The position numbers and the translations under genes were made by a program. Shown one piece after another: positions 1 through 64,000 of a stretch of DNA of 64,000 nucleotides. The stretch is from positions 1 to 64,000 of the forward strand of contig NZ_JADOVH010000005.1 of NCBI RefSeq assembly GCF_015751965.1. Direction: 5' to 3'. Below the pieces are notes generated by a model. It ran no database searches, was not told the origin of the DNA, and saw only the letters and a list, made by a program, of their open reading frames with translations. Source of the DNA: Frigoribacterium sp. CG_9.8 (GTDB taxonomy: Bacteria; Actinomycetota; Actinomycetes; Actinomycetales; Microbacteriaceae). Position 1 is the stretch's first letter. Each line of letters begins with the position of its first letter.

Positions 1-104
1 TGATCGAATGAGTGTCGTAACCCATATCGATACCGGAGGTCCTCACCTTTTCAACTCACGCCACGCACACAACCTCCGTGGGAAGAACACCTAAGGAGCG
101 CCTC

Positions 105-290
105 ATGTCTGATGAAGCTAGCACCCAACGTTGGCGTGATCAGTCTTTTTTTCCCCCACTCGTTCGTAGTGGGTTTCACCGAGAAAGCAGTCCGTACCCC
201 CCATTTCGAGCGAGCGGCCATTCAGAAAATGCAGATTGGAGCGGTCTTCCCATCGTAAAATTAGGCCAGAACAGGCCGAATCCAGGATGA
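105..290 (+). CDS. Doubtful small ORF with a strong ribosome-binding site
   Basis: A 61-residue reading frame starts MSDEASTQRW after AAGGAG with 6 bases spacing, which is the ideal layout. After about 13 codons the sequence runs through a T7/C5 tract and becomes low-quality protein (rich in Pro, Ser, Arg, Gly), with no motif I recognise. It may be the intact start of a gene whose body has been lost by deletion or insertion, or a non-functional ORF. I do not assign a function. Confidence 0.2.
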   Translation: MSDEASTQRWRDQSFFPPLVRSGFHRESSPYPPFRASGHSENADWSGLPIVKLGQNRPNPG

Positions 291-301
291 GGACCGCCCG
301 G

Positions 302-333
302 TCAACTGACCCCCATTTTTTTTACTGACACCC
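302..333. mobile_element. Possible relic of an IS3-type terminal repeat
   Basis: The stretch has the order CTGACCCCC, T8, then CTGACACC. This resembles the layout of many IS3-family ends (C-run, T-run, GACA). No transposase gene or partner end was found nearby, so this is only a resemblance. Confidence 0.15.
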
Positions 334-444
334 TCAGGACTAGAAGAGGTACCCCCTCTCACTAGGGGTGCTCCAGGTCCATCGTGTTTCGCGACACACC
401 GGGGCGAAGACGCGGCCTGGCGCGCAGGAGAGTCGCGAAATTAC

Positions 445-1314
445 TCAGCTTGTGGTGGGCGAGCCGAACCACTCGGTGAAGAAGACCCAGAAGTTGCGGT
501 TGCCATATGACGAGCACGCGTCGCCCTGCCCGCGCGGATTCGCGAGAGCAGCAGCATTTGGCTGGTACGGCGTGTAGTTGTAGAGGGCTGCCGTCGCAGG
601 GTTGCGGATATTCACTACTGCCGCCCCACACGTGGAGCGCGGGCTGAACTGAACCGCGACCGGTCCAACCCGGTAGCGCCAGTATCCGGGATCCAGCAGA
701 TAGTTACGCAGCTGTTGTGCCGCTCGATAGACCTGGGAGGCGAAGCCGTAGAACTCCGTGTCGCACGCCGCAGAATCGGGGCATCCGTATCCCATTGCGA
801 CCCGGTAGGCACGGTCAGTCGGTGACACCGTGGTGATGAGCCCCTGCTCCTTCTGAAGCATCACCAACAGCACCTGCGGGTTAATCTGGCACGCCCGGGC
901 CACCCGAAACACGATCCGACTGGCGAGCACGCGGGATTCACCCTCGATAGCCGCACACTGGCCGCCATCTGAGGCTGGTCGGGCGGGCAATTCGGAGCTA
1001 TACGCACGAAGGCAGATGGTGGCGCTGGTGAATGCGCAGCCAGGTGCCCGTTCGGCGATGAAGGCCTGCACTTGCAGTTCGGTCATCGATCGCGAATCGG
1101 AGAGAACCTCGTCGGAAAGGATGTAGCCGGGATCGAAAACCGCGCCCGTCGCGACAGGCAAATCAAGCACCGGCACCGGCACCGCTGCAGCAGGTGGCTG
1201 ATCGGGCGGGAGCCAGGTAAAAACCACGATAAGGACTGTTGCGAGCGCCGTTGCAGCCGTCACCGCACGCAGTGAGGCGGCAGATCGAGATGCAAAGAAA
1301 TGGAAGAACGGCAT
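445..1314 (-). CDS. Secreted or membrane-anchored actinobacterial protein, lysozyme-like fold possible
   Basis: 289 residues. The N-terminus is a signal peptide or single membrane anchor (hydrophobic run at about residues 14-35), so the rest is expected outside the membrane. The exported part is rich in cysteines (about eight, probably disulphides). It contains a helix-rich stretch with QKEQGLI and later aromatic positions (DPGYWRY, FWVFFTEWFG) that recall soluble lytic transglycosylase/lysozyme-like proteins, where a Glu in a KE(Q/S)G context is catalytic. Related actinobacterial proteins are often labelled hemagglutinin, which I would not trust as a function. It lies 97 bases downstream of the helicase gene on the same strand. 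The role in cell-wall turnover is an inference. Confidence 0.55.
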   Translation of the reverse strand: MPFFHFFASRSAASLRAVTAATALATVLIVVFTWLPPDQPPAAAVPVPVLDLPVATGAVFDPGYILSDEVLSDSRSMTELQVQAFIAERAPGCAFTSATICLRAYSSELPARPASDGGQCAAIEGESRVLASRIVFRVARACQINPQVLLVMLQKEQGLITTVSPTDRAYRVAMGYGCPDSAACDTEFYGFASQVYRAAQQLRNYLLDPGYWRYRVGPVAVQFSPRSTCGAAVVNIRNPATAALYNYTPYQPNAAALANPRGQGDACSSYGNRNFWVFFTEWFGSPTTS

Positions 1315-1411
1315 GCGGCAATCTTCGCCGACGTGCTCACCGCCGTGTGCGATATTTACGACGTAGGGCGCCCAGCCGATCCGGATGGACGCCCTCCGTC
1401 AGAGCGGATTG

Positions 1412-3442
1412 CTACAGCGCGGCAAGCTCCTCGATCACGCGATCACCGGGAGCGGCGTTCACCATCGATGCCGTGATCTCGGCGCGGCCGAGCAACTCGT
1501 CCATTCGACGGCGACGCGCCTTCGAGATCAGTGTCACGACGGTTCCGGCCTTGCCCGCACGGCCAGTTCGGCCGGAGCGGTGCAGGTAGGTCTTGTATTC
1601 GTCGGGCGCGTCGGCCTGGATCACGAGGGAGATGTCATCGACGTGGATGCCGCGGGCCGCGACATCCGTCGCCACAAGCACATTGACCCGACCGCTGGTC
1701 AACAGTTGGAGGTTGCGCGTGCGACGGGACTGGTTCAGGTCACCATGTAGCGAGGTGGCCGGGATGCCGGCATCCTCGAGCTGGTCGGCCAACTGCTCGG
1801 CGAACGCGCGGGTGCGGGCAAAAATCAGTGTCTTGCCCTCACCAGCAGAGAGCTCCTCGATGATGCGGGTCTTGTCGCGCTGCTCAATGAGCAGAACGCG
1901 GTGGTCAATCGTGGAGGAGGCCTGGTCTTCACCTGCGACCTCGTGCACGGCCGGTTCCTTGAGGAACTGCTTGACGAGGGTAGCGACACCCTTGTCGAGC
2001 GTTGCGGAGAACAGCAGCTTTTGGCCGCCCTTCTTCGTGGATTCCAGGATGCGCTGAACCGGCTCGAGGAAGCCGAGGTCGCACATGTGATCGGCCTCGT
2101 CGAGCACCGTGACGAAGACCTCGCTCAGGTCGAGACGACCCTGTTCGATCAAGTCCTCGACGCGACCGGGGGTGGCGATGACGATGTCAACTCCGCGCTG
2201 GAGGGTGGAGACCTGCTTGTACTGCGGAACGCCACCGACAATTGTCGTGGTGAACAGTCCGACGCTGCGGGCGATCGGCTGCACCGTGCGGTCGATCTGC
2301 ATGGCGAGCTCACGAGTCGGGGCCAGGATTAGCGCGCGGGGCTTGCGGCCCGGCTTACGTCCGGCGCCACCCATGTTCTCCATGAGGCGCTCGACGAGAG
2401 GAGCGCCGAAAGCGATCGTCTTGCCGGATCCGGTCTTACCGCGGCCGAGAACATCCTTGCCAGCGAGGACATCGGGGATGGTGGCGGCTTGGATCGGGAA
2501 CGGTGTCTCTGCACCCATCAGCACGAGCTGGCGCGACATGTTGTCGCCGATGCCGAGGTCTTTCCAGGTGACACCGGCCGCGTCGCCCGCGGTAATGACT
2601 TGGGCCTCGAGACGCTCGAGCACGACATCTTCGTGAGCAGCAAAAGCCATCGACTTCGCGTCGTTCTTGGCCGGGTAATAGTCGCTGTCTCGGCGGGGTG
2701 CGCGGTCGTCATAGGAGCGAGCCGGACGGTCGTTGTAGGCCGGACGCTCCGTGCGAGCCGGACGGTCACCATACGAGCGATCAGACTGTGCCGGACGATC
2801 GGTGCGAGCCGGACGGTCGTTATAGACCGGGCGGTCGGTGCGAGCCGGACGGTCGTTATACGAGCGATCAGACTGCGCCGGACGATCCGTGCGGGCCGGT
2901 CGGTCGTTATAGGCCGGACGCTCCGTGCGAGCCGGCCGATCGTTATAGACCGGACGCTCGGTGCGAGCCGGTCGGTCGTTATACGAGCGATCAGATTGTG
3001 CCGGGCGGTCGGTGCGAGCCGGTCGGTCGTTATAGGCCGGACGCTCCGTGCGAGCCGGACGGTCGTTATAGGCCGGACGGGCCGGGCGGTCGGTGGTGTT
3101 GTACGACGGGCGAGCCGGACGATCGTTATAGGAGGGACGCTCAGTGCGCTCGCCGTAGGACGGGCGCTCGGTACGCTGCGGGCGGTCGCCGTAAGAGGGC
3201 CGAGCCGGACGCTCGGTGGTCGGGGTCCAGTTCGGACGGCGATCTGTGGATGCCGGACGCTCAGCGCCGGCCGGGCGGTCACCGGTGCGCGAGGCGCGCT
3301 CATCAGCATTCCAGCGCTTCTTCACCGGGGCGTCGTTATGAAACCCGCGGTGGCCCTCGCTTCGGCTCCCGTTTTTGGCGGGCCCGGCGGAGTTGTACTT
3401 CTTGACAGGTCGGCCTGAGGCCGCTTTTTTATCGAAAGGCAT
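1412..3442 (-). CDS. DEAD-box RNA helicase with repetitive N-terminal domain
   Basis: 676 residues. The C-terminal 390 residues are a full DEAD-box helicase core: Q-motif (FPIQ), Walker A GKTGSGKT near residue 337, PTRELA, TPGR, VLDEADHMCDLGF near 448, SATL, and HRSGRTGRAG near 624. These bind ATP and RNA and remodel RNA duplexes, in ribosome assembly or cold adaptation in related proteins. The first 265 residues are a low-complexity, Arg/Asp/Pro/Tyr-rich tract made of repeated units such as YNDRPARTERP, probably disordered and RNA-binding. Typical DEAD-box proteins of this kind have shorter extensions and usually carry the basic tail at the C-terminus. I see no strong Shine-Dalgarno before the ATG. 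The first ATG gives MPFDKK; a later start cannot be excluded. Confidence 0.93.
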   Translation of the reverse strand: MPFDKKAASGRPVKKYNSAGPAKNGSRSEGHRGFHNDAPVKKRWNADERASRTGDRPAGAERPASTDRRPNWTPTTERPARPSYGDRPQRTERPSYGERTERPSYNDRPARPSYNTTDRPARPAYNDRPARTERPAYNDRPARTDRPAQSDRSYNDRPARTERPVYNDRPARTERPAYNDRPARTDRPAQSDRSYNDRPARTDRPVYNDRPARTDRPAQSDRSYGDRPARTERPAYNDRPARSYDDRAPRRDSDYYPAKNDAKSMAFAAHEDVVLERLEAQVITAGDAAGVTWKDLGIGDNMSRQLVLMGAETPFPIQAATIPDVLAGKDVLGRGKTGSGKTIAFGAPLVERLMENMGGAGRKPGRKPRALILAPTRELAMQIDRTVQPIARSVGLFTTTIVGGVPQYKQVSTLQRGVDIVIATPGRVEDLIEQGRLDLSEVFVTVLDEADHMCDLGFLEPVQRILESTKKGGQKLLFSATLDKGVATLVKQFLKEPAVHEVAGEDQASSTIDHRVLLIEQRDKTRIIEELSAGEGKTLIFARTRAFAEQLADQLEDAGIPATSLHGDLNQSRRTRNLQLLTSGRVNVLVATDVAARGIHVDDISLVIQADAPDEYKTYLHRSGRTGRAGKAGTVVTLISKARRRRMDELLGRAEITASMVNAAPGDRVIEELAAL
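2697..3222 (-). repeat. Coding minisatellite in the helicase N-terminus
   Basis: Imperfect tandem copies of a roughly 33-bp unit (protein YNDRPARTERP) alternate with copies of a variant that adds AQSDRS. The unit length is a multiple of three, so copy-number changes keep frame. Because the repeats lack stops in other frames, they create long antisense shadow ORFs, which are not genes. Confidence 0.9.
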
Positions 3443-3472
3443 GGTGGTATTTCCGGGTTGTGTTTAATTGCA

Positions 3473-3488
3473 TGGCAGTGCACTGCCA
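3473..3488. promoter_or_regulatory. 16-bp perfect palindrome in the helicase leader
   Basis: TGGCAGTGCACTGCCA is its own reverse complement and lies 31 bases upstream of the helicase ATG. A further CAGTGC half-copy follows at about 3493. It could be a protein operator or a hairpin in the 5' leader. The remainder of the 292-base gap (3443-3734) shows no gene. Confidence 0.45.
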
Positions 3489-3734
3489 ACAAGCAGTGCT
3501 TCTGCTGGAACCCGGGCAGTCTTTGGCCAGGACCGTTTCACATACGTGATTGTTCCCACGTATTCCAGGGAGTAGCTGGAGGCATTCTCTTATGGCGAGA
3601 ACTGAGGGAAACCGGCCCAAAAGACTTACAAACCCATTCGCGTTTATCTCGCGATGTCAAGAGCCGACCCGGCCATGTTACAGGATGCCCGCCGAAAGCG
3701 CATCAATTTGGTACCAATGTGTGCACGAGGAGCG

Positions 3735-4229
3735 TCAACGCTCGAAACGAGCAGCCTCGGCACCATCAACTGCACTCCGGATGCGTGCGCCCATGTCATC
3801 GGACAGCTCCGGCAGGGCGTCCAGCGAAAACCACGCGGCCTCGGTGTTCTCGCCATCGGCCGGAAACGGCTCCCCCGATACCCAACTGCAGCGGAAGACC
3901 AAGTCGAGATATCGCGACCGGTCACCATTGGGATAGGTCACGGGATCGATCACCTTGACCCAAGACAGCGACTCAGCGTGCGCGACAACATCCGCCTCCT
4001 CAAGCACCTCGCGCTCAGCAGCGACGGCGGGTTCCTCACCGGGGTCCACGATGCCGGTTACTGGCGTCCAGGCGCCGCTGTCAGCGCGCCGCACCAACAG
4101 CACCTCAGGACCCTCAGCACCTCCCGAACCCCCGACACCACGCAACACGACGGCAGTCACACCCGGCAGCCAGAGCTCATCGTGCCCGATCTTCTCGCGC
4201 AGAGCGAGCACGAAATCGGGGGTGGCCAT
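3735..4229 (-). CDS. Nudix hydrolase
   Basis: 164 residues, the usual size for the family. It carries a Nudix box, GIVDPGEEP then REVLEEADV, matching G-x5-E-x7-REU-x-EE-x-G-U except that the last Gly is Asp. The REVLEE glutamates bind the metal that cleaves nucleoside-diphosphate-linked substrates. The actual substrate (oxidised nucleotide, ADP-ribose, CoA and so on) cannot be read from the sequence. The start lies only 9 bases after the stop of the RND exporter on the same strand, so the two are probably co-transcribed. Confidence 0.85.
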   Translation of the reverse strand: MATPDFVLALREKIGHDELWLPGVTAVVLRGVGGSGGAEGPEVLLVRRADSGAWTPVTGIVDPGEEPAVAAEREVLEEADVVAHAESLSWVKVIDPVTYPNGDRSRYLDLVFRCSWVSGEPFPADGENTEAAWFSLDALPELSDDMGARIRSAVDGAEAARFER

Positions 4230-4238
4230 CCGACGAGC

Positions 4239-7200
4239 CTAGCTTTGCGTGCCAGCCACCGCCGGCAGTGCCGCCTTCGCCGCGCGACGATCCGTGCGGC
4301 GTTCCTTCGCACCCTCGACCAGGTAATAGAGCACCGGCAGCACGATCAGCGTGAGGAGAGTGGATGACACGAGCCCACCGATCACGACGATCGCGAGCGG
4401 CTGCGAGATGAACCCACCCTTGCCGGTGAGCCCGATACCGAGGGGCAACAGAGCGAAGATCGTCGCGAGGGCGGTCATGAGGATCGGCCGGAGACGGCGG
4501 GAGGCACCGTTGATGATCGCCTCGGTCACCCTCATTCCGCGTGTGCGGTACTGGTTGATCAGATCCACGAGCACGATGGCGTTCGTCACGACGATTCCGA
4601 TCAGCATGAGCACCCCGATCAGCGATGCGACACCGAGCGGCACCCCGGAGACCACCTGGAGCACGATTGCGCCGGTCGCTGCGAACGGAATGGATGCGAG
4701 CAGCAGCAGTGGCTGCCTGAGGCTCTTGAACGTGGCCACCATTACGACATAGACGACCAGGATTGCGGCGAGCAGTGCGAGTCCGAGCTGTCTGAACGAG
4801 TCGCTTTGCTGGGTGGTCACTCCGCCGAGCGTCGCGGTGGCACTCGCCGGCATGCTCGCCTTGGCCACAGCGGCCGTCACGATTGCTGAGGCACTCCCCG
4901 TGTTATCCGTCGCTGGCGTGACGGTGATGGTAGCGCTGCGCAGCCCCTTGATAGTGGTGATGCTCGAGGGTCCGTTCACCGTGGAGACTGTGGCGAGATC
5001 ACTGAGCGGCACGATGCCGGCCACCGTGGGAATCGAGAATGCTTTCAACTCGTCCGTGGTTGTCGGAGCGTTCGTGTTGTTCACGTAGATAGACAGGGTC
5101 TTGCCGTCGATGACCACGTTTCCGGTGGCGCTCGGGTTCATCGCCTGGGTGACGATGCCACCGACCTGCACCTCGCTCAGCCCGGCCGCTGCCGCCTTCG
5201 CCCGGTCGATCTGCACCGCGATGTATGGCAGTGAGGCCGACAGGTTGCTCGATGCGCGCGAAACGACGGCGAGGTCTTTCACCGTGGCGAGAATGGCGTC
5301 GGATGCCGCGCGCAGATCCGCATCGCTGCCAGCAGTGATGTTGACCTGGATGTCAGACGAGGTGAAACCGCCCTGGGCGGAAGCGACCGCGAGCTCACCC
5401 TTGCCGGTGATCGTCTTCAGCTCGGATGCGACGGTCGCCTGCAGCTTTGCCTGGTCGGCGGCCGGGTCGGTGGTGACGGAAAAGATGCTCGATCCCGAAC
5501 CGGAGAATGCCGCTCGAAGCGCGCTACCGCCGGATCCGATGGTGAGCAGTACGGTGTCGACACCCGTGATCTTGCTCAGGGTGGCCTCGACCTCCTTCGA
5601 CGCGGCATCCTGGGTCTCCAGGCTGGTACCCAGGGGAAGTGTCTGGGTCACCGTGAGCGTGTTCTGCCCGGTATTGCCGATGAAATTGGTCTTGAGGCTT
5701 GTCGCAAGCAGCCCGCTACCCGCCAGGAGCACGAGCGCGGCGACGAGCACGATCGCAGGGGATTTGAGGGTCCAGCGGATGACCGGAAGGTAGACCTTCT
5801 GCAGACGCGTGACCTGCTCGACCTGCTCGACCCGCGTGACCTGCGTGACCTGCTCGACAGCGACATCCCCGGAATGTTTGTGCGCGACCTTCTTGCTCCC
5901 AAGGAACCAGTAGGCGAGCACCGGCACGATCGTGAGGGACACGAACAGCGACGCGAGCAGCGCCATCGTCACCGTGAGGGCGAAGGGGCGGAACAGCTCT
6001 CCGGTGAGCCCACCGACGAGCGCGATCGGCAGAAACACTGCGACCGTGGTGATCGTGGAGGCGGTCACGGCTGTGGAGACCTCGCGCACGGCGGTCAGGA
6101 TGGCTGGCAGCTTCTCCTCGCCGAGACCGATGTGCCGTTTGATGTTCTCGATCACGACGATGGAGTCGTCCACGACTCGACCAATCGCGATCGTCAGCGC
6201 CGCGAGGGTGATGACGTTGAGGGTGTAGCCCGCGGCCTGCATTCCGATGAAGGTGATCAGCACCGAGACCGGGATCGAGATCGCCGTCACGAGGGTCGAG
6301 CGCACGGAAAACAGGAAGACCAGAATGATGATCACGGCGAAGATGAGGCCGAGCAGTCCCTCTTGCGCAAGGCTGTCGATCGACTGGGTGATCGAGGGCG
6401 CCTGATCGGCGACGACGGTGAACTTCGTGTTAGACCCGAGCTGCCTCTCGAGATTCGGGATATCGTCGCGCACAATCTGAGACACCGTCACCGTGTTGCC
6501 GATGGCGGACTTCGTGATGTTGAGGGTGACGGCAGGTTTGCTATTGACGCTCGAGTAGCCGCTGGTCGGATCGTTGACGACGGCAACGGTGGCGACATCC
6601 GCAATCGTCGGGGCGGTGAGCGCCCGGGAACCGAGCAGTGGGAGGGCCGCGATCTCATCGGTGGTGGCGATGCGGGAACCGGACTGAACCGTGAGTGTCT
6701 TGCTGTCTTCGGTGATCGATCCGCTCGCCAGCAGCGTGCCATTGGCCGTGAGCGCAGTCTTGATCGACTGGATGCTGAGGCCACCGGCCGTCAGTTTGGC
6801 AGCATCCGGAGTGATCGTCACCCGCTGGGATGCCGCCCCGAGCAGGCTCACGTCGCTGACCCCCTTCAGCTGCTTCAGGTTCGTCACGGTGAGGGTGGAG
6901 AGTTTGGAGGCGAGGGTGTTGGCGTCCATGTCGCTGGTTACCGCGAGTTGGATGACCGGTAAATCGCTCAGGCTGAAGGTGATGACCTGCGGCGTGACGC
7001 TCGAGGGCAATCGCGTCTTAATTCGGTCGAGGGCGAGCTGCACCTTCTGCTCCGAGGTGGCTATGTCGGTGCCGTATGCGAATGACGCGGTGACGGTCGA
7101 TGCCGAGGTATTGGATGTTGCCGTGGTCGAATCGAGATTTTCGATGCCCTGAAGCGCGCTCTCGATCGGAGTGCTGATGTCGGTGTTCACCACGTCGGGG

Positions 7201-7412
7201 GATGCGCCGGGGTAGGAGGTGACGATGAACACCGAGGGCAGCGAGAGGGAGGGGATCAGCTCCTGCTTGAACGAGGTGAGGGCCAGACCACCGAAGATTC
7301 CGATCACGATGGTGACCAGCGCGATGAGGGCGCGGTTGCGCAGGCTGAAAACTGAAAACAGATGCACGGGGAAGTCTCTCAGGAGCGGTGGCAGGAAAAA
7401 GCGCACGACCAT
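4239..7412 (-). CDS. RND-family efflux transporter (HAE1/SwrC-like)
   Basis: 1057 residues, the normal size for AcrB/SwrC-type pumps. Layout: first transmembrane helix near residues 25-47, a large extracellular porter domain, helices 2-6 at about 350-510, helix 7 near 560, a second porter domain, and helices 8-12 at about 880-1030. The intracellular linker contains an unusual Val-Glu-Gln-Thr repeat (VEQVTQVTRVEQVEQV, near residue 520; DNA about 5810-5860). In Gram-positives such pumps export lipopeptides or drugs by proton antiport without an outer-membrane channel. The ATG used has GAGGGAG almost touching it; the GTG two codons later has better spacing and may be the true start. Confidence 0.9.
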   Translation of the reverse strand: MVVRFFLPPLLRDFPVHLFSVFSLRNRALIALVTIVIGIFGGLALTSFKQELIPSLSLPSVFIVTSYPGASPDVVNTDISTPIESALQGIENLDSTTATSNTSASTVTASFAYGTDIATSEQKVQLALDRIKTRLPSSVTPQVITFSLSDLPVIQLAVTSDMDANTLASKLSTLTVTNLKQLKGVSDVSLLGAASQRVTITPDAAKLTAGGLSIQSIKTALTANGTLLASGSITEDSKTLTVQSGSRIATTDEIAALPLLGSRALTAPTIADVATVAVVNDPTSGYSSVNSKPAVTLNITKSAIGNTVTVSQIVRDDIPNLERQLGSNTKFTVVADQAPSITQSIDSLAQEGLLGLIFAVIIILVFLFSVRSTLVTAISIPVSVLITFIGMQAAGYTLNVITLAALTIAIGRVVDDSIVVIENIKRHIGLGEEKLPAILTAVREVSTAVTASTITTVAVFLPIALVGGLTGELFRPFALTVTMALLASLFVSLTIVPVLAYWFLGSKKVAHKHSGDVAVEQVTQVTRVEQVEQVTRLQKVYLPVIRWTLKSPAIVLVAALVLLAGSGLLATSLKTNFIGNTGQNTLTVTQTLPLGTSLETQDAASKEVEATLSKITGVDTVLLTIGSGGSALRAAFSGSGSSIFSVTTDPAADQAKLQATVASELKTITGKGELAVASAQGGFTSSDIQVNITAGSDADLRAASDAILATVKDLAVVSRASSNLSASLPYIAVQIDRAKAAAAGLSEVQVGGIVTQAMNPSATGNVVIDGKTLSIYVNNTNAPTTTDELKAFSIPTVAGIVPLSDLATVSTVNGPSSITTIKGLRSATITVTPATDNTGSASAIVTAAVAKASMPASATATLGGVTTQQSDSFRQLGLALLAAILVVYVVMVATFKSLRQPLLLLASIPFAATGAIVLQVVSGVPLGVASLIGVLMLIGIVVTNAIVLVDLINQYRTRGMRVTEAIINGASRRLRPILMTALATIFALLPLGIGLTGKGGFISQPLAIVVIGGLVSSTLLTLIVLPVLYYLVEGAKERRTDRRAAKAALPAVAGTQS

Positions 7413-7512
7413 GTGCTCCCTCGAATTGTCTCAGGGCTCTCTGGGGGTCTGCATACTCTCGAGGGAGTAACGTCCATTCTTTCAGCCACACCACTTCAGC
7501 GAGGATTGACCC

Positions 7513-8148
7513 ATGATGATCCGCCGTGTGCCGCAGCTGCTCATAGGTTTATTCCTATACGGGGTCGCGATCGCGCTGATGGTGCAGGCCGGCATCGGTG
7601 TCTCGCCCTGGGATGTCCTCACGCAGGGCATCGCGCGGCAGACCGGGCTACCGTTCGGTCTCATCACGAATATCGTTGGACTTCTTGTGCTGCTGCTCTG
7701 GATCCCCATCCGCCAAAAACCCGGCCTCGGCACACTGCTCAACGTGCTGCTGATCGGGCCAAGTGCCCAGTTCGGCCTCTGGCTACTACCGGTGGCACAG
7801 CAGCTGTGGGAGCAGGTGGTGTTCTTCGCCGGCGGACTTGCACTGCTCGCCGTCGCGACAGGCCTCTATATTGGTGCGCGATTCGGACCCGGCCCTCGCG
7901 ATGGTCTTATGACGGGAATCCACCGCCGCTGGGGCTGGCGCCTGTGGATCGTGCGTACGTCGATCGAGCTGACGGTACTGGCCATTGGCTGGTTGCTCGG
8001 TGGAAACGTCGGTATCGGCACGCTGCTGTTCGCGCTGCTCATCGGTCCGATGGTGAACCTGACGATCCCGCTGCTGACCGTGCCGACGCGAACATCCACC
8101 TCCCGTTTTCACGACCACCCCCCTGTCAACACACGACGGCGGTCGTAA
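7513..8148 (+). CDS. YczE/YitT-like integral membrane protein
   Basis: 211 residues with about five to six hydrophobic helices and the signatures GVSPWDVLTQGI and FGPGPRDGLMTG, typical of the YczE (YyaS/YitT) membrane family. The function of this family is not established. The final 17 or so residues (TSTSRFHDHPPVNTRRRS) are unlike the rest and are encoded by a 68-bp palindromic repeat (8095-8162) that also supplies the stop codon. The original C-terminus was therefore probably replaced by the repeat. It is divergent from the RND pump gene. Confidence 0.8.
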   Translation: MMIRRVPQLLIGLFLYGVAIALMVQAGIGVSPWDVLTQGIARQTGLPFGLITNIVGLLVLLLWIPIRQKPGLGTLLNVLLIGPSAQFGLWLLPVAQQLWEQVVFFAGGLALLAVATGLYIGARFGPGPRDGLMTGIHRRWGWRLWIVRTSIELTVLAIGWLLGGNVGIGTLLFALLIGPMVNLTIPLLTVPTRTSTSRFHDHPPVNTRRRS

Positions 8149-8162
8149 AAACGCGAGATGGT
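8095..8162. repeat. Family-1 palindromic repeat, copy A (68 bp)
   Basis: An imperfect inverted repeat whose arms read roughly ACCACCTCCCGTTTTCACGA and, on the other side, GGCGGTCGTAAAAACG followed by CGAGATGGT. The same 68-bp unit recurs at 12765-12832 and 52579-52646. This copy overlaps the end of the YczE-like gene. Confidence 0.85.
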
Positions 8163-8186
8163 GCGGCGGATGTGACGGAAACAGTT

Positions 8187-8216
8187 TTCGACGGGCGCGC
8201 GGTTCCGGTGTAGTGT
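8187..8216 (+). promoter_or_regulatory. Promoter of the KimA-like gene, leaderless type
   Basis: TTCGAC (8187-8192) and TAGTGT (8211-8216) are separated by 18 bases. The GTG at 8225 lies 8 bases after the -10 box, where transcription itself should begin, so the mRNA would have no leader. This favours GTG 8225 over the upstream GTG at 8213. Confidence 0.55.
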
Positions 8217-8224
8217 CGCACATC

Positions 8225-10387
8225 GTGAATACCGAAGTTCGGTCGCCGAAGCGTTGGCTGATCGGTGAACCGCTGGCCTCCGAGAAACTGGAGGGCCAGC
8301 TGCTCCCGAAGCGGCTCGCGCTGCCCATTTTCGCGAGCGACGCGCTGTCATCAGTGGCCTACGCGCCGCAGGAACTGCTGCTGATCCTCACCCTTGGCGG
8401 CCTCGCCTTCCTCAGTTTCGCACCCTGGGTTGCCGCCGCTGTCGTGCTGCTACTCATCGTGGTTGTCACCTCCTACCGCCAGTTGATCAAGGCCTATCCC
8501 TCCGGCGGCGGTGACTACGAGGTCGCACACAAGAACCTCGGTGAGAAGGCCGGGCTGGTCGTCGCATCCGCACTGCTGGTTGACTACATCCTCACCGTCA
8601 CGGTGTCCGTCGCCTCCGGGGTCGACAACATCATCTCCGCATTCCCTGCGCTCAACGCCTATCGGGTCGAACTAGCGGTCGGATTCGTGGTGCTACTCGC
8701 CGCGATCAACCTGCGCGGAGTCGCAGAATCGAGCCGGGCATTCGCACTGCCGACCTACCTCTTCGTCGGAAGCACTGCCCTGATGATCGGGGTCGGGCTC
8801 ACCCGCGCAGCGCTCGGCGACGCCCCGATCGCGGCATCTTCGGAGTTCACCGTCAAGGATCCGGCGAGCCTCACCCAGATCGCCTTCATCCTGCTGCTGC
8901 TGCGGGCTTTTGCCAGCGGATGTTCCGCCCTCACCGGTGTCGAGGCTGTCGCCAATGGCGTGCCAGCGTTCCGCCGCCCGAAGGTCAAAAACGCGCAGCG
9001 CACTCTCGTGCTGATGGGCTCCATCGCGATCGTGCTCTTCATTGGGATCACGACTCTCGCGCTGATCAGTAAGGTGCACTACGCAGAGTCGGCGTGTGAC
9101 CTCATCGGTTTTGAAAACTGCACGACCGCGCCCCAGACCAGTGTGATCTCACAGATCGCGGCTGCCACCTTCCCCGGGGCTGGATACTTCATGTTCTACG
9201 TGATCCAGGGCACAACTGCACTGGTGCTGCTGCTTGCCGCCAACACCGCCTTCAATGGGTTCCCCCTGCTCGGCTCGGTACTCGCTCGGGATTCCTACGC
9301 GCCCAAATCACTCCAGACCCGAGGTGACCGCCTCGTCTACTCCAATGGGGTACTCGTGCTCAGCGGCGCGGCGATATTCCTTCTGGTCGTCTATCGTGCC
9401 AACCTCACTCAGCTCATCCAGCTCTACATCATTGGCGTCTTCGTCTCCTTCACCCTCGGCCAGATCGGCATGGTGGTGCACTGGACCCGGATGCTGCGCG
9501 ACGGCACCGCGACGCTGTCACAGAGCGAACGCCGCCAGGTCTGGCGCAGCCGGGCGATCAACGCCACCGGTGCGACTTTCACCGGCATCGTGCTGATCGT
9601 GGTCACGATCACCAAGTTCACCCACGGCGCCTGGCTGGTGTTCGCAATCATGCCTGTTCTTTTCATATTGATGCTTCGGATCAATCGGTACTACGCCAAG
9701 GTGGCCAAAGATATCGAAGTGGACTCCACCACCACGTTCGGCGCCACCGGTGACCACGCGGTCGTGCTCGTCGGCACGATGCAGAAGCCGACCCTCAAGG
9801 CGCTCGACTACGCCATCGCCGCGCGTCACGAGAGCATCGAAGCGGTGCATATCAACATCGACGACCGGGCCTCTGAGCAGCTGTCGAAGCAGTGGGACGA
9901 GATGAACATCCAGGTGCCGTTGCGCATCGTGCCCTCTCCCTACCGCGATATCAGCATGCCCCTGACTGCATATATCAAGGCGCGTCGGATCGAAGTCGGC
10001 TCCGAGGTCATCACGGTCTACACGCCGCAGTACATCGTGGGCCACTGGTGGGAGAACCTGCTGCATAACCACAAGGCCCGCCGCATCCGCCAGAAGCTGA
10101 TGCTCGTGCACGGTGTCACGATCGCGCTGGTGCCGTGGCTACTCGACTCATCACGCAACCTGTATACCCGCTCGTATCGCCCGTATCCCGGCGAATCCCG
10201 GCGTGGCGAACCCCGGCGTCCCCTGCTGCGCAAGCCCCTTCCGCCAGCCGCGCCTGCGGCCCCGAAAGCGGGCGTCCTCTTCGGCGGAGGACGTGCCGAG
10301 AGCCAGGTGGACCGTGCCGCACGCCTCGCCCGGGAGTCAGCTGCGAAGAAGTCCGCGGCGAGGAACTCCTCCTCGACCCAGAAGTAG
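8225..10387 (+). CDS. APC-family potassium/amino-acid transporter, KimA-like
   Basis: 720 residues: about twelve membrane helices in the first 490 residues (with the family-typical SSDALSSVAYAPQE-type start seen as ASDALSSVAYAPQE), followed by a cytosolic domain of about 200 residues and a Pro/Ala/Arg/Ser-rich tail. The build matches the KimA (YdaO) group of the APC superfamily, which in Bacillus imports K+ and is controlled by c-di-AMP. Whether this one carries K+ or an amino acid is not decided by sequence. Only 76 bases separate it from the previous gene, so no large ydaO-type riboswitch fits there. The start was chosen from the leaderless promoter. Confidence 0.82.
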   Translation: MNTEVRSPKRWLIGEPLASEKLEGQLLPKRLALPIFASDALSSVAYAPQELLLILTLGGLAFLSFAPWVAAAVVLLLIVVVTSYRQLIKAYPSGGGDYEVAHKNLGEKAGLVVASALLVDYILTVTVSVASGVDNIISAFPALNAYRVELAVGFVVLLAAINLRGVAESSRAFALPTYLFVGSTALMIGVGLTRAALGDAPIAASSEFTVKDPASLTQIAFILLLLRAFASGCSALTGVEAVANGVPAFRRPKVKNAQRTLVLMGSIAIVLFIGITTLALISKVHYAESACDLIGFENCTTAPQTSVISQIAAATFPGAGYFMFYVIQGTTALVLLLAANTAFNGFPLLGSVLARDSYAPKSLQTRGDRLVYSNGVLVLSGAAIFLLVVYRANLTQLIQLYIIGVFVSFTLGQIGMVVHWTRMLRDGTATLSQSERRQVWRSRAINATGATFTGIVLIVVTITKFTHGAWLVFAIMPVLFILMLRINRYYAKVAKDIEVDSTTTFGATGDHAVVLVGTMQKPTLKALDYAIAARHESIEAVHINIDDRASEQLSKQWDEMNIQVPLRIVPSPYRDISMPLTAYIKARRIEVGSEVITVYTPQYIVGHWWENLLHNHKARRIRQKLMLVHGVTIALVPWLLDSSRNLYTRSYRPYPGESRRGEPRRPLLRKPLPPAAPAAPKAGVLFGGGRAESQVDRAARLARESAAKKSAARNSSSTQK

Positions 10388-10392
10388 TCCGC

Positions 10393-10809
10393 ATGCCTGG
10401 CTGGCGTGAGGCAGTGGCTGTGGTCGCCGGTGGGGTGGTCGGCACCGGACTCCGGCTCACCCTCGACACCGTGATCCCCCACGGGGACGCTGATTTTCCA
10501 CTCAGCACCCTGCTCATCAACGTTGTGGGATCGTTCGCTCTCGGTGCCCTGGTCGCAACGCTCTGGCGGCGGTCGAACACTCCCAACTGGCTCAAGGTCG
10601 GCCTCGGCTCCGGCCTGATCGGTTCCTTTACTACGTTCTCAGCGCTCATCGTCTCGCTGTTGTCCGAAGCGCAGCGTGGCGCGTGGATGCTCGCGGTGCT
10701 GTATCTCGCGCTCTCCCTCGTGCTCGGCCTCGGTGCCGCGCTCCTCGGGCTCAGCCTCGGACGGCGGCCGAGGCAGGCACCGCTGGAGATTGACATGGTG
10801 GACGAGTGA
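10393..10809 (+). CDS. crcB: Fluoride channel subunit, first of a pair
   Basis: 138 residues, four hydrophobic helices, with the Fluc hallmarks NVVGSFALG and GLIGSFTTFSAL. Fluc channels are antiparallel dimers that let toxic F- leave the cytosol. Two adjacent crcB genes, as here, normally encode a heterodimer. The ATG follows the stop of the KimA-like gene by 5 bases, so it probably belongs to the same transcript. No fluoride riboswitch is possible in that gap. Confidence 0.9.
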   Translation: MPGWREAVAVVAGGVVGTGLRLTLDTVIPHGDADFPLSTLLINVVGSFALGALVATLWRRSNTPNWLKVGLGSGLIGSFTTFSALIVSLLSEAQRGAWMLAVLYLALSLVLGLGAALLGLSLGRRPRQAPLEIDMVDE

Positions 10810-11201
10810 GTCCGGCACTGGTGATCGCGGTGCTCGCCTCCGGTGCACTCGGGGCCCTCGCCCGGTACGGCATCTCGCTCGCGTTCATCCGCGCCACTCG
10901 GTTTCCCCGGGCAGTGCTCGTGGTCAACGTGGCAGGGTGCCTGCTCGGCGGCGGGGTGCTGGCGCTTTCTGACGGGGGCATCATCGATAGCGGCCTCCAC
11001 CTCATCCTCCTCACCGGTATTGCAGGCGGCCTCACGACCTTCAGCACCTTCTCGGTCGAGACCCTGCAATTTGCCCTCTCGGGACGCTGGCGCGCCGCGG
11101 TTGCGAACGTCGTCATCAACCTCGTGCTTGGTCTCGGCGCTGCAATGGCGGCCTACTTCATCGTGTACTGGTTTCTGCTGCTGAATCAGTACCAGCCGTA
11201 G
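10806..11201 (+). CDS. crcB: Fluoride channel subunit, second of a pair
   Basis: 131 residues, four hydrophobic helices, with NVAGCLLGG and GIAGGLTTFSTFSVET, the Fluc pore signature with the conserved Phe residues. Its GTG overlaps the last codons of the first crcB by 4 bases (GTGA), consistent with translational coupling and equal amounts of the two partners. It probably forms the channel with the upstream product. Confidence 0.92.
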   Translation: MSPALVIAVLASGALGALARYGISLAFIRATRFPRAVLVVNVAGCLLGGGVLALSDGGIIDSGLHLILLTGIAGGLTTFSTFSVETLQFALSGRWRAAVANVVINLVLGLGAAMAAYFIVYWFLLLNQYQP

Positions 11202-11240
11202 CGGTACTGGTGGCGAAGGGGTCAGCCTCGCGCGGGCAGG

Positions 11241-12335
11241 TCAGAGGTTCGACAGCAGCGCGACGACCTGGCGAGCGATCTGCCGGCCGGCTCGGTTCGC
11301 TCCGATCGTGCTCGCCTGGGGTCCATACCCGGCGAAGAATATACGACCGTCCTTCCAGGACGATCCCCCGCCGACGCTGACTCCGCCCTCCTTCTCCCTC
11401 AGCTTGAGGGGAGCGAGGTGTCGTAGCTCCGGACGGAACCCAGTGGACCAGACAATCGCATCCGCGAGCTGGAATGTCCCGTCGGCCCAGCGCACCCCAT
11501 CCGGCTCGATCGACGCGAACATCGGTTTGGCGACCAGCGTGCCCCGATCGATACCAGCCTGGATACGGCGAGTTCGGGGCACCCCGGTGCCGCTCACGAC
11601 GCTCGGCAGAGCTCGACCGCTGCGCGCTGCTTCGTCCTGGGCCGCGACCGCTCGTGCACCGTCCTCCATGTTGAGCTCTCCCTCATCGAGAAACTCAATC
11701 GGTCGGCGCGAGACCCAGGTGAGGCTTTCGGTGTTACCCTCCAACTCGAGGAGGAAGCCGATTGCCGAGGTTCCCCCGCCGACGACGACGACGTTATGGC
11801 CCGCAAAGTCGGCGGCCGAGCTGTACTGCGTGGTGTGAACGTGTCGTCCGGCGAAATCGTTGAGGCCCGGATACCAGGGTACGAATGGCGAGCCCCACGT
11901 GCCGGTCGCATTGACGACGACGTCTGTTTCGAGTGCTCCGATACCGCCGTTCATCTCGAATCCGACCACCAGGTCGGTACCGCGATTGAACACCCGCTTC
12001 ACGTCGACCGGTCGCCGCACCTGGAGTCCATAGTGCGCTTCGTACCGGGCGTAGTAGTCGGCCACGACATGCTTCGCCGGCTGGGTGCGGTCGGCGGAAT
12101 CGAAACTGATGCCCAACTCATCCATGCCGGGCAGGTCGTTGATGTGGTGTGCCGAGCCGATGCGAAGCGCCTCCCAGCGATGCTGCCAAGCGCCGCCGGT
12201 GACCGGACCGCGGTCGAGAACAACAAAATCAGAACCCGGTTCGAGCCCGAGTCGGGTGAGGTAGAAGGAGACGGATAGTCCGGCTTGTCCCGCGCCGATT
12301 ACGACGACTGAGGGAGAACCAGGCGAAGATGTCAC
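11241..12335 (-). CDS. FAD/NAD(P)-dependent oxidoreductase, flavin monooxygenase-like
   Basis: 364 residues. GAGQAG near residue 14 is the FAD-binding Rossmann motif, VNATGTWGSP marks the FAD-side segment, GGGTSAIGF near residue 182 is the NADPH-binding motif, and STGFRPEL is the late ATG-type motif. This is the build of flavin-containing monooxygenases and related TrkA-like flavoproteins. The substrate cannot be told from the sequence. It is transcribed toward the crcB pair, stops 39 bases from it, and stands alone. Confidence 0.85.
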   Translation of the reverse strand: MTSSPGSPSVVVIGAGQAGLSVSFYLTRLGLEPGSDFVVLDRGPVTGGAWQHRWEALRIGSAHHINDLPGMDELGISFDSADRTQPAKHVVADYYARYEAHYGLQVRRPVDVKRVFNRGTDLVVGFEMNGGIGALETDVVVNATGTWGSPFVPWYPGLNDFAGRHVHTTQYSSAADFAGHNVVVVGGGTSAIGFLLELEGNTESLTWVSRRPIEFLDEGELNMEDGARAVAAQDEAARSGRALPSVVSGTGVPRTRRIQAGIDRGTLVAKPMFASIEPDGVRWADGTFQLADAIVWSTGFRPELRHLAPLKLREKEGGVSVGGGSSWKDGRIFFAGYGPQASTIGANRAGRQIARQVVALLSNL

Positions 12336-12504
12336 GCGTCTACGTTAGCCGCCGCTGAGATGCCGCATAACGGAGGCAGCCGGGCATCGCGTGCATGCTA
12401 AAGTTGGCCTTTAGATTTTAGTTCCCTATTTGGTCAATTCCGGGCAGCTGCTCGCCAGTCAAGGCACCGCTTGTTCGGGATCAGAATCGTGAGGGGGTCA
12501 AGCC

Positions 12505-12750
12505 ATGGGGCGCGGCCGTCAAAAAGCAAAGCACACCAAGGTGGCTCGTGAGCTGAAGTACTTCAGCCCGGACACCAACTACAACGCGCTCGAACGTGAG
12601 CTCACCCATCCCGTCACGGGAGCCCCGGTCGACCCCAAACTCGAGGAAGATCTCGAGAAGTGGCCGGAGTTCAGCGCGAGTTCGTACTCCCCCGGTACGT
12701 CAGAAATCACTGACGACGAGTACGAGCCCGACCAAAACAAGACCGCGTAG
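12505..12750 (+). CDS. DUF3073 family small protein
   Basis: 81 residues, starting MGRGRQKAKHTKVARELKYF, the hallmark of the actinobacterial DUF3073 family: a basic N-terminus then an acidic tail. Its function is unknown. It sits next to purM in many actinobacteria, as here, but is convergent with purM in this window. The ATG follows a GAGGGGGT stretch that can act as the ribosome-binding site. The 169 bases upstream hold an AT-rich patch (about 12400-12430) that probably contains its promoter. Confidence 0.93.
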   Translation: MGRGRQKAKHTKVARELKYFSPDTNYNALERELTHPVTGAPVDPKLEEDLEKWPEFSASSYSPGTSEITDDEYEPDQNKTA

Positions 12751-12764
12751 GGCCCCGGTCGCCG

Positions 12765-12832
12765 ACCACCTCCCCTTTTTCTCACCACCGCCGTGTTCAG
12801 ACACGACGGTGGTCGTAAAAGGCAGGGGTGGT
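12765..12832. repeat. Family-1 palindromic repeat, copy B (68 bp)
   Basis: Imperfect inverted repeat between the convergent DUF3073 and purM genes. The outer ends are ACCACCTCCC and AGGGGTGGT, the inner arms CTCACCACCG and CGGTGGTCG. Same length and arrangement as the copies at 8095 and 52579. Confidence 0.85.
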
Positions 12833-12874
12833 ATTACGGCGAGAAGCGGGAGGGGAGGGACGGGCCCCGCCGGG

Positions 12875-14026
12875 TTAGTCGCGGTAACGGCCCACCAAGC
12901 GCACGGCCCCGCCATCGACGCCCTTAGCCCCCTGCACCCAATCCGCCGGTCCCGAGCGGGCCGAGGAATCTGCCGGCCGCACCGGCGAGGCATCGAAGCC
13001 AGCGATGTCCCGCGGCGCGGTGGACACGACACCAAGAGTCCAGGCGGGGATGCCGCTGGCGGCTAGCTGCGCGATGACGGTGCCAGCGCTCGCTGCCTCG
13101 ACCACGGCAATCATGCCGACGCCAAGGTTCCAGGTGCCCTCGGCCTCTTCCAGGCTGAGGGATCCCCAGTCGGTAAGTACCCGGAACACCGGCGCTGGCG
13201 ACCAGGTGCTTCGCTCCAGTTCGACCCAGCTGCCGACCGGCAGCACGCGGGCGAGGTTCGCGGCGATGCCACCCCCGGTCACATGGCTGAGCGCATGCAC
13301 CACGCCCGGGACATCCGCAAGCAGACCGAGCAGTGGCACCGTATACAGACGGGTGGGCTCGAGCAGCACCTCACCGACGAGGCCGCCAAGCTCAGCGGAG
13401 CGATCGAGGTAGGAGACCTGTGCCTGCCGCACGATGTGGCGCACGAGCGAGAAGCCATTGGAGTGCAGACCGGATGATTCGAGGGCGATGACTACGTCAC
13501 CATCCACTACGAGATGGGCACCGAGTTGCGCGCCAGCTTCGACCGCGCCCGTCGCGGCTCCGGCGACGTCGTAGTCATCCGGTGCGAGAAGTCCGGGATG
13601 CTCCGCGGTCTCGCCGCCGACCAGAGCGGTCGCGGTCTCGCTGCAGCCGCGCGCGATGCCGGCGACGATGTCCGCGATGCGAGACGGCACGACCTTGCCG
13701 CAAGCAATGTAGTCGGTCATGAACAGTGGCGTTGCTCCGACCACGATGATGTCGTCGACGACCATGCCCACCAGGTCGATCCCGATCGTGTCGTGCTTAT
13801 CGATGGCCTGGGCGATCGCGACCTTTGTGCCGACACCGTCGGTGGATGTCGCGAGCAGCGGTCGCTGAAAAGAGGTGAGGAACGACACGTCGAAGAGTCC
13901 GGCGAACCCTCCCACGCCGCCGACGACGCGTGATCCGTGGGTGGCCGAGACCGCCGACTTCATCAGTTCGACGGCGAGGTCTCCGGCCGCCGTATCGACG
14001 CCTGCCTCCGCGTACTTGTCAGCCAT
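12875..14026 (-). CDS. purM: Phosphoribosylformylglycinamidine cyclo-ligase (AIR synthetase)
   Basis: 383 residues, slightly longer than the usual 345-370. It closes the imidazole ring using ATP, turning FGAM into AIR, step five of purine synthesis. Family signatures visible are the N-terminal YAEAGVD, STDGVGTK, GIDLVGMVVDDI, GGETAEHPG, and SHVTGGGIAANL of the C-terminal domain. It is divergent from purF, with a 74-base shared upstream region; in Streptomyces the two genes run in the same direction. The C-terminal 25 residues or so are a variable extension. Confidence 0.96.
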   Translation of the reverse strand: MADKYAEAGVDTAAGDLAVELMKSAVSATHGSRVVGGVGGFAGLFDVSFLTSFQRPLLATSTDGVGTKVAIAQAIDKHDTIGIDLVGMVVDDIIVVGATPLFMTDYIACGKVVPSRIADIVAGIARGCSETATALVGGETAEHPGLLAPDDYDVAGAATGAVEAGAQLGAHLVVDGDVVIALESSGLHSNGFSLVRHIVRQAQVSYLDRSAELGGLVGEVLLEPTRLYTVPLLGLLADVPGVVHALSHVTGGGIAANLARVLPVGSWVELERSTWSPAPVFRVLTDWGSLSLEEAEGTWNLGVGMIAVVEAASAGTVIAQLAASGIPAWTLGVVSTAPRDIAGFDASPVRPADSSARSGPADWVQGAKGVDGGAVRLVGRYRD

Positions 14027-14100
14027 TCATCGTCCGTTCGTAAAGCGTGGAAGACTGGGATAAATCACCCCCAACTCTACGGTCTGGAGACTCACCGAGA

Positions 14101-15558
14101 ATGTGCGGCATTGTCGGCATCGTTTCTTCGGAACCCGCCAACCAACAGGTCTATGACAGCCTCCTGCTCTTGCAGCACCGGGGCCAAGACTCGACCGGCA
14201 TCGCCACCGCTGAGGGGCGTACTTTCCACATGGTGAAGGCGCGTGGCCAGGTTCGCGAGGCGTTTCGCACCCGAGACATGCGCAGCCTGCCAGGCAATAT
14301 GGGGCTTGGGCACGTGCGTTATGCCACGAAAGGCAACGCCTTCAACGAGCAGGAGGCCCAGCCGTTCTACGTGAACGCCCCCTACGGAATCGTGCTCGTG
14401 CACAACGGCAACCTCACCAACACGCGCGAGCTCACCGAAGAGCTGTTCCATGTTGACCGTCGGCACCTCAATACCGATTCCGACACCGAGCTGCTGGTCA
14501 ATGTGCTCGCGCACGAACTGCAGGAGCAGGTGACCGGGCCAGACCTCGATCCCGATCAGATCTTCGCGGCCGTCGAGCGGGTACACGAGCGCGTCGAGGG
14601 CTCCTACGCCACTATTGCGATGATTCCCGGATACGGTCTCCTCGCATTCCGGGATCCTTTCGGTATCCGCCCTCTCGTGCTCGGAAAGCGGGCACGCGGA
14701 TTCGTCGGAAGTGACTGGATCGTGGCATCCGAGTCCCTCGTACTCGAGAGTGGCGGCTACGAGCTCGTGCGTGACATCGCGCCGGGCGAGGCAGTCTTCA
14801 TCGCGTTAGACGGCGAGATGACGTCGCGCCAATGTGCCACGAACCCCACCCTTGTGCCGTGCTCATTCGAGTACGTCTATCTCGCCCGCCCCGACTCGAT
14901 CATGAACGGCATCTCGGTATACGACGCGCGGCTTCGCCTCGGCAACCGCCTCGCCGACACAATCGCCGAATACACGCCACGCGGCGACATCGACGTGGTC
15001 ATGCCCATTCCGGACTCCTCCCGGCCGGCCGCGATGCAGGTCGCCCGCAAGCTCGGGATCGAATACCGCGAGGGTTTCTACAAGAACCGCTACATCGGCC
15101 GCACGTTCATCATGCCCGGCCAGGCCGAGCGGAAGAAGTCGGTGAAGCAGAAACTCAACGCCATGGGTTCCGAGTTTCGCGGCAAGAATATCCTGATCGT
15201 CGACGACTCCATCGTGCGCGGGACGACCTCGAAGGAGATCGTGCAGATGGCCCGCGAGGCGGGCGCCAACAAGGTCACCTTCACTTCGGCTGCGCCTCCC
15301 GTGCGGTATCCCCACGTCTACGGCATCAACATGCCGAGCCGGCATGAGCTGATCGCCCACAATCGCAAGATCCCCGAGATCAAGCTGGAGATGGGATCCG
15401 ATTACCTGATCTATCAGGAGGTCGCAGATATGCAGGCGGCTATCCTCGAGGGCTCGAATGTGAAGGCCCTCGAGATGAGCTGCTTCACCGGTGATTATGT
15501 GACCGGCACTGTGTCCCCGGAATACCTCGCCTGGGTCGAGCACACGCAGCTCAGCTGA
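14101..15558 (+). CDS. purF: Amidophosphoribosyltransferase
   Basis: 485 residues. It makes phosphoribosylamine from PRPP and glutamine, the committed step of purine synthesis. The ATG at 14101 gives MCGIVGIV, so Cys2 becomes the N-terminal nucleophile after Met removal; any upstream in-frame start would block this, which fixes the start. The glutaminase domain (HRGQDSTGI, HNGNLTN, NTDSDTE) is followed by the PRPP-binding motif ILIVDDSIVRGTTS near residue 360. It is divergent from purM. Downstream, 236 bases hold no gene. Confidence 0.97.
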   Translation: MCGIVGIVSSEPANQQVYDSLLLLQHRGQDSTGIATAEGRTFHMVKARGQVREAFRTRDMRSLPGNMGLGHVRYATKGNAFNEQEAQPFYVNAPYGIVLVHNGNLTNTRELTEELFHVDRRHLNTDSDTELLVNVLAHELQEQVTGPDLDPDQIFAAVERVHERVEGSYATIAMIPGYGLLAFRDPFGIRPLVLGKRARGFVGSDWIVASESLVLESGGYELVRDIAPGEAVFIALDGEMTSRQCATNPTLVPCSFEYVYLARPDSIMNGISVYDARLRLGNRLADTIAEYTPRGDIDVVMPIPDSSRPAAMQVARKLGIEYREGFYKNRYIGRTFIMPGQAERKKSVKQKLNAMGSEFRGKNILIVDDSIVRGTTSKEIVQMAREAGANKVTFTSAAPPVRYPHVYGINMPSRHELIAHNRKIPEIKLEMGSDYLIYQEVADMQAAILEGSNVKALEMSCFTGDYVTGTVSPEYLAWVEHTQLS

Positions 15559-15794
15559 GGTGGGGCCGAGCTGCTGGGCTTGCAGGTCGCTGAGTCTGTA
15601 GGGTGCTGGGTCTTCAGCGAGGTGGGCATCAGCGGATCTTCGAGTTGCCCGAACCGTGAGCACCGCGATGATGAGGCCGGACCGGATGGCGAGGGCGACC
15701 ATGACGTGCGACCATGACGGGCGCGAGCCAGAGCAGTGTTCGGTGCCCGCTCCGACAGTTTCGGGCAGCAAGGCATCTGAGTCAATTACTGAAA

Positions 15795-16262
15795 CTACCG
15801 GTTACCGGTTTCTGCGGACGATTCGGGCGCCTCACTATCGGCAGGTTCGTCGTCATAGGGCAGCGGATCCACCGTGGTGCGCTCGGCCATCCCGGTGCGG
15901 GCGCGACGGGTGAGCACAGTGTCGAGCAGAATCGCCATGATGGCGCCGATCAGCGCCCCAGCCGGCATTCCGAAGAGGAGAAAGTAGCCGAAAAGTGCGC
16001 CAAACCCGACCGACGGATCCGACGGAAATGACGCGGTGAGGATGAAGGTGGCAATGGCCCCAACCCCGGCCCCGATGATGAGAAACCGCGAGTACCGGGG
16101 AATCCGACGAACGGTGACCTCGGTCTCAACAGTGGTTTCCGCGGGTTCGAGCTGGTCAGGCTGCGCCGACTCAGGCTGCTCAGGTCCAGGCTGCTCAGGT
16201 CCAGGCTGCGCCGACTCAGGCTCCGTATCCGGTTCGGGGTGCGGCTCGGCGGCGGGGGTCAT
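15795..16262 (-). CDS. Small membrane protein with Pro/Glu/Gln-rich N-terminus
   Basis: 155 residues. The first 45 are a low-complexity acidic tract built on a repeated PGPEQPE/ESAQP unit. Two membrane helices follow (about residues 60-80 and 88-112), then an acidic tail. No functional motif. Its ATG overlaps the stop of the sterol-carrier-like gene by 4 bases (ATGA), so the two are translationally coupled. A protein of this build commonly lies beside purF in related genomes, from memory; the function is unknown. Confidence 0.7.
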
Positions 16263-16657
16263 GCCCCTATTGTCCCAGACGGTTGCGGGGTAACCGCCCC
16301 AGCCCAGGGCAGCGGCAGGTGGGCGGAGAGATCGGCACGGGATCCGGATGCTGCGATCCGCCCGTGCTCGAGGGCGTCAGCCCATGTAGTGCCCCCGGTG
16401 GCAATTGCGAGCCAGGTGAGCGCATCCGTCTCCACCACGTTCGGCGGGGTTCCTCGTGTGTGGCCGGGACCGGCGATGCACTGCACGGCGCCGAAGGGGG
16501 GAACACGCACCTCGACAGAGTTGCCCGGGGCGCCATCCGCCAGCACCTGCAGCAGGTAGCGCGCGGCGGCAGCCTCGGTGTCGCGATCGGCCACTGTCGC
16601 GAGCGCGCGCTTCACCGCGTCGCGGCCAGCGGCATCCGTAATGCGTGCTTTGCCCAT
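16259..16657 (-). CDS. Sterol carrier family protein
   Basis: 132 residues, resembling the small actinobacterial proteins annotated as sterol carrier family, with a conserved [13 protein letters not shown] segment and the [13 protein letters not shown] helix. Such domains bind a hydrophobic ligand in a pocket, but no ligand is known for this group. It is the first gene of a two-gene unit with the membrane protein that follows (ATGA overlap). Confidence 0.7.
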
Positions 16658-16749
16658 GCTTCTACGCTATCCCGGTGTCACGCGCTGCGTTACGCACGCG
16701 CTGCACTGCGCACGCGCTGCGTTATTCGCGCGGCATCGCTCATGCAGTA

Positions 16750-17631
16750 TCACTCCGGCACAAAACTGATTGCCCGCGGACGCCGGGTGAGCACAGCGGC
16801 TGCGAGTCCGCCGAGCATGATCGCCCCGCCGATGAGTTCGCTGCCAGCCGGTCGCTCATCGAACACCACCCAGGCAGCGAGGATGCCGATCACCGGCACG
16901 AGGAGGGTGAACGGCACCACCGCGCCGGTCGGGTAGCGAGCAAGCAGGGAGTTCCAGATCGTATAGGCCACCAAGGATGCGGCGACCGCCGTGTACACAG
17001 TGCTGAGAATCGCGGCGAGCGACAGGTGGGCGAGCGAGAATCCCACCGCCTGCGGTCCGTCTACCAGAAGCGCAAGCGCCAAGGAGGGGATGGGAACCAC
17101 CAGTCCCGACCACACCACTAGCGCGAGTCCGGATGCCGCACGCGCCCGCCGTGACAGCACGTTGCCAATCGCCCAGGAGAGTGCCGCGAGCAGGGTGATC
17201 ACGAGCGGGAGCCAGGGTGCAGAACGGGTGTGACCGACGACGACCACAGCCAGACCGATCATGCCGATCACGATTCCCACGGCCTGACGTTTGGTGGGAT
17301 GCTCCCGAAGCAGCAGGGAGGAGACGATCACCGAGAACACGATCTGCGTCTGCAGCAGCAGCGAAGCAAGTCCGGGCGGCATGCCGAGCGCGAGTGCGAG
17401 GTAGAGCAGGGTGAACTGGCCAAGGCTCAGGAAGGCGCCGATCAACAGGATATTGCGCCATCCGATCGCTGGAGGCCGGATGAAGAAGACTGCGGGAACG
17501 GCCACGAGGATGAAACGCATCGCGAGGAAGAGCAGCGGGGGCACATCGGTGAGACCAAGATCGATGGCCACGAAGTTGACACCCCAGATCACCACGACCA
17601 GTAGCGCGAGGAGAGTGTGGCGTGGAGTCAT
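16750..17631 (-). CDS. EamA-type transporter (DMT superfamily)
   Basis: 293 residues with ten hydrophobic helices forming two EamA repeats: the first half begins LLALLVVVIWGVNFVAIDLGL, the second has ALSWAIGNVLSRRA. It resembles the RhaT/YdcZ/EamA metabolite exporters, which move amino acids, nucleosides or similar small molecules. The substrate is not predictable. It stands alone, 92 bases upstream of the sterol-carrier gene. Confidence 0.88.
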   Translation of the reverse strand: MTPRHTLLALLVVVIWGVNFVAIDLGLTDVPPLLFLAMRFILVAVPAVFFIRPPAIGWRNILLIGAFLSLGQFTLLYLALALGMPPGLASLLLQTQIVFSVIVSSLLLREHPTKRQAVGIVIGMIGLAVVVVGHTRSAPWLPLVITLLAALSWAIGNVLSRRARAASGLALVVWSGLVVPIPSLALALLVDGPQAVGFSLAHLSLAAILSTVYTAVAASLVAYTIWNSLLARYPTGAVVPFTLLVPVIGILAAWVVFDERPAGSELIGGAIMLGGLAAAVLTRRPRAISFVPE

Positions 17632-17680
17632 CCGCTTAGCTTGGCACGGCGGCCGCTCCCGCTTAACCGCGGGCCTCGCT

Positions 17681-18082
17681 CTACTGCCGGCGGCGCCTCA
17701 AGTGGAGCGGGCCCTTCGCCGTAGAAGCGTCAACGGCCGTGCCTGACTGCAGGATATCGATTTCCCCCGCCGCGAAAAGCCGGCGTGCCGCGCGGCGGGC
17801 CGGCTCCGCGAGCTCAGCCCAGTTCGCCTCGCCGACGGCTTTGGCCGCATCCGAATCGACGATGGTTGCCCCGGCCGGGCGGGCGGCAAGCAGTGCGAGG
17901 ATCGCAGCTTCGAGCATCCGGTCTTCCTCGGTAACACCCCGGCGTCGGCAGGCATCGGAACAGTAGCGCACGGACTCCCAGTCGCGTGCCCACTTGGCAC
18001 GCCACTCGATACGGCGACCGCAGGAGGCGCAGAGCTTCTCGACCGGAGCGGCGGATTCGGCGGATCGCTGACGGTGGGCCAT
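17681..18082 (-). CDS. DUF2256 + DUF3253 domain protein
   Basis: 133 residues. The N-terminal part contains [18 protein letters not shown] followed by CSDACRRRG, a small four-Cys zinc-ribbon-like motif (DUF2256). The rest, [19 protein letters not shown] to the GPLHLRRR end, matches DUF3253, which has a winged-helix look. Together this suggests a small nucleic-acid-binding protein; that is inference. A much longer open frame continues upstream antisense to purD; the ATG at 18082 is the sensible start because the motif begins right after it. Confidence 0.75.
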
Positions 18083-18120
18083 AGCCCCAGTCTGCCGGGT
18101 GATGCTGGGTGTGCCGGGCG

Positions 18121-18150
18121 AAGCGTGGCGAAGCGTGGCGAAGCGTGGCG
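18121..18150. repeat. Three tandem copies of a 10-bp unit
   Basis: AAGCGTGGCG is repeated three times exactly, with a partial copy on the 5' side. It lies between the divergent DUF2256/DUF3253 gene and purD, in a position to affect both promoters. Confidence 0.8.
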
Positions 18151-18193
18151 AAGGCCACCGGATGCGAGTCCTCCGGCCGCCGCGGTGGGTGGG

Positions 18194-18199
18194 TACGCT
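18194..18199 (+). promoter_or_regulatory. -10 box of purD, leaderless type
   Basis: TACGCT ends 6 bases before the GTG of purD. No clear -35 box is seen at the right distance. Position suggests the transcript begins at the start codon. Confidence 0.45.
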
Positions 18200-18205
18200 T
18201 GCCAC

Positions 18206-19456
18206 GTGAGAATCCTCGTCCTCGGTTCCGGTGCTCGTGAGCATGCCATCATCACCGCACTGCTGCGTGAGGATGTCGACCACGACATCATCGCGGCTCC
18301 CGGCAATGCGGGCATCGCCGCAGAAGTGCAGGTCATTGCTCTCGACCCCGCGAATCCTGCCGTGGTCACCGACTTCGCGCTCGAGAATGACATCGAGCTG
18401 GTGATCATCGGTCCGGAGGCACCGCTCGTTGCCGGCGTCGCCGATCGCCTGCGTCAGCGCGGCATCGCGGTCTTTGGGCCGGGTAAGGCCGCCGCCCAAC
18501 TCGAGGGCAGCAAGACCTTCGCGAAGCGGATCATGGATGTCGCAGGGGTGCCGACCGGCCGCGCGACCCGGGTCGGCAGCCTCGATCAGGCGATTGCAGC
18601 CATCGATGCGTTCGGAGCCCCCTATGTCGTGAAAGCAGACGGCCTTGCCGCGGGTAAGGGCGTACTTGTCACTGCCGATCGGGATGCCGCAGTCGCTCAC
18701 GCCGAATTTTGGATCGGGCAGGGCAGCGTGCTCGTCGAGGAGTTCCTCGACGGGCAGGAGGTCTCCCTGTTCCTGCTCAGCGACGGCCATAACGTGCTCC
18801 CGCTCGAGCCCGCCCAGGATTACAAGCGCCTCTCTGACAACGACGAGGGTCCGAACACCGGCGGTATGGGCGCGTATTCTCCCCTGCCCTGGCTCCCGGC
18901 CGGTTTTGTCGATGAGGTGATCGACACCGTCGCCATCCCGACCGTGCGCACCCTTGCGGCCGAACAGACCCCCTTCATCGGGCTGCTCTATTGCGGACTC
19001 ATCATCACCGAGGCAGGCACGCGGGTGATCGAGTTCAACGCCCGCTTCGGCGATCCCGAGACGCAGGTCGTGCTCCCCCGGCTCATCACGCCGCTCAGCG
19101 GACTGCTCTTCGCCGCGGCGACCGGAGCGCTCGGCGGGATGGCGCGCCCACAGTTCTCCGACGATGTCGCCGTCACCGTGGTGCTCGCGAGTGAGGGCTA
19201 CCCCGAGACCCCGGTCACCGGCCGCACTATTACTGGCATCGATGCCGCGCTGGCGATCCAGGGCGTGACAGTGGCTCACGCGGCGACGGCACTGTCCGGA
19301 AGCTCCCTGGTCGCGACCGGTGGACGCGTCCTCAGCGTTGTCGCCACCGGCAGCGATTTTGGGCAGGCCCGATCCCGCGCCTATCGCGCGCTTGAGGCGA
19401 TCGACCTCGAGGGCGGCCAATACCGCACCGATATCGCGCTGCGGGTCGCCGAATGA
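18206..19456 (+). CDS. purD: Phosphoribosylamine-glycine ligase (GAR synthetase)
   Basis: 416 residues, standard length. It joins glycine to phosphoribosylamine with ATP, the second step of purine synthesis. Visible: N-terminal [14 protein letters not shown]-grasp segments [30 protein letters not shown] and [11 protein letters not shown], and [11 protein letters not shown]. The GTG at 18206 is chosen over earlier in-frame codons because family members begin at this MRILVLGSG. Overlaps purC by 4 bases, forming a purDC unit. Confidence 0.97.
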
Positions 19457-20358
19457 GCGCGGATCTGACCGCAGACGGCTGGACTCACGCCTACTCCGGC
19501 AAGGTGCGCGACCTGTACATCGAGACCGGGATCGCGGACCTCGCCGGAGCCGAGCGTGTGCTGATGGTCGCGAGTGACCGGGTCAGCGCCTTCGACCACG
19601 TGCTGTCCCCCGGAATCCCGGGCAAGGGAGAGCTGCTCACCACACTGAGTCTGTGGTGGTTCGACCGGCTCGCCGGGGTGCCCAATCACCTCGTCGCAGA
19701 CCATGAGCTGCGCGGCGATTCGGTGCACGAGAAGATTCCGGATGCCGTCGCCGGCCGGGCGATGCTCGCGCGCACCCTCGACATGTACCCGATCGAGTGC
19801 GTGGTGCGCGGATACCTCGCAGGCTCCGGCTGGCTGGAATACCGGGAGCACCAGACGGTCTGCGGCGTCGCCCTGCCGGCCGGCCTCACCAACGGGGATC
19901 GACTTCCCGAGCCGATCTACACGCCGGCCTGGAAGGCGCCACTCGGCGCGCATGACGAGAACATCCCCTTCGAGCGCACGGTCGAGCTGGTGGGATCGAA
20001 AATCGCCACGGCGCTGCGTGATCTCAGCCTCGAGGTGTTTTCGCAGGCATCCGCCATCGCCGACGATCGCGGCGTGATCCTCGCCGACACCAAATTTGAA
20101 TTCGGTGCCAACCGCGACACCGGTGTCATGACCCTCGCGGACGAGGTGCTGACGAGCGACAGTTCCCGGTACTGGGATTTCGAGGCCTATTCCGCCGGTG
20201 GCGAGAACCGGCTCGCGAGCTTCGATAAGCAGATAGTGCGCGACTGGTTGAGTGCGAACTGGGATGCCACTGGCGAGCCACCGGCCCTCCCGCCACAGAT
20301 CGTGGAGCAGACCGCCGCCCGCTACCGGGAGTTGATCGAGAGGCTCACCCGTTCGTGA
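19453..20358 (+). CDS. purC: Phosphoribosylaminoimidazole-succinocarboxamide synthase
   Basis: 301 residues, the long monofunctional type. It couples aspartate to CAIR with ATP, giving SAICAR, step eight of the pathway. Signatures: [40 protein letters not shown] and [14 protein letters not shown]. The ATG overlaps the purD stop (ATGA), so translation is coupled. The 95 bases after it contain no gene and lead into the convergent anti-sigma gene. Confidence 0.97.
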
Positions 20359-20453
20359 TCGGGTAAGCGAGACGAATCCGCGCCCTCGGTCGTCGGCCGC
20401 GCGCCCGAATGTTGTGGAGCATGGCTGACACGCGGCAGCGCGGTCGCAGACCG

Positions 20454-21263
20454 CTACAGCGTGCCGCGCACGATCGAATCACTCGAGTGGGCTGGGTTGC
20501 CGTCGGGTTTTTCGTTCGAGATATCCACGATGGGATAGTCCGCGATATTCACGTCGGCAGGAATTGTGAATACGCCTCGAGTGCCCACGAGCACGCCGAC
20601 GCTGATCAGCTTGGTGAGGTCGCTCGAGATCAACCAGACCTCGCGATAGCCCGGGGCATCCCGCGACTCCGAAAGAGTGACGACGACCTGTCGCCCTGAG
20701 CTCGTGCTCTCGAGAATCGCTTCGCCAGAGGAGCCGGTCCAATCGGGGAGTGCGCTCAGGCGCGCTTGGGCCAAGATGGTCGGCTTCGGGGTGACGACCG
20801 GTGGAGCGAGCACGTTGGTCGCGACCAGGATCGCCCCGGTTGCCACCACGACCGCGAGTGCACCGGCGAGAATCGGCGCAATCAACCGACGGCGGCGCCG
20901 GCCGACATGGTGGGTCAGCGTCGATGACCCGGCGGATGATTCGGCACGAGGCGCCAGTGGCGCATCGGTGTTCTCCTCAATGGCCTGCGCTGCCGCGGCC
21001 TCGAACGGTGCCGGAATGACATCGGGTGAGAGGCCGAGGGTGCGGCTGATGGATCCCCAGACTGCCGGCCCCGGAACATCGAGGGGAAGATCGAGGGGCG
21101 AACCGGAGCGGGCGAGAGTTGCCACCCGCATCAGGCTGGTGAGTTCGTCGAGGCATCCGGAGCAGCCCTGTACGTGCAACTCGTCGGTGAGCGAGATATC
21201 GGGCTCGCCCATCGCCATCATGGCCAGGACCTCTGGGTCACTGTGTTCGGGTTGGTCAGTCAT
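20454..21263 (-). CDS. Anti-sigma factor, RskA-like, membrane-anchored
   Basis: 269 residues. The N-terminal cytosolic part has a zinc-binding anti-sigma motif HVQGCSGCLDEL (HxxxCxxC). One membrane helix lies at about residues 130-150 after a basic RRRRR stretch, and an extracytoplasmic RskA-type domain follows (ARLSALPDWTGSSGEAIL to the C-terminus). It should hold the partner sigma factor at the membrane and release it on a signal outside the cell, probably by regulated proteolysis as in the SigK/RskA pair. Its ATG overlaps the sigma stop by 8 bases, the typical order for such pairs. Confidence 0.88.
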   Translation of the reverse strand: MTDQPEHSDPEVLAMMAMGEPDISLTDELHVQGCSGCLDELTSLMRVATLARSGSPLDLPLDVPGPAVWGSISRTLGLSPDVIPAPFEAAAAQAIEENTDAPLAPRAESSAGSSTLTHHVGRRRRRLIAPILAGALAVVVATGAILVATNVLAPPVVTPKPTILAQARLSALPDWTGSSGEAILESTSSGRQVVVTLSESRDAPGYREVWLISSDLTKLISVGVLVGTRGVFTIPADVNIADYPIVDISNEKPDGNPAHSSDSIVRGTL

Positions 21264-21813
21264 TATCGCTCACCTCCAATCTGGTTCGTAGCCGGTCGAG
21301 ACTTCGGCGGATGTGACTCTTTACCGTGCCGAGTGGCAGATCGAGTCGCGTGGCTATTTGCGTGTGCGTAAGCCGATCGTAGAACGCAAGTCTCATGATG
21401 CGCAGTGGTGTCTCTGGGAGGTCGGCAAGGGCATCCGCCACCACAAGCCGTTCGGCCATATCGTCAGGCCAGTCGGTCACCTCACGGTCGAGACTCTGGA
21501 TGAGTGCCTCCCGGTCACGACGATCACGCGCCCGCCGCTCGTGAGCGTCCGCAATCATGTTCTTGGTGATTCCCACCAGCCAGGCCGAGATTCGGGACCG
21601 GGTCGGATCGAAAGTCGCCCGACCCAGCCAGACGGCCACGAAAACCTTCTGGGTCACGTCCTCGGCATCGGCAGAGTTGCCGAGCGATCGCAGAGACATG
21701 CCGTAAACCAGTCGTGCCCAACGCTCGTACACGGTGGCCAAGGCGCGTTCATCACCCGCCTGGAAGCTGGTGACGAGAGACGACTCGTCGTGATTGTGAA
21801 GCAGGTCAGACAC
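21256..21813 (-). CDS. ECF RNA polymerase sigma factor, SigK-like
   Basis: 185 residues with sigma region 2 (YERWARLVYGMSLRSLG, AEDVTQKVFVAVW) and region 4 helix-turn-helix (LTHTQIATRLDLPLGTVKSH). It directs RNA polymerase to a small regulon that probably includes its own operon. The GTG at 21813 is preferred because AGGA sits 6 bases before it and because earlier codons would overlap the sortase gene. Region 2.2-2.4 is complete. The linked anti-sigma partner makes it an extracytoplasmic-signal responder. Confidence 0.88.
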   Translation of the reverse strand: MSDLLHNHDESSLVTSFQAGDERALATVYERWARLVYGMSLRSLGNSADAEDVTQKVFVAVWLGRATFDPTRSRISAWLVGITKNMIADAHERRARDRRDREALIQSLDREVTDWPDDMAERLVVADALADLPETPLRIMRLAFYDRLTHTQIATRLDLPLGTVKSHIRRSLDRLRTRLEVSDND

Positions 21814-21907
21814 GAAAATCCTGCCGGCGGCCGATCGGGTGTGGTCACCCGGAGAGGAGACCCTGTTCCCACCCACGATAGTCGTTTGCCACTCGGGTCG
21901 CGAAAGA

Positions 21908-22585
21908 TCAGTTGCCAGAGGCTGCCGCTGCGACCGGGGTCGCCGTGACAATGACGTTGTCGACGTAGTGCCCCGTCTTCGAGTTGTAGCTCCCGCCGCA
22001 GGTCACCAGTGAGAGTCGCGGAGCTCCCGCGGTGTCGAAGACTTCGGCCATGGGGGCGTCGATCTTGCCGACCTGCCGCAGTTCGGTCACCGTGTAGGCG
22101 ACCGTCGAGCCATCCGCTCCGGTGAGTGTGAGCCTGTCTCCGGCGGTTGCATTCCTGAGCCTGCTGAACGGCCCGATCCCGTCGTCCCGGGAATCGATGT
22201 GAGCCGCGATGACAGTGGCGCCCGCTCGAGAGTTGACCCCGGGACTGTAGCGGTACCATCCCGCGTCGGCAGCGTTGGGTGGAAGGGCCATCGCGCCATC
22301 CGCATCGAGCCCTTCAGAGGTTACTTTCATGTCGATTCCCAGCCGGTCTAGCTGGATGCGCACCGGTGCCACGACCACAGCCGCCGCATTGGCCGTGAGT
22401 GAGGCGTCTGCTGTCGGGATGCGGGGAACGGATGCCGCGGGTGGCGGTGTCGCCGATGCCGTGGAGCGTGGGGCCGCTGTGCCCGCGACCCCTGTGCCCG
22501 TGACCGCTGTGCAGCCAGCGAGCACGGGGAGGGCCAGGCACACCGCAAGTGTGGCGCCGAGCCTGGCTCTTCCCGTCATTTTCAC
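21908..22585 (-). CDS. Class E/F-like sortase, lipoprotein signal
   Basis: 225 residues. A lipobox LPVLAGC near residue 25 suggests the protein is lipidated at the cell surface, followed by a Ser/Pro/Ala linker and a sortase beta-barrel with catalytic His in IAAHIDS and Cys in SLVTCGGSY, with a later Tyr/Val-rich strand in place of the usual Arg environment (GHYVDNVIV). Sortases join surface proteins to the wall or to each other. No LPxTG protein is encoded next to it; the neighbouring DUF4397 protein has no such motif. Confidence 0.85.
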   Translation of the reverse strand: MKMTGRARLGATLAVCLALPVLAGCTAVTGTGVAGTAAPRSTASATPPPAASVPRIPTADASLTANAAAVVVAPVRIQLDRLGIDMKVTSEGLDADGAMALPPNAADAGWYRYSPGVNSRAGATVIAAHIDSRDDGIGPFSRLRNATAGDRLTLTGADGSTVAYTVTELRQVGKIDAPMAEVFDTAGAPRLSLVTCGGSYNSKTGHYVDNVIVTATPVAAAASGN

Positions 22586-22613
22586 TCTGTGATTCTGTGT
22601 CGATCAAACGCCG

Positions 22614-23459
22614 TTAGGCGCGTGACCCGGCGTTTCGGCGAGCGACTACCACGACGGCAGCAGCGGCAGCGGCGAGAAGCAATCCGAGTGCTCCGATGCC
22701 AACTGCGGACTGGGTCTGCTGTGTGGACTCGGCGCGTGCTGCCTCACCGGTCTGTCCGGCGGGGATGCCGGTCGGCGGGGTATGCAGTCCGGTGATAGTC
22801 TGTACTGCCACGGCGAGGTTCTCTCCCTCGAGGCTTCCGTAGGCGTAGACGATGGTGTTCTGGCCTTCGACAACGGGCACGTCAGCCGGCCCGATGAGTG
22901 CAGGTGTGGTGGTTCCCGCAGCGACGACAGAGGCCGAAATGGTGGCCGGTGCGAGGTTGAGGATCTGCTCCTTCGGGTTGGTGAGGCCCTCGATAACCGG
23001 GGTGCTGCCAGCAAGCACGTCAACGGCTGGAGCCGCTGCTACGTGGCGCACTGTCAGTCGTCCTTCACCAGCGGCCGTCTTCGAGATGTCGTTGGTGAAC
23101 AGCGTCGCCGTTGGCTTGTTGTCGGTCGTGAGATGCGCGACTGCGGTGTAGTTGCCCCCGTCCGCGAGCGGAAGGTCAACCGGGCCGATGACGACCTTGT
23201 CCGTCGCAGAAGTGGCATCGGAGGCCGTGATTGCTACCGAGTAGGTGGCCGGCGCCAGGCTGAGCGGGCCAGCGAGGGTGCCGGTCTTGAAGTCGTCGAT
23301 GGTGAGTTTGCCATTCACCCAGACATCCACGGTGACTCCGGGAATGCCGTGCAGTACCGACAGCTGTGCGTTGGTGGCTGCAGAAGCGGACATCGGCACC
23401 GCGAGCGCGGCGAGTATGAAGGCACCGGCGACTCCGCCGGCCATGATTCGAGTTTTCAT
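22614..23459 (-). CDS. DUF4397-domain surface protein
   Basis: 281 residues: signal peptide ending near ASA, two DUF4397 domains (QLSVLHGIPGVTVDVWVNG; RLTVRHVAAAPAVDVLAGS), and a C-terminal membrane helix followed by the basic tail ARRNAGSRA. The tail lacks LPxTG. DUF4397 is a beta-sandwich, probably displayed on the surface; ligands are unknown. Start ATG 23459 is preferred because GGAG lies 8 bases upstream; an earlier ATG at 23492 is possible. It heads the operon DUF4397 - sortase - sigma - anti-sigma. Confidence 0.85.
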   Translation of the reverse strand: MKTRIMAGGVAGAFILAALAVPMSASAATNAQLSVLHGIPGVTVDVWVNGKLTIDDFKTGTLAGPLSLAPATYSVAITASDATSATDKVVIGPVDLPLADGGNYTAVAHLTTDNKPTATLFTNDISKTAAGEGRLTVRHVAAAPAVDVLAGSTPVIEGLTNPKEQILNLAPATISASVVAAGTTTPALIGPADVPVVEGQNTIVYAYGSLEGENLAVAVQTITGLHTPPTGIPAGQTGEAARAESTQQTQSAVGIGALGLLLAAAAAAVVVVARRNAGSRA

Positions 23460-23574
23460 TTTTCTACTCCAGTTCCGAAGCATGGTGATCATGCTCTTAT
23501 CTAGTACTTCCCCCCTCCACCGGCAAACGGATGCAGCAGACCGCGACTTTTTTCTGGCAATTAGCCGAGTGCGG

Positions 23575-23597
23575 GCGGCCTAACATCGGTGGAGTGA
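23575..23597 (+). promoter_or_regulatory. 23-bp promoter/start module, copy 1
   Basis: GCGGCC, TAACAT, CGGTGGA and GTGA run in a row; an identical 23-bp block occurs at 24501-24523. TAACAT (23581-23586) is a good -10 box 7 bases before the GTG, so the mRNA would be leaderless. No convincing -35 box is visible. Confidence 0.6.
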
Positions 23598-24463
23598 CCG
23601 CAACTGACCTCCTCGCCGCCGACACCTCGATGGGGTCCGTGACCCTGCTCGTCGCCGACCTCGACGGGATGACCGCCTACTACCGTGACGCGGTGGCGCT
23701 CAACGTGCTGGCCTCCACCGCCGACACCGTGACCCTCGGCCGCGGCACGACCCCGTTGATCATCCTGTGGGCGGCCCCCGAGCTCGTTCAGGCGAGTCCG
23801 CGCGATGCCGGGCTATTCCATACGGCGATCCTGTTCGACTCGGAGGCCGCGCTCGCGGCATCCGTCTATTCGGTTGCGACGAAAGCCCCCGGCACTTTCA
23901 CCAGCAGCTCCGACCACCTCGTGAGCAAGGCCTTCTACTTCACCGACCCCGAGGGCAACGGGGTGGAGCTCTACTGGGACCGCGATCGTGCAGAATGGGG
24001 CTGGGTGTACGGCCAGGTCGAGATGTCCACGCTGTTTCTCGACCCGAATGTCTTCTTGCAAGAGCACCTCACCGAGGCCGCCGTCACCGCTCCGAACTTC
24101 GGCGGGGCCGTCGTCGGTCACGTGCACCTCGCAGTGGGCGATATCGCTTCAGCCCGGGAATTCTACGTAAACCGTCTCGGCTTCGAGCAGACCCTCATGT
24201 ACGGCGACTCCGCCCTGTTTGTGAGCGCGGGCGGCTACCACCACCACATGGCGATGAACATCTGGAACAGCGTAGGGGCCGGTCGCCGCGGCCGCACGCT
24301 CGGACTCGGCCAGGTCGATATCGTCGTACCCGGAGCTGACGACCTCGGATCTCTCGGCGAGCGGATGTCACACCACGGCATCCCGACCCGTCACGACGGG
24401 CCGACCCTCAGCTTTGACGACCCCTGGGCGAATGGGATCCGCGTGACCGCAGCACCCTCCTGA
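23594..24463 (+). CDS. Two-domain VOC (glyoxalase/dioxygenase superfamily) protein
   Basis: 289 residues made of two vicinal-oxygen-chelate modules. The first, SVTLLVADLDGMTAYYRD to NGVELYWDR, holds a His (LFHTAIL) and a Glu (GVELYW), common metal ligands. The second has GHVHLAVGD and a His-rich YHHHMAMNIW. The order resembles CatE-type catechol 2,3-dioxygenase-like proteins of Gram-positives. The substrate is unknown. The GTG start follows the duplicated 23-bp promoter module. Confidence 0.82.
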   Translation: MTATDLLAADTSMGSVTLLVADLDGMTAYYRDAVALNVLASTADTVTLGRGTTPLIILWAAPELVQASPRDAGLFHTAILFDSEAALAASVYSVATKAPGTFTSSSDHLVSKAFYFTDPEGNGVELYWDRDRAEWGWVYGQVEMSTLFLDPNVFLQEHLTEAAVTAPNFGGAVVGHVHLAVGDIASAREFYVNRLGFEQTLMYGDSALFVSAGGYHHHMAMNIWNSVGAGRRGRTLGLGQVDIVVPGADDLGSLGERMSHHGIPTRHDGPTLSFDDPWANGIRVTAAPS

Positions 24464-24500
24464 GCCGCCGCATCCCACACTGTCAGGCCGTCTGGCATGA

Positions 24501-24523
24501 GCGGCCTAACATCGGTGGAGTGA
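24501..24523 (+). promoter_or_regulatory. 23-bp promoter/start module, copy 2
   Basis: Exact copy of 23575-23597, with TAACAT at 24507-24512 and the GTG start of the SGNH hydrolase at 24520. Because it runs through the start codon, it can drive leaderless transcripts from both genes in the same way. Confidence 0.6.
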
Positions 24524-25287
24524 AGAATTTTCGCCCGAACCTCCTGAGCCGGGCTGCCGCGATACCGCTCGCCCCCGTTTTGCTGGTTCAGGCGCGAATG
24601 GCGCGCGCGAGCATCCCGCGCCTGCCGGACGCCGAACTTCCCTGGACTGGATCGCTGCCGGGCGCCGACCTGATCCGCCTGCTCGTGCTCGGGGATTCGA
24701 CCGCAGCCGGGGTCGGGGCCGACAGCCAGAGCGAGGCGCTCCCGGGAAGCTTCGCTCGCGAGTTCGGAGATCGGTTCGACCGCGGGACGACCTGGCAGGC
24801 CATTGGTGAGAACGGCGCGACCGCACGCGATATCCTCACGCGGTTCATCGACGAAGCAACGACGAACCGCTACGACGTGGTGTTTCTCACGATCGGCGCC
24901 AATGATGCACTCGAGTTGCGCTCCCGTCGCGCCTTCGCGCGGGACGTTCGCGAGATCGTTCACCGCCTGCGTTCCGCGAACCCGGATGCCCTGCTCCTGG
25001 TTTCGCTGATGCCCCGGTTCGACCGCTTCCGCAGCCTGAAAGGCCCACTGCGCTGGAATCTCGCACTGCACGCCGCCAGCCTCGACGACGCCGCCCGCGC
25101 TGCCGTGCGTGGCCTGGATAAGGTGTTTGCCCTGCCAAAACCCCCGCCATACACACCGACGTTCTGGTCTCCCGATCTGTTCCACCCCGGGCCGGCCGGA
25201 TACCGGGAATGGGCGGAGTTTGTGCTCGACTCCGTGCCGCTCAGCCTGCTTGCACCGCTGCGCCGCCAGTACTCACGCCGCGGCTGA
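24520..25287 (+). CDS. SGNH/GDSL hydrolase
   Basis: 255 residues. SGNH blocks are all present: LVLGDSTAAGVG (Ser nucleophile), a Gly in GENGATARD, IGANDA (Asn), and DLFHPGPAGY with the Asp-His pair. These enzymes hydrolyse esters of lipids or carbohydrates. The N-terminus has a hydrophobic stretch (AAAIPLAPVLLVQARMA) that could anchor the protein. The last 15 bases overlap the end of the convergent AI-2E transporter gene. Confidence 0.88.
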   Translation: MKNFRPNLLSRAAAIPLAPVLLVQARMARASIPRLPDAELPWTGSLPGADLIRLLVLGDSTAAGVGADSQSEALPGSFAREFGDRFDRGTTWQAIGENGATARDILTRFIDEATTNRYDVVFLTIGANDALELRSRRAFARDVREIVHRLRSANPDALLLVSLMPRFDRFRSLKGPLRWNLALHAASLDDAARAAVRGLDKVFALPKPPPYTPTFWSPDLFHPGPAGYREWAEFVLDSVPLSLLAPLRRQYSRRG

Positions 25288-26424
25288 CGCCCGCTTAGCG
25301 GTGGCGGTAGCGGGATCAGTGTCGGTGTCGGTACCGGGTTCCGGCACCATCCGGTCATTCCAATGTTTGATGATCACCCAGGCGACCGCCGCGGCGGGTA
25401 CCGAGATGAGGGTGCCGAAGATTCCGCCGAGAATCGTGCCGGCGGTGAGGGCCAGCAGCACGACGAGACCGTGCAGTTTGAGCGACTTGCCCATCACGTA
25501 CGGCGACAGGAAGTTGCCCTCGAGCTGTTGGACGGCGATCACGACGATCACGACGATGATCGCCGCGGTCAGGTCGTTCGTCACCAGCGTCACCAGTGCG
25601 GCAATGATTCCAGTGACCGTCGCACCGATGAGGGGGATGAACGCACCGATGAACACGAGAATCGCCAGCGGGATTGCCAGCGGCACCTGAAGAATCAGCA
25701 TGGCCACCCCGATAAAGACCGCGTCGACAAGCGCGATGATCGCCGTTCCCCGCACGTAGCCTCCGAGGGTCTCGACTGCACTGTTTCCCGCACGGCGGAG
25801 CTTGGCGTGCACGACCGACCGAAACGGAGTGATCAGGAATGCCCAGATCATCGGACCGTCCTTCATGAAGTAAAAGAGAACGATCACCGTGAGCACCGCC
25901 CCCGTGACGAGCTCGGCCGCTGTGGATACCCCGGCCAGCGCGCCGGATCCGAACTGCGCGCTCGTGACGAAGTCGACAAGGGTCTTCTGCACCGCACTGA
26001 TCTGCTTCGCATCGAAACTGATCGGACCGTTCTGCACGAAGTCGGCGATGGTGGTGATGCCGGAGCTCACCGACTTTTGCAGCGTGGTGAATTGCGACTG
26101 CACCTGGAATACCGCGATCGTGATCACTCCGCCAAACGCGAGCACCCCGGCAAGCAGCGAGATGATCGCGGCGGCGACCCGCGGCATCCGCTTCTCCAGC
26201 AGGCGAACCACCGGACGGAACGCGGATGCCACGATCAGCGCGATCAGCACCGGCACCACCACGAGCTGCACCCTGGTCGCGGCAAACACGATGATCACCG
26301 CAATGGAGAGCACGAGCAGCGCCTGCCCCGAGCGCTGCGCAAGACGTCCGAAGCTGTCGTTCCACAGTGGCATCGGAGGGCGAGCGCTGGGTGCGGGAGG
26401 GCTGGCCTTCTTCTTGGTGAACAT
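25273..26424 (-). CDS. AI-2E family transporter
   Basis: 383 residues with about eight hydrophobic helices and the conserved VPLAIPLAILVFIGAFIPLIG and a late GKSLKLHGLVVLLALTAG segment, which define the AI-2E/UPF0118 family. Members have been linked to autoinducer-2 export and to Na+ or Li+ antiport, so the cargo is uncertain. The C-terminal tail has a short PGTDTDTDPATATA repeat. ATG 26424 is the first start that keeps the family length; a longer frame extends upstream antisense to purS and purQ and is not genuine. Confidence 0.87.
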   Translation of the reverse strand: MFTKKKASPPAPSARPPMPLWNDSFGRLAQRSGQALLVLSIAVIIVFAATRVQLVVVPVLIALIVASAFRPVVRLLEKRMPRVAAAIISLLAGVLAFGGVITIAVFQVQSQFTTLQKSVSSGITTIADFVQNGPISFDAKQISAVQKTLVDFVTSAQFGSGALAGVSTAAELVTGAVLTVIVLFYFMKDGPMIWAFLITPFRSVVHAKLRRAGNSAVETLGGYVRGTAIIALVDAVFIGVAMLILQVPLAIPLAILVFIGAFIPLIGATVTGIIAALVTLVTNDLTAAIIVVIVVIAVQQLEGNFLSPYVMGKSLKLHGLVVLLALTAGTILGGIFGTLISVPAAAVAWVIIKHWNDRMVPEPGTDTDTDPATATAKRASAAA

Positions 26425-26539
26425 GCATCGAGCGTACCGATCACCTGTCACTGCGGCACGGGAGCTGTGCGGGAGGTCGGATCCGCGCACTCCGGTAGGC
26501 TGGAAAAATTCACCCGCAGACGAACTCTTGGAGTGTCTC

Positions 26540-26796
26540 GTGCCCGTAATCGTCGTCGAGGTCATGCCGAAGCCCGAGCTTCTCGACCCCCAGGGCAAGG
26601 CCGTCGCAGGCGCTCTGCACCGCCTCGGAATCTCCGATATCTCCGGGGTCCGTATCGGTAAGCGGTTTGAGGTGACAGTGGATGAAGTAACGGATGCCGT
26701 GCTCGCCGAGGTCACGAAACTCGCGGATGACATGTTCTCCAACTCCGTGATCGAAGACGTGGTGTCGATTTCGGTGCACCCCGCGCCCGCCAGCGC

Positions 26797-26800
<4 letters not shown>
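26540..26800 (+). CDS. purS: Phosphoribosylformylglycinamidine synthase, PurS subunit
   Basis: 86 residues, the normal size. PurS tethers PurQ to PurL and helps ammonia transfer in FGAM synthesis. The sequence [19 protein letters not shown] and the RIGKRFEV strand match the family. GTG 26540 has TGGAG 7 bases upstream; there is a possible -10, TAGGCT, near 26492. Overlaps purQ by 4 bases (ATGA). Together with purQ it forms the small-subunit unit, while purL lies 1.6 kb downstream. Confidence 0.95.
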
Positions 26801-27498
<698 letters not shown>

Positions 27499-27506
27499 CG
27501 CTGGTC

Positions 27507-27992
27507 GTGACCTCCCCCGCGCACGCGCAGCCCACCGTCACCCCGCTCAGTCTCTTCCGTGGACTAGCGATCGCGGAGGCGATCACCTGGACGCTGCTGA
27601 TCACCGGCCTTGTGCTTCGAGCGACCCTCGAACTCGACATCGCGGTGAGCGTCGGCGGCGGCGTTCACGGCTTCGTCTTTCTTGCCTATGCGGCAACGGC
27701 CCTCATCGTCGGCTTGAACCAGCGCTGGTCGCTGAAGGTGGCCGCGACGGCGATCGGTAGTGCAGTGATTCCCTACGCCACGATCCCGGTCGAGCTGTGG
27801 TTGACGCGCAGCGGGCGACTGGCGGGGGCGTTCCGCCTGGCTGCGACGGATGACGCACGCGACCATCGCCTGCCCGATCGCGCCCTGCGGATGCTGCTGC
27901 GGCATCCGCTCGCCCTGGGCGCTATCGTCGGCTGCGGTGTCGTCGTCGTGTTCAGTGTGCTGCTGATCGTCGGGCCGCCCGGTTCGCACTGA
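27507..27992 (+). CDS. DUF3817 family membrane protein
   Basis: 161 residues with about three membrane helices and the conserved LFRGLAIAEAITWTLLI and GGGVHGFVFLAY of DUF3817 proteins. Function unknown. It is 8 bases after purQ, so it shares its transcript. The GTG is the only start that fits. Its end is followed by a 15-bp minisatellite. Confidence 0.85.
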   Translation: MTSPAHAQPTVTPLSLFRGLAIAEAITWTLLITGLVLRATLELDIAVSVGGGVHGFVFLAYAATALIVGLNQRWSLKVAATAIGSAVIPYATIPVELWLTRSGRLAGAFRLAATDDARDHRLPDRALRMLLRHPLALGAIVGCGVVVVFSVLLIVGPPGSH

Positions 27993-28005
27993 GCGCTTCT
28001 CTGAG

Positions 28006-28110
28006 CCGGTTCAGACCAGGCCGGTTCAGACCAGGCTGGTTCAGACCAGGCCGGTTCAGACCAGGCCGGTTCAGACCAGGCTGGTTCAGACCAGGCCGGT
28101 TCAGACCAGG
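28006..28110. repeat. 15-bp minisatellite, seven copies
   Basis: Seven head-to-tail copies of CCGGTTCAGACCAGG (copies 3 and 6 read CTGG at the start). It fills the gap between the convergent DUF3817 and CPBP-like genes. The last unit supplies the stop codon of the minus-strand CPBP-like gene (TGA at 28103-28101). Confidence 0.97.
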
Positions 28111-28943
28111 AAGAACGGGATCATTCCGGGGTTTCTCGCGTGCACGATCACCAGAAACACCACGAGGTCGAACAGCAGGTGCACGGCGAGCACGTAGGTG
28201 AGCGATCGGGTGATGGTGAAGGTGTAGCCCTGCAGCAGCGCAAACGGGATGGTGAGCAGCGGCCCCCACGACTGGTAGCCAAGCTCCCACAGGAATGACA
28301 CGAAGACGATTGCCTGCAGCAGGTTGGCCTGCCACATGGGAAAGTGGCGTTTCAGCAGCACGAACACCGTGCAGATGAAGAAGAGTTCGTCCCAGGTGCC
28401 CACGAAGTTGACGCCGACGAACAGGCGGCCGATCTCATCCGGTGCCGTAACGACCGGCCAGTTGAGGTAGGCGCCTGAGGTGATGAAGTAGAACGGCAGA
28501 ATCAGCCAGCCGAGGGCGAGCACGAGCACAAGGTAGCTCCACTGCAGCGGCGTCCAGGGCCACATGCCCTTCCACGGAAACCGGATGATGTGCTGCCGGA
28601 AAACATAGCGCGAGATGAGGTATGGCACCGCAACCGCAGACGCCAGCACGAAGCCGAGCAGGAAGAAGTTGACCCAGCCGATATCGGCCTTGACCGACAT
28701 CGAACTCACGATCACCAGGCCGATTGCGATGAGCAGAAAATCCTTCGCCATGCCGACGGTGAGACCGCGCCGGTCGAAAAGCCAGGCGAGGCCGAGCCCG
28801 ATCGCGACCATCGGGTAACCGATCAGCGGCATCCGCAGCGAGAAGAGAAAGAGGGCAGACGAGCACAGGATGACGGCCGGGATCAGCCCCCAGCTGACGG
28901 CGCGCCGCACCGGGGATTCGGTGGACGTGCCGATCGAGGTCAC
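28101..28943 (-). CDS. CPBP-like integral membrane protein, motifs incomplete
   Basis: 280 residues with about eight membrane helices. In the second half, WDELFFICTVFVLLKRHFP, FLWELGYQ and AVHLLFD occupy the places of the three CPBP glutamic-protease/CAAX motifs (EExxxR, FxxxH, HxxxN). Here the first reads DE without the Arg and the second lacks the His. It may thus be a divergent or inactive member. The C-terminal stop TGA lies in the first unit of the 15-bp repeat, so the last residues may have been changed by repeat growth. Confidence 0.6.
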   Translation of the reverse strand: MTSIGTSTESPVRRAVSWGLIPAVILCSSALFLFSLRMPLIGYPMVAIGLGLAWLFDRRGLTVGMAKDFLLIAIGLVIVSSMSVKADIGWVNFFLLGFVLASAVAVPYLISRYVFRQHIIRFPWKGMWPWTPLQWSYLVLVLALGWLILPFYFITSGAYLNWPVVTAPDEIGRLFVGVNFVGTWDELFFICTVFVLLKRHFPMWQANLLQAIVFVSFLWELGYQSWGPLLTIPFALLQGYTFTITRSLTYVLAVHLLFDLVVFLVIVHARNPGMIPFFLV

Positions 28944-29126
28944 CTGCCCAGTTTAGGTTCCCGGGAGGCTGCGGCTGCGTGGCGGGTGCATGTGCCGCTG
29001 CTGTTGCTGCTGTTACTTTTTCTGTTGCTGCTGCTGTCTCGCGGATGCCGCACGGGCCGCGCCAAAGCGCTCGCCCGGTAGAATTGTCACATCCGGCACT
29101 CCCTCGACCCAGGAGCACTTTCGCCC

Positions 29127-31667
29127 GTGACTACCCCAGCAATTCCTGCCGCCACTTCTGCCACTGCTGGCTCGACCAGCGTCGCCGACACCGTGTCGAA
29201 TGCCGAGGTGACTCCCCACAGGGAGCAGCCCTACGCGGCCCTCGGGCTCAAGGAGGCAGAGTACCTGTCGATCCGCGAGATTCTCGGGCGGCGGCCAACG
29301 AGCGGTGAACTCGCGATGTACTCGGTGATGTGGAGCGAGCACTGCTCCTACAAGTCGTCAAAAATCTATCTGCGGCAGTTCGGCGACAAGACCACCGAGA
29401 AGATGCGCACCAACCTCATGGTGGGCATGGGCGAGAATGCGGGCGTCGTGGATGTGGGCCAGGGTTGGGCCGTGACCTTCAAGATCGAGAGCCACAACCA
29501 TCCGTCCTACATCGAGCCATTCCAGGGTGCCGCGACCGGCGTCGGGGGAATCGTGCGCGACATCATCTCGATGGGCGCGCGCCCGGTCGCGGTGATGGAT
29601 GCGCTGCGCTTCGGCGCGATCGATGACCCCGACACAGCCCGTGTCGTGCACGGTGTCGTCGCCGGAATCTCGTTTTACGGCAACTGCCTCGGCCTGCCGA
29701 ATATCGGCGGGGAGACCTGGTTCGACTCCGTCTATCAGGCGAATCCGCTCGTCAACGCGCTTGCCGTCGGAGTGCTACGCCATGAAGATCTGCACCTCGC
29801 GAATGCCCGCGGCGTGGGCAACAAAGTCGTGCTGTTCGGAGCCCGCACCGGCGGAGATGGCATCGGCGGAGCATCCATCCTCGCCTCTGACTCCTTCTCT
29901 GCGGGCGGCCCGACCAAGCGACCCGCCGTGCAGGTGGGTGACCCCTTCGCCGAAAAGGTGCTCATCGAGTGCTGCCTCGAGCTGTTCCAGCAGGAGCTGG
30001 TCGAGGGCATCCAGGATCTGGGGGCCGCCGGCATCAGCTGCGCCACGTCGGAGCTCGCCTCCAACGGCGACGGCGGAATGTTCATCGAACTCGAGAAGGT
30101 GCTGCTTCGCGACCCCACCCTCACGGCAGAAGGGATTCTGATGTCCGAGAGCCAGGAGCGCATGATGGCGATCGTGACGCCCGAGAAGCTTGCCGGTTTC
30201 CTCGCTGTGGTCGAGAAGTGGGATGTCGAGACCTCCGTACTCGGCGAGGTGACCGACACCGGCCGCCTCATCATCCACTGGCACGGCGAAGAGATCGTCA
30301 ATGTGCTGCCACGCACCGTCGCGGTCGACGGCCCGGTGTACGAGCGAGAAGTCGCCTACCCGACCTGGCAGGATGCCCTGCAGGCAGACTCGTCATCGTC
30401 GCTGGCCCGCGCCGCGACATCCACCCTCTTGAGGGAGCAGGCGATCGCTCTTCTCGGCAGCGGCAACCTCGCCTCGAAAGAGTGGATCACCAACCAGTAC
30501 GACCGCTATGTCATGGGCAACACCGCGCTCTCGTTCCCGGATGACGGCGGCATGGTGCGCATCGACGAAGGCAGCGGCCTCGGATTCGCCGTTGCCACCG
30601 ATGCCAACGGCCGTTACGCCTACCTCGACCCCTACCGTGGGGCCCAACTCGCCCTCGCTGAGGCCTTCCGCAATGTGGCCGTCACCGGAGCAACCCCGGT
30701 CGCCGTCTCCGACTGCCTCAACTTCGGCTCGCCGGAGAACCCCGAGGTGATGTGGCAGTTCTCGCAGGCCGTCGAAGGGCTGGCGGACGGATGCCTCGAG
30801 CTCGAGATTCCCGTCACCGGCGGCAACGTGTCGTTCTACAACCAGACCGGTGACGTGCCGATCCATCCGACCCCGGTCGTGGCTGTGCTCGGAGTGATCA
30901 ACGATGTCGCGGACCGCATCCCGAGCGGCTGGCAGGACGAGGGCAACAACATCTACCTGCTCGGCACCACGCGCGACGAGCTCGACGGATCCGCCTGGGC
31001 GGGAGTCATCCACTCCCATCTCGGCGGTCGTCCGCCCCTCGTGGACTTCGCCGCCGAACAGGCACTCGCCGGGCTCATCAAGTCGGGCTCGAAGCAGAAC
31101 ATCATCGCCTCCGCGCACGACCTCTCAGACGGTGGGCTCATCCAGGCCGTCTCCGAGTCGATTCTGCGCTTCGGTGTAGGCGCCCGGCTGTGGATCACGG
31201 AGCTCATGGAGCGCGACGGAGTGGATGCGACGGCCGCCCTGTTCAGCGAGTCGGGTGCGCGAGCGATCGTCTCGGTGCCGCGCGAAGACGACGTGCGCTT
31301 CATCGGGCTGTGCGAGGGGCGCGGTGTGCCAGCCCTGCGCGTCGGCGTGACGGATGGCGGCGGCTTCGGCGCGTCTGCGGATGCGGCTGCGGATGCGTCT
31401 ACGTCTGCGTCTACGTCTACGTCTGCGTCTACGGATGCGTCTACGTCTACGTCTGTATCTACGTCTACGGATGCGTCTACGTCTGCGTCTACGTCTACGG
31501 ATGCGTCTACGTCTACGTCTGTATCTACGTCTACGGATGCGGAACGCGGCGCACCTGCGGGCGCGACTCTCGACGTGCAAGACCACTTCGTCATCACTCT
31601 CGACGAGTTGCGCGCCACCCACCGCGGCACGCTAGCTGAGCACTTCGGCCCAGTAGTAGGCCACTAG
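29127..31667 (+). CDS. purL: Phosphoribosylformylglycinamidine synthase, PurL subunit, with low-complexity insertion
   Basis: 846 residues against the usual 740-770 for small PurL. It uses ATP and ammonia from PurQ to make FGAM. Conserved parts: [30 protein letters not shown], the second-half ATP-fold [10 protein letters not shown] and AHDLSDGGL. Two additions are visible: an N-terminal Ala/Ser/Thr-rich stretch of about 30 residues and, at residues 751-806, a Ser/Thr/Ala/Asp repeat encoded by a hexanucleotide microsatellite just before the C-terminal [12 protein letters not shown] helix. The insertion is in frame. Possible -10 TAGAAT at 29079 and AGGAG at 29111. Confidence 0.95.
31375..31545 (+). 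repeat. Hexanucleotide microsatellite inside purL
   Basis: Tracts of TCTACG and TCTGCG hexamers punctuated by GGATGCG, with a 66-bp higher-order duplication (copies start at 31433 and 31499). The protein is a run of Ser, Thr, Ala, Val and Asp. All steps are multiples of three, so frame is kept. Confidence 0.95.
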
Positions 31668-31675
31668 TCCCAAAA

Positions 31676-31750
31676 CCCTGCCGATCAACGGTCAAAGAGT
31701 GTCGCCTGACAGTGCGTTAGGCGACACTCTTTGACCGTTGATCGGCAGGG
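31676..31750. repeat. Family-2 palindrome, copy D (perfect 32-bp arms)
   Basis: The left arm 31676-31707 and the right arm 31719-31750 are exact reverse complements (32 of 32), with an 11-nt loop. The inner ends of the arms are GTCAAAGAGTGTCGCCT and its complement. It lies between purL and the DUF559-like gene. There is no T-tract after it, so it is not a standard terminator. Confidence 0.97.
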
Positions 31751-31799
31751 CTGGGGATAGTTTTGGCGGCATTTTTGCGGGAGCGGGCACAGTGGGGGG

Positions 31800-32711
31800 A
31801 TGTCGCGCCACCGAGCTATTCCCCCGAGCCTGTCTGAGCGTGTGTTCACAGTGCCCGAGGCGGTAAGTGCTGGCGTGACAAAGCGACGGCTGCGCGGATC
31901 GGACCTCGCGGCGCCATTCTTCGCGGTGCGGGTGGCCGCGGCGACGGCAGTGACTCCGAGCATCAGCACCCTTGCCCATGCGTTTGCCGTCAGGCTAGCA
32001 TCCGACCAGTTCTTCAGCCATCTGACCGCCGCGACCCTGCTCGGCCTTCGCCTGCCCGAGCGTCATCTGCCATTAATTCTGGATGTCGCGGTGCTCGCGC
32101 CCGCACGTCTTCCCCGGCTCCGCGGCATCCGTGGTCACCAGCTGATGCCGAGTGCGCGGATCGAGACGTTACCGGACGGTCTGCGGGTGAGCTCCGCCGT
32201 CGACACATGGTGCCAGCTTGCGGCCGTTCTCCAGCTGGACGAGTTGATCGTGATGGGCGACGGGCTCCTGCAGCGGGAGCATCCTCTCGCATCCAGGGCC
32301 GAATTAGTGTCGACGATTGACGCCTGGGGCCACCGCCCCGGCGTGACCAATTTGCGTGAAGCTCTGCTGCACCTGCGGGCCCGCACCGATTCGGCGCGCG
32401 AGACGATGCTTCGACTCATCGTCATTCGAGCCGGTTTTCCGGAGCCGGTCGTGAACCACAAAATCTACAACCGGTTCGGGGCGTTGATCGCACATGGCGA
32501 TCTCGCCTTCCCGGAATACCGGGTACTGCTCGAGTATGACGGCGCTGTGCACCGCCAGGAACATCAATTTCATGTGGATATCGCGCGTCTTGACGGGCTG
32601 ATGGAGGAGCGATGGCGGGTCATCCGCGTCGACAAGCAGCTGATGGCGGCGCGCGCGACCCTGCTAGGCAAAGTGCACACGGCCCTGACGGCGGCCGGCT
32701 GGCGCGGCTGA
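31800..32711 (+). CDS. DUF559/Vsr-like endonuclease-fold protein with AbiEi-like N-terminus
   Basis: 303 residues. The N-terminal part (VFTVPEAVSAGVTKRRLRG) looks like the winged-helix domain of AbiEi-type antitoxins, and the middle (SHLTAATLLGLRLPER) matches proteins commonly called type IV TA AbiEi-like. The last 110 residues (GDLAFPEYRVLLEYDGAVHR, then RWRVIRVD) have the D-x(n)-E-x-D plus His layout of DUF559, a Vsr-like PD-(D/E)xK nuclease fold. No AbiEii toxin follows it. The gene is bracketed by two large palindromes of one family. A single-strand or hairpin nicking role is possible but untested. Confidence 0.75.
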   Translation: MSRHRAIPPSLSERVFTVPEAVSAGVTKRRLRGSDLAAPFFAVRVAAATAVTPSISTLAHAFAVRLASDQFFSHLTAATLLGLRLPERHLPLILDVAVLAPARLPRLRGIRGHQLMPSARIETLPDGLRVSSAVDTWCQLAAVLQLDELIVMGDGLLQREHPLASRAELVSTIDAWGHRPGVTNLREALLHLRARTDSARETMLRLIVIRAGFPEPVVNHKIYNRFGALIAHGDLAFPEYRVLLEYDGAVHRQEHQFHVDIARLDGLMEERWRVIRVDKQLMAARATLLGKVHTALTAAGWRG

Positions 32712-32735
32712 CCCCCGTCCCACTCCAAACTTGCA

Positions 32736-32798
32736 AGTTCAACTGTCAAAGAATGTCGCCTGGCGACCAGTTAGGCGACATTCTTTGACAGTTGAGCT
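32736..32798. repeat. Family-2 palindrome, copy E
   Basis: Perfect 23-bp arms (32739-32761 and 32773-32795), extended outward by a G-T wobble and two more pairs, again around an 11-nt loop. The arm contains CAACTGTCAAAGAATGTCG. It lies between the convergent DUF559-like and chorismate mutase genes. Confidence 0.95.
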
Positions 32799-32819
32799 GA
32801 GGATCGAGCGGGATTGGGC

Positions 32820-33137
32820 TCAGGCCTGAGTGGCTATTGCTCCGGTGCTGGCGATCTGCTCGTGCTGGTGGATGACCTCGGCGATGATGAAGTTGAGAAA
32901 TTTTTCACCGAAGGCGGGATCGAGATGCGACTCGGATGCCAACGCCTTGAGCTTGGTGATCTGCTCGAGTTCGCGCCCCGGGTCCGCCGCCGGCAGTCCA
33001 CTGGATGCCTTGAGCCGCCCCACCTGCTGGGTGAACTTGAATCGCTCGGCGAGGAGATGCACGAGAGCGGCGTCTACGTTGTCGATGCTCTGGCGAAGGC
33101 TCAAGAGCTGGGCGGCGGGATCGAGAGAGTCAGGCAT
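32820..33137 (-). CDS. Chorismate mutase, AroQ type
   Basis: 105 residues, all-helical, with LSLRQSIDNVDAALVHLLAERFKFTQQVGRLKA, the AroQ signature (Arg of the first helix, and the LLAER-K pattern). It isomerises chorismate to prephenate at the entry to Phe and Tyr. The lack of a signal peptide argues for a cytosolic enzyme. Actinobacterial forms of this type can be activated by DAHP synthase. It stands alone here, next to the Ohr gene. Confidence 0.9.
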   Translation of the reverse strand: MPDSLDPAAQLLSLRQSIDNVDAALVHLLAERFKFTQQVGRLKASSGLPAADPGRELEQITKLKALASESHLDPAFGEKFLNFIIAEVIHQHEQIASTGAIATQA

Positions 33138-33187
33138 GATTCGAGGGTACCCGCCAGAGACCGCGACTACCCGCCAGCGCCTCGTGC

Positions 33188-33607
33188 TCAGTCGACCAAC
33201 GTGAGCGTAACGTCGATGTTGCCCCGGGTGGCGTTGGAGTAGGGGCAGACCCGGTGGGCGGCATCCGCGATTTCCTGGCGACGCTCAGCCGGTACACGGG
33301 GCGTGTAGATGTCGAGCTCGACGGCCAGACCGAATCCCTCATAGCCGTCATTGCCGATACTTACACTTGCCGAGACGGCCGAATCGTTGGTGTCAAGCTG
33401 CAACGACCGCCCGACGACATGGATGGCGCTGAGGAAGCAGGCGGAGAATCCGGCAGCAAAGAGTTGTTCGGGATTCGTGCCCTCACCGCTGCCACCGAGT
33501 TCCTTCGGTGGCCGGGTGTCGAAGTCGAGCCGGTCATCTTCCGAACGAACATGACCGTCGCGGCCACCCCCGGTAGCGTGGGCGATTGCGGTATATGAAA
33601 TTTCCAT
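33188..33607 (-). CDS. Organic hydroperoxide resistance protein (Ohr/OsmC family)
   Basis: 139 residues. Both redox-active cysteines are present: FSACFLSAI near residue 55 and HRVCPYSNATRGN near residue 120. The Glu and Arg that polarise the peroxidatic Cys sit in the NPEQLFAAG and TRPPKEL stretches. Ohr reduces organic hydroperoxides using lipoylated proteins as electron donors. The PYSNATRGN tail supports Ohr over OsmC. No OhrR regulator gene lies next to it. Confidence 0.92.
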   Translation of the reverse strand: MEISYTAIAHATGGGRDGHVRSEDDRLDFDTRPPKELGGSGEGTNPEQLFAAGFSACFLSAIHVVGRSLQLDTNDSAVSASVSIGNDGYEGFGLAVELDIYTPRVPAERRQEIADAAHRVCPYSNATRGNIDVTLTLVD

Positions 33608-33696
33608 GGCTTCAGCCGACCATCTAATTCTGGGCGTTATCCGAGCACCGCCCTACGTCATCGAGCACGTGCGGATGGGCTCGGCGCACAAGAGAG

Positions 33697-34344
33697 CTAC
33701 GTCATCGAGCGCGTGCGGAAGAGCACCGGGCGATCCCCGTGACGCTCAAGTCGCTGCTCGAGCCCGGTTCGCACCCGCGGCCAGTCATCACGGATTATGG
33801 AGTAGACCGCGCTGTTGCGCCAGCTGCCGTCGGCGCGAAGGAGATCCCGGCGCACAATGCCCTCGAAGGTTGCACCGAGGCCAGCGATGGCCGCGCACGA
33901 ACGCTCGTTGAGGGCATCCGCTTGGATTTTTACTCGGCCGAATCCGCAGTCGAAGGCGATCCCGAGCAACAGAAGCTTGACCTCGGCGTTCACAGCGGTA
34001 CCCCAGACTCGCGGATCGTAGGCGGTCCAGCCAAGATGGGCGGCCTCGCGCGCCAGGTCGAAGTCCGCAAGTGTCGTCGTGCCCACGAGCTCACGATCGT
34101 GTGGCCCGCCCACCAGGAAAATCGCATAGGGGTTGCAGTCGTCCCACCGGAAGAAGCTCTCGGCCCACTCAATGAAGCCCGCTGGAGAATCACGGTAGGC
34201 GGCAGACCCACCACCGAAACCCCCGGCAAAGACAACGGGATGCCCGATCGCCGCTCCGAGCGCGGGGAGGTGCTCGCGACGCAAACGCTCGAGGCGCACG
34301 AATCGGCCGGAAACATCGGTGGCCTCGGGACGGGTCGCGGTCAT
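33697..34344 (-). CDS. GNAT-family N-acetyltransferase
   Basis: 215 residues. The core runs FVRLERLRREHLPAL, then ELVGTTTLADFDL, LGWTAYDPRVWGTAVNAE (the acetyl-CoA loop region) and RVKIQADALNERSCAAIAGLGATFEG, as in RimJ/RimL-like transferases. The acceptor is unknown. The start was set at ATG 34344 because GGAG lies 4 bases upstream; the open frame extends a further 27 codons with poorer sequence and would nearly overlap the divergent gene. Confidence 0.85.
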   Translation of the reverse strand: MTATRPEATDVSGRFVRLERLRREHLPALGAAIGHPVVFAGGFGGGSAAYRDSPAGFIEWAESFFRWDDCNPYAIFLVGGPHDRELVGTTTLADFDLAREAAHLGWTAYDPRVWGTAVNAEVKLLLLGIAFDCGFGRVKIQADALNERSCAAIAGLGATFEGIVRRDLLRADGSWRNSAVYSIIRDDWPRVRTGLEQRLERHGDRPVLFRTRSMT

Positions 34345-34409
34345 GCGCTCCAGTCTGACAGGGCAAAGGTGCGATTTCGAAAGGCCATCAGTGGTGAATA
34401 ATTGCAGGC

Positions 34410-35018
34410 GTGACCAAGACCACACTATTCCTGAGCTCCGCCGGCGCGTTCGTGCACCTGCTCGGCGAGATCAGCGATGATCAGTGGTCGGCGCCCGGAC
34501 TTGGGGCGTGGACGGTGCGTAGCCTCGCCGGACACACCGCCCGTGCCATCCTCACCGTGGAGAATTACCTGCTGCAGGATGAGCCGGGAGACGTGACGAT
34601 CGCGACAGCGGAGGCCTATTACTCGACCGCCTACCTCGCGTTCACGGATGATTCGGCAGTCGCCGCCCGCGGTGTTGAGGCCGGCGAGTGGCTGGGTGAG
34701 CATCCGGTGGCACAGGTCTCGTCGGCGCTTGAACGGGCCACTGACGTCATAGAGTCGCAGCCGTCAGACCGCATCGTGTCAATCGGAGGAATGGGCATCC
34801 GGCTCCCCGAGTATCTGCGAACCCGGGTCTTCGAGCTGGTGGTTCACACCATCGATCTCTCGCGGGCAACCGGACTCGCCCATTCCCTTCCCGACTCTGC
34901 AGTGGAGGATGCCGTCACTCTCGCCGCGGCAGTGGCCTCTCGTCGAGGATCGGGTGAGGATGTCCTGCTCGCGCTCACGGGACGCCGCCCAATGCCCGAG
35001 GGCTTCAGCGTCGTGTGA
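34410..35018 (+). CDS. Maleylpyruvate isomerase N-terminal domain protein
   Basis: 202 residues. The DinB-like four-helix build is seen in SDDQWSAPGLGAWTVRSLAGH and VFELVVHTIDLSRATG; the His, Glu and His of these parts would bind zinc. The family uses mycothiol, the actinobacterial thiol, as partner in some members, which fits the organism. The specific reaction is unknown. GTG start at 34410, divergent from the acetyltransferase. Confidence 0.8.
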   Translation: MTKTTLFLSSAGAFVHLLGEISDDQWSAPGLGAWTVRSLAGHTARAILTVENYLLQDEPGDVTIATAEAYYSTAYLAFTDDSAVAARGVEAGEWLGEHPVAQVSSALERATDVIESQPSDRIVSIGGMGIRLPEYLRTRVFELVVHTIDLSRATGLAHSLPDSAVEDAVTLAAAVASRRGSGEDVLLALTGRRPMPEGFSVV

Positions 35019-35028
35019 CCCCGGAATA

Positions 35029-35101
35029 CCCCAGATCAGCTGTCAAAGAAGGCCGCCTAATCGCGTGCCGGACGACATTCTTTGACAGTTGACCTGTGGG
35101 G
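35029..35101. repeat. Family-2 palindrome, copy F (degenerate)
   Basis: Arms resemble copies D and E (CAGCTGTCAAAGAAGGCCG and GACGACATTCTTTGACAGTT) with several mismatches, again with an 11-nt loop (35059-35069). The right arm is closer to copy E than the left. It lies between the convergent maleylpyruvate-isomerase-like gene and purA. Confidence 0.9.
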
Positions 35102-35126
35102 GTGACGTGGGGACGGGGATGTGGGG

Positions 35127-36416
35127 TCAGGAGGTCAGGAGGTCGTGGCGCACCACTATGGCTTCGCGGTCTGGACCTACCCCGATCGCGGAAATTCGCG
35201 CACCACTCATCGCTTCGAGCGCGAGCACATAGTCCTGCGCGTTTTTCGGCAGGTCCGCAAATATTCGCACGCCCGTGATGTCTTCGGTCCAGCCGGGGAA
35301 CTCCTCGTAGATCGGGACGGCGTGGTGGAAGTCCGACTGCGACACCGGCACTTGCTCGACGCGAACACCGTCGATGTCGTAGGCAACACAGACCGGGATC
35401 GTTTCGAGCCCGGTGAGCACGTCGAGCTTTGTGAGCACGAAGTCGGTGACACCGTTGATGCGTGCCGAGTAGCGGGCGACTGGGGCGTCATACCAGCCAC
35501 AACGACGCGGGCGCCCGGTTGTTGTCCCGAACTCGGCACCATTCGTTCGGAGGAATTCTCCCGGTTCCTCGTGCAGCTCGGTGGGGAACGGTCCTGACCC
35601 AACTCGGGTCGTGTACGCCTTGACGACGGCGATGACCCGCTGCATCCGGTTGGCCGCGACACCCGATCCGGTCGCCGCACCGCCACTGGTCGAGTTCGAC
35701 GACGTCACGAACGGGTACGTTCCGTGGTCGACATCCAGCATCGTCGCCTGGCCGCCCTCGAATAGAACCGTCTTGCCGGCATCGAGAGCCTGGCTGAGGA
35801 TCAGGCCGGTATCGGCGACCATTGGGCGAAGACGCTCTGCGCACTGCAGCAGATCATCGACGATCTCATCGACGCTGATCGCCCGACGGTTGTAAATCTT
35901 CACCAGCAGGTGATTCTTGGCATCGAGGGCGCCTTCGACCTTCTGGCGAAGAATGTTCTCGTCGAACAGATCCTGGATGCGGATGCCGACGCGATTGATC
36001 TTGTCCGCGTATGCCGGCCCGATTCCCCGGCCTGTGGTTCCGATCTGCCGCTTACCGAGAAAGCGTTCGGTCACCTTGTCGAGGGTGCGGTGATACTGCG
36101 TGATGATGTGGGCATTCGCGCTGACCAGCAGTCGCGAGACATCCACTCCGCGGCTGCTCAGGGCATCGAGCTCCTCGAACAGCACTGCAATGTCGACCAC
36201 AACACCGTTGGCGATGACCGGGATGACACCGGGACTCAGGATCCCCGACGGCAGAAGGTGCAGGGCGTACTTCTCTGTGCCGACAACGACAGTGTGCCCG
36301 GCGTTATTGCCGCCATTGAACTTGACGACGTAGTCGACGCGGGGACCGAGAAGGTCGGTGGCCTTACCCTTGCCCTCATCGCCCCACTGGGCGCCGATCA
36401 AGACAATCGCGGGCAT
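35127..36416 (-). CDS. purA: Adenylosuccinate synthetase
   Basis: 429 residues, standard length. It uses GTP to join aspartate to IMP, the first step of AMP formation. The nucleotide site [11 protein letters not shown] is at residues 8-18, and [22 protein letters not shown] and [20 protein letters not shown] are all present. It is divergent from the tetR gene, with 153 bases between them. It completes the cluster of purine genes scattered over 24 kb. Confidence 0.97.
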
Positions 36417-36534
36417 GGCGAATCCTTACGTCTAACGGGGATGAGCCCCAATCCTACCAATTCCTGAGATTTCGCAGGGTCCACGCGTGCGCGAACTCTG
36501 GCCTGCATCGCTCTGCGGGACCGCATGCCATAAC

Positions 36535-36563
36535 TTGCACACGCCTGTGCAAATTATTACACT
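36535..36563 (+). promoter_or_regulatory. Promoter and likely operator of the tetR operon
   Basis: TTGCAC (36535-36540) and TACACT (36558-36563) are 17 bases apart, and the ATG at 36570 follows 6 bases later, a leaderless layout. Inside it, TTGCACACGCCTGTGCAA (36535-36552) is a palindrome with 7-bp perfect arms that covers the -35 box, the expected place for TetR self-repression. Confidence 0.75.
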
Positions 36564-36569
36564 GAAGCA

Positions 36570-37256
36570 ATGAGTTCCCCTGCGAAACGCCTTCCGCGTC
36601 GCGATGCCGCAGCGAATCGCGTATCGCTACTCGCCGCCGCCCGGATCGTGTTCAATCTCGACCCGGGTGCGTCCCTCGAAGCAGTGGCAGCGGAGGCCGG
36701 CCTCAGTCGTCGCTCGGTGTACGGGCACTTCGCCAATCGGGAAGAGTTGCAGCTCGAACTCGTGACCGCGGGTGCGCGCCGCGTGGCATCCGCCGTGGAG
36801 TCGGTGACCCATCCCGATCCACTGGTGCGTCTTGCCCTGATCGCATCGACTCTCTGGCGCGAGGTGGAGAGCGTGCGCGTGATGGCCGTCGTCGCTGTGC
36901 GCGGTCCGCTCGCGCTCCATACCGCCGCAGCGCTCGGATCAATCCGCGCCAACGTTCGGACCGCAATCATCGAGGGACAGACGGATGGCTCGATGCGCGG
37001 TGATCTGCCGGTCGAGCGACTCGCCCGGCTGGTCGAGCACACCGCTCTCGTCGTGCTCGAGGACTCAACGGCGCATCCGCTCGATACCCGCGAGGGAGGG
37101 CGGCTTGTCATGCTGATGACACTCGCGACTATCGGCCTCGGCTGGCGTGATGCCGGCGAATTCATCGATGGGCATTCGGAGCTGAACTGGCCAGCTGACC
37201 CGGAGGCCGCAGGGGGCAACGCCAGCATCGAAGATACTTCCCGGGGCCGGGGCTGA
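36570..37256 (+). CDS. TetR-family transcriptional regulator
   Basis: 228 residues. The N-terminal helix-turn-helix is at residues 25-60 (LLAAARIVFN then ASLEAVAAEAGLSRRSVYGHFANREEL), followed by a ligand-binding domain (MAVVAVRGPLALHTAAALG) that is not recognisable by sequence. It probably represses its own operon through the palindrome overlapping its promoter. The stop overlaps the next gene by one base. Confidence 0.9.
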   Translation: MSSPAKRLPRRDAAANRVSLLAAARIVFNLDPGASLEAVAAEAGLSRRSVYGHFANREELQLELVTAGARRVASAVESVTHPDPLVRLALIASTLWREVESVRVMAVVAVRGPLALHTAAALGSIRANVRTAIIEGQTDGSMRGDLPVERLARLVEHTALVVLEDSTAHPLDTREGGRLVMLMTLATIGLGWRDAGEFIDGHSELNWPADPEAAGGNASIEDTSRGRG

Positions 37257-37957
37257 TGCGCGTTCAACTGCACCGGGCTGCCATCGGGCGCGGCCCGGGT
37301 GCCGCAGTTCCCGCCCTCGACCTGATCGTGGACGGACCGGTGCCCGTCGTCGTCGCCGTGCAGACGGATGAGCGACCGATGCTGGTGTCGATGCTCCTGG
37401 CCGGACGTCTCCGCTGCGACTCCGGGCGCGTGCTCGTAGATGGGCGCGATGATGCGGATCAGTTGCGGCGTCGCACCGCGCTCGTAGACACCCCGGTCAT
37501 TGCCGAGCCGACACCGGGCATCGCCCTCAAGACGATCGTGGCCGAGGAGTTCTCCTTCGCCGGACAGCCCACCTCCGGCCGGGCAGTGCGTTCCTTCCTC
37601 GCCGATCATGGCCTCTCGGGCTACGCGACACTGCCGGTTCGTGCGCTGCCGCCAGCGGATCGCATCCGCCTGCTCAGCGAGCTCGCCGTGCTGCGCGACG
37701 GAGTTGACGGCCTCATCGTCACCTCACCGGAGCGCCACGGCGGCGAGCCATCCCAGTGGTACGGACCGCTCGCGGCCCTCGCCGAGCGCGGCATAACCGT
37801 GGCCATCGTCACCGACTATGCAACGGCCGGGATTCTGGTGTCACTCGGCGCCCGGGATGGCTCAGCACCGGAACCAGTGCCGGAGCCAGTGCCGGAACCG
37901 GCACCGGAAACCGCCCAACCCTCCCTCTCGTTCTCTCCTGAAAGCGCTCCGTCGTGA
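37256..37957 (+). CDS. Degenerate ABC-ATPase-like protein
   Basis: 233 residues that follow the layout of an ABC ATPase without its catalytic motifs. In the Walker A slot (residues 36-43) there is QTDERPML in place of GxxGxGKST, preceding LLAGRLRCDSGRVLVDGRD, which matches the normal GxVxxDG segment. In the signature slot (131-135) there is LPPAD; in the Walker B slot (151-158) DGLIVTSP without the Asp-Glu pair; the H-loop His is Asp (TDYATA). It cannot be expected to hydrolyse ATP. The C-terminus is a PEPVPEPVPEPAPE tail. Flanked by TetR and YhgE genes with 1- and 4-base overlaps. An adaptor or regulator role is inferred. Confidence 0.75.
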   Translation: MRVQLHRAAIGRGPGAAVPALDLIVDGPVPVVVAVQTDERPMLVSMLLAGRLRCDSGRVLVDGRDDADQLRRRTALVDTPVIAEPTPGIALKTIVAEEFSFAGQPTSGRAVRSFLADHGLSGYATLPVRALPPADRIRLLSELAVLRDGVDGLIVTSPERHGGEPSQWYGPLAALAERGITVAIVTDYATAGILVSLGARDGSAPEPVPEPVPEPAPETAQPSLSFSPESAPS

Positions 37958-39861
37958 AGATCTACCCTCTCGTCCGCGCCGAATTCGCACGCCTCACCTC
38001 GAGCCGAATGGGCATCGCCTCGCTCATCGCGCTCATGACCGTGCCTCTCGTCTACGGCGGCCTCTACCTCTGGGGCAACCAGGATCCCTATTCGAGCCTC
38101 GACAAGGTGCCAGCCGCACTCGTTGTTGAAGACACCGGCACCACTGTCGACGGCACCGCCATCAACTATGGCGAGACCGCTGCGAAGTCCCTGCTGAGCG
38201 ATAAACGGTTCGGCTGGATCACGGTGACCGCGGCACAGGCGACCGCCGGTGTGAAGGACGGCACCTATGACTTCGGCATCACTTTCCCCTCTGACTTCTC
38301 CAGCCGCCTCGCTTCAGCATCGGGCGACACTCCCCGGTCAGCGCGACTGCAGCTCACCACCGACGACACCAACAGCTACCTCTCCACCACAATTGCGAAG
38401 CAGGCGGCTGAGGCCGTGCGGGTCGAGATCGCGAAGCAGGTCGGGGCGGCAGCATCCGTTTCACTGCTTGGCGCGGGCGGCACTATCCGTGACGGTCTGG
38501 TGAGAGCCGACAAAGGTGCGGGCAGTCTGGCGGATGGCGCGGCCACGGCCGCGAGCGGTGCAGCAGCGCTGAGCTCGGGTAGCTCCTCGCTCGCGGGTGG
38601 GGCAGCGTCACTGTCGAGCGGTCTTGCGCAGCTCGACGCTACAGCTTCGGGCCTGCCATCCGCTGCCGCTCAGCTGAGCAGCGGAGCAGCATCGCTTGCG
38701 AGTGGGTTGGCGGCCGGAGCCCAAGCGGCCAGCGCGCTGAAGTCGGGCGCGGCCGTCGCGGCGAGCCTGGCGCCCCAGTCCGCTGAGCAGCAACGGATCA
38801 TCGGTGCTCTCACGCTCGCGGGAGCGACTCCGGCGGAGATCGCGCAGGTCACCGCCCAGCTCGCCGGGCTCGCCACAGCCACCGAGCAGGTCTCCGCAGG
38901 CATCGGCACGCAACTGGTGCCACGCCTCACGGCGGCTGCGGCAGGGTCGGCCAAGCTTGCCAGCGGCACGGCAGCGCTCAGTTCATCTGCACCGGTTCTC
39001 GCCTCCGCGGTGCACTCCGCCGCGGCCGGGGCGGCGCAACTGTCGAGCGGGGCAGGCATGCTCTCGAGCGGGGCATCCGCTCTCAATACTGGCGCTGCGG
39101 AGCTGGCGAGCGGATCCGCGACCCTCGAGGCGTCCCTCTTCGACGCTGTGACGAAGGTGCCGGTAACCACCCTGGCCGGCAGACAAGCCACGGCGCACCT
39201 CATCGCCAACCCGGTCTCCGTGAAGCACAGCGCCATCACGCAGGCGGCCAACTATGGCGCCGGGCTCGCTCCCTTCTTCCTTGCCCTGGCATCGTGGATC
39301 GGCATCTATGCTCTTTTTCTGCTGGTGCGTCCGCTATCCCGTCGGGCGCTGACCGCCGTGCGCCGTCCCATCCGCACCACCCTGGCGGGATGGCTCACCC
39401 CTGCGCTGCTCGGAATCGTGCAGATGGTCGCGCTCTTCGCCCTGGTGACGCTCGCCCTCCACTTGCCGGTGGCCAACCCGATCGGGCTTGTCGCCTTCAT
39501 GGCCTTCGTCGCGATGACTTTCGCGGCCATCGTATTGGCGCTCAACGTGCTGCTCGGCAGCGTCGGGCAGTTTCTCGCGCTCGTCTTCATGGTGGTGCAG
39601 CTGGTTACCGCGGGCGGCACTTTCCCGTGGCAGACCCTTCCCGGTCCGCTCGCCGCTCTGCACCAGGCGCTGCCGATGAGTCATGCCGTGGATGGGATCC
39701 GCCAGCTTATGTACGGCGGACTGAGCGCGAGCGTCTGGTCATCGATCCTGCCACTGCTGCTCTGGATGATGGGCTCACTCGCGGTCTCGGTGCTCGGCGC
39801 GATGCGTCAGGGCCGATTCCGCATCCTGCGGGAGCTGCGTCCGTCACCGATCGGGGCGTAA
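37954..39861 (+). CDS. YhgE/Pip-family membrane protein
   Basis: 635 residues. One helix near residues 20-42, a large extracellular domain with a long Gly/Ser/Ala repeat (SGAAALSSGSSSLAGG and similar heptad-like units, about residues 180-420), then about six helices at 430-620 of the ABC-2 membrane type. This is the build of YhgE/Pip (phage infection protein) and EsaA-like proteins, several of which support type VII secretion or serve as phage or envelope receptors. Its GTG overlaps the degenerate ATPase gene (GTGA), so the two products are made in linked amounts. Confidence 0.88.
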   Translation: MKIYPLVRAEFARLTSSRMGIASLIALMTVPLVYGGLYLWGNQDPYSSLDKVPAALVVEDTGTTVDGTAINYGETAAKSLLSDKRFGWITVTAAQATAGVKDGTYDFGITFPSDFSSRLASASGDTPRSARLQLTTDDTNSYLSTTIAKQAAEAVRVEIAKQVGAAASVSLLGAGGTIRDGLVRADKGAGSLADGAATAASGAAALSSGSSSLAGGAASLSSGLAQLDATASGLPSAAAQLSSGAASLASGLAAGAQAASALKSGAAVAASLAPQSAEQQRIIGALTLAGATPAEIAQVTAQLAGLATATEQVSAGIGTQLVPRLTAAAAGSAKLASGTAALSSSAPVLASAVHSAAAGAAQLSSGAGMLSSGASALNTGAAELASGSATLEASLFDAVTKVPVTTLAGRQATAHLIANPVSVKHSAITQAANYGAGLAPFFLALASWIGIYALFLLVRPLSRRALTAVRRPIRTTLAGWLTPALLGIVQMVALFALVTLALHLPVANPIGLVAFMAFVAMTFAAIVLALNVLLGSVGQFLALVFMVVQLVTAGGTFPWQTLPGPLAALHQALPMSHAVDGIRQLMYGGLSASVWSSILPLLLWMMGSLAVSVLGAMRQGRFRILRELRPSPIGA

Positions 39862-40227
39862 CGGCGAGCGGATGCGTGTGGCCGGTCACCCACCCGCGTG
39901 GCCACCCGCGTACTCTCGCGCCGCACTCCTCAACAAATCGACTTGGTAGACGTTGCGGGTTCTAAGGCGCCAAAGTCGCAACGATTACCACGTCGATTAC
40001 GGAATGCACGATTACGGAATGCACGATTGTGGAGGGCACCACTATGGAGGGCACCACTGCGGCGGGCACCCCGGCGCACGAAGCCGGGGCATCCCGTGAG
40101 TACGTGCATTCATCAGCGCGTGCGCCTGCCCGAGCGCAAGCGCATGCGCGTGCGTCTGCGCAAGTACCTGCCCGAGCCAGTGCCCGAGCCCGAGCCAGTT
40201 CGCGTCAAGCTGCCCGTGCCCGGAGCC
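39862..40227. other. Gap with low-complexity repeats, no gene
   Basis: Holds a 15-bp minisatellite at 39994-40068 and a GC-rich low-complexity tract at about 40120-40215 built on CGAGCGCAAGCGCATGCGCG and GAGCCAGTGCCCGAGCC motifs. It separates the convergent YhgE and SpoU methyltransferase genes. The open frames across it are by-products of the repeats. Confidence 0.7.
39994..40068. repeat. 15-bp minisatellite, five diverging copies
   Basis: Two exact CGATTACGGAATGCA units, then CGATTGTGGAGGGCA, CCACTATGGAGGGCA and CCACTGCGGCGGGCA. The copies diverge stepwise from one end to the other. Confidence 0.9.
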
Positions 40228-40890
40228 TCAGCCGAATGTCGCGTGCTGCACAACCCAGGAGTGCATGGCCACTGCCGCAGCAGCGGATGCATTGAGGCTG
40301 CGGGTGGAGCCGAACTGGCTGATTTCGACGATGGATGTCGCGCAGGTGATGGCCTCTTCGCTGAGTCCCGGACCCTCCTGCCCGAACAGCAGGATGCAGG
40401 CTGGCGCAAACTCGAAGGTCTCGATGATCACCGATCCGGGCACATTGTCGACCGCAATCACCGGCAGCGAAGCATCCGCCGCCCAGAGCGCGAAACTCGA
40501 GACATCCGGGTGATACATCACATGCTGATAGCGGTCGGTGACCATAGCGCCGCGCTTATTCCAGCGCTTGCGGCCGATGATGTGCACCGTATCGGCGCCG
40601 AATGCGTTGGCGCTGCGCACGATCGATCCGATGTTCATGTCGTGCTGCCAGTTCTCGATCGCCACATGGAACGGATGTCGCGTGAGATCGAGATCCGCGA
40701 CGATCGCCTCCATCGTCCAATAGCGGTAACGATCGACGACGTTGCGCGAGTCCCCCTTCTCGAGCAGCGCCGGATCGTAGAACGGCTCGGTCGGCATCGG
40801 GCCTTTCCATGGGCCGACGCCATAAGTGGTGAGTTCGACGCTCGGGGCTGGCGGGTCTGCTGGCGGGTCTGCTGGCGGTTCTGTTGGCAC
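40228..40890 (-). CDS. TrmH/SpoU-family RNA methyltransferase
   Basis: 220 residues. The three SpoU motifs are present: NIGSIVRSANAFGA near residue 86, LLFGQEGPGLSEEAI near 172 and ISQFGSTRSLNASAAAAVAM near 195, which form the trefoil-knot site for S-adenosylmethionine and 2'-O-ribose methylation of tRNA or rRNA. The target cannot be told. The N-terminus is a short Pro/Ala/Asp repeat (EPPADPPADPPAP). Confidence 0.9.
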   Translation of the reverse strand: MPTEPPADPPADPPAPSVELTTYGVGPWKGPMPTEPFYDPALLEKGDSRNVVDRYRYWTMEAIVADLDLTRHPFHVAIENWQHDMNIGSIVRSANAFGADTVHIIGRKRWNKRGAMVTDRYQHVMYHPDVSSFALWAADASLPVIAVDNVPGSVIIETFEFAPACILLFGQEGPGLSEEAITCATSIVEISQFGSTRSLNASAAAAVAMHSWVVQHATFG

Positions 40891-41039
40891 GCCTTTCAGG
40901 GTAGCCGCTGCACTGATCGGGCCCCACAGCTAACGCCTGGCGACAGCGGCCGTATCGAGACTGCCGCTACCCCAGCAGCGCGGCGGTGAGTAGGCACAGC
41001 CACCAGCACGGCGCGGCAAAAGCACCAAACCCTATTCGG

Positions 41040-41144
41040 CTCAGCAGCGGGAGCCTCAGCATTGCGCGGCTCAGCAGCGGGAGGCTCAGCAGCGGGAGGC
41101 TCAGCATTGCGAGCCTCAGCATTGGGAGGCCGTTCATGAGGAGG
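41040..41144. repeat. 15-bp minisatellite, six to seven copies
   Basis: Two alternating versions: CTCAGCAGCGGGAGG and CTCAGCATTGCGAGC, arranged 1-2-1-1-2-2 with a diverged seventh unit. It lies between the SpoU methyltransferase start and the HAD gene, ending 14 bases before the -10 box of the latter. Confidence 0.95.
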
Positions 41145-41158
41145 CTACTCGCGCTCGG

Positions 41159-41164
41159 TACTAT
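41159..41164 (+). promoter_or_regulatory. -10 box of the HAD gene, leaderless type
   Basis: TACTAT, 6 bases before ATG 41171. The usual -35 place falls inside or at the end of the 15-bp repeat, so repeat copy number could change promoter strength. Confidence 0.5.
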
Positions 41165-41170
41165 TGCCCC

Positions 41171-41971
41171 ATGACGGACCGCAGTGAAATCGAATGCTGG
41201 CTCACCGACATGGACGGCGTTCTCGTCCATGAGAATCATCCCGTGCCCGGGGCATCGGATCTACTCAAGCAGTGGCGCGACCAGGGTAAGCCATACCTCG
41301 TGCTCACCAACAACTCGATCTTCACACCGCGCGACCTGAGCGCGCGACTGAAGGCATCCGGGCTCGACGTGCCAGAGGACCGCATTTGGACCTCAGCCTT
41401 GGCCACCGCCGATTTTCTCGCCTCGCAGGCGCCCGGCGGCTCGGCGTTCGTGATCGGCGAGGCTGGCATCACGACCGCGCTTCACGAAGCCGGTTTCATC
41501 ATGACCGAGACCGCGCCCGACTACGTGGTGATCGGCGAGACCCGCAACTACTCCTTTGAGGCGATCACCAAGGCCATCCGACTCATCGTCGCCGGGTCGC
41601 GCTTCATCGTGACGAATCCGGATGCCACGGGCCCAAGTGCCGACGGACCATTGCCGGCGACCGGGGCCGTCGCCGCTCTCATCACGAAGGCCACCGGCAG
41701 GGAGCCCTACGTTGTTGGCAAGCCGAACCCGATGATGTTTCGCTCGGCCATGAATAAGATCGGCGCCCATTCGGAGAACACCGGCATGATCGGCGATCGC
41801 ATGGACACCGACATCATTGCCGGGATCGAGGCCGGGCTGCACACGATTCTCGTGCTTACCGGCATCAGCAACCAGGCGGAGATCGACAAATATCCATTTC
41901 GCCCGGATGAAATTCTCAACAGCGTCGCAGACCTGCTCGAGCAAGAGCCGATCGAGTCCGACGAAATCTGA
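41171..41971 (+). CDS. HAD-superfamily phosphatase, NagD-like (IIA)
   Basis: 266 residues. WLTDMDGVLVHE holds the nucleophile Asp and the acid Asp (DxD motif), LTNNS the second motif, GKPNPMMF the Lys, and GDRMDTDI the acidic metal-binding motif. A cap domain lies between. Such enzymes remove phosphate from nucleotides or sugar phosphates. The substrate is unknown. Leaderless start. Confidence 0.9.
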   Translation: MTDRSEIECWLTDMDGVLVHENHPVPGASDLLKQWRDQGKPYLVLTNNSIFTPRDLSARLKASGLDVPEDRIWTSALATADFLASQAPGGSAFVIGEAGITTALHEAGFIMTETAPDYVVIGETRNYSFEAITKAIRLIVAGSRFIVTNPDATGPSADGPLPATGAVAALITKATGREPYVVGKPNPMMFRSAMNKIGAHSENTGMIGDRMDTDIIAGIEAGLHTILVLTGISNQAEIDKYPFRPDEILNSVADLLEQEPIESDEI

Positions 41972-42047
41972 ACCGACTGTACGCCGACCCCCGCGCGCGA
42001 TCCACCCCCGGCGCGATCAGTCCAACCGCGGCCAGCGGCCAGCGACA

Positions 42048-43109
42048 CTACTTGACCGGTGTGCCGGCCACACTGCCGGTAATAGCCTCACCGCCGGCGC
42101 GTTTTACGAAGCAGAAGTAGTCGTGCTGACCCGCGGTCCACTCGTCAGACGTCGCGGCATACGACGCCTGAAACTGAATATCGCTGTACGCACCCGCAGT
42201 CTGAAGGTCGATCACCCCGGGTGCCGAGCACAGCAGGTTGATTTGGGACTGAAGCGATTCGAGCCCGGGGTATGTCGCGTTCTGCTCGCCGGGAAAGGTG
42301 CCGCGGAACACCATCTGGGCCGGATGCGGTGCGCCACAGGCCACCACGGTGAATCTGAGATCGAATGCACTCGAGTACGGATCGACACATTCGCCCCCGC
42401 GCAAGTCACTCCACAGGTGGATTCCCACAGCAACCGGGCCGGTTGTGCCCGAGGTCGAGGCTGCCGATGGTGATACTGACGGCGAGAGGTTCGGCGTCGC
42501 GCTCGTCGAGGCCCCGACAGTCGTCGGCACCTCGGCAATCTTCGTGCCGATGACAAACAGCACCACCAGCACAAGCAGTGCGATCGCTCCACCCGCAAGC
42601 CAGAACAACAGCCCCTCATTCTTCGAGAACGCAGCACGTCGCCTGCGCCGCGGTAATGCGGTCGAGGTGGTGCGCTCGTCAATGACCGGGGAATCAGTGG
42701 ATGCCGACAGCGCAGCGCCATCTGGCGCACCCGCAAAAATTCCGGCAAACGGATTGAGCCCCGGCGGTGGCGGACCTACCAGTGGTTCGCCCTCGTAGTC
42801 CTTGAACTGCGTTTCGCCGAAGAGTGAATCGATGGGTGAGGCAGTGTGTGAATCGATGGGCAGGGCAGTCGACGAGGCGGCGAAGGAGTCGGTGGACGCC
42901 GCAGGGTCGGCATCCGAGTCGGCATCAGGGTCGTCGTCTGAGTGGCCGTCCGAGTCCGAGGTGAAGTAGGGCTCCGGGCGATACACCGCTGGAGTCGTGG
43001 TGGGGATGGCGGGCACGAGCGGGGCAGCATCCGGCATATCCGCACTGCCAAGACCCCAGTCGAAGGGTGAAGTGAGTGGGTGAGGTCCCGTGTCGTTACC
43101 CGCCGCCAT
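42048..43109 (-). CDS. Membrane protein with septum-formation domain
   Basis: 353 residues. The first 170 are low-complexity and acidic (Ser/Asp/Pro, including a DPDADSDADPAA repeat), then a RRRRR stretch, one membrane helix near residues 175-198, and an external domain (WSDLRGGECVDPYSSAFDL, VACGAPHPAQMVF, several Cys) matching the Septum_form domain. Proteins with this domain act near the division septum or as surface anchors; the role here is not shown. Starts 11 bases downstream of pyrE on the same strand. Confidence 0.78.
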   Translation of the reverse strand: MAAGNDTGPHPLTSPFDWGLGSADMPDAAPLVPAIPTTTPAVYRPEPYFTSDSDGHSDDDPDADSDADPAASTDSFAASSTALPIDSHTASPIDSLFGETQFKDYEGEPLVGPPPPGLNPFAGIFAGAPDGAALSASTDSPVIDERTTSTALPRRRRRAAFSKNEGLLFWLAGGAIALLVLVVLFVIGTKIAEVPTTVGASTSATPNLSPSVSPSAASTSGTTGPVAVGIHLWSDLRGGECVDPYSSAFDLRFTVVACGAPHPAQMVFRGTFPGEQNATYPGLESLQSQINLLCSAPGVIDLQTAGAYSDIQFQASYAATSDEWTAGQHDYFCFVKRAGGEAITGSVAGTPVK

Positions 43110-43120
43110 GAGGTGATGTG

Positions 43121-43672
43121 CTACTTCGAGAGGCCGAGGTCAGAGAGACCGATAGCAGCGAAATACGGATAGCCTGCAGCCTCGATCACCTCGCGTGCTC
43201 CCGTGTCACGGTCGACGACGACAGCAACGGCGGCGATCTCTGCCCCCACCTTCTTGAGCGCCTCGATTGCGGCGAGTGGGGATCCCCCGGTCGTCGAGGT
43301 GTCTTCGAGCACGATCACGCGCTTGCCGGTGAGATCCGGACCCTCGACCTGGCGACCGCGGCCGTGATCCTTCGGCTCCTTGCGCACGACAAAGGCGTCG
43401 TAAGACAGCCCTCGGGCGGCGCCCTGGTGCAGCACGGCGGCCGCAATCGGGTCAGCCCCCATGGTCATTCCTCCGACGGCGGCGACATCCGCGACATCCG
43501 CAATCAGGTCGAGCATCACCCGGCCGATGAGTGGGGCGACCCGGTGATCGAGGCTCACCTTGCGCAAGTCCACGTAATACGTGGCTTTCTTGCCACTCGT
43601 GAGAGTGAAGTCGCCGTGAAACACGGCTCCCTCACAGATGTAGTCGATGAGCTGCTGCCTGGCGTCGTTCAC
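43121..43672 (-). CDS. pyrE: Orotate phosphoribosyltransferase
   Basis: 183 residues. It joins orotate to PRPP in pyrimidine synthesis. The PRPP motif is VIVLEDTSTTGGSP, and the N-terminal GDFTLTSGKKATYYVDLRKV is typical of the family. Slightly shorter than the E. coli enzyme, as usual in actinobacteria. Probably the first gene of a two-gene unit with the septum-domain protein. Confidence 0.95.
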   Translation of the reverse strand: MNDARQQLIDYICEGAVFHGDFTLTSGKKATYYVDLRKVSLDHRVAPLIGRVMLDLIADVADVAAVGGMTMGADPIAAAVLHQGAARGLSYDAFVVRKEPKDHGRGRQVEGPDLTGKRVIVLEDTSTTGGSPLAAIEALKKVGAEIAAVAVVVDRDTGAREVIEAAGYPYFAAIGLSDLGLSK

Positions 43673-43758
43673 GGCCCCGATCTTACTTGGCGGATTTTGT
43701 TGAACCGATTCCGGGAGGCACAGTCTGCTGGCCGAACCTGCTGGCCGAGGCGAGCGAT

Positions 43759-43764
43759 TAAAGT
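43759..43764 (+). promoter_or_regulatory. -10 box of xthA, leaderless type
   Basis: TAAAGT, 6 bases before ATG 43771. No clear -35 box. Confidence 0.45.
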
Positions 43765-43770
43765 GGTCCC

Positions 43771-44607
43771 ATGCGTGTTGCTACCTGGAATGTGAACTCC
43801 ATCCGAACGCGGGCCGCCCGCGTGGTCGACTGGCTCGGGCGGGAAGACATCGACGTTCTCGGCATGCAGGAGATCAAGTGCAGGGAGAATCAGTTTCCGT
43901 TCGAGCTCTTCGAAGAGGCGGGCTATGAGGTACAGCTGCACGGGCTCAACCAGTGGAACGGCGTCGCCTTCGCCAGTCGGCTGCCGATGGACGACGTACA
44001 GCTCGGATTCCCTTCCGCCCCCGGATTCAGCAAGACCGAAGTTGAGGGTGGGCCACCGCTCGAGGCCCGGGCAATGGCCGTCACGGTGGAAGGCGTGCGC
44101 CTGTGGAGTCTCTACGTGCCGAACGGACGCAGCCTCGACGATCCGCACCTCGACTACAAGCTGGAGTGGCTATCGCAACTCGCCGGCGACACGACAACCT
44201 GGCTTGCCGAGAATCCCGACACCCCGCTCGCGCTGATGGGCGACTGGAACGTCGCCCCCCTCGATACCGATGTCTGGCCCGCGTGGGACTTCGCACACAG
44301 CACCCACACCTCTGCCCGAGAACGCGCGGCTTTCGCGCAGTTCGAGACGATCGGGCTGGCGGATGTCGTGCGTCCCCGTGTGCCGGATGGATTCACTTTC
44401 TGGGACTACCAGCAGCTCCGCTTCCCTCGCAACGAGGGGATGCGCATCGACTTCATACTCGGATCGTCCGCCTTCGCCCAACTGGTAACAGCGGCGAGCA
44501 TCCACCGCAACGAACGCAAGGGTGATGGGCCGAGCGACCATGTGCCCGTGGTCGTCGACCTCGGTCTCGACGTGGAAGACGACGACGATCGACCCATGAT
44601 TTTTTAG
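43771..44607 (+). CDS. xthA: Exodeoxyribonuclease III
   Basis: 278 residues. It is an AP endonuclease and 3'-5' exonuclease of base-excision repair. WNVNSIRTR and MQEIKC near the start (metal Glu), GDWNVAPLDTDVW (Asp and Asn) and SDHVPVVVDL (catalytic His) are all in place, as in ExoIII. It is divergent from pyrE, with a 98-base gap. The C-terminal DDDDRP tail is variable. Confidence 0.95.
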   Translation: MRVATWNVNSIRTRAARVVDWLGREDIDVLGMQEIKCRENQFPFELFEEAGYEVQLHGLNQWNGVAFASRLPMDDVQLGFPSAPGFSKTEVEGGPPLEARAMAVTVEGVRLWSLYVPNGRSLDDPHLDYKLEWLSQLAGDTTTWLAENPDTPLALMGDWNVAPLDTDVWPAWDFAHSTHTSARERAAFAQFETIGLADVVRPRVPDGFTFWDYQQLRFPRNEGMRIDFILGSSAFAQLVTAASIHRNERKGDGPSDHVPVVVDLGLDVEDDDDRPMIF

Positions 44608-44688
44608 GGATGCCCTCCTGGCACGGCCGAACAGCGCGGGCGAGCGGCGCGGGAGAAAAGTACCCTGTAGATCTCATGCTGGCTCCTC

Positions 44689-44694
44689 TAGGGT
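44689..44694 (+). promoter_or_regulatory. -10 box of the GntR gene, leaderless type
   Basis: TAGGGT, 7 bases before GTG 44702. No clear -35 box. Confidence 0.45.
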
Positions 44695-44701
44695 CGAGAC
44701 G

Positions 44702-45466
44702 GTGAGTGACCCTCCGATGATCGAAGCCGACGACGAAGACGCCTCGTCTTTCGCAACGAGCGCGGTGGTGAACCTCGTGTTTGATCGCGTGCTGTCCGCG
44801 GTCCACGAGGGGCGCTTACTTCCCGGCCAGCGCATCAGCGACTCGGAGCTCGCTGGGCAACTCGGCGTGTCCCGCACACCGGTGCGCGAAGCGCTTCAAC
44901 GCCTGCGCGAGATCGGTATTGTCGAGGCATCCGCGAGCCGCTTCACCCGCGTCGCCCTGGTGAGCCCGAAACAGACGGCGGATGCAATGATCGTCTGGGT
45001 CGCCCTGTACAGCGCACTGGTCAACGAGGTGATGCCGCTCGTCACCCCGGAGCTGCTGAGTGAGATGCGCGACGATCACGCGCTCTTCCTCGGATACGCA
45101 AACCGGCTGCTCGATCGGAGTACACAAGCCGATCTGGAGCAAAATGCTGGGCTGACAGAGCAGCACACTGCGGAGTTGCTTCCGCAGAAGATCGCCATGG
45201 CCAATGCAAAATTTTTTCATCACCTGGTGACCCTGTCTGCTAATCCGGCGCTCGTGCGCGGGATCACCTCGGTGGTACACCTCGTTCAGCTCGGCAGCCT
45301 ATACCTGCCGGAATTCATCGACTTCCGTGCTCTGAGCGAGTCCCAACAGCGACTGATCGATGCGGCCTGCGACCACGACCGCTCCGCGGCGCAGGGAGCG
45401 CTGCGGATGCTCGGCCTCATCTCCGTACCCACTGCCGCGCTGGAGGCCGCCGCGGATAGCCAGTAA
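44702..45466 (+). CDS. GntR-family regulator, FadR-type
   Basis: 254 residues. The N-terminal winged helix (ILSDSELAGQLGVSRTPVREALQRLREIG region, residues 45-75) has the GntR signature, and a helical FCD-like domain follows. The FadR subgroup usually responds to organic acids. The Asp/His metal ligands expected in FCD are partly visible (FFHHLVTLSANPALVR), so ligand type is open. No operon partner is obvious; downstream lies a terminator and the 387-base gap. Confidence 0.87.
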   Translation: MSDPPMIEADDEDASSFATSAVVNLVFDRVLSAVHEGRLLPGQRISDSELAGQLGVSRTPVREALQRLREIGIVEASASRFTRVALVSPKQTADAMIVWVALYSALVNEVMPLVTPELLSEMRDDHALFLGYANRLLDRSTQADLEQNAGLTEQHTAELLPQKIAMANAKFFHHLVTLSANPALVRGITSVVHLVQLGSLYLPEFIDFRALSESQQRLIDAACDHDRSAAQGALRMLGLISVPTAALEAAADSQ

Positions 45467-45493
45467 ACGGTATATCGATTAAGCCCCGAACTG

Positions 45494-45513
45494 GGGGGAG
45501 CTGTCCCCCTTTT
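45494..45513 (+). terminator. Intrinsic terminator after the GntR gene
   Basis: GGGGGA, loop GCTG, TCCCCC, then TTTT. A 6-bp GC-rich stem followed by T4 ends transcription 28 bases past the GntR stop. Confidence 0.75.
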
Positions 45514-45523
45514 GGAGGACCAA

Positions 45524-45529
45524 TATACT
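45524..45529 (+). promoter_or_regulatory. -10 box in the GntR-DUF6421 gap
   Basis: TATACT is near the consensus TATAAT. It follows the terminator directly, so it should start a new transcript at about 45536. No good -35 box is seen. Confidence 0.45.
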
Positions 45530-45535
45530 GGTACT

Positions 45536-45695
45536 TTGTCTCATGTATGAAAGTACGGATGCGGTTTCGTCGCTCGGATTACCCCCTTGATTTCCCCGAA
45601 TCGAGTGATGACGGCGAATCTCACGTCATTTCGCCCCTTACCCAGGCGATCCAGCGGACCGGTCGCCCGAATGACCGGTCCGCTGATGTCTTTTT
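45536..45695 (+). ncRNA. Candidate small RNA or leader RNA
   Basis: A promoter-like box upstream and a strong terminator at the end enclose about 160 bases without a plausible long gene. One foldable element is CTCGGATT with AATCGAG around a C-rich loop (ACCCCC and CCCC), which recalls the C-rich loops of actinobacterial 6C-type RNAs. It could also be the leader of the following gene. No family is assigned. Confidence 0.35.
45653..45695 (+). terminator. Intrinsic terminator in the 45.5-45.8 kb gap
   Basis: Perfect 12-bp stem AGCGGACCGGTC / GACCGGTCCGCT with loop GCCCGAAT, then GATGTC and T5. Reads in the plus direction. It may end a small RNA or act as an attenuator for the next gene. Confidence 0.7.
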
Positions 45696-45801
45696 CCGGT
45701 AGGGCAGTGCCCGCAAGAGACGTGCGTGGAACCCCCGCTCATGTGCAACTTTTCCGCGCCCGGGACAACCAAACGGCGCGATTGTGCAGCTAATCTCGAA
45801 G

Positions 45802-45830
45802 AGGACGCATCCAGCGTCCTTTTCTTTATT
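45802..45830 (+). terminator. Terminator-like hairpin 24 bases before the DUF6421 gene
   Basis: AGGACGC, loop ATCCA, GCGTCCT, then TTTCTTTATT; adding GAAG on the outside gives 11 pairs with one G-T. It sits between the other hairpin and the ribosome-binding site (GGAGGT) of the next gene, so it could control that gene by premature termination. Confidence 0.65.
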
Positions 45831-45853
45831 CTGTCGGGGTCGGAGGTCGAACC

Positions 45854-47251
45854 ATGTCACACGCCGCATCAGCAATTCGCAGCGCGATAGTCGGGGAGCC
45901 TGAGGTTCTCGAAGACGGCGCTGGCACCCCCATCGAATCTCGGGAGCCCTGGCTCGGGCTCAAGGCCGCCGTCTCGGCGCTGCGACCGCTTCAGGTGCAC
46001 GACGGCAGCATCCCGAACAGCACAGATCATTCGGATGCCCGTGCCCTGGTCACCACGATCGTTGAAGGCCTACATGCGTTCGCGCCGGTGTTCCCCCACG
46101 ATGCGGCCTACCTCACTGCTGCAGCGGTCGACTTCGAACGCTGGGCGGATCACGGATTCCTCATTCCCGACTTCTTCGACTCGCTCGCAGCTTTCCAGCC
46201 GCAGCGCGATCGCGTGGATAGGCGGCGCCACCTGGTCGTGTTCCCGATGTACACCCAGAACGGCAGCACCGATCGACTGATCGAAGCCGTGCTCGTCGAG
46301 GTGATCTGGCCGGAGTTCGTCGCAGCCCTGGAGGCCGGCGACTATTCCAACGCGATGTTTGTTCCTATTCGTTTCGTGGATTTCACCGACGGATACGATA
46401 CGAACTCGGCGGTGCTGTTCCCCGAGACGATCGCCATGCGCGCCGTGCCGACCTTCACCTGGGGCGCGATCTTCGCCGACCGGGAAGCGGCACGGTTCCG
46501 GCGGGTCGTGCGGGAGGCATCCGCCATCACGAAGCTCGATCTGCCCGCAGATGCGACCCGATTGCTCGATGACCAGCACCTGGCCGAAGAGACCTTCGTG
46601 ATGTGGGACCTCATTCACGACCGCACCCATATGCGAGGTGACCTGCCGTTCGATCCGTTCATGATCAAGCAGCGGATGCCGTATTTCCTTTACTCACTTG
46701 AGGAACTGCGCTGCGATCTGACGGCATACCGCGAGGCGGTTCGGCTGGAACTTGCGGAAGACACCGACGGCGTGACGCGCGACCACGCAAAGCTCGTGCA
46801 GTACGCGGTGCTCTTCGACCGGATCTTCCGCTTCGCGATCACCGGCTCCCGAGTGCGCAATTACGACGGCGTCGGCGGCCAGCTACTATTTGCGTGGCTG
46901 CACCAGCACCACGTGCTGCACTGGACGGATACCCGACTGACCATCGATTGGGCGGATGTTCCGCAGGCGGTGATTGCACTGGGGAGAGAGATCGAGGATC
47001 TCTACTGGCGTTCGACCGACCGGCCAAAGACCGCCCACTGGCTCGCGGCCTATGAGCTGGTGTCGAAAACGCTCACGCCGCACCCCGCTTCGCTCTGGGC
47101 GACCCGCGACCTGCCGCTGGATGGCCCGCCCAAGGGATTCACGGATGCGGTGCTGCCCGACGAGTTTCCGCTGTCGATGTTCTACGAGGCCCTCTCGAAG
47201 AAGATGGCTGATGTGATCGAGTCGACGGCGGGGTTAACCGGGCGCGACTGA
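45854..47251 (+). CDS. Large actinobacterial protein, probably DUF6421 family
   Basis: 465 residues, soluble, no signal or membrane helix. The conserved part includes FPMYTQNGSTDR, MWDLIHDRTHMRGDLPFDPFMIKQRMPYFLYSLEELRCDL and LHQHHVLHWTD, with several His and Asp that could bind a metal. I match it to the uncharacterised DUF6421 family from memory. Reaction unknown. A GGAGGT ribosome site lies 6 bases before the ATG, unlike many leaderless neighbours. Confidence 0.7.
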   Translation: MSHAASAIRSAIVGEPEVLEDGAGTPIESREPWLGLKAAVSALRPLQVHDGSIPNSTDHSDARALVTTIVEGLHAFAPVFPHDAAYLTAAAVDFERWADHGFLIPDFFDSLAAFQPQRDRVDRRRHLVVFPMYTQNGSTDRLIEAVLVEVIWPEFVAALEAGDYSNAMFVPIRFVDFTDGYDTNSAVLFPETIAMRAVPTFTWGAIFADREAARFRRVVREASAITKLDLPADATRLLDDQHLAEETFVMWDLIHDRTHMRGDLPFDPFMIKQRMPYFLYSLEELRCDLTAYREAVRLELAEDTDGVTRDHAKLVQYAVLFDRIFRFAITGSRVRNYDGVGGQLLFAWLHQHHVLHWTDTRLTIDWADVPQAVIALGREIEDLYWRSTDRPKTAHWLAAYELVSKTLTPHPASLWATRDLPLDGPPKGFTDAVLPDEFPLSMFYEALSKKMADVIESTAGLTGRD

Positions 47252-47286
47252 GGCTACGGCGGTGGCCCGAGCGGTTGCCCGAGTGA

Positions 47287-47314
47287 TTGCCCGGATGGCG
47301 GCACGGACTAGCGT
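47287..47314 (+). promoter_or_regulatory. Promoter of the histidine kinase gene, leaderless type
   Basis: TTGCCC (47287-47292) and TAGCGT (47309-47314) are 16 bases apart; GTG 47322 follows 7 bases on. This supports that start over the earlier in-frame GTG at 47262, which would encode a repeated ARAVARVIARMAAR stretch. Confidence 0.55.
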
Positions 47315-47321
47315 TGGCAGG

Positions 47322-48653
47322 GTGACCGAGCCAACCACCGTGCGCCAACCGCGGCAATCCCCGAGCCCGGCAGATCTGAAGCCGGTAGGTGGCACCGCGG
47401 GGGAGCACACCTGGAGTAGACCGGCGCCTACGCGTCGAGAGCACAGACATGATGTTGTTCTCGCCGCAGTCATGCTAGGGGCGACCGCCGTGAGTGTGCT
47501 GCTGACGCAGAGCGCTGGCTACGTCAAAAATCCGGCTCCGATCTGGGTCAGCTCCCTGTTTGTGGTCATCTGCGCGGCGCCGTTGGCCGTGCGTCGACGC
47601 TGGCCGCAAGCGGTCGCGATTGTCGTTTCCAGCGCCTTCGCACTCGGTCATATTTTTGCGGTACCGGAAGCGCTCTTCGCCAACATCTCGCTGTTCATTG
47701 CGATGTACACGGTCGGAGCCTGGGGACGTCACCGGATGCGAGCCACCATCGTGCGTGTGGTGATCGTCATCGGAATGTTCATCTGGCTCTTCACCGCCCT
47801 CGTCGCCAGTGCGGCCGACCCGACCTCACTCGCGAACCTCACCCGAAGCAGCGCCATCTCGCCGATCGTCGCCATCGGCCTGCTGCAGATCGTGACCACA
47901 CTGCTCTATTTCGGGAGCGCGTTTTACTTTGGCGACCGAGCCTGGGCCGCTGCCCGCGAGCGTCGGGCTCTCGTCGATCGAACGGCCGAACGCAGCGCAG
48001 AGCGTGAGCTCAACGCGCACCGGGCGCTCACCCTCGAGCGCGTGCGCATCGCCAGGGATCTGCATGACATCGTCGCGCACCACGTCTCCGTGATGGGCGT
48101 ACAGGCGGGTGCGGCCCGGCTGGTCATGGAAACGGATCCTGCGGGAGCCACCCACTCCCTGCGCTCGATCGAGTCGAGTGCCCGCACCGCGGTAGCCGAA
48201 CTCCATCGGATGCTCACGATCCTGCGTGACGACGAACACCCGGGCATCGATAGTGCGACCACGCGCGGGATCGACCAGATCTCAAGCCTGGCCGCGGACG
48301 CCCGAGCGGCAGGCGTACCGCTGCGTTCGCGCACGGTCGGCGTTCAGCGCACGGTGCCACCGACCGTCGAAGTAACCCTGTACCGGATCGCGCAGGAATC
48401 CATCACGAACACTCTCAAACACGCGGGCCCTGGCGCCGAGATCGATCTCCGGTTGCGTTACCTCGACGACGCGGTCGAGCTCGAGATCGGCGACAGCGGC
48501 TCCGCAAACATTTCGTACGCCGGTGGTGCCGGGCTCGGCCAGCGGGGAATGCGCGAGCGAGTGGATGCCGTCGGCGGCACCATCCACATCGGCCCGCGCG
48601 CTCGTGGTGGGTACCTCGTGCGCGCCCGCATCCCCACCGGTGAGCTGGATTGA
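47322..48653 (+). CDS. Sensor histidine kinase, NarL-partner type
   Basis: 443 residues. Four to six hydrophobic helices in the first 220 residues form a membrane sensor. The kinase core holds RVRIARDLHDIVAHHVSVMG (phospho-accepting His, HisKA_3 type) and the ATP-binding region with TPTVEVTLYRIAQESITNTLKHA and the Gly-rich GLGQRGMRERV. The signal is unknown. It precedes its response regulator with 4 bases overlap. Confidence 0.92.
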   Translation: MTEPTTVRQPRQSPSPADLKPVGGTAGEHTWSRPAPTRREHRHDVVLAAVMLGATAVSVLLTQSAGYVKNPAPIWVSSLFVVICAAPLAVRRRWPQAVAIVVSSAFALGHIFAVPEALFANISLFIAMYTVGAWGRHRMRATIVRVVIVIGMFIWLFTALVASAADPTSLANLTRSSAISPIVAIGLLQIVTTLLYFGSAFYFGDRAWAAARERRALVDRTAERSAERELNAHRALTLERVRIARDLHDIVAHHVSVMGVQAGAARLVMETDPAGATHSLRSIESSARTAVAELHRMLTILRDDEHPGIDSATTRGIDQISSLAADARAAGVPLRSRTVGVQRTVPPTVEVTLYRIAQESITNTLKHAGPGAEIDLRLRYLDDAVELEIGDSGSANISYAGGAGLGQRGMRERVDAVGGTIHIGPRARGGYLVRARIPTGELD

Positions 48654-49312
48654 TAGGCGGGTTGCGCGTACTCATCGTTGACGACCAGGACCTCGTGCGC
48701 GCGGGCTTCTCCGTGATTCTGCAGAGCGAACCGGGTATCACTGTCGTCGGTGAGGCCAGGAACGGCGAAGAAGCCGTGGATCGAGTGCTCGAACTCCGCC
48801 CCGATGTCGTCTGCATGGATGTGCAGATGCCCGTAATGGACGGGCTCGAGGCCGCACGTCGCATCTCGGTGCAGGCACCCGGAACCGGCGTTCTCATCCT
48901 CACCACCTTTGATCGCGACGACTACCTCTTCGATGCATTGACGGCAGGGGCCAGCGGCTTTCTGCTCAAGAATTCGACACCGGAAAAACTCATCGAAGCG
49001 GTGCAGATCATCGGCCGGGGCGACGCGCTGCTTGCTCCGGATGTCACCCGCCGAGTGATCGAGCGGTGCACCGACCGCGCACCGGAGGTGCCGACGCCGA
49101 GCGCCGCACTCGATGACCTGAGCGGGCGGGAACGCGAGGTATTCGGGCTGCTCGCGCTGGGCATGAGCAATGCGGAGATCGCAATCGCGCTCTACGTTGG
49201 CGAGGCTACGGTCAAGTCGCATGTCTCCAAGGTGCTGCAGAAGCTCACGCTGCGCGATCGGGTGCACGCCGTGGTCTTCGCCTACGAGCACGGCATCGTG
49301 GTGCGCGGCTGA
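48650..49312 (+). CDS. NarL/LuxR-type response regulator
   Basis: 220 residues. Receiver domain LRVLIVDDQDLVRAGF with the phosphorylated Asp in VVCMDVQMPVMDG, then a LuxR HTH (LSGREREVFGLLALGMSNAEIA). Start is a TTG that overlaps the kinase stop; no other in-frame start lies before the receiver. With the kinase it forms a two-component system, and the ABC exporter downstream is a plausible target. Confidence 0.93.
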   Translation: MIGGLRVLIVDDQDLVRAGFSVILQSEPGITVVGEARNGEEAVDRVLELRPDVVCMDVQMPVMDGLEAARRISVQAPGTGVLILTTFDRDDYLFDALTAGASGFLLKNSTPEKLIEAVQIIGRGDALLAPDVTRRVIERCTDRAPEVPTPSAALDDLSGREREVFGLLALGMSNAEIAIALYVGEATVKSHVSKVLQKLTLRDRVHAVVFAYEHGIVVRG

Positions 49313-49315
49313 GCG

Positions 49316-49375
49316 CACCTCCTCCGCCTGCACCTTCTCCGCCTGCGCCTCCTCTGCCTGCGCCTCCTCTGCACA
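49316..49375. repeat. 15-bp minisatellite, four copies
   Basis: CACCTCCTCCGCCTG, CACCTTCTCCGCCTG, CGCCTCCTCTGCCTG and CGCCTCCTCTGCACA follow each other directly after the response regulator stop. Same unit length as three other loci here. Confidence 0.9.
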
Positions 49376-49458
49376 GTGGAGTGTGAAATCCCTTCTCGCG
49401 GGGGATGCCGGGTGCGGTGCCATCTCGTACGGTTGAAGTAACAGGAGACGGGATCAGG

Positions 49459-50343
49459 ATGCTGCAGGTCGACAGGGTAACCAAGACGTACGGCGGCCGT
49501 ACCGCGCTGAGCGAGGTGAGCTTTGGCGTTGGGGAGGGCCGCATCACCGGCTTCGTCGGTGCGAACGGCGCGGGCAAGACCACGGCGATGCGCATTATTC
49601 TCGGGGTGTTGTCCGCCGACTCCGGAATGGTCAGCCTTGGTGGGTCGGCGCTCACCGCCAGTGACCGGCGCATTTTCGGCTATATGCCCGAAGAGCGTGG
49701 TCTCTATCCCAAGATGAAGGTCGGCGAGCAGATCAGCTATTTTGGTCGGCTTCACGGCATGACCGCGCGTGACGCCTCGGCGAGCACGGCCAGTCTGCTC
49801 GAGCGTCTCGACCTTGCCGCCCGGTCAAACGATACCGTCGACAGTCTCTCCCTCGGCAACCAGCAGCGCGCGCAAATCGCCGCCGCCCTTGTGCACAAGC
49901 CCGAGGTGCTTGTACTCGACGAGCCGTTCTCCGGACTCGATCCCCTCGGAGTGGATTCCGTGCTCACGGTGCTGCGGGATGCCGCATCCGACGGCGCCCC
50001 CGTGCTGTTTTCGAGTCATCAGCTCGATCTCGTCGAACGCCTCTGCGATGACCTCGTGATCATCGCCAATGGCGAGATCCGCGCGAGTGGCTCCCGCGGA
50101 CAGCTGCAGCAAGAATACGGCCGCGACCGCTACGAACTCGACGTCGACGGAGATCTCGGCTGGCTCCGCGAGGCGCCCGGTGTCACCGTCATCGACTTCG
50201 ACGGCGGCCACGCGCTGTTCGAGACGGCGGATGCCGCCGTCGCCCAGTCCGTTCTGAAACGCGCCGTCGCGGACGGTGCGGTACAGCGGTTCGGTCCGCG
50301 ACATCCATCCCTCGCCCAGATCTTCCGGGAGGTCATCCAGTGA
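49459..50343 (+). CDS. ABC transporter ATP-binding protein, NatA-like
   Basis: 294 residues. Walker A GANGAGKTT near residue 37, Q-loop region YMPEERGL, signature LSLGNQQ (LSGGQ variant), Walker B VLVLDEPFSGLD and SSHQ H-loop are all in place. A C-terminal domain of about 90 residues is typical of NatA-type exporters. The first ATG with AGGAG 11 bases before was used; the open frame begins 18 codons earlier. It pairs with the permease that overlaps it (GTGA). Confidence 0.93.
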   Translation: MLQVDRVTKTYGGRTALSEVSFGVGEGRITGFVGANGAGKTTAMRIILGVLSADSGMVSLGGSALTASDRRIFGYMPEERGLYPKMKVGEQISYFGRLHGMTARDASASTASLLERLDLAARSNDTVDSLSLGNQQRAQIAAALVHKPEVLVLDEPFSGLDPLGVDSVLTVLRDAASDGAPVLFSSHQLDLVERLCDDLVIIANGEIRASGSRGQLQQEYGRDRYELDVDGDLGWLREAPGVTVIDFDGGHALFETADAAVAQSVLKRAVADGAVQRFGPRHPSLAQIFREVIQ

Positions 50344-51431
50344 GCACCACCGCCCCCACTTTCCTGCAGAGCACGCTTCTCGTGTCTAATCGCGAGATCA
50401 CGGTGCGGCTTCGCAGTAAGGCGTTCCTCATTTCGACGGGCATCCTGCTCCTTGCCGTTCTGGCGTCGATCGTGATTGGCAGCATCGTGAGCGCCAATGC
50501 GGAGCCGGCGAAGATCGCCGTGCAGCGCTCGGTGATCAACGCGCTGCCCGACCTGCCGCAGTTTGCGAGAACGGATGTCGACACTCGCGCTGAAGCGGAG
50601 AAGCTGGTGCGCTCGGGAGCCGTCGAAGCGGCCATCGTGTCGAACTCCTCGGTCTCCAAGCTCGGCATCACCGTCATCGCTCGCGACTCGCCTCCCGCTG
50701 CGGTGGTCGCCGCCGTAAGCGTGACGCCCGATGTCGTCGTGCTCGAGCCCTCCAAGCAGAATCCGTTGCTGATCTACATCGTCTCGCTCGGCTTCGGGAT
50801 CGTGTTCTTTTTGTCGGCTGTCACCTTCGGGTCCACCATCGCGCAGAGTGTCGTGGAGGAGAAGGCCACACGCGTGGTCGAGATCCTCATGTCGGCAATC
50901 CCGGTGCGCACCCTGCTCGCGGGCAAGGTTCTCGGCAACAGCATCCTTGCCTTTGGCCAGATCGCGCTCATTGCGATCCTCTCCGGCGTTGGGTTGTTAG
51001 TCACCGGGCAGTCCGCACTGCTCGGCGCCCTCGGCCCGTCGATCAGCTGGTTCATCGTGTTCTTCGCCTTCGGGTTCGTGCTGCTCGCTGCTCTGTTCGC
51101 CGCCGCCGCGTCCCTGGTCTCCCGGCAGGAGGATATGGCCTCGGTCACCTCCCCGGTCACGACGCTCGTGATGGTGCCCTACCTGCTCGTGATCCTCTTC
51201 AACGACAATCCGATTGTGCTCGGCATCATGTCATATGTGCCGTTTTCTGCTCCGGTTGGCATGCCGATGCGCATCTTCCTCGGTACCGCCCAGTGGTGGG
51301 AGCCGCTGCTGTCCCTGGCGATCCTCCTGGTCTCGACGGCATTCGTCATTGTGATCGGCGCACGCATCTATGAGAACGCGGTGCTCCGGATGGGCGGCCG
51401 GGTGAAGCTGCGCGAGGCGCTGGCCCGCTGA
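50340..51431 (+). CDS. ABC-2 type permease, NatB-like
   Basis: 363 residues. One helix at about 30-52, a large external loop, then five helices at about 150-350 (IVFFLSAVTFGSTIAQSVVEEKATRVVEILMSAI marks the ABC-2/NatB fold). With the ATP-binding protein it should export a small molecule, a peptide or Na+, following NatAB. The two-component system just upstream fits induction by a membrane stress or a compound. Confidence 0.9.
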   Translation: MSTTAPTFLQSTLLVSNREITVRLRSKAFLISTGILLLAVLASIVIGSIVSANAEPAKIAVQRSVINALPDLPQFARTDVDTRAEAEKLVRSGAVEAAIVSNSSVSKLGITVIARDSPPAAVVAAVSVTPDVVVLEPSKQNPLLIYIVSLGFGIVFFLSAVTFGSTIAQSVVEEKATRVVEILMSAIPVRTLLAGKVLGNSILAFGQIALIAILSGVGLLVTGQSALLGALGPSISWFIVFFAFGFVLLAALFAAAASLVSRQEDMASVTSPVTTLVMVPYLLVILFNDNPIVLGIMSYVPFSAPVGMPMRIFLGTAQWWEPLLSLAILLVSTAFVIVIGARIYENAVLRMGGRVKLREALAR

Positions 51432-51471
51432 GCAGCGGGGACGGACACCATGCGGGTGGCAGACTGGGGTA

Positions 51472-52539
51472 ATGACCACGCTTCATGACACGAACTACCG
51501 CGGCTTCGCCTCAGATAACTACGCGGGAGCCCACCCCGAAGTGATCGCCGCGATCGCAGACGCCAATGGCGGCCACCAGATCGCCTACGGTGAGGATGTC
51601 TATACGGCCCGCCTGCAGGAGGTCATCAGGGAGCACTTCGGCGAGCAGGCCGAGGCCTTCCCCGTCTTCAACGGGACCGGCGCTAATGTCACGGCACTGA
51701 CGTCTGTTTTGCCTCGGTGGGGTGCCGTCATCGCCACCGCGACCGCGCACATCCACACGGACGAGAATGGCGCCCCCGAACGCATCAGCGGCCTCAAACT
51801 GCTCACCGTCCCGGCCCCCGACGGCAAGCTCACTGTCGAGCTGATCGACCGCGAGGCCTGGGGCTGGGGTGACGAGCACCGCGCACAACCGCTCGCGGTG
51901 AGTATCACACAGACGACAGAGCTCGGCACGCTGTACTCGGTCGATGAGGTGCGGGCCATTGCAGAGCACGTGCACTCGAAGGGGATGGTGCTGCACATGG
52001 ATGGCGCGCGCGTCTCGAACGCTGCCGCGGCGCTCGGGGTGCCCTTTCGCGACTTCACAACGGATGCTGGCGTAGACATCCTGAGCTTCGGCGGCACCAA
52101 GAACGGGCTTCTCTACGGCGAGGCCATCGTGGTGCTGAACCCGCAGATCACCGAAGGCCTCATGTTCCTGCGCAAGCTCAACATGCAGCTGTCATCGAAG
52201 ATGCGCTTCGTCTCTGCACAGCTTGTGGCACTGCTGACCGACGACCTCTACCGTCGTTCAGCCAGCCACGCCAACGCAATGGCCGGCCACTTACGTCGCA
52301 CTCTCGACGACGCAATTGCGCAAGGACGCATCCACAATCTCACGTTCAGCCAGAAGACGACCGCCAACGCGGTGTTCGCCGTGCTTCCCCACGAGTCGTC
52401 AGACCGGTTGAAGGAGAAGTTCCGCTTCTACGACTGGGACCGGGCAGCAAACGAAGTGCGCTGGATGACCGCGTTCGACACCACAGAAGCAGACGTGGAC
52501 GCATTCGTCGCCGCAATCGTGGAGGAAATGGGGGCGTAG
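51472..52539 (+). CDS. Low-specificity threonine aldolase
   Basis: 355 residues. PLP enzyme that splits threonine or allo-threonine to glycine and acetaldehyde. SFGGTKNGLLYGEA has the Schiff-base Lys, ASDNYAGAHPEV and FNGTGANVTAL are conserved, and HMDGARVSNAAAALG holds the Asp that binds the PLP nitrogen. The stereochemistry is not determinable. The gene ends next to a family-1 palindrome. Confidence 0.9.
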   Translation: MTTLHDTNYRGFASDNYAGAHPEVIAAIADANGGHQIAYGEDVYTARLQEVIREHFGEQAEAFPVFNGTGANVTALTSVLPRWGAVIATATAHIHTDENGAPERISGLKLLTVPAPDGKLTVELIDREAWGWGDEHRAQPLAVSITQTTELGTLYSVDEVRAIAEHVHSKGMVLHMDGARVSNAAAALGVPFRDFTTDAGVDILSFGGTKNGLLYGEAIVVLNPQITEGLMFLRKLNMQLSSKMRFVSAQLVALLTDDLYRRSASHANAMAGHLRRTLDDAIAQGRIHNLTFSQKTTANAVFAVLPHESSDRLKEKFRFYDWDRAANEVRWMTAFDTTEADVDAFVAAIVEEMGA

Positions 52540-52578
52540 CCGCGCCGCATCCGCCCCACCCTGCTCCGCATCCGCCCC

Positions 52579-52646
52579 ACCACCTACCATTTTTACGACC
52601 ACCACCCTGTTTCGACAGGGGGGTGGTAGTAAAAACGGGAGATGGT
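52579..52646. repeat. Family-1 palindromic repeat, copy C (68 bp)
   Basis: Arms ACCACCTACCATTTTTACGA and the opposite GTAGTAAAAACGGGAGATGG are near complements, with inner ACCACCCTG and CAGGGGGGTGGT. Same 68-bp length and polarity as the copies at 8095 and 12765. Lies between the convergent threonine aldolase and alcohol dehydrogenase genes. Confidence 0.9.
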
Positions 52647-52687
52647 CAACCAGGCCCACGGCGAGCGACCAGGCCCGCGGCGAGAGA

Positions 52688-53737
52688 CTATGGCCGCAGG
52701 AGCACCTTCACCGCGCGACGATCGTCCATTGCGGCATAGGCTTGCTCAACCTCATCCAGCGGCAATTCGAGGTCGAATACCCGCCCGGGGTTGATAGCTC
52801 CGGAGAGCACCTCCGGCAGCAGTTCCTCGATGTAATTGCGCACGGGCGCAACACCGCCGCCGACACCGATATTGGCGCCGAAGAGGGTGCGAATCGGCAA
52901 CTCGGACCCACCATTGGGCACACCGACATAACCCACCCGACCTCCGGGACGGGCAGAGCGGATCGCCTGGTCCATCGATTCCTTGGTTCCGACGCACTCC
53001 AGAACACGATCGGCTCCCACGCCGCCGAGCAGCTCTTTGACGCGGGCGACACCATCATCACCGCGTTCCTCGACGATGTCAGTGGCTCCGAACTCCGTCG
53101 CCAGCGCCTGCCGGTCGGCATGACGGGACATGGCGATGATGCGCGTGGCGCCAAGCCTCTTCGCCGCGATGATCGCGCAGAGACCGACCGCGCCGTCCCC
53201 CACCACTACGACGGAGTCGCCATGGGTTACCCCCGCCGAGAGGGCCGCGTGATGTCCTGTACCCATCACGTCGGCAAGAGTGAGAAGGCCGGGAATCTGG
53301 TCCGGCGTTGGCTGCATAGCAGTGGCGACAAGCGTGCCGTCAGCGTGCGGCACACGCACGAACTCCCCCTGGGCACCGTCGGCGAACCCGCCGAGGCGGT
53401 CATCCGCGCCCCACCAGCCGCCGTCGAGGCAGGAGGTGCTCACGCCGTTGAGGCAGTTCACGCAGGTCATGTCGCAGTCGTAGAACGGCGCGATCACAAA
53501 GTCACCGACACGGATCTTCGAGACATCCGCCCCGACTTGGGTGACGACCCCCACGAACTCGTGCCCGATGCGGTGCGGATGCTTCGTCGGGGTCACCCCC
53601 CGATAGGGCCAGAGGTCCGAACCGCAGACACAGGCCGCGACGACCTTGACGATGGCGTCTCCGCCGGTGGAAAGCTGGGGGTCTGGAACCTCTTCGAGGC
53701 GGATGTCACCCTCGCCATGAATAACTGTTGCGCGCAT
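52688..53737 (-). CDS. Zinc-dependent alcohol dehydrogenase-like protein
   Basis: 349 residues, MDR fold. The catalytic zinc ligands are Cys in CVCGSDLWPY and His-Glu in RIGHEFVG; the structural zinc is held by the Cys cluster CDMTCVNCLNGVSTSC. The NAD(P) site is VVVGDGAVGLCA. The substrate (alcohol, formaldehyde, polyol) is unknown. It is convergent with threonine aldolase. Confidence 0.9.
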   Translation of the reverse strand: MRATVIHGEGDIRLEEVPDPQLSTGGDAIVKVVAACVCGSDLWPYRGVTPTKHPHRIGHEFVGVVTQVGADVSKIRVGDFVIAPFYDCDMTCVNCLNGVSTSCLDGGWWGADDRLGGFADGAQGEFVRVPHADGTLVATAMQPTPDQIPGLLTLADVMGTGHHAALSAGVTHGDSVVVVGDGAVGLCAIIAAKRLGATRIIAMSRHADRQALATEFGATDIVEERGDDGVARVKELLGGVGADRVLECVGTKESMDQAIRSARPGGRVGYVGVPNGGSELPIRTLFGANIGVGGGVAPVRNYIEELLPEVLSGAINPGRVFDLELPLDEVEQAYAAMDDRRAVKVLLRP

Positions 53738-53823
53738 CTATCCAGCGTAATTCACCGGTCGAGTGCACACGGACATCGGGTGTAGGCGAACACCGCGTGG
53801 GTGAGACAGACACGGGCGCGCCG

Positions 53824-55989
53824 CTATTCGATCGGCGGCGCATCCCCCCTGCGGATGCTGAGCGCGTCGGTCTCCGAGTCGAGGTCGACCACCACGATGT
53901 CCCCGTCGCGGATCTCGCCGCTGAGCAGCGCCGTTGCGAGGGTGTCGTCGATCTCGTGCTGCATCAGCCGGCGAAGCGGGCGCGCTCCGTAGCTGGGGTC
54001 GTAGCCGCGTTCGGCGAGCCAGCTGCGAGCATCCGGAGTCACCGCAAGGTCGAGCCGGCGGTCCTGCAGGCGCCGGGTGAGCCGGTCGATGTAGAGCTCA
54101 ACGATCTGGGCGAGGTCATCCCGGGAGAGGGCGCTGAAGATCACGATGTCGTCGAGGCGGTTGAGGAACTCCGGCTTGAAGGCCTGTCGCACCATCGCGT
54201 TGACGGCATCCTCCTTCGCCTCCGCGCTCAGCGTCTGGTCGACCAGGTACTGGCTACCGAGATTAGAGGTGAGGATGAGGATCACGTTGCGGAAGTCCAC
54301 GGTGCGACCCTGGCCATCGGTGAGCCGCCCGTCGTCGAGCACCTGCAGCAACACGTCGAAGACGCCACTGTGCGCCTTTTCAACCTCATCGAGGAGAACG
54401 ACGGAATAGGGGCGTCGACGCACCGCCTCGGTGAGCTGGCCACCCTGCTCATAGCCGATGTAGCCGGGAGGGGCACCGAGCAGCCGTGCGACCGAATGCC
54501 GCTCACCGTACTCGCTCATGTCGATGCGCACCATCGCCTTCTCGTCATCGAAAAGAAATTCGGCGAGGGCTTTAGCGAGCTCGGTCTTACCGACGCCGGT
54601 GGGTCCGAGGAACAGGAACGATCCGGTCGGCCGATCGATGTCGGCGATCCCCGCGCGCGATCGGCGCACCGCATCCGCCACCGCACGAACCGCCGGCTTT
54701 TGACCGACGAGGCGCTTGCCGAGCTCATTCTCGAGATTGAGCAGCTTCTCGGTCTCACCCTGCAGGAGGCGACCGACCGGAATACCGGTCCAGGCCGCGA
54801 CGACGGCCGCAATATCTTCCTCGGTCACCTGCTCGTTCACCATGCGCGGTTCGGTTGTCTCCACCGATTCGGCGGCGGCGATATCGCGCTCGATCTTCTT
54901 GATTACCTCGTAGTCGAGGCGAGAGGCATCTTCGTAGCGACCCTCGCGCATGGCGCGATCAAGCCCGATCCGAGCGTCGTTGAGGCGCATCCGCAGGTCT
55001 CCGACGCCCTGCAGTGACGCCTTCTCTGCGGCCCACCGCTCGTTGAGGCCGTCCAGCTTGTCTTGCCTCTCGGCCATCTCGGTGCGCAGCTTCTCGAGGC
55101 GCGCCTTCGAGGCGGCATCCTTCTCTTTCTTGAGGGCGAGCTCGGTCAGCTTCATCCGGTCGATCGCGCGCTTGAGCTGGTCTATCTCCACCGGAGAGGA
55201 ATCGATCTCCATCTTGAGTCGACTTGCCGCCTCGTCGACGAGGTCAATTGCTTTGTCAGGGAGCTGACGTCCACTGATATAGCGGTTGCTGAGGGATGCG
55301 GCAGCCACGAGCGCAGAGTCCGCGATGGCCACTTTATGGTGTGCCTCATACCGGCCCTTGAGCCCGCGCAGGATGGCAATGGTGTCTTCGACCGATGGCT
55401 CGCCAACAAACACTTGCTGGAATCGCCGCTCGAGGGCAGCATCCTTCTCGATGTATTGGCGGTATTCATCCAGCGTGGTCGCGCCGATGAGACGCAGCTC
55501 GCCACGCGCGAGCATCGGCTTCAGCATGTTGGATGCCGCAACCGAGCCCTCACCGCCGCCCGCACCCATGAGCGTGTGAAGCTCGTCGACGAAGGTGATG
55601 ATCTCACCTTCGGCGTCGTTGATCTCCTTGAGTACCGCCGTGAGACGCTCCTCGAACTCGCCACGGTACTTGGCACCGGCGACCAGGGATGCGACGTCGA
55701 GTGACACCAGACGCTTGCCCTTGAGAGAGTCGGCCACATCTCCGGCCACGATGCGCTGGGCGAGCCCCTCGACCACCGCGGTCTTTCCGACGCCCGGCGC
55801 GCCGATCAGCACGGGATTGTTCTTGGTGCGTCGGGTGAGCACCTGGCTCACCCGACGAATCTCCGCATCCCGACCGATCACCGGGTCGAGCTTGCCGGTG
55901 CGCGCGATTGCGGTGAGGTCGACACCGTACTTCTCGAGAGCGGTCTGCCGGTCTTGATCAGCGGCGGAAGCGCCTTGCAGATTGGCCAT
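53824..55989 (-). CDS. clpB: ClpB disaggregase lacking the N-terminal domain
   Basis: 721 residues, against about 860 for full ClpB. It starts right before the first AAA module ([20 protein letters not shown]) and has no Clp_N repeats. First [11 protein letters not shown] and FVDELH; the coiled-coil middle domain (about residues 265-390) is present, which separates ClpB from ClpC; second [11 protein letters not shown] and LLDEVEKAH. It solubilises protein aggregates with DnaK. The last gene of the heat-shock cluster, 5 bases after the methyltransferase gene. Confidence 0.94.
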
Positions 55990-55994
55990 TCGGG

Positions 55995-57188
55995 TTACCT
56001 TTCCCCACGCGAGTCGGGATCGCTCGCGCTCGTCGGTAGTGCTGCGGGCACGCGTCTCCTGGACGACGTGACCGTGAACTTGGTGTTCCGCACCACCTCA
56101 CGGGTAGAGCCGATCACCGACTCGAGGGTCGGCCGATAGGCGAGGTGCGAGTTATAAACGGTCCAGAGCTCTCCCCCGGGACGCAGTACGCGCGCCGCAT
56201 CCCGGAACAAGCGATCGGCGAGTCCGGTGTGCACTGTCGCTCCCACGTGGAATGGCGGGTTGAGCACGATGAGGTCTGCACTCGCGTCGGGCTGCGACCT
56301 GAGGCCGTCATCCCGCACCACGGTGACCCGGTCGGAGAGGCCGTTCGCCTGCATGGTGGCGAGGGAGGATGCCACTGCCGCGGCCGACTGGTCGGTGGCA
56401 ATTACCGCGAGGGTGGGCCGGGACCGCGCAAGGGTTGCCGCGAGGATGCCCGTGCCGCTGCCGAGATCGATGGCTGTCACCGCATCGGCACGCACACCAT
56501 CGAGCACGGAGACCAGTAGCCGGGTACCGAGATCGAGCTTTGCGCCTGCGAAAACGGCGCCGTGGGCGCAGACCCAGAGCCCGAGCTCATCGTGATATTC
56601 ACGAACGGGGAACTGGAGCACCGAGGACTCGCTGGTTGCGGCGAGCGGCTCCCGGACGATCAGCACGCGGGACTTCTGGCGCGCGAGCGAGACATCCAGC
56701 CTGCCGAAGTGTTTCGTCAGCACAGCATTCATCGTCAGGGAGAGGTGCTTGATGCGTCCACCGGCGAAGACGACAACGCCAGGATCGGCCCAGCGCACGA
56801 TCTCACCCGCGATCTCGTCGAGCTCGGCCAACGAGCGCGGCACCTGCAGCAGCACGACGGTCGCGCCGAGGAGCAACTCGCGGCCGAGCGGTAAGTTGCG
56901 GACCTCGGTCGTGACGCCGCGGGCATTCGCCGACAGCGCGGCCTCTCCCACGAGAGCATCCTGGAACACTCGCACTGCGGTCGCGCCGAGGTGTGCCGCA
57001 GCTCCGATCGCGAGCGCACCGTAATGGTCGTTGATCACGACGACAGAGCCCGGCGGGGCTGAGGCGACGGTGTCGGATGCCTCATCGAGAATGAGGCGAT
57101 CGCTGGCATCCACCGCAAACAGGTTGGGCGCCTCCACGTCGGGCCAGCGGCGCAGGCGATCCAGATCGATGTCAGGCACGCGTTGCAC
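55995..57188 (-). CDS. RsmC/RlmG-type RNA guanine methyltransferase
   Basis: 397 residues. An N-terminal methyltransferase-like domain without motifs is followed by a class-I domain: [16 protein letters not shown] (SAM binding), ATDQSAAAV, then LNPPFHVGA and [11 protein letters not shown], the N2-guanine methyltransferase signature. RsmC (16S G1207) and RlmG (23S G1835) share this build, so the target is uncertain. GTG 57188 or GTG 57179 may be used. It lies between hspR and clpB, an unusual place, and is probably heat-inducible. Confidence 0.85.
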
Positions 57189-57238
57189 TCGGTGTTCCGG
57201 TGATAACTGTGGGGGGATACTCGGTATTCATCGGTGCC

Positions 57239-57655
57239 TCAGTCGTGGTCACGTGGTCGCCAGACCACGAGTTGGGTGTTGCGCTTTGCACGGGTTCCGG
57301 CTCGCAGTGAAACCACCTCGCCGGTTCCTCCGCCGGCGAAGACCCGGTTGCCCGGGCGCGACAGCAGCTCATCGGCGAGCACGTGCTCGAGTTCCCGCAC
57401 GCGATCGGCGAGAGCAGCAACCTGGTTTTCGAGCTGCAGGATCCGTTTGATGCCTTCGAGGCTCACACCCTCGGTTCCCAGCCGCGCGATCTCGCGCAAC
57501 TGCATGACATCCCGCATCGAATACCGGCGGGACAGCCCGGAGGTGCGCTGGGGGACCACCAACTCGAGGCGGTCGTACTGACGCAGTGTCTGCGGATGCA
57601 TCCCCGCGAGTTCAGCCGCGATCGCGATCGGGAAGACAGGATCGGTCGCTTCCAT
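57239..57655 (-). CDS. hspR: MerR-family heat-shock repressor
   Basis: 138 residues. The MerR winged helix includes MHPQTLRQYDRLELVVPQRT, and a coiled coil follows (NQVAALADRVRELEHVL). HspR binds HAIR sequences (CTTGAGT-N7-ACTCAAG) with DnaK as partner and represses the dnaK operon; such a site is found here upstream of dnaK. It is the fourth gene of the operon, giving feedback control. Confidence 0.95.
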   Translation of the reverse strand: MEATDPVFPIAIAAELAGMHPQTLRQYDRLELVVPQRTSGLSRRYSMRDVMQLREIARLGTEGVSLEGIKRILQLENQVAALADRVRELEHVLADELLSRPGNRVFAGGGTGEVVSLRAGTRAKRNTQLVVWRPRDHD

Positions 57656-57672
57656 TGCCGTGCCTCTTCCGC

Positions 57673-58662
57673 TCAGGACCGCGACTTGGCGATCAGGTCG
57701 GCGCGGGGGTTTTCGTCGGGTTGCAGTGCGGCGAATTTCTCCAGCACCTCGCGGGCATCCGCGGTCAGGTGCGCGGGGACAGCGACCTGCACGGTCGCCA
57801 GCAGATCACCAACACCTTTATCGGTGGTGACACCGCGTCCCTTGACCCGCAGGATTCGACCGGATGGCGTTCCCGCGGCCACCCGCAGCTTCACCGGGTC
57901 ACCACCGAGAGTTGGCACCTCGATGGTCGCGCCGAGCGCCGCCTCAGTAAAGGTGACCGGCACATCCACCCGCAGGTTGAGTCCGTCGCGTTCGAACACC
58001 GGATGCCGACGCACGGTTACCGTAAGGGTCAGGTCGCCTGGCAGTCCACCGTCGTAACTCGGCTCCCCTTTGCCCCGGAGGCGGATCTTCTGACCGTCGC
58101 TCACTCCGGCCGGAATCTTCACGCTGATCGGCTTACCCTCCGCGGGCTGCAGCTTCACCGTGTCACCTTTGATGGCCGTGAGAAAGTCGAGAGTGGTGGC
58201 GGCCGTCTGGTCGCGGCCGCGTGTCGGGCCGCCAGCTCCCCGGAATCCGCCGGAGGACTGGCCGTAGCCGCCCTGGCCGAACATGCCGCTGAAGATGTCA
58301 TCGAAACCGCCCGAACCGCCGGGACGCTGTCCACCGCGCTGGCCGCCCTGGCCGAACATGCCGCCGAAGACATCCTCGAATCCGGCACTCTGGCCGGGCG
58401 CACCGGAAGTGAATCGAGCGCGGCCCGGGCCCATGGCCCGCATCTGGTCATACTCCTTGCGCTGTTCAACGTCGGCGAGAACGGAGTTCGCCTCGCTGAT
58501 CTCCTTGAACTTCGTCTCGGCTGCCGCATTGCCCGGGTTGGAGTCCGGGTGATATTTGCGGGCGAGCTTACGATAGGACTTCTTCAGTTCTGCCGCGGTG
58601 ACATCTTTGGAGACACCGAGAACGGCGTAGAAGTCCTTATCGAACCAATCCTGGCTGGCCAC
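57673..58662 (-). CDS. dnaJ: DnaJ-type co-chaperone lacking the zinc finger
   Basis: 329 residues. J domain with HPD in ARKYHPDSN, a Gly/Phe-rich linker with repeated GGMFGQGG, and two C-terminal substrate domains. The four CxxCxGxG repeats of the zinc finger are missing, so it is a type II/DnaJ1-like protein that stimulates DnaK ATPase. GTG 58662 has AAGGAGG 7 bases before it, an excellent signal, and is preferred over upstream codons. Confidence 0.94.
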   Translation of the reverse strand: MASQDWFDKDFYAVLGVSKDVTAAELKKSYRKLARKYHPDSNPGNAAAETKFKEISEANSVLADVEQRKEYDQMRAMGPGRARFTSGAPGQSAGFEDVFGGMFGQGGQRGGQRPGGSGGFDDIFSGMFGQGGYGQSSGGFRGAGGPTRGRDQTAATTLDFLTAIKGDTVKLQPAEGKPISVKIPAGVSDGQKIRLRGKGEPSYDGGLPGDLTLTVTVRRHPVFERDGLNLRVDVPVTFTEAALGATIEVPTLGGDPVKLRVAAGTPSGRILRVKGRGVTTDKGVGDLLATVQVAVPAHLTADAREVLEKFAALQPDENPRADLIAKSRS

Positions 58663-58775
58663 AGGCGCCTCCTTTCGTACCTGGTCGGTGATCGACCGGT
58701 TCGCTGCGCGAGAAGTGTCGAGATCGGATCCCGACACCTCTCGCTGCACGATCTACTTGATCAGCATTAGTTCTT

Positions 58776-59399
58776 CTATTCTGCGGGTACCGCGACTGCT
58801 ACTTTGGCAGGTCGCAGCAGGCGTTCACCGAGCTTGTAGCCCGGAGCGATCACGTCGGCGACGGTGTTGACCGTCACCCCCGGTGTCGGCAACTGAACGA
58901 GTGCTTCGTGCTGGTGAGGGTCGAACACGTCGCCCTTCTCCCCGACTACGGTGAGCCCGAACTTCTCGAGGCTCGCGCGCAGTTTGGCCACGATGACCAC
59001 CATGGGCCCCTCCGCGAGATCACCGTGAGCCTCAGCGAGTGACAGGTCGTCGAGCACAGGGAGCAGTGACTTCACCACCTCGGCTATGTTCACCTCCCGG
59101 TTCGCCTCCCGGTCACGCTCGACGCGCTTGCGGTAATTGGCGAACTCGGCCTGCACGCGCTTGAGATCTCCGAGGATCTCGGCAGCTGGGTCATTCGCCG
59201 CTGGAACTGTACCCGCATCGGGGTCTCCGGCGAGGAAGGCGAGATCGTCGTCGGTGAACGAGGTCTCGACATCCGGACCCTGTGCTTCGATCAGGCCCTC
59301 GGCCAGAGCTGCAGCCTCCGCCGCCGCCACTGCCTCAGCCCTCGCGTTCTCGTCATCACCGGATCCCTTACCGGCTTTCGGATTCTTGTTGGCTGCCAT
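58776..59399 (-). CDS. grpE: GrpE nucleotide-exchange factor
   Basis: 207 residues. A long acidic, Ala/Glu-rich N-terminal part precedes the conserved C-terminal beta domain (VGEKGDVFDPHQHEALVQ and the VIAPGYKLGERLLRPAKVAV end). GrpE releases ADP from DnaK. It starts 5 bases after the dnaK stop, so it is co-transcribed. The 113-base gap to dnaJ contains a small hairpin (GTGTCG/CGACAC). Confidence 0.95.
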   Translation of the reverse strand: MAANKNPKAGKGSGDDENARAEAVAAAEAAALAEGLIEAQGPDVETSFTDDDLAFLAGDPDAGTVPAANDPAAEILGDLKRVQAEFANYRKRVERDREANREVNIAEVVKSLLPVLDDLSLAEAHGDLAEGPMVVIVAKLRASLEKFGLTVVGEKGDVFDPHQHEALVQLPTPGVTVNTVADVIAPGYKLGERLLRPAKVAVAVPAE

Positions 59400-59404
59400 C
59401 AGCG

Positions 59405-61342
59405 TTACTTCTTGCCCTGTGCCTTGTCAGAATCCGACTTGTCAGAACCGGACTTGCCCGAGTCCGACTTGTCAGCACCGGGCTTACCGGCCTCCGGCTC
59501 GTCTTCGACGACCTCGGCATCCACGATGTCCTCATCGCCTGCGCCGGGTGCCTGCTCGCCTTCGGCTGCACCCTCGGACGACGCTGCGGCTTGCTCCTGG
59601 GAGTAGATCGCTTCGCCAAGCTTCTGCTGGCTGACGGTGAGTTTCTCGAAAGCGGCCTTCAGGGCCGTGTCGTCCTCACCGGCGAGCGCGCTCTTCAGGG
59701 CGTCGACATCGGCCTGCACATCTGCTTTCACATCATCCGGAAGCTTGTCGGCATTGTCCTTGATGAGCTTGTCGGTGGAATAGGCGAGCTGCTCTGCGGT
59801 GTTGCGGGTCTCGGCGGTTGCGCGCCTTTCCTTGTCCTCCGCGGCGTGCTCCTCCGCCTCGCGCACCATGCGCTCGATGTCATCCTTCGACAGCGATGAA
59901 CCTCCGGTGATCATCATCGACTGCTCCTTGCCGGTGCCCTTGTCCTTAGCGGACACGTGCACGATGCCGTTGGCGTCGATATCGAAGGTAACCTCGACCT
60001 GCGGTATGCCGCGGGGCGCGGGGGCGATGCCCTGCAACTCGAAGGTTCCGAGGTTCTTGTTATCGCGGGTGAACTCGCGCTCACCCTGGAATACCTGGAT
60101 CGCCACGGACGGCTGGTTGTCATCCGCGGTGGTGAAGGTCTCGCTGCGCTTGGTGGGGATGGCCGTGTTGCGCTCGATGAGTTTGGTCATGATGCCGCCC
60201 TTGGTCTCGATACCGAGACTGAGGGGGGTCACATCGATCAGCAGCACATCCTTGCGCTCGCCCTTCAGCACGCCGGCCTGGAGGGCCGCGCCAACGGCGA
60301 CGACCTCATCCGGGTTGACGCCCTTATTCGGCTCGCGGCCATTTGTCAACTTCTTGACAAGCTCAACAACAGCAGGCATGCGGGTAGATCCACCAACGAG
60401 AACCACGTGGGCGACATCCTCGACCTTGATCCCGGCCTCTTTGATGACGTCGGTGAATGGCTTGCGGGTGCGCTCGAGCAGGTCTGCGGTGAGCTCTTCG
60501 AACTTGGCGCGGCTGAGCGTCTCATCGAGGTTGGCCGGGCCGTTCTCCGTCAGGGAGAGATAGGGCAGCTGGATGCTCGTGCTCATGGAGCTCGAGAGCT
60601 CCTTCTTCGCCTGCTCCGACGCCTCCTTGAGACGCTGCTTCGCAATCTTGTCGCCCGAAACATCCACGCCGGTCGAATCTTTGAAGCGCTTGATCAGGTA
60701 GTCGACGACGCGCTGGTCCCAGTCGTCTCCACCGAGGCGGTTGTCGCCGGAGGTGGAACGCACCTGGATAGTGGAGAAGTCGTCGTCCTTGCCCACTTCG
60801 AGCAATGACACGTCGAAGGTTCCGCCACCGAGGTCGAAGACCAGGATGAGCTCGTCTTCCTTACCTTTGTCGAGGCCGTAGGCCAGAGCGGCCGCGGTCG
60901 GCTCGTTGATGATGCGAAGCACGTTGAGTCCGGCGATCTCACCGGCCTCCTTGGTGGCTTGGCGCTCGGCGTCGTTGAAGTAGGCGGGAACAGTGACGAC
61001 GGCGTCGGTCACTGCTTCTCCGAGGTACTGCTCTGCATCACGCTTGAGCTTGGCCAGGATGCGCGCGGAGATCTCCTGCGGGGTGTACTTCTTCCCGTCG
61101 ATGTCGACGGTCCAGTCGGTGCCCATGTGGCGCTTGACCGACGAGATCGTTCGATCGACGTTGGTGACGTTCTGGCGCTTCGCGGTCTCACCGACCAGCA
61201 CCTCTCCGTCCTTGGTGAAGGCGACGACAGACGGCGTCGTGCGAAATCCTTCGGCGTTCGTGATGACGGTGGGTTCTCCACCCTCGAGGACCGAGACGAC
61301 GGAGTTCGTGGTTCCGAGGTCAATACCTACTGCTCGAGCCAT
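59405..61342 (-). CDS. dnaK: Hsp70 chaperone DnaK
   Basis: 645 residues. ATPase domain: [47 protein letters not shown]; substrate domain follows. The C-terminal tail is Gly/Ser/Asp/Lys repeats ([15 protein letters not shown]), a flexible end. AAGGAGA lies 8 bases before ATG 61342. First gene of the operon, under a HAIR-overlapped promoter. Confidence 0.98.
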
Positions 61343-61405
61343 GTGCGCTTTCTCCTTGCTTGTGCGGTGCTGCGTTGGGACTGTTTATTGAGATTCAGAG
61401 TGGAA

Positions 61406-61426
61406 CTTGAGTCCCACATACTCAAG
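61406..61426 (-). promoter_or_regulatory. HAIR element 1 (HspR operator)
   Basis: CTTGAGT, 7 bases, ACTCAAG: a perfect match to the HspR-associated inverted repeat. It overlaps the -10 region of the dnaK promoter, so bound HspR would block transcription. Confidence 0.93.
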
Positions 61427-61453
61427 TTTGAAACCTGTGGATAACTTTGTCAA
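61425..61453 (-). promoter_or_regulatory. Likely dnaK promoter
   Basis: On the minus strand TTGACA (61453-61448), 17 bases, then CAAACT (61430-61425). The -35 is consensus, the -10 weak, as in many repressible promoters. About 75 bases of leader would follow. Confidence 0.6.
61436..61444 (-). promoter_or_regulatory. Consensus DnaA box inside the dnaK promoter
   Basis: TGTGGATAA on the plus strand is TTATCCACA on the minus strand, the perfect 9-mer DnaA box. It fills the spacer between the -35 and -10 boxes of the dnaK promoter. A single box may be chance. Confidence 0.45.
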
Positions 61454-61468
61454 GCCGAAACCGCAAAA

Positions 61469-61489
61469 CTTGAGTCGATCCGGCTCAAC
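61469..61489 (-). promoter_or_regulatory. HAIR element 2, imperfect
   Basis: CTTGAGT, 7 bases, GCTCAAC: first half exact, second half 5 of 7. Its centre is 63 bases from that of element 1, about six helical turns, so co-operative binding is possible. Confidence 0.65.
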
Positions 61490-61598
61490 TATCAGTTTCA
61501 CGCTGTTTGCGCTCTGCCGGTCGCTCGGTTTGTCGCTCGGTTTGTCGCTCGGGAGCGTCGCGGCATAGGTTGATCAGACGGCCATCCACAATCGGCCA

Positions 61599-61630
61599 CC
61601 CCAGTGACACCGTCGCACCGGGGGTTTTTT
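61599..61630 (+). terminator. Terminator-like hairpin in the permease leader
   Basis: CCCC-A-GTG, loop, CAC-C-GGGG followed by T6. It reads in the plus direction and lies 18 bases before the permease ATG, so it would act inside the permease's own leader. Confidence 0.55.
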
Positions 61631-61648
61631 ACAACAAGCTGGAGTCAG

Positions 61649-63049
61649 ATGACTGCCCCGCGAAAGAGTGAGACCACGCCCCCCACCACGGGCGAACGCA
61701 CCCTCTCCAAGACACTCAAACCGCGTCACCTGTCGATGATCGCCATCGCCGGCGTCATCGGTGCCGGACTGTTCGTCGGATCGGGCGCCGCTATCCAACA
61801 GGCCGGACCGGGGATACTCGTGGCCTATGCAGCCGCAGGTGTCGTGGTGATCCTGGTGATGCGGATGCTGGGAGAGATGGCCTCTGCCAACCCGGAGACC
61901 GGCTCGTTCTCCGCCTATGCCGACCGCGCGCTCGGCCGCTGGGCCGGGTTCAGCATCGGCTGGCTCTACGCCTGGTTCTGGATCATTGTTCTCGGTATCG
62001 AAGCCACTGCGGGTGCCGCGATCGTGCACCGGTGGATCCCCAGCGTCGACCAGTGGATCTGGGCGCTGATCCTGATGGTGCTGCTCACCCTCACCAACGT
62101 CGCCTCGGTGAAGTCCTTCGCCGAGTTCGAATTCTGGTTCGCTTCGATCAAGGTTGCTGCGATTGCGATCTTCCTGGTGCTCGGCGTCATCGCTATTGTC
62201 GGCTTGATGCCGGGTGTGGATGCGCCGGGCCTCGACAATCTCACCGGTCGCGGTGGGTTCTTCCCGAACGGTGGCGGGGCGGTTCTCGGCGGTGTGCTCG
62301 TGGTCGTGTTCTCGTTCTTCGGCGCCGAGATCGCGACCATCGCCGCTGGTGAGTCGGAACATCCGGTCGACGCCGTGAAAAAGGCGGTGCGTTCGACTGT
62401 CTGGCGAATTCTGATCTTCTATATCGGTTCCATCGCCATTGTCGTGACGCTGTTGCCCTGGGATTCGGCGTCCGTCGCCAAGAGTCCGTATGTTGCCGCG
62501 ATCGAGTTGTACGGCATTCCCGGGGCAGGGACGATCATGGACGTGATCGTGCTTGTCAGCGTTCTGTCCTGCCTGAACTCGGGCCTCTATACGGCAAGCC
62601 GGATGCTGTTCTCACTGTCGGTTCGCGGCGACGCGCCCCGGAGCTGGTCGACAATCTCGAAGCGGGGCGTGCCGCGCAGTGCCGTGCTCGCCTCGACCGT
62701 CGTGGGGTTCTTGACCGTCGGTATGAACTACCTCGCCCCCGACACCGTGTTCCTGTTCCTGGTCAACACCTCCGGCGCAATTGCCCTGTTCGTGTGGCTT
62801 GTCATCGCGACCTCCCAGCTGATTCTTCGCCGTCGGATGAGTCGCACGGAATCAGCAGCCCTCGAGCTGAAGATGTGGGCTTTCCCCTACCTCACCTGGG
62901 TAGCGATCATCGGCATCGTCGGCCTGCTGGTAGGCATGATGGTGCTGCCGGAGACGCGGCAGTCGCTCGTGCTCTCGCTGCTGCTCGCCGCCATCCTGGT
63001 CTCGTTCGGCCTCTGGCGGTATCGTGGCGCCCGGAGCCGTGCCCGGTGA
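61649..63049 (+). CDS. APC-family amino-acid permease (GABA/aromatic permease type)
   Basis: 466 residues, twelve membrane helices. IAIAGVIGAGLFVGSGAAIQQAGPG and SANPETGSFSAYADRALG are the classic AAT signatures. Imports an amino acid such as GABA, proline or an aromatic residue by proton symport; the actual substrate is unknown. ATG 61649 with GGAG 4-5 bases before is chosen; the frame is open 15 codons further. It is divergent from dnaK. Confidence 0.9.
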   Translation: MTAPRKSETTPPTTGERTLSKTLKPRHLSMIAIAGVIGAGLFVGSGAAIQQAGPGILVAYAAAGVVVILVMRMLGEMASANPETGSFSAYADRALGRWAGFSIGWLYAWFWIIVLGIEATAGAAIVHRWIPSVDQWIWALILMVLLTLTNVASVKSFAEFEFWFASIKVAAIAIFLVLGVIAIVGLMPGVDAPGLDNLTGRGGFFPNGGGAVLGGVLVVVFSFFGAEIATIAAGESEHPVDAVKKAVRSTVWRILIFYIGSIAIVVTLLPWDSASVAKSPYVAAIELYGIPGAGTIMDVIVLVSVLSCLNSGLYTASRMLFSLSVRGDAPRSWSTISKRGVPRSAVLASTVVGFLTVGMNYLAPDTVFLFLVNTSGAIALFVWLVIATSQLILRRRMSRTESAALELKMWAFPYLTWVAIIGIVGLLVGMMVLPETRQSLVLSLLLAAILVSFGLWRYRGARSRAR

Positions 63050-63057
63050 TCCCGAGG

Positions 63058-64000
63058 TCACAGCAGGTCTAACGGCACATTCCCGTCCGCAAGCCGGGCG
63101 GGATCGACGACATTGGCACGGCGGATGATGCCCTGCACTGCGTCGTTCACGTCCCACACATTCACATTCATTCCGGCGACGACACGACCACCGGCCAGCC
63201 AGAACGCAATGAATTCACGCCCGGCGCGATCTCCGCGATAGACAACATCTGCTCCCTGGGCCAGGGGGCCGAACCCTGAATACTCCATCCCGAGATCGAA
63301 CTGATCGGTATAGAAGTATGGGATGTCGTCGTAGGACACCTCCTCGCCGAGCATCGAGCGGGCGGCAGCCTTGCCGCCGTTGCGGGCGTTCGCCCAGTGC
63401 TCACTGCGCAGATGCATCCCGGCCACGGGGTGATACGCATTCGCGACATCGCCAGCCGCGTAGATGTCTGACTCGCTCGAGACGAGGGACGCATCCACCA
63501 GCACGCCGTTGTCGATTGCGAGGCCGGCGGCATCGGCAAGCCCGGTGTTCGCAATCACCCCGATTGCGACGAGCACGAGGTCAGCCGCAATCACCTCTCC
63601 GCCCGCGAGTACAACGCCCGTTACCCGACCATCCGCACCGGCGATGCTCTCGACGACGACGGAGGGCCGGAGGTCGACGCCATTTTCGGTGTGCAGCTCA
63701 GCGAATACAGTGCCGAGCTCATCGCCGAGCGCGTTAGCCAGAGGGATCGGGTTTCGCTCGAGAATCGTGACCTCATTGCCGAGGGTTCTGGCGGTCGCCG
63801 CTACCTCCATGCCGATCCAACCGGACCCAATCAGAACAAGACGTCGGCCGCCCTCTGCCAGCAGGGGGCGCAGTGCTTCAGCATCGTCGAGCGTGCGCAG
63901 GTGGTGCACGCCAGCCAGGTCGGCATTCGCAATCGTCAGCCGCCGCGGGGCCGAGCCCGTGGCGAGCAACAGCTTCTCGTATCCGATCGGTGCGGAGTTC
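63058..64000 (-). CDS. NAD(P)H-dependent ferredoxin/rubredoxin-type reductase, 3' part
   Basis: Cut by the window edge: the open frame continues past base 64000, so the N-terminal FAD-binding motif is missing. What remains (about 313 residues) shows KLLLATGSAPRR, the NAD site VLIGSGWIGMEVA, VLVAIGVIANTGLA, DIYAAGDVANAYHP (second FAD motif) and the C-terminal reductase domain (ARRSMLG-like GKAAARSMLGE). It passes electrons from NADH to a ferredoxin, often for a P450 or dioxygenase, none of which lies inside the window. Confidence 0.9.
   Translation of the reverse strand, partial: NSAPIGYEKLLLATGSAPRRLTIANADLAGVHHLRTLDDAEALRPLLAEGGRRLVLIGSGWIGMEVAATARTLGNEVTILERNPIPLANALGDELGTVFAELHTENGVDLRPSVVVESIAGADGRVTGVVLAGGEVIAADLVLVAIGVIANTGLADAAGLAIDNGVLVDASLVSSESDIYAAGDVANAYHPVAGMHLRSEHWANARNGGKAAARSMLGEEVSYDDIPYFYTDQFDLGMEYSGFGPLAQGADVVYRGDRAGREFIAFWLAGGRVVAGMNVNVWDVNDAVQGIIRRANVVDPARLADGNVPLDLL

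What the first reader, a model, noticed from the sequence alone, without database searches (positions are those of the whole stretch)
31676..32798. Lone DUF559/Vsr-like nuclease-fold gene bracketed by two large palindromes of one family
Copy D (perfect 32-bp arms) lies 49 bases before the next ATG and copy E (perfect 23-bp arms) 25 bases after the stop. They share arm sequence and the same 11-nt loop length, and a third, degenerate copy (F) lies 2.2 kb downstream with no gene of its own. A gene with a nuclease fold between matching hairpins recalls RAYT transposases with REP pairs, but this is a different protein family. The hypothesis is a mobile or self-maintaining unit in which the nuclease cuts or processes these hairpins. 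Alternatives: the hairpins are transcription borders, or part of a defence gene's regulation.
Basis: partly seen in the sequence, partly recalled or inferred. Interest (0 to 1): 0.78.

Follow-up and report, generated by a model that had tools for sequence, protein, structure and literature searches.

The report
Nuclease genes with private matching palindromes
In many actinobacteria, genes for a predicted DNA-cutting protein are each bracketed by a matching pair of about 60-base palindromes that, in the genomes checked, also lie scattered elsewhere on the chromosome, which looks like an undescribed self-maintaining or mobile DNA partnership.

Summary
The window gene (31800-32711) predicts as an AbiEi-antitoxin-like part fused to a Vsr/EDxHD homing-endonuclease fold. 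It belongs to a multi-copy family: homologues in 47 of 60 family genomes and 186 of 246 class genomes. Of 71 loci with complete flanks, 37 carry palindromes on both sides and 23 on one; the upstream palindrome best matches its own downstream partner in 33 of 34 pairs. Solitary copies lie in the same genome: 3 for the window gene, 7 for a second gene (one at window 39936-39998), 14 sites (12 distinct) in relative G001. Copies were found almost only in genomes with the cognate gene; draft G005 has copies but no gene found. Solitary sites persist between sister species, arms 97-99% identical, flanks 81-85%. No Y1 transposase match in the 13 genus genomes. A DnaA-box-like motif lies upstream of 40 of 101 genes, mostly about 48 nt before the start. 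Best reading: a partnership that works like REPIN-RAYT with unrelated proteins, the palindromes being dimer target sites. Binding, cleavage and mobility are inferred, not shown.

The parts
31676..31750 (.). upstream palindrome D (window family)
31752..31760 (+). TGGGGATAG, a degenerate form (2 mismatches) of the TGTGGATAA motif seen between upstream palindrome and start codon in relatives; 48 nt before the ATG, the commonest distance
   Evidence: weak here by sequence
31800..32711 (+). 303-aa protein: residues ~3-193 AbiEi-like, ~197-301 Vsr/EDxHD-type nuclease fold
32736..32798 (.). downstream palindrome E (window family)
35029..35099 (.). solitary, degenerate palindrome F of the window family, between convergent genes
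39936..39998 (.). solitary palindrome of a second family, cognate to another homologue of the same genome (G000:C4:23934-24836)

Best explanation
Each gene of this family and its private palindromes form one replicating partnership. SHOWN: most of the genes examined are bracketed on one or both sides by about 60-bp palindromes whose sequence is private to that gene; in the three families followed, further solitary copies lie in the same genome; units are present or absent at orthologous places; in the family compared between sister species, arms of solitary copies are held far more constant than flanks, and between genomes both arms change together. SUPPORTED BY PREDICTION: the protein joins an AbiEi-like part (AbiEi binds two 23-bp inverted repeats as two monomers) to an EDxHD/Vsr-type nuclease domain (I-Bth0305I of this class dimerises on a target of nearly 60 bp). 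INFERRED: a protein dimer reads the two arms of its palindrome in duplex DNA, represses its own promoter through the upstream copy, and nicks or cuts at palindromes; repair by recombination between copies spreads the unit (homing into palindromes), homogenises the copies, and occasionally deletes the gene leaving a solitary palindrome. A DnaA-box-like motif before the gene may tie expression to replication. It thus works like REPIN-RAYT, with unrelated proteins.
Against: No cleavage, binding or movement was observed. G005 keeps 8 solitary copies with no cognate gene found in its 90%-complete draft. 11 of 71 loci have no palindrome on either side even at the lax threshold; orthologues at purL in G003 and G007 have none recognisable. 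Protein distance predicts palindrome distance only weakly (Mantel rho 0.11, 27 of 2000 permutations as high; for the first 50 residues 0.04, 529 of 2000; n = 32). Sharing of 8 of 8 sites between G005 and G006 argues for slow, mainly vertical persistence rather than active movement. No target-site duplication was found, and pair orientation is random (24 direct, 21 inverted, 3 ties of 48). The genome searches scored a limited number of candidates per genome, so absences elsewhere are not complete.
Confidence: 0.55

Rival explanations
1. Regulatory sites only: the AbiEi-like part is an autorepressor and the palindromes are its operators; solitary copies are a regulon or chromosomal binding sites, and the nuclease domain serves defence or is vestigial.
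For: AbiEi and Rv2827c bind pairs of 23-bp inverted repeats in their own promoters (passages of PMC7319586); the upstream palindrome ends 58-131 nt before the start in the middle 80% of 51 loci, with a conserved motif between; arms are conserved at solitary sites; one solitary copy lies upstream of a gene (G000:C2).
Against: It does not explain the downstream palindrome, within 27 nt of the stop in 32 of 42 loci, solitary copies between convergent genes (F; G000:C6 after rplQ), or presence/absence of whole units; the residues expected of the nuclease site are conserved.
Confidence: 0.25
2. Defence gene with self-marking sites: the nuclease attacks foreign DNA and the palindromes mark or insulate the gene as self.
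For: 9 of 24 family members match PADLOC AbiEi models (the window protein does not); Vsr/restriction-like fold; palindromes of syntenic units in G001, G004 and G007 differ completely.
Against: No partner methyltransferase, helicase or AbiEii toxin beside the window gene (neighbours purL, chorismate mutase); scattered solitary copies are not expected.
Confidence: 0.08
3. Palindromes are moved by another transposase and the nuclease gene is a passenger.
For: Solitary copies behave like miniature elements with fairly sharp ends.
Against: Each gene has its own palindrome sequence, matched on both sides, in 33 of 34 pairs; no PF01797 (Y1) match in 13 genus genomes. Other transposase families were not searched.
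Confidence: 0.07
4. Ordinary bidirectional transcription terminators.
For: Some solitary copies sit between convergent genes (F; G000:C6).
Against: The simple scan gives 2 terminator-like sites in 31600-32900, both short sub-stems, against 0.7 expected; sequence match between the two sides and privacy per gene are not expected of terminators.
Confidence: 0.05

Closest known systems
REPIN-RAYT systems (REP-associated tyrosine transposases)
   Same: Each gene has its own palindrome family next to it and scattered through the genome; the genes within a genome are distinct single copies; sequence populations persist over long times (passages of PMC3116915; abstract of PMC8049555)
   Different: RAYTs are IS200-like tyrosine transposases; this protein has an AbiEi-like part and a Vsr/EDxHD nuclease fold and the genus has no PF01797 match; the palindrome stands on both sides of the gene; 3-14 solitary copies were found per family here, against 101 aligned GI REPINs in SBW25
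EDxHD homing endonucleases (I-Bth0305I)
   Different: Bracketed by intact target-like palindromes instead of sitting inside a split target; DNA-binding part is AbiEi-like; chromosomal, rarely on phage or plasmid records
AbiEi antitoxins of type IV toxin-antitoxin systems
   Different: No AbiEii toxin neighbour in the window; extra nuclease domain; downstream and scattered copies of the repeats
Vsr / DUF559 / REase_MTES_1575 nucleases
   Different: I know of no description of bracketing palindromes; the 14 held papers that name DUF559 were seen only as a listing, so this is not established from their texts
IS200/IS605 and MITE-like elements
   Same: Palindromes at or near both ends, non-autonomous copies (features recalled, partly)
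   Different: No Y1 enzyme; no target duplication found

Membership tests
REPIN-RAYT | palindrome family private to an adjacent gene, with dispersed copies | tested here: met
   three families followed; pairs:
REPIN-RAYT | the associated gene is a Y1 (HUH) tyrosine transposase | tested here: not met
   predicted fold is Vsr/EDxHD plus AbiEi; PF01797 in 0 of 13 genus genomes (6 of them at least 90% complete and at most 5% contaminated), control rings in 5 of 14
EDxHD homing endonuclease | EDxHD-type catalytic domain | tested here: inconclusive
EDxHD homing endonuclease | gene interrupts its own target so that it protects itself | tested here: not met
   if the palindromes are the targets, they are intact on both sides of the gene
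EDxHD homing endonuclease | site-specific cleavage shown | not testable with these tools
   needs biochemistry
AbiE type IV toxin-antitoxin | AbiEi fold in the antitoxin | tested here: met
AbiE type IV toxin-antitoxin | adjacent AbiEii nucleotidyltransferase toxin | tested here: not met
   neighbours are purL and chorismate mutase; only the window neighbourhood was examined
DUF559 (PF04480) | match above the curated cut-off | tested here: not met
   13 bits (whole) and 15.6 bits (C-terminal part) against 20.6 for the window protein; 10 of 24 relatives match at E <= 1e-3
classical DNA transposon | target-site duplication or exact empty site | tested here: inconclusive
   presence/absence shown, junction resolved only to tens of bases

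The most novel reading that the evidence does not exclude
A new class of selfish or mutualistic bacterial DNA: a nuclease of restriction/homing-endonuclease fold, not a transposase, that maintains, homogenises and slowly spreads a private population of about 60-bp palindromes across the chromosome by cutting and recombinational repair, with expression tied to replication through a DnaA box, and with specificity that turns over rapidly along with the palindromes.
Probability: 0.4. Interest if true: 0.93.

Novelty: categorically new. Interest (0 to 1): 0.86.

Why it matters
The best-studied partners of dispersed bacterial palindromes are the RAYT transposases, and how such tiny sequence populations persist is an open question (abstract). 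A second system with unrelated proteins, whose gene family is abundant in actinobacteria (homologues in 186 of 246 class genomes), would let that question be tested by comparison. It would also assign a role to a large group of proteins of unknown function, and it offers many natural pairs of protein and long private target.

Tried and rejected
RNA reading: Rfam matches are to animal microRNA hairpins below their gathering scores (mir-9436 43.2 bits against 80, E 4e-7), taken as hairpin shape only.

Co-evolution by distance: Mantel correlation weak; of the 32 loci only L041/L085 (65% identity) and L046/L049 (53%) clearly share palindromes. L081 and L082 were dropped before this test because their best hairpins do not form a pair.

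Target duplication or fixed orientation: none; 24 direct, 21 inverted, 3 ties of 48 pairs (L081, L082, L286, L287 dropped).

Fresh movement between sisters: rejected for the second family, since 8 of 8 sites are shared by G005 and G006 (L306/L314 by one flank only; the pair L305/L313 is 99-100% identical including flanks and may be an assembly or contamination effect, and it raises the means given).

Exact empty site: not reached; the closest is gene A-AKR, resolved to tens of bases. G009, empty there, has a palindrome of another kind on the far side of AKR; G000, G002 and G003 have other genes in this region and no homologue in it; G005, G006, G008 and G012 could not be judged. For L074 the left flanks are rearranged.

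Dropped hits: three and C2:34357 are not palindromes. Outside the window's family, f2 (1 locus) and f4 (2 loci) did not have both sides.

Carriage on plasmids or phages: 5 of 72,556 plasmid records and 1 of 50,697 phage records at 28-34% identity.

Limits: the genome search scored at most 23 or 33 candidates per genome, so weak single copies in other genomes could be missed. The hairpin finder selects complementarity, so pairing counts on its output lean towards pairing. In one search copies were kept only if they resembled a seed. The 451 control ORFs are mechanical calls. Foldseek against PDB never ran, so the fold statement rests on VIA-align, which re-ranks Foldseek's candidates.

Full report
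OBSERVATION. Two further copies lie elsewhere in the genome, one between a Nudix-like gene and a DUF222/HNH-like gene on the same strand, one between convergent rplQ and acyltransferase-like genes (these gene names are read from the translations).

A FAMILY-WIDE ARCHITECTURE. Homologues occur in 12 of 13 genus genomes, 0-7 each, 47 of 60 family genomes, up to 19 each, and 186 of 246 class genomes. In 72 non-redundant loci (10 duplicates dropped; no further pair above 97% identity) palindromes are about 50 times denser within 200 bp of the gene than elsewhere in the same loci. Of the 71 loci with complete flanks, 37 have both, 23 one and 11 none at score >=11 (30, 23 and 18 at >=13). The two palindromes of a locus match each other better than any other locus's in 33 of 34 pairs. 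The upstream one ends 58-131 nt before the start in the middle 80% of 51 loci; the downstream one begins within 27 nt of the stop in 32 of 42. Among 29 class loci 18 have both sides at score >=11, of which L286 and L287 look like chance; families outside the window's own with both sides are f5, f8, f19, f24 and f29, while f2 (1 locus) and f4 (2 loci) lack a pair. Palindrome length is narrow: median 59.5, IQR 57-63.

PRIVATE POPULATIONS. The second own-genome homologue (G000:C4:23934-24836) has its pair and seven solitary copies, one inside this window at 39936-39998. A third (C2:186195) has a pair and a fourth (C1:296133) one palindrome; their solitary copies were not sought. G001's family has 14 solitary sites (12 distinct) and none was found in the 12 other genus genomes. 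The window family was found only in its own genome, although orthologues lie next to purL in G003 and G007 and on the chorismate-mutase side in G002. The second family was found in G000, G006 (cognate gene L041 present) and G005 (no cognate gene found in the 90%-complete draft), and not in the other ten. G005 is the one result against strict tracking; and because only the best 23-33 candidates per genome were scored, absences are not absolute.

PRESENCE AND ABSENCE. Between gene A and an aldo/keto-reductase-like gene (AKR), G007 and G004 carry a unit; G001 carries one without AKR; G009 and G010 have neither gene nor palindrome there (G009 has a palindrome of another kind beyond AKR); G011 has a lone palindrome of another family and no gene; G000, G002 and G003 have other genes in the region and no homologue in it. 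The three filled places have flanks 73-82% alike but wholly different, internally matched palindrome pairs. At purL, G001 and G005 have an SDR-like gene directly after purL and no unit. In G002 the orthologue has its own pair; in G003 and G007 no palindrome is recognisable. The L074 unit of Cryobacterium cheniae is missing within 1.5 kb of gene X in 20 of 20 relatives examined, of 29 fetched.

CONSTRAINT ON SOLITARY COPIES. Eight of eight G006 copies are at orthologous places in G005. Mean identities are 81-85% for flanks, 97-99% for arms and 87% for loops (one pair is nearly identical throughout and raises all means). Three of seven G000 copies match G006 sites by flank (L125/L308 by one flank only); at L115/L311 and L125/L308 the same two arm positions differ on both arms (AC/GT or CA/TG against TT/AA), and nearly all G005 and G006 copies carry TT/AA. 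L119/L310 is imperfectly paired in G000. Over 27 copies, 408 of 432 cells are standard pairs (copies partly selected for pairing). This pattern, alike within a genome and compensatory between arms, suggests either selection for a co-evolving reader or conversion among copies.

A CONSERVED MOTIF. TGTGGATAA with at most one mismatch lies in the sense direction within 160 bp upstream of 40 of 101 genes, against 4 antisense and 1 of 1313 control windows and 0 of 451 other mechanically called ORFs in the same loci. Its distance to the start peaks at 46-48 nt (19 of 40). It is the reverse complement of the DnaA-box consensus TTATCCACA (recalled, not from a call). It could also form part of a promoter. 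In the window a form with two mismatches (TGGGGATAG) stands exactly 48 nt before the ATG.

MECHANISM. AbiEi binds two 23-bp inverted repeats, 3 bp apart, as two monomers (passages of PMC7319586), and I-Bth0305I dimerises on nearly 60 bp (passage of PMC3943268). A protein joining both parts, bracketed by palindromes of about 60 bp with arms of about 20-26 bp, is most simply read as a dimer that reads its own palindromes. Cutting them would give breaks repaired from other copies, which would explain homogenised arms, solitary palindromes after gene loss, and units arriving at new places. Those steps are inferred. PF01797 has no match in the 13 genus genomes, so a hidden RAYT is unlikely; other transposases were not searched.

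KNOWN OR NEW. It works like REPIN-RAYT (passages and an abstract) but fails that family's defining enzyme; it is not a homing endonuclease in the usual sense if the palindromes are its targets, because they are intact beside it; and it lacks an AbiE toxin partner in the window. Searches of the held open-access library listed nothing that describes it: DUF559 with REP and palindromic (2 papers), DUF559 with hairpin (1), a five-term mobile-element search (1,963 papers, 20 listed), RAYT/REP/nuclease/hairpin/actinobacteria (7), homing endonuclease with Vsr or EDxHD (25, 20 listed), AbiEi with DUF559 (0), REPIN/RAYT/Actinobacteria (247, 12 listed), DUF559 alone (14). These were seen as listings with the starts of abstracts. 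Subscription papers and preprints are largely not held, so prior description elsewhere is possible.

The EDxHD-domain membership row was lowered to inconclusive, the flank range at the gene A place was widened to 73-82%, the G009 palindrome beyond AKR and the candidate caps were added, and the motif position was corrected to 31752-31760.

Noticed in passing
window 52579-52646: Another long imperfect palindrome (arms about 32 nt, loop 4), not assigned to any homologue; possibly a further family.
   Followed up: no
window 31390-31545: purL carries a low-complexity insertion near its C terminus (repeated Ala/Ser/Thr codons) that is absent from the G001 and G005 purL read here.
   Followed up: no
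L028 2459-3995 (G000:C2): A solitary window-family palindrome lies directly upstream of a DUF222/HNH-like endonuclease gene (13E12-type; name recalled).
   Followed up: no
L119, L310, L317: Second-family solitary palindromes sit beside the same tRNA-like stretch (apparently Ser, read by eye) in G000, G006 and G005; the unit loci L068, L072, L075, L081 and L084 match the same stretch some 3-5 kb from their genes.
   Followed up: partly
L253 (G072), -526 to -121 before gene X: Two palindrome families each present twice in one intergenic stretch, like REP clusters.
   Followed up: no
L205 2380-2438 (G011): Solitary palindrome of a different family where relatives carry a full unit: gene loss or re-invasion.
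   Followed up: partly
L298/L299 and L303/L304 (G001): Stretches of about 500 bp, 100% identical, at different places in inverse orientation, suggesting assembly duplication or a segmental duplication.
   Followed up: partly
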